In this document: one piece after another, positions 1 to 42,268 of the stretch
Layout of the letters: each line of letters opens with the position of its first letter
How positions within the stretch are numbered: position 1 is the stretch's first letter
DNA from: a virus
Reading direction: 5' to 3' (one strand)
IMG/VR virus record: IMGVR_UViG_3300037247_000177
Coordinates: 1 to 42,268 of that record
DNA length: 42,268 bases
Made by a program: the position numbers and the translations under genes
Notes under the pieces: model-generated
Told to the model about the DNA's origin: nothing
Database searches by the model: none
What the model saw: only the letters and a program-made list of their open reading frames with translations

Positions 1-12
1 GGTAGCAAAGCA
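1..12. repeat. Left copy of 12-bp terminal direct repeat
   Basis: GGTAGCAAAGCA occurs at the extreme left end and again at 42256-42267, one base before the right end. This could be the overlap of a circular assembly, a short redundancy or a cos-like end. The base after the repeat differs (G here, A at the right end), so the join is not exact. Confidence 0.6.
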
Positions 13-85
13 GCGCACCTTTTTCGCTCTGTAACGATTTGAAACGAGTGTTGCAGAAGTCAACAGTTTTTGAAAGGAGAAAACA

Positions 86-301
86 GTGAGGGTTGTTACT
101 GATGGAAAGCTTATTTGTTATGAGTTTTTGATAAAAAAATATACGTTTAGGATAGCCTTCATTTCTCCTTGGTGGATCCAGCTGCCCTGGTATGATAAAG
201 AGAAGTGGGTATATTATAAAAAATTTTATTGGTTTCCAGAAGTAATATTCGAATCAAGGACCTTTTGTTTTGGGTTTGCATTTAAAAGGAGAAAGTCATG
301 A
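86..301 (+). CDS. Hypothetical protein, aromatic-rich, 71 aa
   Basis: Starts with GTG preceded by a strong AAAGGAG ribosome-binding site. The protein is basic and unusually rich in Trp, Tyr and Phe (for example the SPWWIQLPWY stretch), with no clear transmembrane run and no family I recognise. It is the first gene of a tightly packed series and overlaps the next ORF by 4 bases (ATGA), so translation is probably coupled. It may be a small accessory protein; the function is unknown. Confidence 0.65.
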   Translation: MRVVTDGKLICYEFLIKKYTFRIAFISPWWIQLPWYDKEKWVYYKKFYWFPEVIFESRTFCFGFAFKRRKS

Positions 302-378
302 GAAAAAGATATTTATATTTATCCTTACACGGAAATGACACCGGTCAACAACTTATAATTAGAAAGGAAGACCAATGA
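298..378 (+). CDS. Hypothetical micro-protein, 26 aa
   Basis: A 26-codon ORF that starts in the ATGA overlap with the upstream gene and ends in another ATGA overlap with the gene at 375. An AAAGGAGAAAG ribosome-binding site lies just upstream, inside the previous gene. The perfect packing on both sides argues that it is translated, or at least acts as a translational bridge. No domain is recognisable. Confidence 0.45.
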   Translation: MRKRYLYLSLHGNDTGQQLIIRKEDQ

Positions 379-560
379 AGTTCACTTGTGAATTTGTTTT
401 TCAATCTGCAATTTTAAAAGTCGAAACGGATAAACTCGGCAAGCTGAATAAGGGATTCTTAATCGACAATCAAAATCGCTTTACGGAATTTGAGGCAAAC
501 GCAAGGTATTGGATTGCACCGTCACAGATCACATATATTAAAATTGAAGATGATTCTTGA
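375..560 (+). CDS. Hypothetical protein, 61 aa
   Basis: ATG start with a GAAAGGAAG ribosome-binding site inside the preceding micro-ORF, and a 4-base overlap with it. The protein is soluble and mixed-charge, with alternating hydrophobic residues that suggest a small beta-rich fold. No family recognised. It belongs to the compact run of small genes ahead of the packaging genes. Confidence 0.65.
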   Translation: MKFTCEFVFQSAILKVETDKLGKLNKGFLIDNQNRFTEFEANARYWIAPSQITYIKIEDDS

Positions 561-592
561 AAACAAATAAAATTAAAAGAAAGGATAAAAAA

Positions 593-742
593 ATGAGTGA
601 AGCAACAGAAGCTTATGAGGACGTGATTAACGAAATAGACATCAGGGCGGAGGAATTATCTTCAGAAGATTACAAAGAATTTCTTGAAGAACTTTTCCAT
701 GAAATTGATTCGCGTCTTGTAGTTATCAGGTATGATTCATGA
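593..742 (+). CDS. Hypothetical acidic helical protein, 49 aa
   Basis: The ATG at 593 is chosen over an in-frame TTG at 557 because AAAGGATAAAAAA lies directly before it. The protein is highly acidic (Glu/Asp-rich) and predicted almost wholly helical. It overlaps the next gene by four bases. An acidic phage protein of this size could be a DNA mimic or anti-host factor, but nothing in the sequence proves that. Confidence 0.6.
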   Translation: MSEATEAYEDVINEIDIRAEELSSEDYKEFLEELFHEIDSRLVVIRYDS

Positions 743-951
743 TTAAATTTTTAAAAAGATTCGCGAAAAAGATAGAGAGACTAAACGAAGTTGGAGTTGG
801 AATTACCGACGGTGAACATTGCAATCGAAATTTCTGTTCGGGTACGATTCGAAATGTCGAAGGCTGTTGCACTTGTCACATGGGAAATCCACCTTGTGGT
901 TATTGTACTGACGCACCACATGAATGTGACACTTGTGATTGGGAGGAATAA
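739..951 (+). CDS. Cysteine-rich small protein, probable metal binder, 70 aa
   Basis: ATG overlaps the previous stop. After a basic N-terminal helix (about residues 1-15) there are nine cysteines between residues 28 and 66, including CxxC pairs at 53/56 and 63/66 and a CCxC at 43-46, plus His27, His47 and His61. This pattern suggests one or two zinc sites. No named family recognised. It lies directly before the gpZ-like gene, with one base between the genes. Confidence 0.65.
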   Translation: MIKFLKRFAKKIERLNEVGVGITDGEHCNRNFCSGTIRNVEGCCTCHMGNPPCGYCTDAPHECDTCDWEE

Positions 952-952
952 T

Positions 953-1549
953 ATGAGCGGTGTTTTTAATCTAAAAATTGATGTGTTGAAACTTGAAGAT
1001 GAATTTCGAGACATGAACACAGCACTGAAAAAAGCTGTTGTTAATTCGCTAAACATAATTGGTCGAAAAATAAACAAAGAGATCGCGACAGACATCAAGC
1101 AGAATTATAACATCAAAGCAAGATCGCTGAAGCTTGGCAAAACTGTTCGACTGATACGCGCTGATGCGAGAAGGCAAATCCCTTTTTTTACAATCTCGAT
1201 ACTAAAGCAAGGTCGCGGACTGTTTCTGTATAGTCCGAAGAAAGGAAAAGCCGGTGTTAGTGTAAAGGTTAAGAAGTCGCGCAAGACAGTAAAGGGATCT
1301 TTCTTCATTAAATCAAAAAAGGGCTTCAGGTTTGTCGCTAGAAAGAGCAAAAAAGGCGGCAGGGTCGGACGTATTTCAAGCACAGGAAGGCGGTATCAGG
1401 CACCGCGAAGTGAATTTTTATTCGGCCCATCAATCGCGACTTTGTATCGAAGACGAAAGTCTTTAAAGTTGATTGACAAAGTGATTGACAGAGATTACAA
1501 AAAAACACTTGACGAAAACTTTAACAAACAATTTGAAAAGAGAATTTAA
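953..1549 (+). CDS. Minor tail protein Z-like (lambda gpZ family)
   Basis: Starts at ATG 953, two bases after a GGGAGGAAT ribosome-binding site; the long upstream open frame is a shadow of the Cys-rich gene. The 198-aa, very basic protein has an N-terminal part with a helix like NSLNIIGRKINKEI, a central GVSVKVKKSRKTVKGSF segment and a C-terminal FLFGPSIATLY motif. These are the hallmarks I associate with the prophage minor tail protein Z family, which acts at the head-tail junction or tail terminus. In lambda Z sits in the tail block; here it is upstream of the small terminase gene, away from the other tail genes. Confidence 0.72.
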   Translation: MSGVFNLKIDVLKLEDEFRDMNTALKKAVVNSLNIIGRKINKEIATDIKQNYNIKARSLKLGKTVRLIRADARRQIPFFTISILKQGRGLFLYSPKKGKAGVSVKVKKSRKTVKGSFFIKSKKGFRFVARKSKKGGRVGRISSTGRRYQAPRSEFLFGPSIATLYRRRKSLKLIDKVIDRDYKKTLDENFNKQFEKRI

Positions 1550-1567
1550 TTTTTAGAAAGGATGATG

Positions 1568-1990
1568 ATGAAAACTACAAAAGATAAAACCGGCGAAAAC
1601 AAGAACAAGGCGCCACAGGTCAGCGCAACGTTTAAAGAGAATTTGAAAACGAAACTGTCAGAGCCTGAATTAAAAGAGTACGCGAAATCACTTTCAGAAA
1701 AATACATAGAACACGGGCAGCTTGAAGCAGACAAGAAAGGTGTTGTTGCTGAATACAAAGCAAAGACTGACACGCTTGAAGGCCAGTTGAGTTTATTGAG
1801 TCAAAAAGTTTCTACCCAACACGAATGGCGTGACGTTGAGTGCCACTGGGATTATAACTGGAAGACCGACAGAAAGAGATTTGTCCGGGAAGATACTGGC
1901 GAGATCGTGCGCGAAGATAAGATCACACAGCAAGACAGACAGAAATTGTTTCCACTTGAAAAAAACAATGAAGAGACAAAGACTAAATAA
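1568..1990 (+). CDS. Conserved-type phage hypothetical protein, 140 aa
   Basis: Three consecutive ATGs (1562, 1565, 1568) follow an AGAAAGG ribosome-binding site; 1568 has the best spacing (6 nt). The N-terminal two thirds are Lys/Glu-rich and predicted coiled coil (about residues 20-80). The C-terminal part has a distinct VECHWDYNW strand and a REDTGEIVREDK hairpin-like segment typical of small phage proteins that carry an 'R-x-DTGE' element. It sits just before the small terminase gene. Function unknown. Confidence 0.65.
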   Translation: MKTTKDKTGENKNKAPQVSATFKENLKTKLSEPELKEYAKSLSEKYIEHGQLEADKKGVVAEYKAKTDTLEGQLSLLSQKVSTQHEWRDVECHWDYNWKTDRKRFVREDTGEIVREDKITQQDRQKLFPLEKNNEETKTK

Positions 1991-2003
1991 GTGAAAGGTA
2001 TCC

Positions 2004-2486
2004 ATGAAAAAGAAAACTGCAACGAACTTGCTATCAATGAGTGCTTACGCGAAAAAGCGTGACGTTTCTTATGAATTGATACGAAGATATTGCAAAGAAG
2101 GACGGATTACGCTGACCGATGGCAAGATTGATCCAATCGCTGCAGACCAAGAACTCGCCGATAGTGTTCAATTGAACGGCAATAGCAAGCTGAATAAGGG
2201 CGAAGATGAAAAAATCAACCACACTCTGGACTTCAACAAAGCAAAAGCACGGCGCGAGAAGTACAAAGCCGATCTTGCGGAACTCGAACTTCAAGAAAAA
2301 CTTGGAAAACTAATTTCGATTGTTCAAGTCCAAAAGGAAGCTGAAGATTTGTATCGAAAATATCGTGATCAGATGTTGAATGTTGTAATCAGGGCAACAA
2401 AGAAACTTCTTGGTGAAACAAGTGAGTTCAAATTCAGGAAAGTTTTGAAAAAAGAAATTGAGGACGCAATTAAGGAGATCAAATGA
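2004..2486 (+). CDS. Terminase small subunit-like (Nu1 type)
   Basis: 160 aa. The N-terminus (residues 10-40) looks like the winged helix-turn-helix of lambda gpNu1: an AYAKKRDVSYELIRRYCKEG segment followed by a beta turn. The middle (about 75-105) has the ARREKYKADLAELELQEK type of helix common in Nu1/DUF1441-like DNA-packaging proteins. The small subunit recognises the packaging site on the DNA and presents it to the large subunit. The large subunit here (5763) is of the lambda GpA type, which agrees with a Nu1-type partner, although about 3.3 kb of other genes separates them. Confidence 0.72.
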   Translation: MKKKTATNLLSMSAYAKKRDVSYELIRRYCKEGRITLTDGKIDPIAADQELADSVQLNGNSKLNKGEDEKINHTLDFNKAKARREKYKADLAELELQEKLGKLISIVQVQKEAEDLYRKYRDQMLNVVIRATKKLLGETSEFKFRKVLKKEIEDAIKEIK

Positions 2487-2632
2487 GAAAATCAACAAAG
2501 CGCGTGATCGATAGATGGAAAGATCATGCAAAAAAAATCAAGAACAGAGCGCAAAGAAATTCGTTGATATTTATGATTGATGGAATCGAACTTAAAATTA
2601 AAATGAACGCGAAGGAATTAGGTGAAGAATGA
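2483..2632 (+). CDS. Hypothetical basic protein, 49 aa
   Basis: ATG overlaps the end of the small terminase gene (ATGA), with AAGGAG upstream. The protein is strongly basic at its N-terminus with a hydrophobic strand near the centre (SLIFMIDGIELKI). No family recognised. Its tight coupling to the terminase gene suggests co-expression. Confidence 0.6.
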   Translation: MRKSTKRVIDRWKDHAKKIKNRAQRNSLIFMIDGIELKIKMNAKELGEE

Positions 2633-2802
2633 CAAACAAACAAAAAGTTAAGTTGATGAAAATGGATGATCTAATGTTATTGATGCAACTTTCTATGGCT
2701 TTTGGCAATACACCAAACGCAAAACTGGGAAGTTATCACAGAAAAAACTTGATGAAGATTTTCGAGGATCTAAATCTTGAACACATCGAAGATTTACCAT
2801 GA
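2629..2802 (+). CDS. Hypothetical helical protein, 57 aa
   Basis: Starts in a 4-base overlap with the previous gene and ends in a 4-base overlap with the methyltransferase gene. It is Met- and Leu-rich and predicted all-helical. Nothing identifies a function. The gap-free packing on both sides supports a real gene. Confidence 0.6.
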   Translation: MTNKQKVKLMKMDDLMLLMQLSMAFGNTPNAKLGSYHRKNLMKIFEDLNLEHIEDLP

Positions 2803-3947
2803 ATACCGAAATATTACAAGGTGATTGTTTAGAAGTTTTACAAGGCATGGATAGCGAGAGCGTTGATATGTGTATGACAAGTCCACCGTATTGGGGATTG
2901 AGGGACTATGGTGAAGATGGACAGTTAGGACTTGAACCAACTTATCAGGAGTACATTGATAAGTTGATTGCTATATTCGATGAAGTCAAGCGTGTGTTGA
3001 AGGAGACCGGTACTTGTTGGGTGAATTTGGGTGATACGTATTCAACTATATCAGGAACAATGGGCAATGATAAATATGTCCAGCCAAAATATGTAGCTGC
3101 TAATGATGTTATGAATTTTAAACAACCAAAGACTGGCTTACAATCTAAATGCCTCATAGGCATACCCGAACGCTTTGCCATAGCCATGACAGATGCGGGC
3201 TGGATAAGGCGTAATACGATTATCTGGTACAAGCCTAGCTGTATGCCTTCAAGTGCTAACGACAGGTTTACGGTGGACTTTGAATACCTATATTTCTTTA
3301 CGAAGAAACCACAGTATTGGTTTGAACAACAGTTTGAGCCTTTTAAGTCAAATCAATATGATATTAATAAACCTAGAAACAAAGGCGCCGAAAATTATGC
3401 CTTAAATTCACAGAAAGGTGTTAATAATCCAATATCTGAAGGCGAAAGGGATTGGTATAAGAATGGCGCCAGAAACAAAAGATGTGTATGGGAAATATGT
3501 CCACAACGTTATAGCGATGCTCATTTCGCTACATACCCGGAGGAATTGTGTTATGTGCCTATTAAGGCGGGGTGTCCCAGGTATATCTGTAAGAAGTGTG
3601 GGAAGGCTAGAGAGAAAATATACAACAAAAAAGTAACCTTTCATAGTGGATATGGAAAGGCTAATAATCCACCCAAAGGAAAATGGAATGGGAAAGAACA
3701 GCAAGTCAGTGGTGATTACGATATAAGAATGGGACCAAAGACTGAATTAATTGACAAGGGTTATACAGATTGCGGTTGTAATGCTGGATTTGAAGGCGGT
3801 ACGGTTCTGGACCCTTTCATGGGATCGGGCACGACTTTAAAAGTGGCCAGAGGCACAGGCCGGAATGGTATAGGTATTGAGCTTAATCCTGAGTATATTG
3901 AATTGGCCAAGAAGCGTATTGATATAGAGCAAGGGCGATTATTTTAG
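2799..3947 (+). CDS. DNA methyltransferase (N6-adenine or N4-cytosine)
   Basis: 382 aa. The catalytic motif TSPPYW is at residues 27-32 and the AdoMet-binding motif DPFMGSGTT is near residue 338, close to the C-terminus. This permuted order is typical of beta-class amino-methyltransferases. A cysteine cluster (CPRYICKKCGK near residues 258-270, with further Cys near 323-325) looks like a zinc knuckle inserted between the two motifs. The enzyme probably methylates an exocyclic amino group in phage DNA, to evade restriction or mark DNA for packaging. There is no linked restriction gene, so it is a solitary phage methylase. The target sequence cannot be read from this gene. Confidence 0.9.
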   Translation: MNTEILQGDCLEVLQGMDSESVDMCMTSPPYWGLRDYGEDGQLGLEPTYQEYIDKLIAIFDEVKRVLKETGTCWVNLGDTYSTISGTMGNDKYVQPKYVAANDVMNFKQPKTGLQSKCLIGIPERFAIAMTDAGWIRRNTIIWYKPSCMPSSANDRFTVDFEYLYFFTKKPQYWFEQQFEPFKSNQYDINKPRNKGAENYALNSQKGVNNPISEGERDWYKNGARNKRCVWEICPQRYSDAHFATYPEELCYVPIKAGCPRYICKKCGKAREKIYNKKVTFHSGYGKANNPPKGKWNGKEQQVSGDYDIRMGPKTELIDKGYTDCGCNAGFEGGTVLDPFMGSGTTLKVARGTGRNGIGIELNPEYIELAKKRIDIEQGRLF

Positions 3948-3999
3948 TTGACATGTTCAATTTAACAGTCGAGAATTATTAGTTCATTGATTCACGGCA

Positions 4000-4034
4000 A
4001 GGGAGGGACTTTGCGAGGTCTCTCCCTACTTATT
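4000..4034 (+). terminator. Hairpin after methyltransferase gene, terminator-like
   Basis: A 10-bp stem (4000-4009 with 4018-4027, one G.U pair) encloses an 8-nt loop and is followed by ACTTATTTT. It lies in the 112-bp gap between the methyltransferase and J-domain genes. The U-run is interrupted, so termination may be partial. Confidence 0.55.
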
Positions 4035-4059
4035 TTAACAGAAAAGGATGACACTTTAC

Positions 4060-4695
4060 ATGCAAGACCATTATAAAACGCTTGGCGTCAAACGCAACGC
4101 GACACAACAAGAAGTAAAAGACGCTTATCGAGGCAAAGCGAAAGAAAATCATCCAGATAAACACGGTGGCGATGAACAGCTTTTCAAGATACTTTCAAAC
4201 GCATACACTGTTTTGGTGGATCCAGACAGACGAAAGTTTTATGACGATACTGGAAGTGAAATGAAGCCGGGTGAATTTGAAAGAAAAGCTGACGCGCTTC
4301 TGCAACAACTCTTTCAGTTGATCGTTTCGCAGAACGGACTTGAAAAAATTATTCATCTTGACATCATTATGATGATGAATCAACAGATCGACAAGGGCAT
4401 GACAGAGCTTAAAAAGAAAATCGACAAAGCAAAGAGAAGCAAAGCGGAGACTGAAAAGATTCTAAAAAGACTAAAGCATAAGAATAAAAACAACCCAATC
4501 AGTGCAATGTTAAAACACGAAATTCAAAAACATTCTGAATCGATCACGCAGACACGTCAAGAAATGGAAGTTGGAAGGAGATCGCGAAAAATATTGAAAG
4601 ATTACAGCTTCGATTTTGAGGAACAAATGCAAGTCGTTAATCCACTATACGCTGAAAATTTTAAAACACATACTATCACTTTTACGGGAACATAA
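4060..4695 (+). CDS. J-domain (DnaJ-like) protein
   Basis: I choose ATG 4060 because the GAAAAGG ribosome-binding site is about 12 nt upstream; the ATG at 4048 touches that site. The protein is 211 aa. Residues 4-65 form a J domain with the invariant HPD at 31-33 and the 'DPDRRKFYDDTG' helix IV end. The rest (about 75-211) is helical and coiled-coil rich, without the Gly/Phe or zinc regions of full DnaJ. J domains stimulate the ATPase of host DnaK, so the phage may recruit the chaperone for replication-complex remodelling or capsid assembly. It lies directly upstream of, and overlaps by one base, the RusA-like gene. Confidence 0.88.
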   Translation: MQDHYKTLGVKRNATQQEVKDAYRGKAKENHPDKHGGDEQLFKILSNAYTVLVDPDRRKFYDDTGSEMKPGEFERKADALLQQLFQLIVSQNGLEKIIHLDIIMMMNQQIDKGMTELKKKIDKAKRSKAETEKILKRLKHKNKNNPISAMLKHEIQKHSESITQTRQEMEVGRRSRKILKDYSFDFEEQMQVVNPLYAENFKTHTITFTGT

Positions 4696-5036
4696 TGAGT
4701 GAAAAAATAACAGTAAGAATTAAGCCTCTCTCTGTTAATGATGCATGGAGGGGTCGCAGATTTAAAACATCTGAGTATAAGCAGTTTGAAAATGCAGTCA
4801 TGGCGTTGTTGCCGAAAACTTTATATATTCCAGTTAATCACTACACTAACGAAATGGAGATATACTTAAATTTCGGAGTGTCAAGCAAGGGATTCGATTG
4901 GGACAATGCGATAAAGCCATTTGTGGATGTATTGCAGAAGAAATACGGATTCAATGACAATAAGATTTACAAGGCCGTTATTGAAAAGACAATAGTAAAA
5001 AAAGGTGATGAATTTATAAGGTTTGAATTGAAATAA
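4695..5036 (+). CDS. RusA-like Holliday junction resolvase
   Basis: 113 aa, with the start in a TAATG overlap with the J-domain gene. The RusA signature is clear: SVNDAWRG near residues 13-20, then the acidic catalytic cluster FDWDNAIKPFVDVL with Asp68, Asp70 and Asp78, and Asp88 in the GFNDNK turn. Length matches the family (about 120 aa). RusA dimers cut four-way DNA junctions; in phages they resolve branched replication or recombination DNA before packaging, which fits its position near the terminase genes. Confidence 0.88.
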   Translation: MSEKITVRIKPLSVNDAWRGRRFKTSEYKQFENAVMALLPKTLYIPVNHYTNEMEIYLNFGVSSKGFDWDNAIKPFVDVLQKKYGFNDNKIYKAVIEKTIVKKGDEFIRFELK

Positions 5037-5048
5037 GAAAGGTTGAAA

Positions 5049-5216
5049 ATGAGTGAAGCAAGCAGATGTGGAGCTTTCGGAATTTATATTTGGATAATTG
5101 GCGTAACGCTTTTAGTAATACTAAATATGTTTATTTGTCAATATTATGGTCGCTGTCTGATAGCTGATGATAGACACGTACACGGAGAGAATTTTTTCTC
5201 TTTTCTGGAAAGATAA
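5049..5216 (+). CDS. Small single-pass membrane protein, 55 aa
   Basis: Starts at ATG 5049 with GAAAGGTTG upstream. About residues 11-33 form one hydrophobic helix (IYIWIIGVTLLVILNMFI) followed by a charged cytoplasmic-type tail. Its end overlaps the next ORF by 50 bp in another frame, so one of the two starts may differ from the one proposed. It could be an inner-membrane accessory protein; it does not look like a canonical holin, which usually has two or three helices. Confidence 0.55.
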   Translation: MSEASRCGAFGIYIWIIGVTLLVILNMFICQYYGRCLIADDRHVHGENFFSFLER

Positions 5217-5358
5217 GAATAAATCTTATGTAAGTGTCGAAGAAAACCAGAGAATATTTATTCAAGACATGCTTAATTCTGGATATTATGCAACATGGGC
5301 GGCCGGTTTCGAAAACGCACAAAGAGAAATTAATAATTATATGCGAGGACTTGTATGA
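5167..5358 (+). CDS. Hypothetical protein, 63 aa
   Basis: The ATG at 5167 lies inside the end of the membrane-protein gene, with no strong ribosome-binding site, so it may depend on translational coupling. The protein is amphipathic and helical, with a YYATWAAGFENAQREIN helix near the C-terminus. It ends in an ATGA overlap with the next gene, which supports its reality. Function unknown. Confidence 0.55.
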   Translation: MIDTYTERIFSLFWKDKNKSYVSVEENQRIFIQDMLNSGYYATWAAGFENAQREINNYMRGLV

Positions 5359-5525
5359 ATTATAGTTGTTTAAAATGTGGAAGCACAAATATGGATACAT
5401 CTGGATTACATTGTATGTCATGTAGTCAAAATCATTATATAAAATTGCCAGAAAATGAATTAAGTACTGTTGAAATATATATACAAGAATTATACGATAG
5501 TCTGAAGAAAAACGAAAATTATTGA
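5355..5525 (+). CDS. Zinc-ribbon-like small protein, 56 aa
   Basis: ATGA overlap at the start. Two CxxC pairs (Cys5/Cys8 and Cys20/Cys23) 12 residues apart make a compact zinc ribbon, followed by an acidic helical tail with several Tyr. Such stand-alone ribbons are common in phage accessory regions and may bind nucleic acid or protein. No more specific family recognised. Confidence 0.6.
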   Translation: MNYSCLKCGSTNMDTSGLHCMSCSQNHYIKLPENELSTVEIYIQELYDSLKKNENY

Positions 5526-5537
5526 AAGAGGCGACAG

Positions 5538-5720
5538 ATGATAGCAGGCGGACTAAATGTAAATAAAATTAACTGTGGTGAGCAATACGAGGGAGAGGCT
5601 AATAATTTGCGATGTAGTTTACAAATAGAGCGAGAATTTACTGAAATATTATTGTTGGAAATTCACAAGCTAAAGCGCAGACTTAGAAAAGTTAAGCATC
5701 ATAATAAAAAATGTATATAA
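5538..5720 (+). CDS. Hypothetical protein, basic C-terminal helix, 60 aa
   Basis: Good ribosome-binding site (GAAAGAGGCGACAG before ATG). The second half is an amphipathic helix that ends in a very basic segment (KLKRRLRKVKHHNKK), which suggests nucleic-acid binding. It is the last gene before the strong promoter of the large terminase gene. Function unknown. Confidence 0.55.
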   Translation: MIAGGLNVNKINCGEQYEGEANNLRCSLQIEREFTEILLLEIHKLKRRLRKVKHHNKKCI

Positions 5721-5726
5721 AAAGAG

Positions 5727-5756
5727 TTGACAGCAATCATTGATTTGTTTTATATT
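5727..5756 (+). promoter_or_regulatory. Sigma-70-type promoter for the large terminase gene
   Basis: TTGACA at 5727-5732, an 18-bp spacer, then TATATT at 5751-5756. Transcription would start about 7 nt later, at or next to the ATG of the terminase gene (5763). There is no ribosome-binding site for that ATG, so the mRNA may be leaderless or nearly so. Confidence 0.6.
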
Positions 5757-5762
5757 TTGTGA

Positions 5763-7688
5763 ATGGTTGTAAGTAAGTTGAAAAAGAAAGGAATTTTTAC
5801 AGACGCGGCTTTGCGTGGACTCACTCTCGATCCTGATTTGCTCGTTTACGAATGGGCAGAAAAATATCGTGTTCTTTCGTCAAAAGGCTCAGCAGAACCG
5901 GGATTGTGGCGAAACGAACGAACTCCATACCTTAAAGAAATCATGCAATGTCTTTCGGCGAACAATCCTTCCGAATACATTGTTTTTGTTTCTGGAACTC
6001 AACTCGGAAAAACTGAATGTATTTTGAATTGGACTGGCGAAGTTATTCACTTGATGCCTGGACCGATGGCAATAGTTCAGTCAACACTTTCATCTGGTGA
6101 AATCTTTTCGAAACAAAGATTGCAACCAATGATCGACAACACGCCAGTTTTATTCAATAAAGTTGCGAAGTCTCGCGAACGCGAAGCTGGAAACACAGTG
6201 ATGATGAAAGAGTTTCCGGGTGGAAGCGTCAACATACTGACAGCGAATTCAGAAGATACTTTGCGATCAAAGCCAATTCGTTTTCTTGCACTTGATGAAG
6301 TAGACATGTACCCGGGCTGGACGATCTCGAAGGCAATTGAAAGAACAGAAACATTCACGAACAGAAAAATCTTTTTGTGTTCATCACCAAAAAAGCTTGA
6401 AGATTCTTTGATCTGGGCTGAATATCTTATGTCAGACCAACGAAAATTCTTTTTGCCTTGTCCAGATTGTAATTCATTTCAGGTTTTAACATGGAAGAAT
6501 TTGAAATTCGAATATGATCGAAAGACGTTCAAGCTTAAAGGTGAGGTACTTCTTGCGTGTGAACATGAACATTGTGGGTCGCTGATATCTGAAAATAAAA
6601 AAACAGAAATGTTACAACGCGGAGAATGGCGCGCACAGAATCCAGACGGAAAATATCCCGGATTTCACTTGCCACAATTCTATTCACTACTTGGTAACAG
6701 CAAATGGCGAAGTGCTGTTCGGAAACATTTAAAGATTCTACAAAAAAAAGAGAAAGGCAATCCGACATATCTTCAAGATCGAGAGACTTGGACAAATGAT
6801 GTTCTTGCAGAGCCTTGGGAAGAGCAAAGCACACCGACAACAAGTTGGGAAGTTCTATTCAATAGACGTGAAGATTACAAAGTTGAACCACTGAATGACA
6901 AGATCATTTTATTAACAGCAGGCGTTGATATTCAAGATGATCGAATCGAAGCTCAAGTTGTTGGACATGGTTTTGATTATGAAACATTTGTGATCGAATA
7001 TAAAACATTTCATGGCAAATTATCTGAATTGGAGATCTGGTCACATCTTGACGAATTTCTCTTGAAGTCATATCGGCATCCTTGTGGCCAGCACATGCGA
7101 ATCATGTCAGCAGCTATTGATACGGGTGGTCACTATCCCGCGAAAGTGTACGAGTTTACAAAAACGAGATACATACCAAAGGTCAGATATGTTTTTTCGA
7201 TCAAAGGCGCGAGTTCATACAATCAACCAATTGTCAGCGCACCGTCAAAGAAGCAGGGCGCGTATTTGTTTGTTGTGGGAACCGATACTGCAAAAGACCA
7301 CTTGAACGAATGCCTGAAGACAGAATTGCCAGGCGCCGGTTACGTTCATTTTCCCTTAACAATGCCAGAATCATACTTTCATCAACTCTGTTCTGAAAGC
7401 AAAGTGACAGAGTGGTTCAAAGGCAAAAGAAGAAAAGTTTGGAAGAATAAGAGTCGCGCAAGAAACGAAGCGCTTGACACTTTTGTTTATGCAATTGTTG
7501 CTTTAAACATTCTTCAGTATTGGTTGGCTCCGAATAAGACAGTCACGCAGATGATTGAAGAAATTTCAAAAAAAGAAAAAATAACTTTACAAACGGATAA
7601 AAATGTTGTAAAGGGTACAATTGATAAGGTCAGTGAGCAAAAGACAAGGCCACGTAGACGGATGATCTCGAAAGGAGTTCAAGTTTAA
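5763..7688 (+). CDS. Terminase large subunit (GpA family)
   Basis: 641 aa, close to lambda gpA (641 aa). The N-terminal ATPase domain has a Walker A-like GTQLGKT at residues 78-84 and a Walker B FLALDEVD at 174-181. The C-terminal nuclease domain has the AGVDIQDD strand near residue 386, an AIDTGG strand near 450 and the ARNEALDTFVYA segment near 568, all typical GpA motifs. The protein binds the prohead portal, cuts concatemeric DNA and pumps it in. The gene follows its own promoter and ends in a one-base overlap with the ubiquitin-like gene. GpA-type enzymes normally make cos ends. Confidence 0.93.
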   Translation: MVVSKLKKKGIFTDAALRGLTLDPDLLVYEWAEKYRVLSSKGSAEPGLWRNERTPYLKEIMQCLSANNPSEYIVFVSGTQLGKTECILNWTGEVIHLMPGPMAIVQSTLSSGEIFSKQRLQPMIDNTPVLFNKVAKSREREAGNTVMMKEFPGGSVNILTANSEDTLRSKPIRFLALDEVDMYPGWTISKAIERTETFTNRKIFLCSSPKKLEDSLIWAEYLMSDQRKFFLPCPDCNSFQVLTWKNLKFEYDRKTFKLKGEVLLACEHEHCGSLISENKKTEMLQRGEWRAQNPDGKYPGFHLPQFYSLLGNSKWRSAVRKHLKILQKKEKGNPTYLQDRETWTNDVLAEPWEEQSTPTTSWEVLFNRREDYKVEPLNDKIILLTAGVDIQDDRIEAQVVGHGFDYETFVIEYKTFHGKLSELEIWSHLDEFLLKSYRHPCGQHMRIMSAAIDTGGHYPAKVYEFTKTRYIPKVRYVFSIKGASSYNQPIVSAPSKKQGAYLFVVGTDTAKDHLNECLKTELPGAGYVHFPLTMPESYFHQLCSESKVTEWFKGKRRKVWKNKSRARNEALDTFVYAIVALNILQYWLAPNKTVTQMIEEISKKEKITLQTDKNVVKGTIDKVSEQKTRPRRRMISKGVQV

Positions 7689-7900
7689 TGAAAAAAATAA
7701 TTGTTAATGGAATAGAAAGAGAAGTTGAAGCTGACCCATTGAGCTATGAGGCAATTCTTTTTCTTGCCAACAAGGAAACAAGGCATGTGCCAACAGTGAC
7801 TTATAGTGTGAAAGACGCGAGAGGGACTCTTGATCGTGGGGATCTGGTGCCTGTCGTTGACGGAATGATTTTCAATGTAACGAATACGGGAGGTGCGTAA
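7688..7900 (+). CDS. Ubiquitin-like (multiubiquitin-type) small protein
   Basis: 70 aa. The pattern KKIIVNGIEREVEADPLSYE, then a PTVTYSVKD strand, then GDLVPVVDGMIFNVT matches my memory of the bacterial multiubiquitin domain (a beta-grasp fold: I-V-N-G start, VTYS middle, V-x-DGMIFNV end). It ends TNTGGA, so a Gly-Gly lies one residue from the C-terminus. It overlaps the terminase gene by one base (TAATG) and precedes the gpW-like connector gene. No E1, E2 or JAB-peptidase gene is in the window, so the role is probably structural or regulatory. Confidence 0.6.
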   Translation: MKKIIVNGIEREVEADPLSYEAILFLANKETRHVPTVTYSVKDARGTLDRGDLVPVVDGMIFNVTNTGGA

Positions 7901-7903
7901 CCA

Positions 7904-8116
7904 GTGGCATTAACAGCAGTACAAATTCAAACAAATCTTGATCTCGCAAATGCAGCTTATGCGAAAGCAATCAAAGCGTCACAATACACTATAGGCAATA
8001 GATCAAAGACGAATCAAAGAGTTAAAGAGCTTCGAGAAGAAATACAATTCTGGTCTGGTGAACTTGCAAAAGCTTCGAGAGGTGGAATCGCTGTCCGTGG
8101 AATTACAACTATTTAA
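7904..8116 (+). CDS. gpW-like head-tail connector protein
   Basis: GTG start with GGGAGGTGCGTAACCA upstream. 70 aa, helical, with a turn containing YTIGNRSKTNQRVKELREEI and a final FWSGELAKA helix. The size, position between the large terminase and portal genes, and the 'R-S-x-T-x-x-x-L-x-x-x-I-x-x-W' pattern fit gpW or the related DUF6148 group. gpW stabilises packaged DNA and prepares the portal for tail attachment. Confidence 0.68.
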   Translation: MALTAVQIQTNLDLANAAYAKAIKASQYTIGNRSKTNQRVKELREEIQFWSGELAKASRGGIAVRGITTI

Positions 8117-8133
8117 TCAAAAAGCGTTAAGAA

Positions 8134-8391
8134 ATGGATAAAAAAGATATAAAAGAAAGAAAAAGCCAAGAAAAAACATTTTATTATGTAAATCCGAACA
8201 CTCCTTCAGAACCAGAAGCGAAAGTATATTGTGCAAACTCTCGTTGTGTAAATTTCATACCAGTTCATCAAACTTGTAATTTAAAAACTGTTTTAATCAG
8301 CGCAAAAGGGAAATGTGAATTTTCTGTTAATAAGAGAATTACAAAATTAAAAGCTCATGCAAAACAGATTAAAGCAAATCAAAAACAGTGA
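8134..8391 (+). CDS. Hypothetical Cys-containing basic protein, 85 aa
   Basis: Very basic, with four cysteines (YCANSRC near residues 32-38, then TCNL and KCEF) that could form one zinc site. The start at 8134 has a weak GTTAAGAA ribosome-binding site. It sits between the gpW-like and portal genes. No family recognised; it could be a minor head or connector accessory. Confidence 0.6.
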   Translation: MDKKDIKERKSQEKTFYYVNPNTPSEPEAKVYCANSRCVNFIPVHQTCNLKTVLISAKGKCEFSVNKRITKLKAHAKQIKANQKQ

Positions 8392-8404
8392 TAATCCGGT
8401 TAAT

Positions 8405-9982
8405 ATGGCCGCTTTGCCGCTGATTGCACAACAGAACATGATTGAACAAGGCCGTTTTGTTGCTGTCAACGGTGCATATCATGGCGCGTCAAAGAAACGC
8501 AGAACAATCAAAGAGTTCTTGCCTAAAACGGGTGACGCTGACGCTGATTCACTCGCAGACTTGCCAACGTTACGATCTCGCAGTCGTTCGTTATTAAGAA
8601 ACACGCCAATTGCAACTGGCGCAATTAAAACAAATCAAGTTCATGTTATTGGTTCGGGTTTAAAACTTCAATCGAGAATCAATGCAGAAGTTTTGAACAT
8701 GACTGAAGATGATGCTGACAAGTGGCAACAGAAAACAGAACTTGAATTTCGTTCGTGGGCTGAATCCCTTGATTGTGATATAAATAGAAACAAGAATTTT
8801 TATGATTTTCAGAATCTTGTTTTTAGATCGATTCTTGAAAGCGGTGATTGTTTTGTTTTGCCATTATTCAAAGAAATCAGTACGCTAAATTATGGATTGC
8901 GCTTGCAAACTCTCGAAGCTGACAGAGTTGAAAATCCAAATAATAAGCGAGACACGACAACGTTGGCGGGCGGGGTTGAGAAAGATAAGAAAGGCACTCC
9001 TATAAGATATTGGATTCGAACTCAACATCCTGGCGCAGAGTCAACTCCAATCGAGCGTAAGTGGGATTCGATCAGTGCTTTCACAGGGAACGGCAGAAGG
9101 AAAATAATTCATATTTATGAACAGTTAAGACCGGGGGCAACCCGTGGGGTGCCGTACCTAAGTGTGGTAACGGAAATGCTCCACCAGCTCGGGAAATATA
9201 CTGATTCAGAATTGCAAAGCGCGGTTATTGCTTCATACTTTACAGTTTTTGTTACAACCAAAGAAGGTGGCGCAAATTTTTCAACATTCATGCCCAGTGA
9301 CGAAGGCGGAGAATCGACTGATGAAGATTATCAACTGGGAAGCGGTGCAATTATTGGACTCGCAGATGGCGAAGAAATGTCAACAGCTAATCCGGGCAGA
9401 CCAAACGCGACTTTCGATCCTTTTGTTATGAGTATATTGAGACAAATCGGCGCAGCACTTGGATTGCCTTACGAATTATTAATTCAACATTTTACAAAAA
9501 GTTATTCAGCGGCTCGAACAGCAATGTTGAACGCATGGAAAGTCTTTCTGACAAGACGTTCTTTTATGGTCGATCATTTTTGTGATCTCGTTTATGAGCT
9601 TTGGATGGAAGAGGCTGTTTTACGTGAAAGAATTATTGCACCGGGATTCTTAACAGAACCTTTACTTCGGAAAGCGTATCTTCAGAATTTATGGATCGGC
9701 CCTGCAGCGGGACAAATCGATCCTGTAAAGGAAACAGCGAGTGCACAGGCAAGAGTCGATGGATTTTTTAGCAACATTTCAATCGAGTCAGCGGCAATGG
9801 GAATTGACTTTGATCAGAATATGAAGCAGGTAAAAAAAGAACGTGTCAAGCTTGCAGAGATTCAACAGATCATGACACCTCTGATAAAAGCTTCAGTTGA
9901 TATAAATGAAAATGTCGATGAAATAAATGATAACGTTGATAATCCTTTAAATGAGGAAGTCGATGATAACGCTAACGCTTGA
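8405..9982 (+). CDS. Portal protein (lambda gpB family)
   Basis: About 525 aa from ATG 8405; an earlier in-frame ATG at 8357 would overlap the previous gene by 35 bp, so 8405 is preferred, although neither has a strong ribosome-binding site. Recognisable lambda-type features are the N-terminal RSRSLLRNTPIATGAIKTNQ segment, the SILESGDCFVLP strand, LETLEADRVENP-like 'LEADRV', and the LGLPYELLIQHFTKSYSAAR motif near the C-terminal third. Twelve copies form the ring through which DNA enters and to which the tail attaches. The acidic Asn/Asp-rich tail (last 35 residues) is low complexity. Confidence 0.9.
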   Translation: MAALPLIAQQNMIEQGRFVAVNGAYHGASKKRRTIKEFLPKTGDADADSLADLPTLRSRSRSLLRNTPIATGAIKTNQVHVIGSGLKLQSRINAEVLNMTEDDADKWQQKTELEFRSWAESLDCDINRNKNFYDFQNLVFRSILESGDCFVLPLFKEISTLNYGLRLQTLEADRVENPNNKRDTTTLAGGVEKDKKGTPIRYWIRTQHPGAESTPIERKWDSISAFTGNGRRKIIHIYEQLRPGATRGVPYLSVVTEMLHQLGKYTDSELQSAVIASYFTVFVTTKEGGANFSTFMPSDEGGESTDEDYQLGSGAIIGLADGEEMSTANPGRPNATFDPFVMSILRQIGAALGLPYELLIQHFTKSYSAARTAMLNAWKVFLTRRSFMVDHFCDLVYELWMEEAVLRERIIAPGFLTEPLLRKAYLQNLWIGPAAGQIDPVKETASAQARVDGFFSNISIESAAMGIDFDQNMKQVKKERVKLAEIQQIMTPLIKASVDINENVDEINDNVDNPLNEEVDDNANA

Positions 9983-10163
9983 AGAAAGACAAAGGTTTAT
10001 AGCTTTTTGTAGGCAAGAGAGCGAAACAAATAAAGGATTGGGAGTAGAGATGAATAAGCTTAAGGGAAATGAAGTAATGGTAAAACGTATGAATGCGAAG
10101 TCTGTATGTTATAAAATAATAGCTGAAGATTTGGATAGGTTAGTTGAGGTGACAATAGAATGA
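9963..10163 (+). CDS. Hypothetical protein, 66 aa
   Basis: ATG 9963 is chosen over 9951 because GAGGAAGTCG precedes it. It overlaps the end of the portal gene by 20 bp and the start of the protease gene by 4 bp. The N-terminus (LTLEERQRFIAFCRQES) is an amphipathic helix. No family recognised. It is a small insert between portal and protease, possibly a head accessory. Confidence 0.55.
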   Translation: MITLTLEERQRFIAFCRQESETNKGLGVEMNKLKGNEVMVKRMNAKSVCYKIIAEDLDRLVEVTIE

Positions 10164-11542
10164 AAACAAATATAATACCATTGTTTCCATCATTGTGGGC
10201 AATACTTGAAGCAGAATTGACAAAAATTGAAACAACATATCAGGGATTTGCAAGTGATATGATCATGAAGCTCGAAACGGATTCGAAACTCGTTCTTGAT
10301 AGTGTTGAGCTTTCGCAAACAGGTCTTTCAGATGATGTGACGATCATCGACAATGTTGGTGTTTTAAAAATCGAAGGAGTGATCACACAGAAATCAAATT
10401 TCCTCACAATGATTTTTGGCGGCGCCACTCTTGATGCGCTGACAGCAGATTTCAAATCACTCGTTAATAACGAACAGATTGATACAATTGTCATCGACAT
10501 TGATTCTCCAGGAGGAACTGTTTTTGGTGTTCAAGAATTTGCAAATCTTATTTTCGATGCAAGAGAGCAAAAAAAGATTATTTCGATTTCATCTTCGATA
10601 ATGACTTCAGCCGCTATGTGGATTGGTGCAGCTGCAGAACGGGTTTTGATTTCTGGTAATACAGTCACGACTGGAAGTATTGGTGTCCTAACAACTCACA
10701 TTGACACATCATTGTTAGAAGCTACCGCGGGAATCACTGTGACAGAGATCACAGCGGGAAGGGAGAAAAGAATAGCGTCTACGCATGCGCCTTTAACTGA
10801 CATTGGTCGTTCGGTATTACAGGGGCAAGTTGATAAGATCATGGACGCGTTTGTTGGAGATATTGCAAAATTCAGAGGCGTGAGTGATCAGGAGGCGCGA
10901 AGCAACATGGCTGACGGCAAGGTTTTCATTGGTGATAATGCAGTGAAAGCAAATCTTGTCGATGATATAATGAACTTTGATTTATTAATTGAAACCATTA
11001 ATAATGGAGGTAATGACATGGGATTATTCTCAAAGAAGGAAGCGAATTTGGACAATTTGAAAACTGATCACAACGATCTTTATAATGAAGCCGTTGCGAT
11101 TGGCGCCGGTCAGAGCGTAGACGTTCATGCTAAAAATGTTGTGAGCGCAAAAGCTGACGGACACAAAGAAGGACTTTCTGCTGGTGCAGAAGCAGAGCGC
11201 GCAAGAATTCAAGGTATTGACAAGGTGACTATAAAAGGTCAAGAAGAACTTGCAATTACTTTGAAAGCAGACGGAAAAACAACTCCAGGTGAGGCCGCAA
11301 TTCAAATGATCAATGCAAATAAACAGTCAAACACCGACGGCCTCAAAAAGATTGAAACAACTTCGGCAGAAGCGGTTGAAGATGAAGTCGAAGAAACGAT
11401 CACAGCGAAGAAAGACGCAAAAGATATGACAGCAAAGGAAAAGTGGGATGCCGATCCGAAACTCGCGAAAGAGTTCGCCAGTTTTGAAGCGTTTGAGGCT
11501 ATAGGCAAGAATTCTGGTAATTTTAGAATTCTGAAACAATAA
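10160..11542 (+). CDS. Head maturation protease, S49/SppA family, fused to scaffold
   Basis: 460 aa. The ClpP/crotonase-like protease domain (about residues 60-280) has the DSPGG loop at 115-119, the probable nucleophile Ser150 in TSAAMW, and the probable general base Lys203 in the TAGREKR segment, as in lambda gpC and phage S49 peptidases. The last 174 residues, from Met287, are Ala/Glu/Lys-rich and disordered or helical, like a scaffolding domain. The enzyme cuts scaffold and portal during prohead maturation. It has the same layout as lambda C with nested Nu3. Confidence 0.9.
   Translation: MKTNIIPLFPSLWAILEAELTKIETTYQGFASDMIMKLETDSKLVLDSVELSQTGLSDDVTIIDNVGVLKIEGVITQKSNFLTMIFGGATLDALTADFKSLVNNEQIDTIVIDIDSPGGTVFGVQEFANLIFDAREQKKIISISSSIMTSAAMWIGAAAERVLISGNTVTTGSIGVLTTHIDTSLLEATAGITVTEITAGREKRIASTHAPLTDIGRSVLQGQVDKIMDAFVGDIAKFRGVSDQEARSNMADGKVFIGDNAVKANLVDDIMNFDLLIETINNGGNDMGLFSKKEANLDNLKTDHNDLYNEAVAIGAGQSVDVHAKNVVSAKADGHKEGLSAGAEAERARIQGIDKVTIKGQEELAITLKADGKTTPGEAAIQMINANKQSNTDGLKKIETTSAEAVEDEVEETITAKKDAKDMTAKEKWDADPKLAKEFASFEAFEAIGKNSGNFRILKQ
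11018..11542 (+). CDS. Nested scaffold protein (internal start in protease gene)
   Basis: An in-frame ATG at 11018 is preceded by GGAGG at 11006-11010 with 7-nt spacing, a far better ribosome-binding site than chance would give inside a gene. The resulting 174-aa product is charged and helical with a C-terminal KEKWDADPKLAKEF stretch, as expected for a scaffold. In lambda the scaffold Nu3 is made the same way inside C. The internal start is seen; the function is inferred. Confidence 0.7.
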   Translation: MGLFSKKEANLDNLKTDHNDLYNEAVAIGAGQSVDVHAKNVVSAKADGHKEGLSAGAEAERARIQGIDKVTIKGQEELAITLKADGKTTPGEAAIQMINANKQSNTDGLKKIETTSAEAVEDEVEETITAKKDAKDMTAKEKWDADPKLAKEFASFEAFEAIGKNSGNFRILKQ

Positions 11543-11609
11543 GATCGGGTTTTTTGATTTATTAAATAGAATATCTTGATGTAAAACTTTTTTAACATGG
11601 AGGAAAATT

Positions 11610-12374
11610 ATGACAACCTTAGCAGTTAATGTGGCGAGGGCTTTTGTTCTTGGAAATGAAAACGATATTCCAGCCATCGTGGATATCTTCTTTGAAGGTT
11701 CGGCGGTTGGAATTGTTGATGCTACTGGTCACGCGAGACCACTAGAATCTACAGACAGATTCGCAGGATTTGTTCAGGAGAAACTAGACAACTCCCTTGG
11801 TAGTGCGGGTGGAAGAAGCGTGAGAGTCAGGAAGCGTGGGGTGGTAGTCCTTTCTGTTTCTGGTGCAGTTATTACAGACGTTGGACAGCCGGTTTATGCG
11901 ACTGATGATAATGTTTTTGTATTTTCTCCAGTTGGCTCGGTGTTCATCGGAAAAGTAATTCGTTTTGTTTCTGCTGGTGTCGTTGATGTTGAATTTGATG
12001 CGGGTAACATGCCGGATCCTTATGCGGGTAGAGTGTGGGAAGTATTTTCAACCGCCGCAACTCTGACAATACTTGACAACGGTAAAGGCTTCTGGGTTGA
12101 CACTGACGCTCAGACAATGACGCTGTTGACGTATGCGGCCGCTACTGCTCTTGATATTAAAGTTGTCACAGGTGGAGCTTTTGGAACTGTCGGAACTGCA
12201 ATCGATCCCGCTGGTGCAGATGTGATTGCAGGGCCTGATGATACTGGCGCCGCTGGTGGAATCATGACTAACACGAAATCAAGTTCCAGACGCGGTGACT
12301 ATGTTATTTTGAAATCTGGAGGAGACGACGGATATGTCGTTGTCGAAAAACGAGGAATCTGGACAATAGCGTAA
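11610..12374 (+). CDS. Capsid decoration/cement protein-like
   Basis: 254 aa with an ATGGAGGAAAATT leader. The first 130 residues look like a capsid cement protein of the DUF2190 or lambda-D-like type: a repeated ATGHARPLESTDRFAGFVQE segment, then VRKRGVVVLSVSGAVITDVGQPVYATDD, all beta-rich. The second half (about 140-254) is a further Gly/Ala/Thr-rich beta domain, longer than usual for such proteins. It sits between the protease/scaffold and the capsid gene, the normal place for a decoration protein that trims the expanded shell. Confidence 0.7.
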   Translation: MTTLAVNVARAFVLGNENDIPAIVDIFFEGSAVGIVDATGHARPLESTDRFAGFVQEKLDNSLGSAGGRSVRVRKRGVVVLSVSGAVITDVGQPVYATDDNVFVFSPVGSVFIGKVIRFVSAGVVDVEFDAGNMPDPYAGRVWEVFSTAATLTILDNGKGFWVDTDAQTMTLLTYAAATALDIKVVTGGAFGTVGTAIDPAGADVIAGPDDTGAAGGIMTNTKSSSRRGDYVILKSGGDDGYVVVEKRGIWTIA

Positions 12375-12375
12375 C

Positions 12376-12555
12376 ATGGAGAATTCTATAAACAAGCAGG
12401 CGAGAGAAAAATTGACCACGGCAATGAAAGACATTGCCGTTGAGATCAACCACCTTGCGTTGCCTCTGTTGAATTCTTCGGTTTCACAAATTATCATTGA
12501 TGTAAATGATGGAGAGGTCGCAAAAGTGCGGCCTCTCTATGTCATACAGAAATAA
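12376..12555 (+). CDS. Hypothetical protein, 59 aa
   Basis: ATG one base after the decoration gene stop. The protein has a helical first half and a VSQIIIDVNDGEVAKVRPLYV beta half. Its last codons contain a strong hairpin (12512-12537, 10-bp stem, 6-nt loop), which may help to end or stabilise the upstream transcript. No family recognised. Confidence 0.6.
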   Translation: MENSINKQAREKLTTAMKDIAVEINHLALPLLNSSVSQIIIDVNDGEVAKVRPLYVIQK

Positions 12556-12626
12556 TTTCATAATCTGGCATGTCTTTCATCCTTGAACGGGATATTGAAA
12601 GCTCGGATTTGTGGCAAATTTAATTT

Positions 12627-12648
12627 GCTCGGATTCGAGCTTTTTTTT
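12627..12648 (+). terminator. Intrinsic terminator before the capsid gene
   Basis: GCTCG GATT CGAGC followed by eight T residues. It ends 21 bp before the capsid start codon. With the strong AGGAGG-type site of the capsid gene, this suggests that capsid mRNA is produced separately or by partial read-through. Confidence 0.7.
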
Positions 12649-12669
12649 ATTAGAACAAGGAGGATAAAC

Positions 12670-13605
12670 ATGGGCGCACTTGCTTTATCAAGTAGGGCTA
12701 TAATTGGAGAATTCTTCTTACGTTTGGAACAGAACGTAGGAACTGCTTGGATTGGTGCTGTTTCGATGCTGTTTCAGTCGAATCAAGAATCAGAAACGTA
12801 CAAATGGCTAGGGATGGTTCCACAGATGCGGGAATGGCTGGGAGGACGCAACGCGAAGGGCTTCCGAGATAACGGAATCTCAATCATCAATTTAGAATTT
12901 GAAGCGACATTGGAAGTTCTTGTCAAGGAGTTGAGAAGGGACAAAACCGGCCAAGTACTTTTAAGGATCAGAGAACTTGCTGATCGTACAAATTCACATT
13001 GGGCAAAGTTGCTTTCAGAACTGATTATCAACGGTGAAACTGTTGTTTGTTATGATGGCGAATTTTACTTTGACACTGATCACGAGGAAGGAGATTCTGG
13101 ATCGCAGTCAAACGATATTACAGACTCTATTGTATTGAAAACCGTACCAACAGCGGCTGAAATGGAAATCGCAATACTTGCGTCAGTCACTCAGATTTTA
13201 TCTTTCAAAGACGATCAAGGAGAGCCAATGAATGAGGGAGCAAATTCATTCGGAATTATGGTTCCAGTTCCTTACATGGCCGCCGCAATGGCGGCACTGA
13301 GAAACGCAACAATCGTTGACAGTTCTGGTTCGAGACAGAACACGATTCTTTCTTCCGGTTTCAATTTTGATTTGTGGGTGAATCCAAGACTGACATGGAC
13401 AGACAAATTCGCAACTTTCAGAACTGATGGAAACGCAAAGCCTTTGATTAGACAGGAAGAGGAAGCTGTCAAAATTGATGCAATAGCTGAAGGATCAGAA
13501 CTCGAGTTCAATGACAAGAAACATCATTATGGTGTTTCAGCAACAAGAAACGTGGGTTACGGATTCTGGCAACATGCGAATCTGTCAACCTTTACTACTA
13601 CTTAA
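12670..13605 (+). CDS. Major capsid protein, Mu gpT-like
   Basis: 311 aa from ATG 12670, which follows ACAAGGAGGATAAAC; the longer open frame that starts at 12583 would cross the terminator. The N-terminal half carries the Mu gpT signature: YKWLGMVPQMREWLGGR, then NGISIINLEFEATLEV, then an SELIINGE..C.DGEFYFDTDHEEG segment. gpT-type proteins have the HK97 fold and build the icosahedral shell. A gpT-type capsid combined with lambda-type terminase, portal and protease is a mosaic, though seen in some phages. Confidence 0.88.
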   Translation: MGALALSSRAIIGEFFLRLEQNVGTAWIGAVSMLFQSNQESETYKWLGMVPQMREWLGGRNAKGFRDNGISIINLEFEATLEVLVKELRRDKTGQVLLRIRELADRTNSHWAKLLSELIINGETVVCYDGEFYFDTDHEEGDSGSQSNDITDSIVLKTVPTAAEMEIAILASVTQILSFKDDQGEPMNEGANSFGIMVPVPYMAAAMAALRNATIVDSSGSRQNTILSSGFNFDLWVNPRLTWTDKFATFRTDGNAKPLIRQEEEAVKIDAIAEGSELEFNDKKHHYGVSATRNVGYGFWQHANLSTFTTT

Positions 13606-13622
13606 TATATTTTATGTGCCGC

Positions 13623-13678
13623 CTCTCTCTGTTGACTACCGGGCTTTCATCCTTTCCCCGGGAAATCAACAGGGAGAG
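13623..13678 (+). other. Large hairpin downstream of capsid gene
   Basis: A 13-bp stem (13623-13635 with 13666-13678, one U.G pair) with an inner CCGGG/CCCGG stem lies in the 85-bp gap after the capsid gene. There is no U-run after it. It may protect the abundant capsid mRNA from 3' decay or reduce transcription into the tail genes. Confidence 0.6.
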
Positions 13679-13690
13679 TCTTCTTAAAAC

Positions 13691-13990
13691 ATGACTTTCA
13701 AAGATGATTTAACAAATGATCTGGATATTTTTCTCGATGATGATGAATTCGCTGTTGACGTTATTTTGAACTCTGTAACGATTCAAGGTATTTTCGACAA
13801 TGAATTTATCACGGCTCTCGAAGATGACATTGGAATTGAAACGACAAGTCCTCAGGCTCAATTCAAAACGACTGATGTTTCAAGTGTGGTTCATGGTGAC
13901 ATAATGACGATTGATTCAGTTGATTATAATATTATTGGAATACAACCTGACGGAACAGGAATGACATTGATTGTATTATCAAAAGATTAA
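13691..13990 (+). CDS. Head-tail attachment protein (lambda FII-like)
   Basis: 99 aa. The N-terminal FKDDLTNDLDIFLDDDEFAVDV, the central FDNEF, and the GDIMTIDSVDYNIIGIQPDGTGMTLIVL end are the standard pattern of phage head-tail attachment proteins of the FII/Gifsy-2 type. These proteins bind the portal-connector after packaging and offer a site for the tail. Position directly after the capsid gene agrees. Confidence 0.8.
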   Translation: MTFKDDLTNDLDIFLDDDEFAVDVILNSVTIQGIFDNEFITALEDDIGIETTSPQAQFKTTDVSSVVHGDIMTIDSVDYNIIGIQPDGTGMTLIVLSKD

Positions 13991-13993
13991 ACA

Positions 13994-14440
13994 ATGAGCA
14001 ACAATCCAACAGATGATTCTAATGTGCAGAGCTTTCCGATTGTCAGATCCGCATGTACGGGAAACTCTTTTGTCTGGTTTGATGATTATTTCCCGAATGA
14101 TCCGGGCGGTTTTATATATAACAATCAAGGAGATGCTGGAGACGAGGCTGGCAACATTGGTATATTGGGAATTTTAGATCAAAAGACTATTCAGGTTTTT
14201 ATTTCTGCGATGGATTCGGCTTCATTAGAAATCAGAGTCGAAGGAAGATTGAGCCAGGAAGATACCTGGGGAGAAATTTACACAGAAGTTTTCACAATAC
14301 CGACTCCGATTGCATTGCTTTGGCCTATCTGTGAATATCTCGGCCAAATCAGAGTCGGAATATTAAAAACAGGAAGCGGGACACTTGACAGGGTTTCGGT
14401 ATCTGGCGATTTTATAACATGGAAAAGGGCATTTAAATAA
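13994..14440 (+). CDS. Probable virion protein, 148 aa
   Basis: Starts 3 bp after the previous stop. Beta-rich and acidic, with a cluster of aromatic residues near the N-terminus (SFVWFDDYF). The second half has regular alternating strands ending SVSGDFITWKRAF. I recognise no family. Its place between the connector and other virion genes suggests a minor structural or connector component. Confidence 0.6.
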   Translation: MSNNPTDDSNVQSFPIVRSACTGNSFVWFDDYFPNDPGGFIYNNQGDAGDEAGNIGILGILDQKTIQVFISAMDSASLEIRVEGRLSQEDTWGEIYTEVFTIPTPIALLWPICEYLGQIRVGILKTGSGTLDRVSVSGDFITWKRAFK

Positions 14441-14442
14441 TT

Positions 14443-15693
14443 ATGTGTAAAACCTCTGTTATGCTTGGATTGAATCGTATTATTGATGGGAAGGCTGCAT
14501 TGCCGGTTGATGCCTCGCTTCCTCAAACTGCATTTGGAGAGCTTCTGGTAGGTCAATTATCTCCGCAATTTCAAGGCAGTTTTGAATATACGGTAAATAA
14601 TACGGATCTTAATACAAATACAGTTGAGAATGGGGGCACAGTTACACAGGCAGCCGCTATGGCTGTTATGACTACCTCTACAACAACAGCGAGTACCGCA
14701 TTATTTAAGAGCAAACAACATGCTAAATATAGGGCAGGTTTTGGAGGGCTAGATAAATTTACAGCATTGTTTACTTCTCCAGTTGCAGGAACAGAACAAT
14801 ATATAGGATTAGCAGATGAAGTTGGAAGCTCTGCCACATTTAAAAATGGCTACATAATTGGATATGATGGCATCACATTTGGATTTCATAGATTTCAGAA
14901 TGATACGAAATTTATTACGGCCTTGGCAGATTGGGATGATCCATTAGATGGTAGTGGCCCAAGCGGTATGAATATCATTGATACAAATCTTAATATATTT
15001 TTTATTCAGTTTCCATATTTAGGCGCTGGAGATATTAATATATTTATGCAAAACAGTGTTAATGGCAAGTTTGCTAAAGTGCATAGAGTACCTTATGCTA
15101 ATCTTTTCACAGAACCATCAGTACATAATCCAAATTTCCATCATACAATGTGGGTGAATAACAAAGCCACAACAAGTGATATTGTTTTAAAATCGGCTTC
15201 TTATGCTTATTTTGTGGAAGGCAAGACATCTTTTATTGAATTACATCAACCAGAAAATGCATCAGGAGCCAGAGAAAAAACAACAGTAACAACAGAGGTG
15301 GCGATATTCACAATAAGAAACAAATCATCATACGCATCAAAGACTAATTTTATAGATATAATATTACTTAATTTGGGGGCTAGTGTTGAAGCAAGTTCAG
15401 CGAATAATTTAGCCAATGTCAGGATTGTGAAAAATGCAGCACTTGGAGGAACACCATCTTATTCGGATATAAATACAACTAATTCAGTTATAGAAATAGA
15501 TACAGATGGAACAACAGTAACTGGCGGCAAGGAATTAGACGGAGAAGATTTAGCTGGGAAAAATGATAAATTCAGAGAGCCACTTATAAGTAGTAAGATT
15601 ATTTTAAATCCAGGAGAAACATTAACAATAGCAGGTTCAAGTGCCAATAGTGCAACAATAAGCGCGCAAACTACTTGGAGAGAATTATTTTAA
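14443..15693 (+). CDS. Probable virion structural protein, 416 aa
   Basis: Rich in Thr, Asn, Ser and Gly, beta-strand patterned, with no signal peptide or membrane helix. It has a lectin-like middle (AKYRAGFGGLDKFTALF and NGYIIGYDGITFGFHRF, roughly residues 85-150) and a C-terminal beta domain ending GETLTIAGSSANSATIS. Such proteins are usually surface or tail-fibre components. Codon use has fewer CG-containing codons than the head genes, which suggests an exchanged module. Function is inferred from context. Confidence 0.55.
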   Translation: MCKTSVMLGLNRIIDGKAALPVDASLPQTAFGELLVGQLSPQFQGSFEYTVNNTDLNTNTVENGGTVTQAAAMAVMTTSTTTASTALFKSKQHAKYRAGFGGLDKFTALFTSPVAGTEQYIGLADEVGSSATFKNGYIIGYDGITFGFHRFQNDTKFITALADWDDPLDGSGPSGMNIIDTNLNIFFIQFPYLGAGDINIFMQNSVNGKFAKVHRVPYANLFTEPSVHNPNFHHTMWVNNKATTSDIVLKSASYAYFVEGKTSFIELHQPENASGAREKTTVTTEVAIFTIRNKSSYASKTNFIDIILLNLGASVEASSANNLANVRIVKNAALGGTPSYSDINTTNSVIEIDTDGTTVTGGKELDGEDLAGKNDKFREPLISSKIILNPGETLTIAGSSANSATISAQTTWRELF

Positions 15694-15722
15694 TCTTTAA
15701 CTTTTTTTAAAAGGAGAGGGTG

Positions 15723-16271
15723 ATGGTTACAAGAAATTTAGTAGCACTAAAGTTTAATGCAGGACTACACACGAAAGCAAATAAGGAAAAAGGATGGTCA
15801 ATTGGACATGCAAAATATCCAGATTTCAATCAGATAGATGAAGCAATAAGAAAGGGAATGGATTGGGCTTATTATATTGACTCATTTGGTATAGGCATGC
15901 AATATGATAAAGCATGTGGTCATAAGGAAGTAGGAAGCACTCCATTTGGCCAACAATGTTGTGTGGTTGCAGTTTTTGAAGATTTTGCTGATGCGGCATT
16001 AGCATTATTCCCTGATGATTTGACAGAATTAACTTCTGCTGAATTCGAAGATTTTTATAATAACAAAGCTCACGCTCATGAGCCGGCAGAACATGTAGAT
16101 AAAGACGTTCTTGAGGCAATTGAACAAAAAGAAAAATTAGGACTGCCAGTTCCTGAGAAAGCAGCCGCAATTGATGTTAATTCAGAAGCAAGAGGTATCA
16201 GGAAAAACCATAATAAGTTGTGGGCTGATAAAAAGATCAAAACAGGCATGACCGTTATCACGAGAAATTAA
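15723..16271 (+). CDS. Hypothetical protein, 182 aa
   Basis: ATG 15723 has AGGAG six bases upstream; the GTG at 15720 is less likely. Soluble, with two helices and scattered Cys residues (ACGHKE and QQCCVVAVFED around residues 60-85). The C-terminal third is charged. No family recognised. It may form an operon with the glycosyltransferase 21 bp downstream. Confidence 0.6.
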   Translation: MVTRNLVALKFNAGLHTKANKEKGWSIGHAKYPDFNQIDEAIRKGMDWAYYIDSFGIGMQYDKACGHKEVGSTPFGQQCCVVAVFEDFADAALALFPDDLTELTSAEFEDFYNNKAHAHEPAEHVDKDVLEAIEQKEKLGLPVPEKAAAIDVNSEARGIRKNHNKLWADKKIKTGMTVITRN

Positions 16272-16292
16272 TAGAAAGGTGGTTGGAGATTT

Positions 16293-16973
16293 ATGAAAAA
16301 GAAAAGGATACTCATTTCGGTGCCTAATACTGGAGATATTCACAAACTCGTTTGCTTTGCAACAGATAGATTACTTTTGGATGGAAGATATAATGTTACT
16401 ATTATTCGGCCTACTCATAATCCGTACGAAAACAATTTACATCATATCTTGAATGACTTCATGAAAGGTGATTATGATTATTGGTTAAATATAGACTCGG
16501 ATAATCCGCCAATGAATAATCCTTTAGATTTAGTAACGTATGATCTTGATGTTGTGGGATTGCCTACTCCCGTATGGCATTATACCGGAAAGATAAAAGG
16601 GGAACGGCCATTTTATGAAAATGCTTATAAATATGTTCCGAAAGATGGCGCGTATACTGAGTGGCCAAATAAAGATAAGTTGCAAAAAGTAGATGCTGTT
16701 GGTACTGGATGTATACTTTTCGCACGTAGAGTATTTGAGAATCCAGAAATGAGAAAGGCTCCATTTCAAAGAACATACTATGAAGACGGCACGGTAGAAA
16801 AGGGGCCCGATATTGCCTTCTGTGAACGAGCAAAAGCACAAGGATTTTCAATATTCGCTCATTATGATTACCGTTGTCAACATTTTAATGAGCTTGAATT
16901 ACATGAAGTTGCAAAAGCTTTTTATGAATTATATAATCAGGAAAAGTCAGGAACCAAACAAGAGATAAAATAA
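16293..16973 (+). CDS. GT-A fold glycosyltransferase (GT2-like)
   Basis: 226 aa with a start helix RILISVPNTGDIHK. The IDSDN at about residues 68-72 is the DxD motif that holds the metal and sugar nucleotide. VGTGCILFARRVFE (about 136-149) and a KGPDIAFCERAKAQGFSIFA segment (about 168-187) are typical acceptor-side motifs of phage GT-A enzymes. It probably adds a sugar to a virion protein, modified base or host surface; the substrate cannot be read here. It sits among virion genes and is followed by a strong terminator. Confidence 0.78.
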   Translation: MKKKRILISVPNTGDIHKLVCFATDRLLLDGRYNVTIIRPTHNPYENNLHHILNDFMKGDYDYWLNIDSDNPPMNNPLDLVTYDLDVVGLPTPVWHYTGKIKGERPFYENAYKYVPKDGAYTEWPNKDKLQKVDAVGTGCILFARRVFENPEMRKAPFQRTYYEDGTVEKGPDIAFCERAKAQGFSIFAHYDYRCQHFNELELHEVAKAFYELYNQEKSGTKQEIK

Positions 16974-17021
16974 TAAAAAAAAGGGCTAAATCTTTTGGAG
17001 GCATCTAAGAGATTAAGATTT

Positions 17022-17072
17022 AAAAGGCAAGGCATACAGGAGCCTGTACTTCTGTGCGTTCTTGCCTTTTTT
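17022..17072 (+). terminator. Strong intrinsic terminator
   Basis: A 10-bp stem AAAAGGCAAG with CTTGCCTTTT (17022-17031 and 17061-17070) ends in a U-run. A second small stem (ACAGG/CCTGT) lies in the loop. A weaker AAATCTT/AAGATTT hairpin lies just upstream. This separates the glycosyltransferase unit from the propeller-like gene. Confidence 0.75.
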
Positions 17073-17103
17073 ATTGCCCATATTTTCAGGAGAATAAAAA
17101 TAG

Positions 17104-17892
17104 ATGGCGATAAATGATACTCCATGGTGTGGGCAAGGAGCAAGCAAGCTCTATTTAACCAGTGGACAGTATACCTCTACGATCAAAACAAGTGAAGCGG
17201 TTGGTGGAGTTGATAGTTTTCCAGGCGGTGTAAGTTACGATGGTACCGATACTCCATGGTGTGGGCATGCTGATGACAAGCTTTACTTAACCAGTGGACA
17301 ATTCACCTCGACAATCAAAACTAGTGAAGCTGTAGGTGGAGTTGATATCCTTCCGATAGGCATATCATGGGATGGAACAAATACTCCTTGGACAGGTCAA
17401 GGGGCAGATAAGCTTTACTTAACCAGTGGACAATTCACCTCTACGATTAAGGACAGTGAAGCTGTAGGTGGAGTTGATATCCTTCCGGACGGTATAAGTT
17501 GGGATGGAACAAATACTCCATGGGCTGGAAGAGCCGCAAGCAAGCTCTATTTAACCAGTGGACAATTCACCTCAGTTATTAAAACTAGTGAAGCTATTGG
17601 TGGAATTGATGCTACAGCAACAGGTATAAGTTGGGATGGAACAAATACTCCATGGTGTGGAATTGAAGGAGATAAGCTTTACTTAACCAGTGGGCAATTC
17701 ACGTCTACGATTAAGACAAGTGAGTATGTTGGCGGAGTTGATGACGTACCGACAGGTATAGATACAAATGATGTCGATGCGAGATTGGGAATATCGCCGC
17801 CAAGTGGAAGAATAATGGGATCACTGGCAGGTCATGGGGGCTTAGCTGGTATCGGAGGAATTGCAGGACAAAAAGGAGGAATTGTAGCATGA
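17104..17892 (+). CDS. Five-repeat propeller-like virion protein
   Basis: 262 aa. Residues 4 to about 220 are five near-identical 44-residue repeats, each with a TPW(C/T/A)G start, KLYLTSGQFTS, IKTSEAVGG and an ISWDGTN end. Five repeats of 44 residues fit a small five-bladed beta-propeller like tachylectin-2, a sugar-binding fold. The last 35 residues are Gly/Ala-rich (hinge or tail-attachment peptide). A role in receptor binding or virion surface is inferred. The next gene overlaps by four bases. Confidence 0.7.
   Translation: MAINDTPWCGQGASKLYLTSGQYTSTIKTSEAVGGVDSFPGGVSYDGTDTPWCGHADDKLYLTSGQFTSTIKTSEAVGGVDILPIGISWDGTNTPWTGQGADKLYLTSGQFTSTIKDSEAVGGVDILPDGISWDGTNTPWAGRAASKLYLTSGQFTSVIKTSEAIGGIDATATGISWDGTNTPWCGIEGDKLYLTSGQFTSTIKTSEYVGGVDDVPTGIDTNDVDARLGISPPSGRIMGSLAGHGGLAGIGGIAGQKGGIVA
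17107..17766 (+). repeat. Five tandem ~132-bp coding repeats
   Basis: Five in-frame copies of about 132 bp inside the propeller-like gene. Near-exact segments such as CTTTACTTAACCAGTGGACA recur in several copies. High DNA identity, not only protein identity, suggests recent duplication or continuing gene conversion, so copy number may vary between relatives. Confidence 0.85.
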
Positions 17893-19046
17893 GAGATATA
17901 ACATTAGGTAACACAATATACATAAGGTTTACAACAAGAGCATTTGCAACGGGGGTTCCCACTGTTCTTGCGGGTTCTCCTGTTCTGTCAGTTTACGAAG
18001 AAAATAATTTAACACAAATAACAGATGGTGTCAGCATAACCGTGGACTATGACAGTGTTGTTGGATTGAATCAAGTTACAATTGTGGCAACTACAGGAAA
18101 TGGATATGAAAAAGGAAAGAGTTATGATCTTGTAATTACTACAGGAACAGTGGGCGGAGTGTCAGTAGTTGGTGAAGTTGTTGGCTCGTTTACTGTTGGA
18201 AGTATAGCTAACAGTGTATGGGATGAATTAATAACTGGATCATCACATAATATCGCAACTTCTGCCGGGAGACGCTTAAGAGAGCTTTCAGGCGCAGTTA
18301 TACGAAATAACACAGCACAAGGAAGCGGAACAGGAAACAATCAAATACAATTGGACACGGGGGCTAGTTCGGTAGATGGGGCTTATGATCCTGCAATGAT
18401 ATGTATTATTGATGGCACTGGAATAGGGCAAAGTAGATTGATTTATCAATATAATGGAACAACAAAAACGGCTACAGTAGATAGGGACTGGAAAACTAAT
18501 CCGGATGCAACATCAGAATTTGTATTAACAGGTCATCCAGGAAGGGAGCATGTCAATGAAGGATTGGCACAAGGAGGAACATCAAACACTATCACGTTGA
18601 ATGCTTTGGCCTCTTCTGATGATGATGTTTATATCGGTCAATTATGTTCCATCCGATCAGGAACTGGGCAGGATCAATCTAAATTAATCATAGCTTATAA
18701 CGGAACAACAAAGGTGGCCATAATCAATGGATCATTTGATGTTATACCAGATGTTACGAGCGGATATGCTATTTTGCCAACATCTCCTGTGATGCTTTCG
18801 ACTATCACACAATCAAGTATTGATGCTATTGAAGCAGTATTGACAAGCGCACTAACGGAATCATACGCGGCGGATGGCGCAACGGCTACACTGTCACAGT
18901 TGTTATACATGATATGGAGCATGATGAATTCATTGGGATTTATTACATTGACAGGAACTTCAAGAAAACTTGATGGATCAACTCCGGCAATGACATTTAC
19001 AATTGATGACGCAGACAATCCAACGGATATCAATAGAGAGACATAA
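17889..19046 (+). CDS. Probable tail or baseplate-associated structural protein, 385 aa
   Basis: Beta-rich. The N-terminal domain (about 1-100) has VTIVATTGNGYEKGKSYDLVIT and GGVSVVGEVVGSFTVG, a pattern I associate with upper-baseplate or fibre N-termini in siphophages. The middle (about 130-300) holds two similar copies of a domain with QGSGTGNNQIQLDTGAS versus QGGTSNTITLNALASSDD, each followed by a 'GTGxxQSxLIxxYNGTTK' element. The C-terminal part holds a Met/Trp-rich helix. It overlaps the propeller gene by four bases and is probably co-assembled with it. Confidence 0.6.
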   Translation: MRDITLGNTIYIRFTTRAFATGVPTVLAGSPVLSVYEENNLTQITDGVSITVDYDSVVGLNQVTIVATTGNGYEKGKSYDLVITTGTVGGVSVVGEVVGSFTVGSIANSVWDELITGSSHNIATSAGRRLRELSGAVIRNNTAQGSGTGNNQIQLDTGASSVDGAYDPAMICIIDGTGIGQSRLIYQYNGTTKTATVDRDWKTNPDATSEFVLTGHPGREHVNEGLAQGGTSNTITLNALASSDDDVYIGQLCSIRSGTGQDQSKLIIAYNGTTKVAIINGSFDVIPDVTSGYAILPTSPVMLSTITQSSIDAIEAVLTSALTESYAADGATATLSQLLYMIWSMMNSLGFITLTGTSRKLDGSTPAMTFTIDDADNPTDINRET

Positions 19047-19585
19047 TGGCCAGTAGAATAATAACAAAAGGATTGCGCACCGGCATAGGTATTGGTGGGG
19101 TTAACTATATATTGTTGCGAGGGCTTGTCTCTGATAGGAGCCCTCCTGATCCGTCTGAAAGTCGATTGATTATTATTGCAATTATCAATCAGTTAAAAAC
19201 TATTTCTATAAGTAGCGGCTTTTTTACTGATGCAGGAAGTTGTGTAGATGATTGGAGATTTGCAGATATTCCTATATCAGAATTGCCTTGTATTGTGGTA
19301 CGAGACGAGTCTGAAGATATAGAAAGAAAAGGGCAATTTGATCGCAGGACCTTAAACATTGAAGTCATTGGATGGATCATGATTGACGATATGAATGATG
19401 TTCGTAATTTTCAACAGGACATAGAGGCTGCAATGGCAAATGGCGGCGGTGGCCCGGCATATCCAGATAGTGTTTATTTATCAAGAATGACAGGCAGACC
19501 GGAAATGATACCAGAACAGGAAAACAAAAAACTTGCAAGAATTACATTATCTTATGAAGTACATTATAGAGTAAGAGTTGCTTAA
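19046..19585 (+). CDS. Putative tail terminator/completion protein, 179 aa
   Basis: Starts in a TAATG overlap. The pattern RLIIIAIINQLKTI...FFTDAGSCV.DWRF..ISELPCIVVRDESEDIERK...RTLNIEVIGWI is that of gpU/tail-terminator-like proteins (helix, then a 'P-x-hhV-x-D' strand, then long strands). Its position just before the tail tube gene supports this. Such proteins cap the tail at the head-proximal end and stop tube polymerisation. Confidence 0.6.
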   Translation: MASRIITKGLRTGIGIGGVNYILLRGLVSDRSPPDPSESRLIIIAIINQLKTISISSGFFTDAGSCVDDWRFADIPISELPCIVVRDESEDIERKGQFDRRTLNIEVIGWIMIDDMNDVRNFQQDIEAAMANGGGGPAYPDSVYLSRMTGRPEMIPEQENKKLARITLSYEVHYRVRVA

Positions 19586-19606
19586 TTTTATTTAGGAGGA
19601 AAAGAA

Positions 19607-20380
19607 ATGTCTAATACAGATTATACGCTTGGCGGTGCAAGATTATTTTTTAATGATGGTGGACAAGACGGAGCCGCAGGAAATGGCTTTCTTGATCTTG
19701 GAAATATTCCCGCCTTTTCGCTTGAAAGAACGATTGCAGAAATTGAACATTTCGCGTTCATTGCAGGTTCGCTTTCGAGACAGAAAGATTTGAACATCGT
19801 GACTGATATTGGAATGAGTTTCAATCTCACGATTGACGAATTGTTTTCTGAAAACTGGAATATAATTTTATTCGGTAACGGAACGACTACTTCTACTCAG
19901 GCTGGTGATACTATCGTGGATGAAGCCGCAATCGCGCCGGTAATTCTTGATCGTTCGATCTTCACGGCAGAGACAAACATTTCATCTTTGGTTATTACCG
20001 ATACTGTTCCGAACGCTCCATTCGTGTTGGACACTGATTATGAGTTGATCAACGCGGTCACTGGAGAAATTAAAATTCTTTCTTCACCTGGCGCTATCAC
20101 GACAGGCCTTGCTCTGTTACTTGATTATACTTCAGCCGCAAGAGTGAGAGAGAGAATTGTTCCGGGTGATGATACTTCTGTCAAAGGTTCTGCACGTTTG
20201 GAATTTCAAGGTCAGAATGGTGGAGATATAACTTGGATTATCCAGAATTGCGAAGTCAAGCCAGACGGTGCAAGTCCACTTTCTTCAACGGAAGTTTCAG
20301 AATCGAATTTGGTTTTGAACATTCTTGTTGACAAAGTTGTGACGCCGGCAGAGCCTTTCGGTTTCGTTAAACACGGATAA
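19607..20380 (+). CDS. Major tail tube protein
   Basis: 257 aa with a strong TTTAGGAGGAAAAGAA ribosome-binding site, expected for an abundant protein. Beta-rich, with an N-terminal YTLGGARLFFNDGGQDG segment, then IAEIEHFAFIAGSLSRQK and FNLTIDELFSENW, and a GSARLEFQGQNG strand near the C-terminus; these resemble siphophage tail tubes. It lies just before the tail chaperone and tape measure genes, the usual tube position. Confidence 0.78.
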   Translation: MSNTDYTLGGARLFFNDGGQDGAAGNGFLDLGNIPAFSLERTIAEIEHFAFIAGSLSRQKDLNIVTDIGMSFNLTIDELFSENWNIILFGNGTTTSTQAGDTIVDEAAIAPVILDRSIFTAETNISSLVITDTVPNAPFVLDTDYELINAVTGEIKILSSPGAITTGLALLLDYTSAARVRERIVPGDDTSVKGSARLEFQGQNGGDITWIIQNCEVKPDGASPLSSTEVSESNLVLNILVDKVVTPAEPFGFVKHG

Positions 20381-20383
20381 TTT

Positions 20384-20917
20384 ATGAAAACATTTTTTGA
20401 AGAAAAAAAGATCACAATAACTAACACAAAAGGGGAGAAAGTGACATTCTTCATGCGTCCGATTAAGATCAAAGAATTGAAGGTCATTAATCGAGTGAGC
20501 GCACTGGCCGAAAATGCTGACGCGGAAGAATTCACAACTCCTCTGATGTTGTCTCTTATGCTGGACTGTTTAAGTATAGATGGAAAGAATATTCCTATCT
20601 CAACGACAGAAAAAATGATTGATACTTTTATTGATTATAACTTTCCTGACATAAAAGATGAAAAGAAGTTTGAGGAGAGTGATAGATCGACAACAAAAAA
20701 GAAAAAGGAAGTTGAACCTCTGTCTTACTTCATTGACTTTCTGGTTAATCAAGGACACACAGTTTCAGATATTATGGAAATGACTATGCCACAATTTAAT
20801 GAGTTTATTGTGAAGGCTGGAGAGAGATTGAATCCAAAATTGAAAATAATGGATCCGCTTGAAGCGTTTAGGAAGATGGGAATCCCTATAAGAAAACGAG
20901 GCAACAATGGCAGATGA
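20384..20917 (+). CDS. Tail assembly chaperone, fused G-T type
   Basis: 177 aa between tail tube and tape measure genes, where lambda G/GT lies. Residues 1-100 are a chaperone-like domain. The part from about 108 (PLSYFIDFLVNQGHTVSDIMEMTMPQFNEFIVKAGERL) looks like the T-type extension. Here both parts are in one frame. A Lys-rich linker at about 103-108 contains the slippery heptamer A AAA AAG, after which a -1 shift gives a stop within five codons. So the long form is the default and frameshifting would give the short one. Confidence 0.7.
   Translation: MKTFFEEKKITITNTKGEKVTFFMRPIKIKELKVINRVSALAENADAEEFTTPLMLSLMLDCLSIDGKNIPISTTEKMIDTFIDYNFPDIKDEKKFEESDRSTTKKKKEVEPLSYFIDFLVNQGHTVSDIMEMTMPQFNEFIVKAGERLNPKLKIMDPLEAFRKMGIPIRKRGNNGR
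20695..20715 (+). other. Candidate -1 frameshift site, dnaX-like
   Basis: A AAA AAG at 20695-20701 is in the correct phase (codons ACA AAA AAG). After slipping, the new frame reads GAA AAA GGA AGT TGA and stops at 20713-20715, giving a 110-aa product. AGGAG at 20673-20677 could stimulate slippage, although it is farther upstream (17 nt) than in dnaX. Confidence 0.55.
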
Positions 20918-23102
20918 AGTTAAAATTGAAATAGGTGGAGATACTTCGGGAGCCGAAGCCAGTATCAAAGACTTGGAACAATCAACGAAAAAGTCTTTTG
21001 AAAAGATGGCAAACGAGGCTGAAGAATCTGCCAAAGATGTTTCAAAGGCATTCAAGAGCGCGGGTATCAGAACTGAAAAAGCGATTCGTGAAAGTTCTGC
21101 AAAAGCGAAAAGAGATTTCGAAAAGATCAAGAGGTCCGGTGTTGCTTCATCGAACGATATTAAACGTGCCCATAATGCGATGACTGCGAAGATCAAAAAG
21201 AATAACCGTGAATTAAGAACAAGTACTAAGACTTTAGCTGATTCATTTCGTGGATTAAAAACACGGATTGTCGGTATTGGGGTTATCATTGCCAGTGCGT
21301 TTGGTATTAAAGCAATTGGGGAAGCTGTTAAATTTGAGGACGCAATCTTGGATTTGCAAAAGGTATTATCTGATGCCGATGGCGACGCACAGCAATTTGC
21401 AAAAACCGCAGAAGAAATGGCGATAGTGTTTGGCGTGTCATCAGCGGAAGTATTACAAAGTGCGGCAGATTTCAAACAAGCGGGTTTTGATATTAGTGAG
21501 GCGTTTCTTCTGACGGAATCATCGTTGAAATTAGTGGTTGCGTCAGAACTTGAAGCGGCTGAAGCATCGGAATTATTGGTTCGTACCTTAAACGGATTCA
21601 AGGCCCCGGCATCAGAAGCCAATAGATTGATAAACATATTAAACGCAACATCAAACAAATACGCTACTAATGTAAAAGAATTAGGGACAGGCATGCGAGA
21701 TATTGCTGGTATTGCCGAAAAGATGGGCTTTACTTTTGAGGAAACCGCCGGATTATTAGTACCTGTTATATCTGTATTCGGATCAGGTACAGAAGCGGCA
21801 CAAGCGTTAAAATCTGGACTGTTAAAATTAGTTGGTTCACAAAAGCCAGTTGTGGACGAATTGCTGAGATTAGACATACACCAGCGAGAGCTAAATAAGG
21901 CAACTGGTGAATATACCGGTAAACTCCGATCAGGAAAAGACATTTTACTTGATGTGTCAAAAGCGTTTCAAACTATGAGCGATAATCAAAAAATCGCTAC
22001 CACTTCTATATTGTCGGGGATATTGCAAGCGGGTAAAATGTCGGAAGTGTTTGACGGAATGGGGCTGTCTATTGAAGTCACAAACAATGCACTTCAAGAC
22101 ACCGATTCGATAAACAAGGAAGTTGCAACCCGGATGACAGCAACAGGGGTGCAGATAGAAAGATTAAGAACCGCATTTAATAACATGGCCAAATCAATCG
22201 GGACAGAGGCACTGCCAGCTATAAAAGCCGCGATTGATGTTTTGATACCGCTATTCAAAACACTTGGTAGGTTTGGCATTAGAACAGTGCTGGAAGTACA
22301 AAAAGCATGGTTGCAAATGTCATCAACTATAAATGATTCATTAATCGGCATTGCAAAAGTCACTGATTTTATTGGTATTACAAGCGGTGCGGCTGATACC
22401 ATAGCAACTGATTCAGAAAACCTAGAAAAACGAATATCGGCAGTCAATAAGAGACTGTTTGAAACGTCAGAAGCTGGAATTGCACAGGCCAAAGTAGTAG
22501 CAGATACAAGAGCAATGGGCGTTGAAGCAACTAAAAAGCAAAACGCGGCATCTGAAGTGAGAAAACAAAAAATAGCAGAAGAAAACGCGGCAATGCTTAA
22601 ACAAATAGAAGTATTAACACAATTACACAATGCGAGGAAAAAGGCGGCGGAAACATTTGTTGGCCCATTGCAAGATCCAAGAGACAAGGAAACATTAGCC
22701 GAATCCGTACGACGAAGTGGTTTTCGTTTAAGCGTATCAACTCCCGGCTTTTCAACTGGAACAAAGTTGCCTGGCTACGGCGGAGGGGATAAGATTCTCG
22801 CACGACTTGAAGCAGGTGAGAGAGTGATAAAAAAAGAAGCTGTCAGGAATCTTGAAACTCTTGGCACTCGCGCTATGAACGCTTTGCATAGCGGAGATAT
22901 TAAAGGTCTGATTGATAACCTTCCGCTTCCAGGTTACAAAGATGGCGGAAAGGTTGATTCTCCTTCTGGAACAACAAATGTTAATTTGTCACTTGGTGAC
23001 AAAACATTTCCGATGGTTGCTAAACAAAGCACAGCAGATGAATTTGCAAATGATATTAAATCAATTAACGTAGTACGAGGAAGAAAAAGGAACGTTTACT
23101 AA
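20907..23102 (+). CDS. Tape measure protein
   Basis: 731 aa, overlapping the chaperone gene by 11 bp. The N-terminal 110 residues are a charged coiled coil. A hydrophobic segment follows (about 120-140, IVGIGVIIASAFGIKAIGEAV). Residues about 140-390 match the phage minor-tail/TP901-type tape measure domain (FKQAGFDISEAFLLTESSLK, NILNATSNKYATNVKELGTG, AEKMGFTFEETAGLL, GSGTEAAQALKSGLLKL). The C-terminal part has a Gly-rich turn (GFSTGTKLPGYGGGDKI). Tape measures set tail length: 731 residues predict roughly 110 nm by the usual rule. Confidence 0.9.
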   Translation: MADEVKIEIGGDTSGAEASIKDLEQSTKKSFEKMANEAEESAKDVSKAFKSAGIRTEKAIRESSAKAKRDFEKIKRSGVASSNDIKRAHNAMTAKIKKNNRELRTSTKTLADSFRGLKTRIVGIGVIIASAFGIKAIGEAVKFEDAILDLQKVLSDADGDAQQFAKTAEEMAIVFGVSSAEVLQSAADFKQAGFDISEAFLLTESSLKLVVASELEAAEASELLVRTLNGFKAPASEANRLINILNATSNKYATNVKELGTGMRDIAGIAEKMGFTFEETAGLLVPVISVFGSGTEAAQALKSGLLKLVGSQKPVVDELLRLDIHQRELNKATGEYTGKLRSGKDILLDVSKAFQTMSDNQKIATTSILSGILQAGKMSEVFDGMGLSIEVTNNALQDTDSINKEVATRMTATGVQIERLRTAFNNMAKSIGTEALPAIKAAIDVLIPLFKTLGRFGIRTVLEVQKAWLQMSSTINDSLIGIAKVTDFIGITSGAADTIATDSENLEKRISAVNKRLFETSEAGIAQAKVVADTRAMGVEATKKQNAASEVRKQKIAEENAAMLKQIEVLTQLHNARKKAAETFVGPLQDPRDKETLAESVRRSGFRLSVSTPGFSTGTKLPGYGGGDKILARLEAGERVIKKEAVRNLETLGTRAMNALHSGDIKGLIDNLPLPGYKDGGKVDSPSGTTNVNLSLGDKTFPMVAKQSTADEFANDIKSINVVRGRKRNVY

Positions 23103-23518
23103 TGGCAGTCGATCCGATGATAAAATTTTTCACATTCGAGCCTATTGGAAGTTTCGCACTCGGTGACAAAGACGTTCACTTTCACGAGGCGCCCGGTGGT
23201 ATCTCTCACAGTATCGATCATTTGAATCCAGTTAATGCAAGACGAACACAAAATGGTTCGCTGATCACACAGACGATTAGATATAATAAAAAAGCAATAA
23301 ACTTGACAATAACTTTCTATGACATAACAATGAAAACATATTTTCAAACGCTCTATGAATCTGGGCTTCGAATCACTCTTTCAATTTGGGTAGAAAATCC
23401 GACAACATTTGTTGAAGAAACCGAATTCAACGGAATTGTCCAGATGTTATCACTTGGAGAAGATACAGATCAAAGCGCAAACGTTCGAACATTAAACATG
23501 ACTTTAGAGGAGGTTTAA
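23102..23518 (+). CDS. Distal/minor tail protein, 138 aa
   Basis: Starts in a TAATG overlap with the tape measure gene. Beta-rich, with an FEPIGSFALGDKDVHFHEAPGG N-terminal segment and an ITFYDITMKTYFQTLYE middle. The position directly after the tape measure is that of minor tail or distal tail proteins. I do not recognise a specific family, so the call rests on context. Confidence 0.6.
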   Translation: MAVDPMIKFFTFEPIGSFALGDKDVHFHEAPGGISHSIDHLNPVNARRTQNGSLITQTIRYNKKAINLTITFYDITMKTYFQTLYESGLRITLSIWVENPTTFVEETEFNGIVQMLSLGEDTDQSANVRTLNMTLEEV

Positions 23519-23521
23519 AAA

Positions 23522-23932
23522 ATGGCCGGTAAATTTGTAACTATTGGGCACACAGATATTTTAACTTGGTATTTCAAGAACGTACAAACGTCAAGAGGTG
23601 CGGACTCTTTGTATATGGGATTATATACAGACACGGTAGAGCCGCCAATCGGAGCCGTACTTCCTGCAACAGATATCACAGAACTTGCACTTGGTGGTTA
23701 TGCACGAATTCAATTGCTTGATGCAGATTTTACAGTCGTTAATGATCTTGTGACAAACGTTCTAAAAACTTTTACAGCAAGTATTGATTGGGGAAACGTT
23801 TATGGTTCATTCTTGACAGACGGTTCTTCAGGTGCTTCAAAATTAATTGCAGTCAAACATTTTTCTAATGGACCGTTCAATGTCTTAAACGGAAAAACAA
23901 TCGACGTTACACCTAAATTTTTAATACTATAA
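23522..23932 (+). CDS. Minor tail/virion protein, 136 aa
   Basis: A good AGAGGAGG ribosome-binding site lies just before the preceding stop. The protein is beta-rich with Gly/Thr-rich turns (GLYTDTVEPPIGAV) and ends PKFLIL. The content resembles small fibre-like phage proteins with a 'hhhGLYT' start. Function inferred from its place among tail genes. Confidence 0.55.
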   Translation: MAGKFVTIGHTDILTWYFKNVQTSRGADSLYMGLYTDTVEPPIGAVLPATDITELALGGYARIQLLDADFTVVNDLVTNVLKTFTASIDWGNVYGSFLTDGSSGASKLIAVKHFSNGPFNVLNGKTIDVTPKFLIL

Positions 23933-23962
23933 TTTTTGAACATTTAACAAAAGGGGGATAAA

Positions 23963-24418
23963 ATGCCTAGCTATTCAGTTGCAAAAGCTGACATCGTTGC
24001 CGGCGCTGATCCGCAAACGCTGTTGAACATCTTTTCTGTCGCGGGTGTATCACGTGGAAAAATTAATAATATTATCATTTCGAGTGGTGCGACTCCTGAC
24101 GATCAAGCAAACAATTTCGAAGTGAAACGAACAACTGGCGTTGGTACTGAAGCAGGTGGAATCACTCCAGAGGCTTTGGATCCAGACACGGTAGCGTCAG
24201 GCTTCGATGCAGGTCATGGTCACTCTGTCGAGCCAACAGAGACAGCGAATTCAGAAATGTTATCATTCAGTTTAAATCAAAGAGCGACTTTTTCATGGCT
24301 TGCAAATCCTGGTTCAGAAATCATTTTGCCAGCAACCACAAACAACGGTTGCAATATTGCAAGACGTACGGGAACTGCCAATTATGTTATCGATGCAACA
24401 ATTATATTTGAGGAATAA
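23963..24418 (+). CDS. Virion-type protein, 151 aa
   Basis: AAGGGGGATAAA ribosome-binding site. Beta-sandwich-like pattern with NFEVKRTTGVGTEAGG and a SWLANPGSEIILPATTNNG turn, similar to small phage surface proteins that have an 'F-E-V-x-R' strand and a 'G-S-E' turn. No named family recalled. Located in the tail block. Confidence 0.6.
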   Translation: MPSYSVAKADIVAGADPQTLLNIFSVAGVSRGKINNIIISSGATPDDQANNFEVKRTTGVGTEAGGITPEALDPDTVASGFDAGHGHSVEPTETANSEMLSFSLNQRATFSWLANPGSEIILPATTNNGCNIARRTGTANYVIDATIIFEE

Positions 24419-24424
24419 ATCTTT

Positions 24425-24655
24425 ATGCCTACAAAAGAAGCAGGTGTAATCATCGTGGATGGCCGTCAAGTGGCTTCGACAAAACAATGTTGTCACTGTG
24501 GCGGCCATTTCGTGATGGAAAAAGGAAGTGGAAAGCTTCGGGGTTGGTGCATGAAGTGTCACGAAATTACTTGTGGGAAAATCGAATGTTGCAAATGCGT
24601 TCCGTTCGAAAAGAAACTTGATCTTATGGAAAAAGGACAAATGATTTTCGTGTAA
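24425..24655 (+). CDS. Zinc-binding small protein, 76 aa
   Basis: Cys/His-rich core: QCCHCGGHF near residues 21-29, then WCMKCHE near 41-47 and CGKIECCKC near 50-58, giving enough ligands for two zinc ions. Similar zinc-ribbon proteins are found near tail genes in other phages. It is probably a structural or assembly accessory, and it is the only zinc-rich protein in the tail block. Confidence 0.62.
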   Translation: MPTKEAGVIIVDGRQVASTKQCCHCGGHFVMEKGSGKLRGWCMKCHEITCGKIECCKCVPFEKKLDLMEKGQMIFV

Positions 24656-24711
24656 TTTCTGATAATATAAAGATTGATTCTTGCGCTACCGTTGCACACT
24701 CACGCCGCCTG

Positions 24712-24740
24712 TTTCGTTTTTCATTTGAGATAAAACGAAA
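24712..24740 (+). promoter_or_regulatory. Hairpin at the start codon of the tail-hub gene
   Basis: TTTCGTTTT (24712-24720) pairs perfectly with AAAACGAAA (24732-24740), the last A being the first base of the ATG start codon. The stem would cover the start region, and the gene lacks a clear ribosome-binding site. It may limit expression of the large hub protein. Confidence 0.5.
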
Positions 24741-26956
24741 TGCCAATTGACGCAACTAATAATTTAAATCCTCAAAGACCACGAAAGAAAAAGATCAGAA
24801 CGAATCCGGGCTTCGCTGTCATACCCGGTATGCACGTTCCAGTTCCAATCAAGCTTGACAAGTGGGCTCATATTTACAACACTCCTGTCAGGAAGAAAAA
24901 AAGAAACATTGCGAATGTCACGCAGAACATTCTTGTCGAGTTCAATATTCCAACGCTTCCAGAAGTGATTATGGACTCGTGGTTTCAACAGCAACAACTT
25001 CCAAGAATAAAGAAGCGCGGCAATCCGAACTCTCACGTTGACATTGATTTCATTGAAGCGATTCAAGGCGCGAATGGAAATTGGTTCGACACTGGTGTTT
25101 TCGGCTTCACGATCACGAAAGAAAGTGATGAAGCGGCAACGTTCAGTGATTTAGACGCCTTCGACTTAACGATCACAGCGACACATATTGAAGATTTTCA
25201 ACTTGAAGACATTGAAGCTTTTGACTTCACGATTAAATATCCAGATGTTGGCAATGAAATTTTCAATAGCGGTGTTCCGGGTTCCGTTTTTGTAAACGTG
25301 ATCATCGATGGCGTAAATGAATCAAACAATATTCAAGGAGTCATTGCTATTTTTCGCGAAGATAATACAGCAACAAAATTCAAATGTATTCTTGAATTCG
25401 ATCAATTGTTGGATGTGCCCAGAAAGCCAGTAAGCTTGATCAACAAGATTATTAAGATCGGTTTTGCGGTAGCTGACATGACTGGAATTGTTTCTGATTA
25501 TATTCCAATCTTCATTGGTCGTTGTAAACATGTAGAATTCAGTGAAGATCGACAGTCGATGATTATGACTGGTTATGATTACGGCGGAGCGCATCAAACA
25601 AAAGGTGAATTTATTTCACAGAATGTGACTGATGTTTTGACTGGTACTGTTGGCGCAAGTTCAGCAGGAACAATTAATCTTGGTCAGTCTCCGGTTTGGG
25701 CTGTTGTTTGGAATGGGAACGAGGCAGTCGAAGACGGTACAGATTATTTCGTCAATACTCTCACTGGCGAGATTGTAATTCCATTTTCTTCGAGAATTCT
25801 TCAGTTTCCAAATTCATTTACATTTAATTATATGAATCCGTTTGCAAGTATGAGAGATATTATTCAAGAAATTGCATCAATAAAAGGCTGGATTGTCACT
25901 GAAGATAATGTCACGATTGCAGATTATTCGAGTACCGCAGAACATCCAGTAATAAGTCTTTCGGATGAATCCGTGATTGATGTTTGTAGAAAGTTTTTTG
26001 AACTGTCGGGCGCAAAAGTTGAAACGAATTTATTCCCGACGCTTCGTGTTTATTCTGAAGTTCAAAACGTGATCAACACACAGAACACACACGTTGTTGA
26101 CGAATCAGATATTTTTGAAAACACACTTGAGTTTGAAATTGATTTCGACGATCTCTTAAATGAGCAAACTGTTCGAAGTGTTCAAAAAGTTAATGCAAAT
26201 ATCGAGATCAGCGATCAAATACTCGCAACATTTTCTGGACAACAAGGTCTTTTGAGTCCGTTTACATTTTCTCCGCAAGGTACTAATTTTGACGCCGTTG
26301 ATCGCACGACAGCGCAAGTGTTGGTTGAAAAGAGAATTAGAAAACAAAACATTGCGAGCTTGTCGTTTTCTTCCAGCGGCAGTTTTACTTTAACTTTTGG
26401 CGGTGTCAATGATTTCTTTGAGGCAATTACCGATGCGTCTTGGTCGTTCTTCATTGACGGCGAAGACATTGTTATTCAATTAAAACATGCAATAGTTACA
26501 GCGGGTGGAAATTCTGGTACTGGAATTCAGACTTCATCATCGGTAATGGTTGCATTTCCCGCAGTGGAATATTCATTGACAGTTTCAGGCACAAAGATAA
26601 ACTATGGAGGCGGAGCGATTGAAGATGTAAAAATCGTTACCGCACAAAGGCCGGTTACTGGAATTTCTGAAACTTTAAAAGGTGACGTTTATGAAAACGC
26701 ATACATCGAAACCAATCAGCATTGTGCAAATATTTGTGACGCAATCTTACTTGAAGAGGGAAATCCTTATACTTGTCAATTTGAAATTCCTGTTTATGTG
26801 GGAAAGGATATGAACATCGGTGATCGAATAGACATAATGAAAGACGTAAATGTTTTATTTTCCGGTTTAATTAAAACTTTAAATTATACAGTCAACTTAA
26901 CAAATGGAGAGAATTCAATTTTCGCTGTTGCAAAAGGCGTTGGATTCGGAATATAA
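24740..26956 (+). CDS. Tail hub / baseplate protein, 738 aa
   Basis: Basic N-terminus (first 60 residues, Pro/Lys/Arg-rich), then two similar acidic segments (about residues 115-170, with TITKESDEA and FDFTIKYPD). A central part follows with YDYGGAHQTKGEFISQNVTDVL and MRDIIQEIASIKGWIVTEDNV; this last is the LysM-like or 'gpD/gp27 hub' type of helix-strand unit. The C-terminal FEIPVYVGKDMNIGDRIDIMKD is also typical of hub proteins. It is the largest protein here, downstream of the tape measure, and so likely organises the tail tip. Confidence 0.62.
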   Translation: MPIDATNNLNPQRPRKKKIRTNPGFAVIPGMHVPVPIKLDKWAHIYNTPVRKKKRNIANVTQNILVEFNIPTLPEVIMDSWFQQQQLPRIKKRGNPNSHVDIDFIEAIQGANGNWFDTGVFGFTITKESDEAATFSDLDAFDLTITATHIEDFQLEDIEAFDFTIKYPDVGNEIFNSGVPGSVFVNVIIDGVNESNNIQGVIAIFREDNTATKFKCILEFDQLLDVPRKPVSLINKIIKIGFAVADMTGIVSDYIPIFIGRCKHVEFSEDRQSMIMTGYDYGGAHQTKGEFISQNVTDVLTGTVGASSAGTINLGQSPVWAVVWNGNEAVEDGTDYFVNTLTGEIVIPFSSRILQFPNSFTFNYMNPFASMRDIIQEIASIKGWIVTEDNVTIADYSSTAEHPVISLSDESVIDVCRKFFELSGAKVETNLFPTLRVYSEVQNVINTQNTHVVDESDIFENTLEFEIDFDDLLNEQTVRSVQKVNANIEISDQILATFSGQQGLLSPFTFSPQGTNFDAVDRTTAQVLVEKRIRKQNIASLSFSSSGSFTLTFGGVNDFFEAITDASWSFFIDGEDIVIQLKHAIVTAGGNSGTGIQTSSSVMVAFPAVEYSLTVSGTKINYGGGAIEDVKIVTAQRPVTGISETLKGDVYENAYIETNQHCANICDAILLEEGNPYTCQFEIPVYVGKDMNIGDRIDIMKDVNVLFSGLIKTLNYTVNLTNGENSIFAVAKGVGFGI

Positions 26957-26959
26957 ATT

Positions 26960-27931
26960 ATGGCAATAGTGGCCGCATTTTCGGGAATACCATTGTTCGG
27001 GATTCCAGCTAGCTTTCAAGTGCAATTTGCAGATGAAAGCACAGGAAGCCCTGATAGTTGGTTATGGAATTTTGGTGATGGCATGTTTTCAGAAGAACAG
27101 CATCCACTGCATACCTATACTGGTGAATTTGGTGATAAATTTACAGTAAGTCTTAAAGCGTATATAATATCGGGACCGGAAATATTTCGTAATACGGTTC
27201 AAAAATTTGAAATTAAACAAAGAACTGCTGATACATTTGATAATACAGTAGAGGTATTTAGTAATTTAGGGAGTAAATCCTTTCAGACTTTTTCCAGTTC
27301 TGGCGCTTTAAAATCATGGCATTTTTTTGATGGAACTGGTTTAGATGAAGAAAATCCAACTTATAATGGCCAGGATATACAAGCAAAAGGAACAATTAGT
27401 ATACCAGCTCCAGCAGGGGGAGGGCCATCAGTTTTTATAACAAAGTCTACTTTAACTCAAGTTTCCAGTTCTTTGAGAGAAGGGACAATTACTAGCACTC
27501 TAGGTGGGAGATATGATGCTGCTGGCCCTATTAGTAATCAATTTATGTCAGATGTTACAGGTAAAAATGGATCAACAGTAGAGCTTATTCCAAATTATGT
27601 ATTTATAACTATAACACCACCGCAAGCGCCTTTTGAACAGTCGGGAATTGGTGCAAATCTACAGGTTTATGAAAGACGAACATCAAGCGAAGATAATTTT
27701 GACCAAACAACAAAAACGGATTATATTATATTTGGCACTCCTCCCATAGCGGCATTTAACGCATCACCCACCAGTGGGCCAAATCCATTAACCGTCCAAT
27801 TTGAAAACCAAAGTACTCCGGCTGTGGGCCTGCCAACTACTTACTTATGGAAAAAAAGAAAAACAGGTTCTGGTGATGCGTTCGTTGAATTCTCAACACA
27901 AGAACATCCAACTGAAATTTTTACGAAATAA
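26960..27931 (+). CDS. PKD-domain tail-tip protein / adhesin, 323 aa
   Basis: The N-terminus (about 1-80) is a PKD domain with SFQVQFADESTGSPDSWLWN, FGDG and HPLHTYT. A second, shorter PKD-like segment forms the last 60 residues (PPIAAFNASPTSGPNPLTVQ, then YLWKKRK and QEHPTEIF), where the FGDG loop is replaced. Between them is a beta-rich region of about 180 residues. PKD domains bind glycans or proteins at cell surfaces, so this is a good candidate for host binding. It lies next to the hub gene. Confidence 0.7.
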   Translation: MAIVAAFSGIPLFGIPASFQVQFADESTGSPDSWLWNFGDGMFSEEQHPLHTYTGEFGDKFTVSLKAYIISGPEIFRNTVQKFEIKQRTADTFDNTVEVFSNLGSKSFQTFSSSGALKSWHFFDGTGLDEENPTYNGQDIQAKGTISIPAPAGGGPSVFITKSTLTQVSSSLREGTITSTLGGRYDAAGPISNQFMSDVTGKNGSTVELIPNYVFITITPPQAPFEQSGIGANLQVYERRTSSEDNFDQTTKTDYIIFGTPPIAAFNASPTSGPNPLTVQFENQSTPAVGLPTTYLWKKRKTGSGDAFVEFSTQEHPTEIFTK

Positions 27932-27936
27932 ATACT

Positions 27937-28362
27937 ATGAGTACATCAAAAGATTTTATCGATTCAATAAATGAAAAAAATCGTTATGAAAACTTCAGCG
28001 AAGAGGTCAAGATTATTGCTTCAGCTCAGGCAGGGAACATGGCGATCTATACTGTCACGAATAAAAATGGAGTGACGTTCCAGAAAGTACCCGGTCAGCC
28101 GGGACTTGCAGATCGCGGCTTTATGGGATTTGTCAGTGGTGATCGAGCAAGACCGATCATGTTATCCGGCTCAGTTAAAACGACAGAATCAGAATCAACT
28201 AGTAATGAGGTCACTCAGGGAACTGGCGGTGGGACTAATTTAGGTGATCAATTTCCAGTTGATTTGACTCCCAGTGTTGCGTATGATATAGAGCTGACCG
28301 CAGACGCAGGGGCTCTTGGTGATGATACAGAAACAAAAACAGGTTTTATAATTGTTGGTTAA
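27937..28362 (+). CDS. Small virion-type protein, 141 aa
   Basis: Starts 5 bp after the adhesin gene. Mixed charge at the N-terminus, then Gly/Thr/Ser-rich loops (EVTQGTGGGTNLGDQF) and a short C-terminal strand (TGFIIVG). No family recognised. Last gene of the tail block before the small membrane proteins. Confidence 0.58.
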   Translation: MSTSKDFIDSINEKNRYENFSEEVKIIASAQAGNMAIYTVTNKNGVTFQKVPGQPGLADRGFMGFVSGDRARPIMLSGSVKTTESESTSNEVTQGTGGGTNLGDQFPVDLTPSVAYDIELTADAGALGDDTETKTGFIIVG

Positions 28363-28381
28363 TTTTTTTAAGGAGGTTTTT

Positions 28382-28552
28382 ATGCAAGGTTACGTAACGT
28401 GGATTGGAATTGGTATCACTGGTTTTATTGCAGGATATGAAGCTGTCATTGCTTCGAATCCAGAGCTTGCAGCAATTCTCGTAGGAAGTGGAACAATTGT
28501 TGTTGGCATAGCAAGAAAGATTGAAAAAGTATTACACACATTAGAAAAATAA
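28382..28552 (+). CDS. Small membrane protein, possible holin, 56 aa
   Basis: ATG 28382 follows AGGAGGTTTTT; the longer frame that starts at 28352 is not needed. Two hydrophobic stretches (about 5-22, WIGIGITGFIAGYEAVIA, and 27-42, ELAAILVGSGTIVVGIA) are separated by a short turn, and the tail is basic. This two-helix layout, small size and position after the tail genes fit a class II-like holin. Confidence 0.55.
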   Translation: MQGYVTWIGIGITGFIAGYEAVIASNPELAAILVGSGTIVVGIARKIEKVLHTLEK

Positions 28553-28596
28553 GCATAATTTTTTTATTCTATTCAGAAACTGGAGATTGATACTGC

Positions 28597-29040
28597 ATGT
28601 TTTGGAATTCAGGAAAAATCATTGAAGCACTTGCAACGATTAAAGCTAACACCGCAAATCACAAGGATGACTTAAAAGAATTCAAAGAGAATTTCGACAA
28701 GCATATCGACAAGGAAGAAAAGGAAGAGATTCAGACGAATAAAAAAATTGATCAGATTCACAGCAAGCTTCAGAATTTTGAATGTCCTCATAATGTAAAA
28801 ATCGAAAAGATCGAACGCAGATTACATGACTCACAAAAAATTCATGAGAATCGCAGGATCACTGACATTGAAGAACGAGCAAAAGAAAAAGCTATTGAAA
28901 CAAAGGAGCGGGCAGAGAAGGATAAAAAAGTTGCCGAGGAAATAGCGAGCTTGAAAACAACAAGAAAATATAATTATCTCAGTGCCTCTGGAATCTATAT
29001 TATTCTGGGAGTAATTTTGAAAAAACTATTTACTCCATAG
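28597..29040 (+). CDS. Coiled-coil protein with C-terminal membrane anchor, 147 aa
   Basis: Residues about 10-120 are highly charged and predicted coiled coil (Lys/Glu-rich). The last 20 (YLSASGIYIILGVILKKLF) form one membrane helix. Such tail-anchored proteins next to holins can be holin partners (XhlA-type). There is no lipobox and no signal peptide. Its lysis role is inferred from position only. Confidence 0.6.
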   Translation: MFWNSGKIIEALATIKANTANHKDDLKEFKENFDKHIDKEEKEEIQTNKKIDQIHSKLQNFECPHNVKIEKIERRLHDSQKIHENRRITDIEERAKEKAIETKERAEKDKKVAEEIASLKTTRKYNYLSASGIYIILGVILKKLFTP

Positions 29041-29051
29041 AACACGCCACC

Positions 29052-29086
29052 ATCGAGTCGTGGTGCCTGCCACATCACGACTCGAT
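29052..29086 (+). terminator. Perfect 11-bp hairpin after the putative lysis genes
   Basis: ATCGAGTCGTG (29052-29062) pairs perfectly with CACGACTCGAT (29076-29086) around a 13-nt loop, 12 bp after the stop of the coiled-coil gene. No U-run follows, so it may be a rho-independent pause, an mRNA end-protecting element or a protein-binding site. Confidence 0.6.
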
Positions 29087-29396
29087 CACTTCTGACAGGT
29101 ATTTCGTAAATTGCAGAAAATACGCTTCACCAGATAGTATACCAGCTCTTTTTTTGACACTTTGTATGGCAATACATGCAATTAGTAGCCGAACGGCTCA
29201 CAGACGAACTCACGCAGCCTGACAGCATTTCGTTATAATCAACGATATTGTCTAAAAATACCGCTTTTCGATTCACAAAAATGTCATTTTGACGCATGAA
29301 TGTCGCGTTTTGAGACACAGTGTTTCAGATTGAGACATGGCCTTTCATATATATGCCATTCGGCTTTCCGGGGGTACAACATTTTGTGGCCAGTTT

Positions 29397-29413
29397 TTGG
29401 CACGGTGGTTGCT
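29397..29413 (+). promoter_or_regulatory. Sigma-54 (RpoN) promoter
   Basis: TTGGCACGGTGGTTGCT is an exact match to the sigma-54 consensus, with GG at 29399-29400 and GC at 29411-29412, exactly 10 bp between them. The start of transcription would be near 29424, about 36 bp before the ATG at 29460. It faces the accessory and replication genes. Confidence 0.7.
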
Positions 29414-29459
29414 CATTAGACAGATGTTAATTTGATAACTTTTTGAAAAGGAGTGAGAG

Positions 29460-29642
29460 ATGAAAGAAACACGAAAACATTATTCAAGACGTGAGATAGA
29501 AAAATTATTAATGAAACAAGGATTTCTTGGAAGAGACAGCGAACTTATCTCCGCGGTTATTAGCAGATATACTTTTTATCAACTACATGATTTATTACAA
29601 GTTACAAGAATTATTTTAAAAGGTAATACATCAAAGAGTTAA
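29460..29642 (+). CDS. Hypothetical protein, 60 aa (first gene after the sigma-54 promoter)
   Basis: ATG with GAAAAGGAGTGAGAG upstream. Basic, helical protein with a KHYSRREIEKLLMKQGF helix. No family recognised. It is the first gene transcribed from the sigma-54 promoter, so its expression would follow the host enhancer-binding protein. Confidence 0.65.
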   Translation: MKETRKHYSRREIEKLLMKQGFLGRDSELISAVISRYTFYQLHDLLQVTRIILKGNTSKS

Positions 29643-29670
29643 TTTTATAGCTTTCAGAAAGGAGAAAAAA

Positions 29671-29844
29671 ATGAAGCTGACGAAAAAAGAAAAAACAAAA
29701 TGTTTTACCAAGTATGCCGCAAAATATAATTATTACGTTCCACTTGTAAGATATAATACCAAGTTAAGCCATAGCGCTTTAGTCGAGTTTGGGGCTAAGG
29801 TCGTTATGTTGCGGGGAGGGGCAGTTTCTTCAGAAAATAATTAA
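29671..29844 (+). CDS. Hypothetical protein, 57 aa
   Basis: Strong AAAGGAG ribosome-binding site. Short basic protein with a YNYYVPLVRYN strand and a Gly-rich end (VVMLRGGAVSSENN). Not recognised. It lies between the first sigma-54 gene and the PAPS-reductase-like gene. Confidence 0.55.
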   Translation: MKLTKKEKTKCFTKYAAKYNYYVPLVRYNTKLSHSALVEFGAKVVMLRGGAVSSENN

Positions 29845-29876
29845 TTTTTTACTAAAGTTTTCAAAAAAGGTTTGAA

Positions 29877-30647
29877 ATGAACAGTGCAAAAATGAGAAGC
29901 AAATTAGAAAAGAAAATAAAACTTTTGGTTGATAGAAAAGCTTTGTTTGTTATTAATCATTCTGGTGGCAAAGATAGTCAGGCTATGTTTCTATACGTGA
30001 AGTCAATCGTTCCTAAAAATCAGATCTTCGTTATCCACGCCGACTTGCCCGGAGCTGACTGGCCGGGCACAACCGATCATATTATTGCGACTACGTTTGA
30101 TTATGAAAGTATGATAGTGAGAGCAAAGAAAACATTTTTTGATATGGTTAGGCATAGGGGAATGTGGCCGTCTCCAAAATATAGACAATGCACGAGTGAT
30201 TTAAAACGTGCTCCGATAGAAAAAGCGATCAGGCATTATTCAAAAGCCATTGGAAACAAACTGATTGTGGATTGTATTGGGAAAAGAGCTGAGGAAAGTC
30301 CAGCAAGAGCAAAAGAACGGATATTTGGATTTGACAGAAAAAATAGCAAGGCTGGAAGAGAGTGGTATAAGTGGCTTCCGATCCATGAATGGAAGATCGG
30401 CAAAGTATTTGCAAAGATCGCAGATGCAGGGGAACGGCCTCACTGGGCTTATTCACAGGGGATGACAAGGCTGAGTTGTTGTTTTTGCATTATGGCTAGC
30501 AAGCAAGATTTGAAAATTGCGGCGGGGTTACAATCAGTATTGTTTAAAGAATATTGTGATTTAGAAAAAGAGATTGGTCATACTCTTATTATGCCGTCGA
30601 AAAAGAACGGCAAACTGTATTTAGACGAGGTCATATCTTGTTTTTAG
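29877..30647 (+). CDS. PAPS-reductase/DndC-like PP-loop protein, 256 aa
   Basis: The PP-loop SGGKDS is at residues 29-34 and an HADLPGADWPGT segment follows at 55-65. RQCTSDLKRAPI (Cys105) and a C-terminal SCCFC (Cys201, 202, 204) are typical of phage phosphoadenosine-phosphosulfate-reductase-family proteins and of DndC. Such enzymes use ATP to activate a sulfate or nucleotide group; DndC takes part in DNA phosphorothioation. No other dnd genes are in the window, so its substrate is uncertain. Confidence 0.8.
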   Translation: MNSAKMRSKLEKKIKLLVDRKALFVINHSGGKDSQAMFLYVKSIVPKNQIFVIHADLPGADWPGTTDHIIATTFDYESMIVRAKKTFFDMVRHRGMWPSPKYRQCTSDLKRAPIEKAIRHYSKAIGNKLIVDCIGKRAEESPARAKERIFGFDRKNSKAGREWYKWLPIHEWKIGKVFAKIADAGERPHWAYSQGMTRLSCCFCIMASKQDLKIAAGLQSVLFKEYCDLEKEIGHTLIMPSKKNGKLYLDEVISCF

Positions 30648-30677
30648 TTTTTTAATTTATTTACAAAGGAAATCCAA

Positions 30678-30842
30678 ATGCTGAACACGAACGAAAAAAA
30701 GAATCTATTACAAAGAATATCAGTCAAAAGATTCAGAAAAGATTATACCAGTTTGACGTATACTGAAATGCGGACAGTTGCAAGCATACTGAAGAAAGCG
30801 GTCACAGTTTACAAAGCAAGACTTGAACACAATTTTGTCTAA
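30678..30842 (+). CDS. Hypothetical basic protein, 54 aa
   Basis: ATG 30678 follows AAAGGAAATCCAA. Basic and helical, with a KRFRKDYTSLTYTEMRTVAS segment. No domain recognised. The spacing to its neighbours is normal for the operon. Confidence 0.55.
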   Translation: MLNTNEKKNLLQRISVKRFRKDYTSLTYTEMRTVASILKKAVTVYKARLEHNFV

Positions 30843-30862
30843 CTTTTTGAAAGGAGTCACAA

Positions 30863-31165
30863 ATGAGACCAATAGAACTATTTTTGAGACAGCAAGCAGA
30901 CACAGCGAGAGAGCAACAGAAGATTGAACGCAGACAAGACAACATTAAAGAAGCAAGACGCGAGATCAGCATATATATTTCACAGGGAATGGACAGAGAA
31001 ATCGCAGTCAATTTCGTTCTTAACGATATTGAAATTTCAATTGTTGACAAAAAAGAAATCAGAAAGTCGCTTCGATATGGTTGTAATACAATATATAGTA
31101 TGATTGAATCTATCTCTGGCATAAACATGCAAAATAATTCCCAGATTTTGATTGAAACAATCTGA
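30863..31165 (+). CDS. Hypothetical helical protein, 100 aa
   Basis: GAAAGGAGTCACAA before ATG. Gln/Glu/Arg-rich N-terminal helix (about residues 5-40), then a hydrophobic NFVLNDIEISIVDKKEI strand-helix and an RYGCNTIYSMIESISG end. Not recognised. Probably a soluble accessory protein. Confidence 0.6.
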   Translation: MRPIELFLRQQADTAREQQKIERRQDNIKEARREISIYISQGMDREIAVNFVLNDIEISIVDKKEIRKSLRYGCNTIYSMIESISGINMQNNSQILIETI

Positions 31166-31231
31166 CGATTTGATTAAATAATCTCAGTGAATAAACTCAA
31201 CGTGAGTTTTATTTTCAGAAAGGAGGAATTT

Positions 31232-31480
31232 GTGCAGTCAGTTAAAGCGTGGAATGATTTTGGTACTGAAGAAATAATCCCGTTTGCAGAAGCGGTCTCA
31301 GAACTTTTGTTTTTTAATCATGGAACCGAATCGACAGAAACACACAGACAAGAAATAATTTTGCAACTGCAACAGGGCTTTCAAATGAACACAGACAAGT
31401 TTCATTATAAAGCGATTAATTCAGTAAAAGATTTGATCGACAACATTGATGATGGGATTGACTTAAATGAGGAAAATTAA
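31232..31480 (+). CDS. Hypothetical acidic protein, 82 aa
   Basis: I choose GTG 31232 because AGAAAGGAGGAATTT lies directly upstream; the in-frame GTG at 31187 has no site. Acidic, helical, with a FHYKAINSVKDLIDNIDDGIDLN end. No family recognised. Confidence 0.55.
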   Translation: MQSVKAWNDFGTEEIIPFAEAVSELLFFNHGTESTETHRQEIILQLQQGFQMNTDKFHYKAINSVKDLIDNIDDGIDLNEEN

Positions 31481-31530
31481 AGTAGTTTAATTGGGCGCAA
31501 TCTTGTGCCGCATTTAGAAAGGAATGAATT

Positions 31531-31893
31531 ATGGATGCAATCGTGAATGAAATAGAAGTTAATGGAATTAAGTATGTTTTAAAAGCCGACATCCAAAAGA
31601 CTGAAATAGTTAAAAATTATATTATTGTTAGAACAGAAAAAGCAGGCGTACATGCAGGCGAAGTAGTCAATACTCATTTAGATACTACCATTCTTAAAAA
31701 TGCCAGGCGGTTATATTATTGGGATGGTGCAGCAACCTTATCACAGTTGGCAATGGAAGGCGTAAGCAAGCCCGAAAACTGTAAATTTCCCTGTGAGGTC
31801 ACCGAAATTGAGTTACTTGGTACTATAGAAAGAATCCCTTGTACTCAAGTTGCCGTAGATTCAATTAAAGGAGTTAAAATATGGAAACATTAA
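31531..31893 (+). CDS. DUF6948-like phage protein, 120 aa
   Basis: The central pattern YIIVRTEKAGVHAGEVVNT, then KNARRLYYWDGAATLSQLA and an EGVSKPENCKFP segment match what I recall of DUF6948, a small phage family of unknown function. In other phages this gene precedes a Gly/Tyr-rich low-complexity gene, as here. The gene ends 13 bp into the next one. Confidence 0.68.
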   Translation: MDAIVNEIEVNGIKYVLKADIQKTEIVKNYIIVRTEKAGVHAGEVVNTHLDTTILKNARRLYYWDGAATLSQLAMEGVSKPENCKFPCEVTEIELLGTIERIPCTQVAVDSIKGVKIWKH

Positions 31894-32180
31894 ACAGGCA
31901 AGACGGTTACGGTTACGGTGACGGTGACGGTGACGGTGACGGTGACGGTGACGATTACGGTGACGGTTCCGGTTCCGATTACGGTTCCGGTAACGGTTGC
32001 GGATACGGTAACGGTTACGGGTGCGGTGACGGTTCCGGTGACGGTTCCGGTGACGGTTCCGGTTACGGTTCCGGTTCCGGTTACGGTTCCGGTTCCGGTA
32101 ACGGTTGCAGTGACGGTTCCGGTGACGGTTCCGGTTACGGTTCCGGTTACGGTGACGGTTGCGGTGACGGTTGCGGATGA
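31881..32180 (+). CDS. Gly/Tyr/Asp/Ser repeat protein, 99 aa
   Basis: After METLNRQDGYG the protein is almost entirely G-x dipeptides (x = D, S, Y, N or C), more than 40 of them, coded by GGT plus GAC, TCC, TAC, AAC or TGC. A good AAAGGAG site precedes the ATG. It overlaps the DUF6948-like gene by 13 bp. The flexible, Gly-rich chain could bind sugars or act as a spacer; no function is known to me. GC content is much higher than in neighbours. Confidence 0.6.
   Translation: METLNRQDGYGYGDGDGDGDGDGDDYGDGSGSDYGSGNGCGYGNGYGCGDGSGDGSGDGSGYGSGSGYGSGSGNGCSDGSGDGSGYGSGYGDGCGDGCG
31905..32178 (+). repeat. Hexanucleotide-type repeat tract (GGTNNC)
   Basis: About 270 bp built of GGTGAC, GGTTCC and GGTTAC-type units in phase with the codons. 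The tract is prone to slippage and its length should differ between relatives. Confidence 0.85.
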
Positions 32181-32213
32181 TTTTAATTAACAATTTGATC
32201 AACGAGGAAAATT

Positions 32214-32423
32214 ATGGATTCAACAATATCACAAATATTTTATTCATTATCAAAATTATTCATGTTCGGTCATCACAGGCATAAACATCGTCAGTATCGT
32301 CCTACACCACGATATAGCCTGAGTCTGTACTTGATAGTCACTGGCTCACAACGAAGCTATAAAGAGAATGTGTATACTTGCGCTGGAATATACAGATCAA
32401 GAAAGACTTTATATTGTAATTAA
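32214..32423 (+). CDS. Hypothetical basic protein, 69 aa
   Basis: ACGAGGAAAATT before ATG. His/Arg-rich stretch (FGHHRHKHRQYRPTPRY, about residues 18-34), then a hydrophobic strand and an ENVYTCAGIYRSRKTLYC end with two Cys. Not recognised. The His/Arg cluster might bind metal or nucleic acid. Confidence 0.5.
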   Translation: MDSTISQIFYSLSKLFMFGHHRHKHRQYRPTPRYSLSLYLIVTGSQRSYKENVYTCAGIYRSRKTLYCN

Positions 32424-32443
32424 CAAAGAAAGGAATGATCAAG

Positions 32444-32680
32444 ATGGCTATTATGTATGGATCTGAATATTTAAACAAACTATCTGAGAAATTATCTTCT
32501 GACATTGGTAATACATATGGAGGTCTTGTAATAGTCGGTGATAACAAATTTTCATTTTTAAAGATGGAGGATCCCGTTGGGGGGGATTCTTACTTTGGCC
32601 CGTTGACAGTAGCAGAAATTAAGGCGTTTAAGACGATCGCCACAGTAAAAGAAATTTTAATTAATTACGATCATTCGTAA
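32444..32680 (+). CDS. Hypothetical protein, 78 aa
   Basis: I choose ATG 32444 for spacing from AAGAAAGGA; an ATG at 32435 lies too close to it. Mixed alpha/beta, with a GGLVIVGDNKFSFLKMED segment and a helical C-terminus. No family recognised. Lies directly before the recombination-type protein gene. Confidence 0.55.
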   Translation: MAIMYGSEYLNKLSEKLSSDIGNTYGGLVIVGDNKFSFLKMEDPVGGDSYFGPLTVAEIKAFKTIATVKEILINYDHS

Positions 32681-32702
32681 ACAAAAAAGAAAGGAATGAA
32701 TT

Positions 32703-33674
32703 ATGTCAAAAGATAAAAACGCAATTCAGCAATACACGGAACACATAGTCGAAAAAGATTCAGTCGTTCAAACAATGGACGTCAATGAATTGCTTTCACT
32801 CGCGGCCGTAGCTGAAGAACGAGTCAACGCGATAGTGAAGATCAGAAATACAGCGATCAAATTGACGAACGCAAACGATTGGATTGATCAAAATGGAAAG
32901 CCTTACTTGCAAGCAAGCGGCGCGGAGAAAATCGCCGGCGCGTTTGGTATCTCTTGGACTTTTGTAAATCCAGAACCGTTTTGCGAAGTCGAGGAAGATG
33001 GTCACTATATATATACATATCAAGGACTTTTCACAATGTCTAGTCGAAAGATTCAAGTCGATGGTTCGCGATCAAGTAAAGATCCATTTTTTAAGCAATA
33101 TCGGTACATCAAGAAAGCCGGTGGTGGTCATGATGAAAAAGTTGAAAAGACTATCGCAGAGAGAGACAACAAGCGTGATGTGAAAATGTCTGCCTACACG
33201 AACATGATCGGCAATGGAATTACAAGAATTCTTGGCATAAGAAATCTGACGTATGCTGATCTTGAAGAATTCGCGGGTATCAAAAAAGATCAGCTTGGCA
33301 AGGTCGAGTACAAAAAGAAGCCTCCCATCAATAAAGCGACAACGAAGTCGGAATCGAAAGAAAACAAAAACGCAAATCAATCAAGTGATGGTCAGGCAAA
33401 CACTAACGCCAGTAGAGTCAGTGATGAAGTGATGATCAAGGTTAAGAACGTCACGAAGAAAAGCGGAAAGAATGAAAGTAATGAAAAAGAGTGGACAAAA
33501 TACACAATTCACACTCCCGGTGGTTCGATGTATTCAACATTTGACAAGGGGATCGCAGAAGCGGCAGAGAAAATCAAGGATACTGACCATGAAGCTTGTG
33601 TCATTTTTGAGACATACAACAGCCAAGGCGTTGACTATCTCAACATTTGTGAAAATGGTTTTGTCGTCACTTAA
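32703..33674 (+). CDS. Putative phage recombination/ssDNA-binding protein, 323 aa
   Basis: The N-terminal 210 residues have WIDQNGKPYLQASGAEKIAG, then PFFKQYRYIKKAG and MSAYTNMIGNGITRILGIRN, which are reminiscent of Erf/Rad52-like phage annealing proteins. A Lys/Ser/Asn-rich linker (about 215-245) joins a C-terminal beta domain (about 248-323, KVKNVTKKSG and FETYNSQGVDYLNIC) that looks like an OB fold. It probably binds single-stranded DNA in replication or recombination. Family assignment is from memory and not certain. Confidence 0.52.
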   Translation: MSKDKNAIQQYTEHIVEKDSVVQTMDVNELLSLAAVAEERVNAIVKIRNTAIKLTNANDWIDQNGKPYLQASGAEKIAGAFGISWTFVNPEPFCEVEEDGHYIYTYQGLFTMSSRKIQVDGSRSSKDPFFKQYRYIKKAGGGHDEKVEKTIAERDNKRDVKMSAYTNMIGNGITRILGIRNLTYADLEEFAGIKKDQLGKVEYKKKPPINKATTKSESKENKNANQSSDGQANTNASRVSDEVMIKVKNVTKKSGKNESNEKEWTKYTIHTPGGSMYSTFDKGIAEAAEKIKDTDHEACVIFETYNSQGVDYLNICENGFVVT

Positions 33675-33694
33675 TTCCAAAAGGAGAAAATGAT

Positions 33695-33841
33695 ATGGGA
33701 GAAGATATAAAAAAAGCAATAGCAGAACTAATAGAAGCAATGAAAGGGTTTAATAACAATCCTGAAATTGTAAACCAAAGGGCAAAAGCTATTGTTATTA
33801 CAAAATTAGAAGAGGCGGGCATGTGGTTTGATAGATGTTAA
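33695..33841 (+). CDS. Small protein with Acb2/Tad1-like C-terminal motif, 48 aa
   Basis: AAAGGAGAAAATGAT precedes ATG 33695. The end, VITKLEEAGMWFDRC, resembles the ITKLEEARMWL helix seen in small phage Acb2/Tad1-type hairpin proteins, which sequester cyclic-nucleotide immune signals. The protein is shorter than usual Acb2 (about 90 aa) and ends just before the first cassette site, so it may be truncated. Seen: motif and size. Inferred: possible anti-CBASS or anti-Thoeris role. Confidence 0.45.
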   Translation: MGEDIKKAIAELIEAMKGFNNNPEIVNQRAKAIVITKLEEAGMWFDRC

Positions 33842-33847
33842 CTTAAA

Positions 33848-33943
33848 TTATAACAAGGGAGTAGACAGCCACCAGCAGGAGCCCCGGAATCTTTGAACAT
33901 CTAACCAACGCTTTTGCTGGTTGGCTACATCCGTTGGTTAGAT
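33848..33943 (+). repeat. attC-like site C1
   Basis: Left box TTATAAC (33848-33854), right box GTTAGAT (33937-33943). Arms AGCCACCAGCA (33867-33877) and TGCTGGTTGGCT (33915-33926) pair with one extra base in the right arm; the right arm is followed by exactly 10 nt and the right box. A nested perfect 12-bp inverted repeat (33899-33910 with 33932-33943) is also present. Confidence 0.75.
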
Positions 33944-33963
33944 ATTTTTGGGGAGATTATTGA

Positions 33964-34119
33964 ATGTGTGAAAAATGTGCTAAACACGTCGTAACTATTC
34001 TTGATGAAATGGAAAAAGGTAGAGAATTTGAAGGACTAAATAAAGATGAAAAAGAAACCCAACGACAATTAATGGGAATAAGATTAAGGGCAGATATAAG
34101 ATGTCCTAAAAAAATCTAA
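33964..34119 (+). CDS. Cassette gene: hypothetical protein, 51 aa
   Basis: TTGGGGAGATTATTGA precedes ATG. Cys2/Cys5 (CEKC) and Cys47 might bind metal; the middle is charged and helical. The stop codon TAA is the first three bases of the next left box. This is the first gene of the array; no family recognised. Confidence 0.6.
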   Translation: MCEKCAKHVVTILDEMEKGREFEGLNKDEKETQRQLMGIRLRADIRCPKKI

Positions 34120-34241
34120 CAGTCAAGCTGAGTCGCCACGTGTGGCGGAGAAAGGATTGAGATAATGAAAACAAACACAGAACAGAAAAACGATCCAAAA
34201 GCGAATGGCGAAGTGGTCGATTCTCAAGCGGTTGGTTAGGT
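34114..34241 (+). repeat. attC-like site C2
   Basis: ATCTAAC (34114-34120) and GTTAGGT (34235-34241). The arms are AGTCGCCAC (34131-34139) and GTGGTCGATTCT (34213-34224) with extra bases on the right, and the 10-nt spacer follows. The loop carries a CGCCAC/GTGGCG hairpin, an AGAAAGGA ribosome-binding site and the 24-codon ORF at 34165-34239. Confidence 0.62.
34165..34239 (+). CDS. Leader-type ORF inside site C2, 24 aa
   Basis: A ribosome-binding site AGAAAGGATTGAGATA precedes ATG. The 24-aa hydrophilic peptide ends at a TAG within the right box (GGT TAG), 8 bp before the next gene. Related loops in C3 and C9 have the same site and an open frame that runs into the gene, so this may be a leader that couples translation to the next cassette gene, or a decayed gene start. 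Confidence 0.4.
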   Translation: MKTNTEQKNDPKANGEVVDSQAVG

Positions 34242-34247
34242 AGATTT

Positions 34248-34460
34248 ATGGCATACAAATTATATAGATTATATCGGAGGCCTGCTTATTGTGATAAAAC
34301 AGTAGGTAACATTGATGGTCGTTATCTAGGCGAATGGGAAGCTACAACTGTCACATTTAAAGCCAGAACATCAAGAGAGGCCATGAGAAAAGCAGATAAA
34401 TTTTGGCAAGATGGAAACTTTGGAATGGGATCTATTACTGTGAAAAAAGAATCTACCTAA
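34248..34460 (+). CDS. Cassette gene: hypothetical protein, 70 aa
   Basis: Starts 6 bp after the GTTAGGT box, whose AGGT may serve as part of the ribosome-binding site, with the leader ORF stopping just upstream. Basic, with an N-terminal Tyr/Arg-rich strand and a FKARTSREAMRKADKFWQDG helix typical of small DNA-binding or adaptor folds. Stop TAA overlaps the C3 box. No family recognised. Confidence 0.6.
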   Translation: MAYKLYRLYRRPAYCDKTVGNIDGRYLGEWEATTVTFKARTSREAMRKADKFWQDGNFGMGSITVKKEST

Positions 34461-34581
34461 CTGCGTAACTGAGCCACCCCGTGTGGCAGAAAGGATATTA
34501 AATATGGGCGGATATGAAAGAGAGCTAGGCAGCGATCAAATCGGACATGACAAAGGGGTTAGCTCCAGTGATTTGTTAGAT
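34455..34581 (+). repeat. attC-like site C3
   Basis: ACCTAAC (34455-34461) and GTTAGAT (34575-34581). Arms AGCCACCCC (34472-34480) and GGGGTTAGCT (34555-34564) pair with one extra base on the right, then 10 nt. The loop holds GTGTGGCAGAAAGGATATT, which recurs in C9, and the start codon at 34504. Confidence 0.72.
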
Positions 34582-34740
34582 GCTATACCAGAGTATATTG
34601 AAGCAAAGATTAATGATCAAATATGGGCGCATCTAGACATGTATCACGAAATGGGAACATTGGAAGAAGATATAGATAAGAATGGCCATATAATAAAAAA
34701 CTTTGAAAGAGATTTGCATTATTTAAAAAAGAGCCTCTAA
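34504..34740 (+). CDS. Cassette gene: hypothetical protein with site-encoded N-terminus, 78 aa
   Basis: I choose ATG 34504 (AGAAAGGA 9 nt upstream) over the GTG at 34483. The first 24 codons lie inside site C3, and the frame runs through GTTAGAT (TTG TTA GAT). Acidic, helical C-terminal half. Stop TAA overlaps the C4 box. Function unknown. Confidence 0.6.
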   Translation: MGGYERELGSDQIGHDKGVSSSDLLDAIPEYIEAKINDQIWAHLDMYHEMGTLEEDIDKNGHIIKNFERDLHYLKKSL

Positions 34741-34816
34741 CAGGTCATGGTGAGCCATCGTACATGGCTTACGAACAGTAAATGACACTACGGTTGGCTC
34801 TAGTGGTTTGTTAGAT
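34735..34816 (+). repeat. attC-like site C4 (most canonical)
   Basis: CTCTAAC (34735-34741) and GTTAGAT (34810-34816), 82 bp overall. AGCCATCGTA and TACGGTTGGCT pair with one extra base and one mismatch; spacers are 11 nt on the left and 10 nt on the right, as in the aadA-type attC. The small loop has no start codon. Confidence 0.78.
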
Positions 34817-34835
34817 ATCTTTTATGGAGAATACA

Positions 34836-35030
34836 ATGGAAATACTTTGTGAATATGGAGCCTCGACATACTATTTATTTGATGATGGTTCGATTAGGTG
34901 TGGTATAAATCCAGAAACATCAAGAATAGTATATACGAACACCCCAATCCCTTCCGGTTATCGTGAATTTATGCCAACTGATAAGTTGTTTAAGGCAATG
35001 AAGGAAAAGGGATTAATAAAAGATATCTAA
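34836..35030 (+). CDS. Cassette gene: hypothetical protein, 64 aa
   Basis: ATG 34836 has ATGGAGAATACA upstream; the ATG at 34824 is part of that site. Mixed alpha/beta protein with YLFDDGSIRCGINPET and an FMPTDKLFKAMKEKG helix. Stop TAA overlaps the C5 box. Not recognised. Confidence 0.6.
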   Translation: MEILCEYGASTYYLFDDGSIRCGINPETSRIVYTNTPIPSGYREFMPTDKLFKAMKEKGLIKDI

Positions 35031-35151
35031 CTGACGGAGCTAAGGCACCCCGGATGGCAAGGAGACAATAAAATGAGTGAGATAAACAAAGAGAGTAAGA
35101 CTACAGAAACGCCCAATGATGAAGGGGTTGATCTTCAGCGTGTGGTTATGC
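35025..35151 (+). repeat. attC-like site C5
   Basis: ATCTAAC (35025-35031) and GTTATGC (35145-35151). The right box differs from the consensus but is the form found in Vibrio VCR-type sites. Arms AGGCACCCC and GGGGTTGATCT pair with extra bases on the right, then 10 nt. The loop holds AAGGAGACAATAAA and ATG 35073. Confidence 0.6.
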
Positions 35152-35306
35152 CTGTTGCTTGTGTCATGTGCGGTATCGAAATAGACCAAAGCGTATGGCC
35201 TAAGTATATGTTTGATCCTCAGCTAGAACAACCTCTTTGTTTTGATTGTTGGGAAATTGAATATGAAAGAGCCAGGGAAGATAATGAGTATGATGAAGAG
35301 GCATAA
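35073..35306 (+). CDS. Cassette gene: CxxC zinc-ribbon-like protein, 77 aa
   Basis: Starts in the C5 loop; the first 24 codons are site sequence and the frame reads GTT ATG through the box, so a second in-frame start (35148) exists. The body has CVMCG and CFDCW, two CxxC pairs about 20 residues apart, a zinc-ribbon or TraR/DksA-like pattern, and an acidic tail. Stop TAA overlaps the half-site at 35301. Confidence 0.62.
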   Translation: MSEINKESKTTETPNDEGVDLQRVVMPVACVMCGIEIDQSVWPKYMFDPQLEQPLCFDCWEIEYERAREDNEYDEEA

Positions 35307-35322
35307 CAAGGGAGTAGACAGC
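35301..35322 (+). repeat. attC-like half-site H1
   Basis: GCATAAC plus the left arm start. TAACAAGGGAGTAGACAGC (35304-35322) is identical to C1 (33851-33869), but the sequence then diverges and no right arm or box follows. Probably a deleted site. Confidence 0.6.
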
Positions 35323-35365
35323 TTTATAGCGGCCTAATCCTGATATTAGAGGGGAAATACGACAA

Positions 35366-35416
35366 ATGACAACTTTCCAAAACTATTTCTTGCATAATAG
35401 ACATACCTTTCTTTAA
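35366..35416 (+). CDS. Possible micro-ORF, 16 aa
   Basis: AGAGGGGAAATACGACAA precedes an ATG that opens a 16-codon frame. It lies between H1 and the next gene and may be a remnant left by the deletion. Weak evidence. Confidence 0.22.
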   Translation: MTTFQNYFLHNRHTFL

Positions 35417-35436
35417 AATTATAAAGGGGAGATAAT

Positions 35437-35538
35437 ATGAATATGTTGCAGTGGATTCTGATAGGGTTGATTGGTTGGGTTTTTATTATATGTGCTATGT
35501 TGGCTTGTTTTGGGAATCCAAAAGATGAAGAAATGTAA
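35437..35538 (+). CDS. Small membrane protein in the array, 33 aa
   Basis: AAAGGGGAGATAAT precedes ATG. Nearly the whole protein is one hydrophobic helix (QWILIGLIGWVFIICAML, about residues 5-22) with a short charged end. It overlaps the next gene by 14 bp in another frame. A phage micro-membrane protein; role unknown. Confidence 0.5.
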   Translation: MNMLQWILIGLIGWVFIICAMLACFGNPKDEEM

Positions 35539-35980
35539 AATCCATGGTTGTAAAAAGAAATATTATGCCAGGCTTTATTGCCGTAAACACTACCATTCAA
35601 AGTTTTACAAATTATATTATTTAGAAACATCCAAGAATTATTATCAGAAAAACAAAGAGAAGTTGATTGTTTATTCACGTGAATATTATAAAAATAATAA
35701 AGAGAAAATAAAGGAACTGAATAATAGGTATAACGCTACTCATCAAAAACAAATATTGGCATATCGAAAGAGGACCAGGAAAAGAGCTGTTGAACGAGCA
35801 AAGATTCGTTATAAAGAAAATACGGAGAAATGCTTATTATATTCCCAGCGATATTATGAGAAAAATAAGGAATCTGTTAAAATACGCAAGGCTAAATGGT
35901 ACCGGGACAATAAAAAACGGTTAAGCAAGCAACATAAAAAGAATTATAGGAAAAGAAAAATGGATAACGGTTTCAGGTAA
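35525..35980 (+). CDS. Cassette gene: zinc-motif protein with Lys/Tyr repeats, 151 aa
   Basis: I choose ATG 35525. The N-terminus CKIHGCKKKYYARLYCRKHY has C-x4-C-x8-C-x2-H, a zinc knuckle seen in phage HNH and regulatory proteins. The rest is about four repeats of a YYxKNKEK-type unit, very basic and helical, suggesting nucleic-acid binding. There is no HNH catalytic core. Its last codons run through site C6, so TAAC there is read as GAT AAC. Confidence 0.6.
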   Translation: MKKCKIHGCKKKYYARLYCRKHYHSKFYKLYYLETSKNYYQKNKEKLIVYSREYYKNNKEKIKELNNRYNATHQKQILAYRKRTRKRAVERAKIRYKENTEKCLLYSQRYYEKNKESVKIRKAKWYRDNKKRLSKQHKKNYRKRKMDNGFR

Positions 35981-36022
35981 GCGGCGAATGCTTTTTTCGT
36001 CCGCTCCAGTAGGTTGTTAGAT
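35962..36022 (+). repeat. attC-like site C6 (short)
   Basis: GGATAAC (35962-35968) and GTTAGAT (36016-36022), only 61 bp. Arms AGCGGCGAA (35980-35988) and TTCGTCCGCT (35996-36005) pair with one extra base on the right. Spacers 11 and 10 nt. In length and layout this is the closest to class 1 integron attC. Confidence 0.75.
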
Positions 36023-36045
36023 TTTGCTTTATGGAGATATTGAAT

Positions 36046-36237
36046 ATGGGAAAAGATGAACGCCATTGGATTACTGAAGGCTATAAACAAAGAATGACCA
36101 TGAAAGAATGGCAAAAGATTCTTCTTGATTATGATGATAGTGTAATTTTTCATGGCAAACTTAGAAAATTAAAAGTCAGGAAATTAGGGGCTGGCGTAGT
36201 AGAGGTATTTAAAGAACCATTACAAAAGCAAATCTAA
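36046..36237 (+). CDS. Cassette gene: hypothetical protein, 63 aa
   Basis: ATG 36046 is preceded by GGAGATATTGAAT; the ATG at 36031 is inside the site. Basic protein with an RMTMKEWQKILLDYDDSVIF helix-strand and a basic C-terminal half. Stop TAA overlaps the C7 box. Not recognised. Confidence 0.58.
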   Translation: MGKDERHWITEGYKQRMTMKEWQKILLDYDDSVIFHGKLRKLKVRKLGAGVVEVFKEPLQKQI

Positions 36238-36367
36238 CAGTTCTGAATCAGCCACTCAAAAAGAGTAGTAAGGCAAGACTTCGCAAGAGAAAGAGATGAT
36301 TTGTATGCCTAAGTATCTCCCCTATTTGCGACTGGCTTTTTGGGTTAGCTGTATGAGTTTGTTAGGT
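36232..36367 (+). repeat. attC-like site C7
   Basis: ATCTAAC (36232-36238) and GTTAGGT (36361-36367). Arms AGCCACTCAAAAAG (36250-36263) and CTTTTTGGGTTAGCT (36336-36350) form a long stem, one extra base on the right, then 10 nt. The loop has no start codon in use. Confidence 0.75.
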
Positions 36368-36386
36368 GTTTTTGCGAGGAATATAA

Positions 36387-36587
36387 ATGGCTAAAGGATA
36401 TATAATTAAATTTAGAAAGTTGAAAAAAAATTGCGTGCATAATAGGCTTCGATGGTTAGGTTGTTCTTTTAGAGGAAAATTAAAACTACCCAAGCATTGG
36501 CCTGAATGTACAGAAAAAAGGTGTCCTATCTTGAAAACATGTGAACTTGGGCCGACACCGACTGTATTTACTATGTATGGACAATAG
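36387..36587 (+). CDS. Cassette gene: Cys-containing basic protein, 66 aa
   Basis: TTGCGAGGAATATAA precedes ATG. Basic, with Cys at about 16, 26, 41, 46 and 52 (for example PECTEKRCPILKTCELG), which could bind zinc. The stop is TAG, two bases before the C8 TAAC. No family recognised. Confidence 0.58.
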   Translation: MAKGYIIKFRKLKKNCVHNRLRWLGCSFRGKLKLPKHWPECTEKRCPILKTCELGPTPTVFTMYGQ

Positions 36588-36693
36588 TTAACGGTCAAAA
36601 TTAACCTGCGAGAGAAAAAGAGGAGATTATGAAAAGCAATGAAAACCTAAAAACAAGTGCAATTTCGAGTCAGCGTTCAAAGATTTGTTATGC
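36586..36693 (+). repeat. attC-like site C8
   Basis: AGTTAAC (36586-36592) and GTTATGC (36687-36693). The arms pair only weakly (ACCTG with CAGCGT, one extra base). The 10-nt right spacer is kept. The loop holds AGAGGAGATT and ATG 36629. Confidence 0.5.
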
Positions 36694-36850
36694 TTTTTTC
36701 AAAGATAAATTATGGTGTGACTTAGAAGACGATAAAGAAAAAATGTTGTTTTTGAAAAGTGGCAGAGCTGTACAAACTGGAATAGTTGCTCCTGGGTTGA
36801 TAGATGAATTAGTAGAAGTATATAAGTTTAGAAGTGAAAATAAGGCATAA
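36629..36850 (+). CDS. Cassette gene: hypothetical protein with site-encoded N-terminus, 73 aa
   Basis: Starts in the C8 loop; about 19 codons precede the right box, through which the frame reads TGT TAT GCT. The body is FFKDKLWCDLEDDKEKM then FLKSGRAVQTGIVAPG and a helical end. Stop TAA overlaps the C9 box. Function unknown. Confidence 0.6.
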   Translation: MKSNENLKTSAISSQRSKICYAFFKDKLWCDLEDDKEKMLFLKSGRAVQTGIVAPGLIDELVEVYKFRSENKA

Positions 36851-36972
36851 CAGTCAATCTGAGCCGCCCCGTGTGGCAGAAAGGATATTGAAATGTATGA
36901 AGCGGAAAAGGAAGCCCTTGGTATAAAAACCACGAAAGATAAAGGGGTCGGTTCTCCAGCGGTTGGTTCGGA
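36845..36972 (+). repeat. attC-like site C9
   Basis: GCATAAC (36845-36851) and a degenerate right box GTTCGGA (36966-36972). Arms AGCCGCCCC and GGGGTCGGTTCT pair with extra bases on the right, then 10 nt. The loop shares GTGTGGCAGAAAGGATATT with C3. Confidence 0.6.
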
Positions 36973-37138
36973 CTCTTGCATACATATTTTAAGGAATCCG
37001 TATGGTTTCAGCAAGGCTGAAATTAAGGCCGCACAACTCAAAGCTTGTAATGAAATTGAACTTTGGAAAGAAGCGTATTTAAACATGAAAGAATGGGCGA
37101 AAGAAAACGGCGTAGATATCATGGCTTACTATCCGTAG
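36893..37138 (+). CDS. Cassette gene: hypothetical protein with site-encoded N-terminus, 81 aa
   Basis: AGAAAGGATATTGAA before ATG, inside the C9 loop; 24 codons lie before the right box, then the frame continues. The body has NPYGFSKAEIKAAQLKACNE and a helical tail with Trp. Stop TAG, three bases before the ACCGAAC box. Not recognised. Confidence 0.6.
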   Translation: MYEAEKEALGIKTTKDKGVGSPAVGSDSCIHILRNPYGFSKAEIKAAQLKACNEIELWKEAYLNMKEWAKENGVDIMAYYP

Positions 37139-37244
37139 ACCGAACTGTCATAGGTGACTTGCGAGGGAGAAAAGAATGAGTGATGCAAACAAAAAAGATA
37201 CAGAAATCACATGCAATTCGAGTCAGGTGGATAAGTTGTTAGAT
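37139..37244 (+). repeat. attC-like site C10
   Basis: Left box ACCGAAC (37139-37145, one mismatch to RYYYAAC), right box GTTAGAT (37238-37244). Arm pairing is weak. The loop resembles that of C8 (GCGAGxGAGAAAA then a start codon). Confidence 0.5.
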
Positions 37245-37406
37245 TTCTTATCTACATTTCAAGATAAGTTTAGTTCCGGCATATTACGTCTACATAGGGA
37301 CGGAAGCGGTTCTTTTTATAATGCTAGTTATACTGGGATTAATGTAAAAAAAGAGATTGAATTTAAAAATGCTAAAGAACTTAAAAAATTAATAAATAAA
37401 ATCTAA
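37176..37406 (+). CDS. Cassette gene: hypothetical protein with site-encoded N-terminus, 76 aa
   Basis: Starts in the C10 loop after GGGAGAAAAGA; about 20 codons are site-encoded, then LLDFLSTFQDKFSSGILRLH and a Lys-rich helical end. Stop TAA is in the half-site box H2. Last gene of the array. Function unknown. Confidence 0.6.
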   Translation: MSDANKKDTEITCNSSQVDKLLDFLSTFQDKFSSGILRLHRDGSGSFYNASYTGINVKKEIEFKNAKELKKLINKI

Positions 37407-37430
37407 CAGGTCTGAATCAGCCGCCAGTCA
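37401..37430 (+). repeat. attC-like half-site H2 (array end)
   Basis: ATCTAAC, 11 nt, then AGCCGCCAGTC (37419-37429). No matching right arm or GTTRRRY box follows before the nuclease gene, so this is a truncated site that marks the right end of the array. Confidence 0.6.
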
Positions 37431-37461
37431 GCACGTCTATTAAGGTAATAAGTAGAAAATC

Positions 37462-38070
37462 ATGCTCACGTTTAACGAAGAAAAACATGAATATAGATTC
37501 AACAATGAGATTGTTCCCAGTGTCACGCAAATCATTTCAGAATTAAACGATTTGTCAAGTATTCCAGAACATGTCTTGAAGAACAAAGGGGAATTGGGAA
37601 CAGAATTTCACAGAATTATAAAATTGCATTTTCTTGACGATCTTCTTTATGATACAATTGATTCAAGGCTTGTTCCCGCGTTCAACACATTTCTTAACTG
37701 GTCAAATCCCCGGATTGATGAATTCAGAAAAGGGCTTTCTGAGCACAGAATGTATAACGAAAAAATGTGCCTTGCCGGTACTTGTGATCTTGCGCTGCCT
37801 GGAGAATTGTATGACTGGAAATTGAGAGGTACGAATCCGATTGTTGATATATTACAGCTTGAAGCATACGACTTTTTACTGGGTGGGTGTAAGCGAAAAC
37901 GCTGGACAATGTGTTTCGATATGAAATCAGGCAAGCTCAGACAAGTACGATCTGATCACAGCCAGAGCTACTCAATGTTTATGCATATGCTTGACTATCA
38001 TCACAGCGATAACAAGGATGAAAAGAAACATTTACAATTATTAGATAGTTGGAGAGGGGAGTTTAATTGA
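37462..38070 (+). CDS. PD-(D/E)XK nuclease-like protein (RecB/Cas4-type)
   Basis: 202 aa. GTEFH near residue 46, then AGTCDLAL (Asp109), ELYDWK (Asp118, Lys120) and LQLEAYDFLLGG (Gln132) give the PD-(D/E)XK order with the QxxxY motif of RecB/Cas4-like nucleases. In phages such enzymes process DNA ends in recombination or packaging. It follows the cassette array and shares the replication block. Confidence 0.72.
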   Translation: MLTFNEEKHEYRFNNEIVPSVTQIISELNDLSSIPEHVLKNKGELGTEFHRIIKLHFLDDLLYDTIDSRLVPAFNTFLNWSNPRIDEFRKGLSEHRMYNEKMCLAGTCDLALPGELYDWKLRGTNPIVDILQLEAYDFLLGGCKRKRWTMCFDMKSGKLRQVRSDHSQSYSMFMHMLDYHHSDNKDEKKHLQLLDSWRGEFN

Positions 38071-38151
38071 ATGAAACACATTGAAGTTGTTGAATTAATA
38101 TTAGACAAGGCCCGGGCTAGTCGCAATAGGCACAATGCTTCTCGTTATTAA
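38071..38151 (+). CDS. Micro-protein, 26 aa
   Basis: ATG directly follows the nuclease stop, with GGGGAG 10 nt upstream. Basic helical peptide ending RASRNRHNASRY. It may be real or a spacer; the evidence is its translation signal only. Confidence 0.35.
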   Translation: MKHIEVVELILDKARASRNRHNASRY

Positions 38152-38176
38152 CTTTATAATTAAGAAAGGAAACCAT

Positions 38177-38920
38177 ATGGACAAAGACACAGAAAAAAAA
38201 GAACTCGTAAAGATCAACGATCAAGTTGAAGGCTTTGCCGTTACGCTTCGAGCGTTTAAGATTGACAGCAAAGAAAGTTTTGACAATGCGGCGGTTCACC
38301 TTGAAACGATCACGCGACAGAAAAAAGTTGTTACTGAATACTGGAAGCCGTTGGTCGATACAGCGTTTGACGCAAAGCAGAAAACAGCAAAGACACTTCG
38401 CGAAGTCAGAGACAAAGAGGAAGAATGTCTTTCACCTTTAAACAAGATGGACGCGCATATTCGAAAGTTGCGGCTTACTTATAAAACAGAGCAAGACGAA
38501 ATTGATCGAATCACAAGAGAAAAAACAGAGGATGAAGCGCGAAAGAAAGCAAAGAAAGAAGCTGACAAGCTGTTGAAGAAAGCAGAGAAAACAAACGACA
38601 CAGCGACAGAAGAAAGGTTGATTGAAAAAGCAGATGAAGTGAAAGTCGCGCCTGTATTCATTCAAAAGACGATCAACAAATCTGAACGGTCAGAAACCGG
38701 AATGCTGAACACTTTTATTCCAGTGATTGAAGTCGAAGTTCATGACATAAAAAGCATTTGTGGAATGATCTTCAACGGTGAATTATCTGTCGATTGTGTA
38801 ATAGTGAGTGAGGCGAAAATCAAAGCATGGGCAAAGTCATTCGACAAGCCATCTGGAATGTATGACGGCTTTAACATCAACAGAACAGAAAAAGAAAGGA
38901 TAACGGTCAACAAAAAATGA
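38177..38920 (+). CDS. Coiled-coil protein of the recombination block, 247 aa
   Basis: ATG 38177 follows AAGAAAGGAAACCAT; the frame open from 38135 begins in a shadow region. Residues about 40-160 are a long Lys/Glu-rich coiled coil, with VHLETITRQKKVVTEYWKPL near 45. The C-terminus is compact (IKAWAKSFDKPSG). I think of phage proteins that sit next to annealing proteins and nucleases, but recognise no family. Its stop overlaps the next ATG. Confidence 0.6.
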   Translation: MDKDTEKKELVKINDQVEGFAVTLRAFKIDSKESFDNAAVHLETITRQKKVVTEYWKPLVDTAFDAKQKTAKTLREVRDKEEECLSPLNKMDAHIRKLRLTYKTEQDEIDRITREKTEDEARKKAKKEADKLLKKAEKTNDTATEERLIEKADEVKVAPVFIQKTINKSERSETGMLNTFIPVIEVEVHDIKSICGMIFNGELSVDCVIVSEAKIKAWAKSFDKPSGMYDGFNINRTEKERITVNKK

Positions 38921-39087
38921 TAACTAAAGAAGAATATATAAGAAGGTTTGTTGCAACATTAAAGGAACACCATCAAAAATTCTTTACTGAATGTGCTGAA
39001 GCAAATTGGGAAGTTTATAAAGAGGAACCTGATAATAGAACTCCTGAAGAACAGGCGGTTGATGAAATGGATTGTTGGGATGGGTAA
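38917..39087 (+). CDS. Hypothetical acidic protein, 56 aa
   Basis: Starts in an ATGA overlap. Acidic with a helical N-terminal half and an EEQAVDEMDCWDG end. An ACCTAAC box (39091-39097) follows the stop closely, like the array boxes, but no arm or second box is visible. Not recognised. Confidence 0.55.
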   Translation: MITKEEYIRRFVATLKEHHQKFFTECAEANWEVYKEEPDNRTPEEQAVDEMDCWDG

Positions 39088-39208
39088 TCTACCTAACAAG
39101 GCAATTGGTGATATCTATAAACATAATTATCAGAAAGGAGGATAAAAGGCGCAGACATAAAAACATTTTATTTATATTTTGAATTTTTATTCAGAAAGGT
39201 CGTAAAAA

Positions 39209-39991
39209 ATGGAAATTAGCATAAATAAACTTGAATCGAAAGTGACAAGATTTTCAAAAGTGAACGCTTATTTTTCGGCATGGTGTTCACAACTCGTTTA
39301 TGAAGATCCAAGCGTCGTTCAATTGGCTTTGCGTGAAAAACATTACGACACAATTGAAATATATGACGTGCAAGACACGCAGGCGTTTGTTGCAAGCAAT
39401 GAAGATTCGATGATCGTTTCATTTCGCGGCACTTCAACTCTTAAAGATGCAATGACTGACATCAACGTTGATCTTGTTGATGGTGTTGGTGGTCGAGTGC
39501 ATGAAGGATTTAACATTGCATTGAATTACATCTGGAGAGATTTATACAAATTGATTTTAGCGAACAGAGCCAAAAGAAGTTTATGGCTTACTGGTCATTC
39601 ACTCGGTGCAGGTCTCGCATGTCTCGCGACTGCAAAACTGGTACAAGAGAAAGACGAACCAGTCAATGGTCTTTACACGTTTGGACAGCCTCGAACTGGC
39701 GACAGGCACTTCGCAAAGAATTTCAACGCGACTTTTGGTGACAAGACGTTTCGATTTGTCAACAACAATGACATCGTTACAAGAACACCGTTCAGATCGA
39801 TGGGATATTCCCACGTCGGTCAATTCAAATACTTTGATGAAAATGGAAGATTGCGTGATGACATGAATTGGTGGGAAAAGTTGCTTGACAGAATTCACGG
39901 CAGAATTGATGATCTGTTCGAACCTGGCAGCGACGGATTCAAAGATCACGCTATCAGCGAATATGTCAGTCAAACAGGAAGGATGATTTGA
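39209..39991 (+). CDS. Class 3 lipase (alpha/beta hydrolase), 260 aa
   Basis: GHSLG with nucleophile Ser131, SFRGT at 71-75 near the oxyanion hole, NNNDIVTRTP with Asp188, a YSHVG strand and the DHAISEY end with His247 reproduce the Ser-Asp-His triad of fungal-type (class 3) lipases. No signal peptide is visible. It probably hydrolyses ester bonds in lipids. In a phage without a recognised endolysin it could help to lyse or enter the host, or modify lipids; the context (replication block) does not prove either. Confidence 0.85.
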   Translation: MEISINKLESKVTRFSKVNAYFSAWCSQLVYEDPSVVQLALREKHYDTIEIYDVQDTQAFVASNEDSMIVSFRGTSTLKDAMTDINVDLVDGVGGRVHEGFNIALNYIWRDLYKLILANRAKRSLWLTGHSLGAGLACLATAKLVQEKDEPVNGLYTFGQPRTGDRHFAKNFNATFGDKTFRFVNNNDIVTRTPFRSMGYSHVGQFKYFDENGRLRDDMNWWEKLLDRIHGRIDDLFEPGSDGFKDHAISEYVSQTGRMI

Positions 39992-40230
39992 TTAATTTAA
40001 CGCTTAATTATATTGATCTACAGTTTGAATCGTGTAATCGAAAAGTGAATATATTGCGACTTATTTTTGATAAGTACATTTACAATCACATTTCGAAAGA
40101 AGTTTTTGAAAGATCAGGCGGAGGACGCAACAACAGCATGGTTCAAATTTCAGATCACGGAACAGGTGATATCAATATATTAATCAAGATGAATAAAGCA
40201 AGCAGGAGGTATTTACAACAGAATGATTGA
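39988..40230 (+). CDS. Hypothetical protein, 80 aa (TTG start)
   Basis: Starts at TTG 39988, four bases before the lipase stop, with AGGAAGGATGAT upstream. Beta-rich ends and a KYIYNHISKEVFERSGG middle. It overlaps the next gene by 8 bp. Not recognised. Confidence 0.52.
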   Translation: MINLTLNYIDLQFESCNRKVNILRLIFDKYIYNHISKEVFERSGGGRNNSMVQISDHGTGDINILIKMNKASRRYLQQND

Positions 40231-40975
40231 TGAAGGTTTTATAAAGTTTCATCGAAAAATTCTCAATTGGGAATGGTATCTCGATAGCAAAGTTTTTAAA
40301 TTATTTCTTCATCTTTTGTTTGGTGCAAATTATATGCCGAAAACATGGAGAGGTATCACTGTTGAGCGTGGTCAGTTTGTTTCGAGTTATAATAAACTTG
40401 CTTCTGGTTGTGGTTTATCAGTGCAAGAAGTACGTACTGCACTTAATAAGCTAAAATCAACACAAGAAGTAACAATCAAAACAACAAACCATTATACGAT
40501 GATAACAGTAACCAACTATAGCATTTATCAAGCGGGGAGAGACCAGGGCAACACACTAAGCAACAAACAATCAACAAACAATCAACAAACAATCAACAAA
40601 CAATCAACAACAACTAAGAAAGATAAGAAAGATAAGAAAGATAAGAAAGATAAGAATAAAGACATATACCTCGATTTTGTCAAACTCACAAAAGAGGAAT
40701 ATAACAAGCTTGAAAAGAAGTTTACAAAAGAGGGTGCAGAACAAAGAATTTGGAATCTGAATGATTACGGTCACAGAAAGAAAACCCGATTCAACGAATA
40801 TACAGACCATTACAGAACAATTTTAAATTGGGATAGGAGAGACGAAAATGAACAAAATAATACTAAAAGCATTCAAAAAGGCAAACGACAGCTTATTAAA
40901 AAAGCGGAAAGAAAATCAAAAGAACAGCAATCTGGGAGGAAAGGAACTGTTGGAAAGATTACAATTGAAGATTGA
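40223..40975 (+). CDS. Replication initiator-like protein (phage replisome organiser), 250 aa
   Basis: The N-terminal domain (about 1-105) has the pattern IKFHRKILNWEWYLDSKVFKL, then GITVERGQFVSSYNKLASGCGLS and VRTALNKLKSTQEV, the winged-helix of phage replisome organisers and DnaD-like initiators. A low-complexity Asn/Gln/Ser then Lys/Asp linker (about 113-148) is coded by DNA repeats. A helical C-terminal domain follows. It precedes, and overlaps by 128 bp, the DnaC-like loader, a normal initiator-loader pair. Confidence 0.72.
   Translation: MIDEGFIKFHRKILNWEWYLDSKVFKLFLHLLFGANYMPKTWRGITVERGQFVSSYNKLASGCGLSVQEVRTALNKLKSTQEVTIKTTNHYTMITVTNYSIYQAGRDQGNTLSNKQSTNNQQTINKQSTTTKKDKKDKKDKKDKNKDIYLDFVKLTKEEYNKLEKKFTKEGAEQRIWNLNDYGHRKKTRFNEYTDHYRTILNWDRRDENEQNNTKSIQKGKRQLIKKAERKSKEQQSGRKGTVGKITIED
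40568..40657 (+). repeat. Two tandem repeat tracts in the initiator gene, possible origin
   Basis: Four copies of CAATCAACAAA (11-bp period, 40568-40611, last base varied) are followed by four copies of GATAAGAAA (9-bp period, 40622-40657). The strand bias (A/C then A/G) and helical-turn period are like lambda ori inside gene O, with iterons followed by an A-rich unwinding element. Confidence 0.55.
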
Positions 40976-41843
40976 CACTGATGGGATAGAGTGTGCAAGA
41001 GAGGAAGCACTATTAATAATTCTCAGTGTTGATCGATATATAAGCAAAGCAATTATTGATTTATTCAGAATGTTTGAAATACCAACATTTCAATGTATTC
41101 AATGCAAGAGAGAGACAGAACACAAATTTAATATCTACTTTCTTCGATATGGTTGTAAACAAACGCTATGTGATGATTGCATAAGGAAAGCCGATAAGGC
41201 CATTGAAGATCAAAAGCTTGATGAAAAGATGAAAGCATTGGAAGTGTTTGAACAAAAGCGTGATGCATGGCTGGACATTTTTGTAAAAAAGTGTGACGTT
41301 CCATCTGCCTTCATTGATGCGAAAGAGACAGACATGGAAGCTGAAATGGCAGGCTCATTGAAGACAAGTCAAAGCTATTTCATAACAGGTGATGTTGGTG
41401 TTGGCAAGACACACCTCGCAGTCGCGTTGATTCGGAAGTACATTGCAACAATAAAACCTTACTATGATGATAAACGAAAGGAATACATGCTGGACATTGA
41501 CCAATTTAACCTTCCAGTCTTTATTGAGGTGCAAGAATTACTACTAAGGATTAGGGCTTCGTATCACAAAGACAGCACGGAAACGGAAATGGACGTCGTT
41601 GATCGCTACACATACACGCCACTATTAGTGCTTGATGACTTGGGAGCAGAGAAAGATTCAGAGTTCTCAACGCTGATGTTATATTTGATTATCAATCGAA
41701 GATGTTCAAATGATCGAACAACGATCATCACATCGAATCTTTCAATCGATGAGATTAGAGATCGATTGTCTGAGCGGATAAGCTCACGAATAAAAGGCAT
41801 GTGTAAGATTATAGGCATGACAGGGCATGATAGAAGATTCTAG
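40848..41843 (+). CDS. DnaC/IstB-like AAA+ helicase loader, 331 aa
   Basis: AGGAGAGACGAAA before ATG 40848 supports the start, which lies inside the initiator gene. Residues 80-111 have CIQC and CDDC, a zinc-ribbon-like part. Walker A GDVGVGKTH at 181-189, Walker B LLVLDD at 259-264, sensor-1 TSN at 295-297 and an RLSERISSR arginine-finger region at 306-314 are typical of DnaC-type loaders. It should load host or phage replicative helicase with the initiator. Confidence 0.85.
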   Translation: MNKIILKAFKKANDSLLKKRKENQKNSNLGGKELLERLQLKIDTDGIECAREEALLIILSVDRYISKAIIDLFRMFEIPTFQCIQCKRETEHKFNIYFLRYGCKQTLCDDCIRKADKAIEDQKLDEKMKALEVFEQKRDAWLDIFVKKCDVPSAFIDAKETDMEAEMAGSLKTSQSYFITGDVGVGKTHLAVALIRKYIATIKPYYDDKRKEYMLDIDQFNLPVFIEVQELLLRIRASYHKDSTETEMDVVDRYTYTPLLVLDDLGAEKDSEFSTLMLYLIINRRCSNDRTTIITSNLSIDEIRDRLSERISSRIKGMCKIIGMTGHDRRF

Positions 41844-42011
41844 AATGACCGAGAGGTAGCCTTAAACGCAAAATTTCGTCATTGTGCATGGGTTGCCAAG
41901 CAAAGTACAGCTTCAACGCTGTCAGAGCGATCTGGCGAGCTTTTTTAGTTTAATTAATGATTAAAGGTTTATATAATTACACTACAATGACTTATAACAA
42001 TTAAATGAACC

Positions 42012-42094
42012 AGTGTGGAAAGTTGTAACGCACAGTAAAGATTGGGGAAGATTAGAAGTGGTGCGAAATTATCGAGCCAATTACTTTCCACACT
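42012..42094. repeat. 12-bp perfect inverted repeat
   Basis: AGTGTGGAAAGT (42012-42023) and ACTTTCCACACT (42083-42094), separated by 59 nt. Between them GTGCGAAATTAT matches (inverted) a later ATTTTCGCAC. The structure could form a long cruciform or bind a terminase or replication protein. Confidence 0.7.
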
Positions 42095-42174
42095 ATTAAT
42101 ATTATGTCAAAACGAGGAACGGAAACCGCTTATAGCACGAAATATTTTCGCACTGTTGTAATTATCAACACCTT

Positions 42175-42211
42175 GCAAGGGCTTGCATGTTGTTGGAGTG
42201 TAAGGGCTTAC
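42175..42211. promoter_or_regulatory. Pair of related palindromes, operator-like
   Basis: GCAAGGGCTTGC (42175-42186) and GTAAGGGCTTAC (42200-42211) share the GYAAG-GG-CTTRC design and lie 25 bp apart, centre to centre. Two similar sites close together are typical of operators or iterons. Nothing else identifies the protein that would bind. Confidence 0.5.
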
Positions 42212-42255
42212 AATAAAATACACCATAGGTACTTTAAACGATATGAAACAGTACG

Positions 42256-42267
42256 GGTAGCAAAGCA
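42256..42267. repeat. Right copy of 12-bp terminal direct repeat
   Basis: GGTAGCAAAGCA repeats the first 12 bases of the window and is followed by one extra A. See the left copy. Confidence 0.6.
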
Positions 42268-42268
42268 A

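Follow-up and report, generated by a model that had tools for sequence, protein, structure and literature searches.

A phage-borne array of small attC cassettes, probably built in a reversed format with the recombination site at the 5' end of each gene

Integrase-less clusters of attC sites in phages have already been published. The portions of Qi et al. 2023 (PMC9892861) used here describe 17 phage CALINs, some of them in virulent phages, and report that IntI1 recombined five of the six phage attCs tested; the same portions of its main text give gene direction, without a gene-to-attC or reversed polarity. The statement in a first-pass annotation of the DNA analysed here, that no standard example was known from a lytic-type phage genome, is thereby not supported. 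What is new in the present locus is its polarity. A literature search, with subscription papers outside its coverage, returned no report of reversed phage cassettes.

The window, meaning the whole stretch of DNA that was analysed, is a linear virus record of 42,268 bases and represents a tailed-phage contig. The proteins recognised comprise terminase subunits, portal, head protease, major head, tape measure and major tail proteins, and the contig also encodes a DnaD/DnaC-like replication pair, an exonuclease, a DNA methyltransferase and a PAPS reductase. The first-pass label of a lytic-type phage goes further than this inventory: no phage integrase or repressor was found among the contig proteins searched (a subset of the ORFs), yet the contig is linear and may be incomplete. 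The integron integrase family TIGR02249 had no match anywhere in the 42,268-base contig, and an Rfam scan over the window gave no match. The best match of its TerL in genome contigs reached 37% identity and was uninformative as to the host.

Between coordinates 33848 and 37407, 11 left boxes and 10 right boxes are interleaved with short plus-strand ORFs. The first-pass annotation had listed ten sites and two half-sites; the ten right boxes stand, while the sites themselves resolve into nine complete attC-like sites, one site split by an insert of about 0.7 kb, and one terminal half-site. They delimit about ten cassettes with sizes of about 260-350 bp, except for one of 930 bp. The sites and the two flanking genes are:

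32703-33674, plus strand: gene of 323 aa flanking the array on the left; on visual comparison, its C-terminal region resembles the last part of the ORF next to the exonuclease gene in the relative L008; no match in a PHROG search
33848-33943, minus strand: attC A1, TTATAAC ... GTTAGAT, perfect inner inverted repeat at 33899-33943, DNA fold z -2.5
34114-34241, minus strand: attC A2, ATCTAAC ... GTTAGGT, containing the SD and ATG of the leader ORF 34165-34239
34455-34581, minus strand: attC A3, ACCTAAC ... GTTAGAT, containing the start codon of the next gene
34735-34816, minus strand: attC A4, CTCTAAC ... GTTAGAT, fold z -2.4
35025-35151, minus strand: attC A5, ATCTAAC ... GTTATGC, containing the start codon of the next gene
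35301-36022, minus strand: attC A6, split by two small ORFs that separate its left half (35301-35330, GCATAAC...) from its right half (35990-36022, ...GTTAGAT); left box at 35301, tenth right box at 36016
36232-36367, minus strand: attC A7, ATCTAAC ... GTTAGGT, fold z -2.1
36586-36693, minus strand: attC A8, AGTTAAC ... GTTATGC, containing the start codon of the next gene; three extrahelical bases with the spacing of Vibrio sites
36845-36972, minus strand: attC A9, GCATAAC ... GTTCGGA, containing the start codon of the next gene
37139-37244, minus strand: attC A10, ACCGAAC ... GTTAGAT, containing the start codon of the next gene
37401-37432, minus strand: terminal half-site A11, ATCTAACAGGTCTGAATCAGCCGCC, its right arm missing at the junction with the exonuclease gene
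37462-38070, plus strand: phage exonuclease gene flanking the array on the right (match to phrog_298, E 9e-14), sharing 74% identity with L008

Cassette gain or loss in related phages, a check put forward with the first-pass annotation, was not seen: L008 is the only relative covering the region (exonuclease about 74% identical), and it has no array at the exonuclease junction.

The right boxes have the types and numbers first described (GTTAGAT five times, GTTAGGT twice, GTTATGC twice and the degenerate GTTCGGA once, n=10), and the RYYYAAC ... GTTRRRY pairing of attC boxes is recognisable, with degenerate sequences in three or four of the boxes. The distance from AAC to the L box, claimed earlier to be a fixed 10 nt, is mostly 9-10 nt, and 12-13 nt in two sites. 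As in other attCs, L boxes lie about 9 nt inside the R boxes, and one arm carries extrahelical bases. At the first extrahelical position of the presumed bottom strand, C is the commonest base here; G is described as conserved there. DNA folding beats shuffled sequence at three of nine sites only. A lax box-and-arm scanner was dropped, being too noisy to discriminate.

An attC covariance model had also been proposed as a check. Because aligning whole attCs with MAFFT put the L' arm in the wrong place, the arms were modelled without loops. The first model (R1) was built from known class 1, Vibrio and TJE1 attCs, including one wrongly oriented TJE1 site, and is small and weak on long loops. It recovers known attCs well, and in the window it gave no significant full-length match, the best array site having an E-value of about 0.7 window-wide; the window sites have long loops and a spacer sequence unlike that of the training sites. 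The reciprocal model (R2), built from the window sites in their minus-strand reading, gave 13 matches in 220 kb of control DNA, mostly known attCs, which ranked at the top with single E-values of 0.05 and above. All known attCs among these matches lay on the expected strand.

The first ten and the last ten bases are complementary in most cassettes, as they are in attC cassettes generally. Defining a pair as GTT plus 7 nt against the reverse complement of 7 nt plus AAC, 140-260 bp apart and with at least six of seven positions matching, we found eight pairs in the 3.6 kb array, where 0.17 were expected (500 shuffles, maximum 2), and two in the other 38.6 kb. Pairing of each cassette's own ends yielded 53 matches against a permuted mean of 32.6 (p about 1e-5), although this test had two ends placed a few bases off, an error that can only weaken it. 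Matching ends are the pattern expected of circular cassettes with attC ends and the signature of excisable cassettes. The sites could also be attC-like linkers serving as shared junctions, which the phage would exchange through homologous or annealing recombination rather than with an integron integrase. An exonuclease gene adjoins the array, and RecE/Bet or Erf genes are found close to several other viral arrays, as this would suggest. Such exchange is nonetheless unlikely, since the sites differ from one another but each cassette's two ends co-vary, a pattern that site-specific excision predicts and homologous exchange does not, and since the conserved extrahelical bases serve IntI binding. 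Box anatomy, end complementarity and the lack of a TIGR02249 match together bear out the central claim of the first-pass annotation: the locus is a genuine attC cassette array without integrase in a tailed phage. With more than the two attCs that a CALIN needs and no nearby intI in this contig, its known class is the phage CALIN; it does not qualify as a complete integron (intI, attI and Pc), since no TIGR02249 match occurs in the contig.

Strand choice in attC recombination is directed by the extrahelical bases (Bouvier 2009, PMC2727003). In arm alignments, 9/9 window sites carry their extra unpaired bases on the right arm, and 18/20 reference attCs carry them on the left. Scored with a position matrix built from the reference spacers, 9/9 window sites favour the minus strand and 20/20 references their true strand; the reference set is not wholly independent, as it includes one TJE1 site (1462-1519) whose strand was set to plus by arm alignment. 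On account of these two features, each in nine of nine sites, the attCs were assigned to the minus strand. The genes lie opposite: codon calls place 8 of the 10 inter-site intervals antisense to the attC and none sense. The canonical cassette, with the gene sense to its attC and the attC 3' of the gene, is thus not what is found, and the canonical polarity implied by the first-pass annotation has to be reversed: since the attCs occupy the minus strand and the genes the plus strand, an attC and the gene downstream of it make up the mobile unit. The crossover is predicted at RYYYAA↓C on the plus strand, right behind each stop codon. The cassettes, all read on the plus strand, are:

33854-34119, plus strand: K1, A1 and gene 33964-34119 (51 aa); end complementarity 33937/34120, codon score
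34120-34460, plus strand: K2, A2, leader 34165-34239 and gene 34248-34460 (70 aa); ends 10/10
34461-34740, plus strand: K3, A3 and gene 34504-34740 (78 aa, start inside attC); ends 9/10, codon score
34741-35030, plus strand: K4, A4 and gene 34824-35030 (68 aa); ends 10/10
35031-35306, plus strand: K5, A5 and gene 35073-35306 (77 aa, Cys-rich, start inside attC); ends 9/10
35307-36237, plus strand: K6, split A6, ORFs 35437-35538 and 35534-35980, and gene 36046-36237
36238-36591, plus strand: K7, A7 and gene 36387-36587 (66 aa); ends match poorly
36592-36850, plus strand: K8, A8 and gene 36629-36850 (73 aa, start inside attC); end match test, codon score
36851-37144, plus strand: K9, A9 and gene 36893-37138 (81 aa, start inside attC); ends GTTCGGAC / GACCGAAC, codon score
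37145-37406, plus strand: K10, A10 and gene 37176-37406 (76 aa, start inside attC); end match test, codon score

Five cassettes (K3, K5, K8, K9 and K10) have an ORF whose start lies within the attC, with a purine-rich ribosome-binding site upstream and a reading frame that crosses the right box. Codon scores are positive for most array ORFs and leaders and negative for every minus-strand ORF tested. The cassette proteins had no match in Pfam and weak matches only in PHROG; ten of them had no tblastn match in phages and plasmids, and one queried against viral contigs had no relative. For the additional K6 ORFs, 35437-35538 and 35534-35980, a weak HNH resemblance (E 0.005) was noted. No exact match of the window attC motifs was found in viral contigs.

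Under the observed polarity, the five ORFs that start inside an attC are ordinary genes within their units; under canonical polarity they are cross-border fusions. This second arrangement, with attCs on the plus strand, a unit of gene plus 3' attC and accidental fusions at the borders, draws on the near symmetry of the R boxes, whose sequences alone permit the plus strand, and on gene ends that meet the left boxes as in canonical cassettes. We consider it quite unlikely: extrahelical bases and spacer sequence favour the minus strand in 9/9 sites, the minus-oriented R2 matches known attCs on their expected strand, and five ORFs would be required to cross borders in three different frames. An early reading, that shuffling would break the frames across R', was abandoned once the polarity was established. 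The array probably consists of about ten very small integron cassettes whose format is reversed, with the attC 5' of the gene.

The polarity of viral arrays at large was compared with that of bacterial controls. A class-1-like attC arm pattern retrieved 60 viral loci, many of them arrays according to R1. Comparison by ORF length only was ambiguous (27 sense, 37 antisense and 37 unclear), and codon scores were therefore trained per contig. Among 68 callable viral or phage cassettes, including those of the window and of MW202573, 60 were antisense to the attC and 8 sense. Cassettes within one contig are not independent, so that only the contig-level p value is to be relied on: 19 viral contigs were reversed and 5 canonical, with one tie (p 0.007), in a hand-assembled phage set that leaves out isolate-genome contigs as well as phage H101 and L104 (one sense and one antisense call each). 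The viral identity of several reversed contigs is backed by genes for DNA polymerase and helicase, terminase, baseplate, tail, and RecE/Bet or Erf. The codon method, applied likewise to six intI-bearing chromosomal integrons, gave 25 sense and 0 antisense calls. Bacterial loci found with the same DNA pattern gave 17 and 0, leaving out one antisense contig that IMG/VR also lists as viral, and class 1 plasmids together with a Vibrio prophage integron and one isolate contig gave 20 and 1, so that 62/63 cassettes of the pooled bacterial and plasmid integrons are canonical. The reversed format seems typical of phages, which appear to keep a cassette format of their own.

These controls also bear on the possibility that the array is the dead remnant of a bacterial chromosomal cassette array acquired by the phage. 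A terminal half-site, one split site and the lack of an integrase fit decay, but the bacterial arrays checked are canonical and the window array is reversed, its ORFs are intact with phage-like codon use, and its cassette ends still match; we regard a dead remnant as very unlikely.

In the reversed format that we prefer, each attC would lie on the strand opposite to its gene and be carried at the gene's 5' end as a 5' leader, which in at least five cassettes would provide the ribosome-binding site and start codon. The recombining single strand is predicted to be the coding (plus) strand, cleaved at 5'-RYYYAA↓C straight after the stop codon. The moving unit would then consist of attC, leader, ORF and stop, so that no reordering of the cassettes would part a gene from its own translation start. 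Phage transcription would express the row of cassettes, and an integron integrase from the host or from another element would carry out recombination. We infer that the cassettes are active with a host IntI; the host or another element is presumably the source of the integrase, and the benefit presumably lies in insulation of translation. Capture of cassettes through a host integrase, as the first-pass annotation had suggested, is plausible.

More broadly, we lean towards the view that phages keep a separate pool of reversed cassettes, with a 5' attC that often supplies the start codon and a recombining coding strand, as self-contained units shuffled between phages by host integrases. If phage cassettes are systematically reversed, they are more than simply captured bacterial cassettes. 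A phage cassette entering a bacterial attI would be inserted backwards, as would a bacterial cassette entering a phage array, and the two pools would be partly isolated from each other. This would also explain why tiny genes of no recognised function fill phage arrays, and would open a direct route to the origin of cassettes and to why strand choice by extrahelical bases matters. Reversed polarity could then serve as a sequence rule for spotting phage-derived cassettes in integrons and metagenomes.

Like the phage CALINs of Qi et al. (TJE1, P12002L, Pseudoalteromonas phage H101 and MW202573), the window holds an attC array without an integrase. MW202573 shares its reversed polarity: our analysis assigns its four attCs to the minus strand and its genes to the plus strand. 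There, an ORF with a methyltransferase-like DACCGGR motif is readable, from the sequence, from a TTG inside the attC at 2619-2703, which is preceded by AAAGGAG, and the annotated start lies later. TJE1, unlike the window, has its sites on the gene strand, and Pseudoalteromonas phage H101 is of mixed polarity. With class 1 and Vibrio arrays the locus has in common the R boxes, a spacer of roughly 9 nt, an L box with extrahelical bases and the complementary ends; those arrays differ in having genes sense to the attC and the attC 3' of the gene, mostly larger cassettes, and an integrase and attI. At attI1 ORF-11 and in translation-coupled or fused cassettes, a recombination site likewise gives the downstream gene its SD and start codon (PMC8876359), but that start is located within attI or an adjacent cassette, whereas in the window it lies in an attC that is predicted to travel with its gene.

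Within the attC site A1 of the phage array (window 33848..33943, minus strand), a perfect second inverted repeat, ATCTAACCAACG...CGTTGGTTAGAT, occupies window 33899-33943 and is built from the same box sequence as the attC site. Site A6 (window 35301-36022) is interrupted by an insert of approximately 0.7 kb, which contains two ORFs:

ORF of 33 aa, hydrophobic
ORF of 148 aa, rich in Lys and Tyr, weakly resembling an HNH endonuclease (E 0.005)

This insert is perhaps a homing gene placed within the attC loop.

The phage also carries genes for a PAPS reductase and a class 3 lipase (window 29877-30647 and 39209-39991). Recombination genes (RecE, Bet, Erf, exonuclease) are located near several phage attC arrays (L089, L090, L078 and window 32.7-38.1 kb).

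Among the other viral arrays, a 4.5 kb contig (L071, 1-4484) displays about ten consecutive attC sites, and Pseudoalteromonas phage H101 (L051, 25900-28000) has mixed gene directions among its cassettes, with an unannotated plus-strand ORF (around 27468-27713) overlapping an annotated minus-strand gene. Contig L055 is listed as viral in IMG/VR, and the same contig (G259:C36, L166) also belongs to a bacterial species genome; its sole callable cassette is reversed (gene antisense to attC), in contrast to those of the other bacterial loci.
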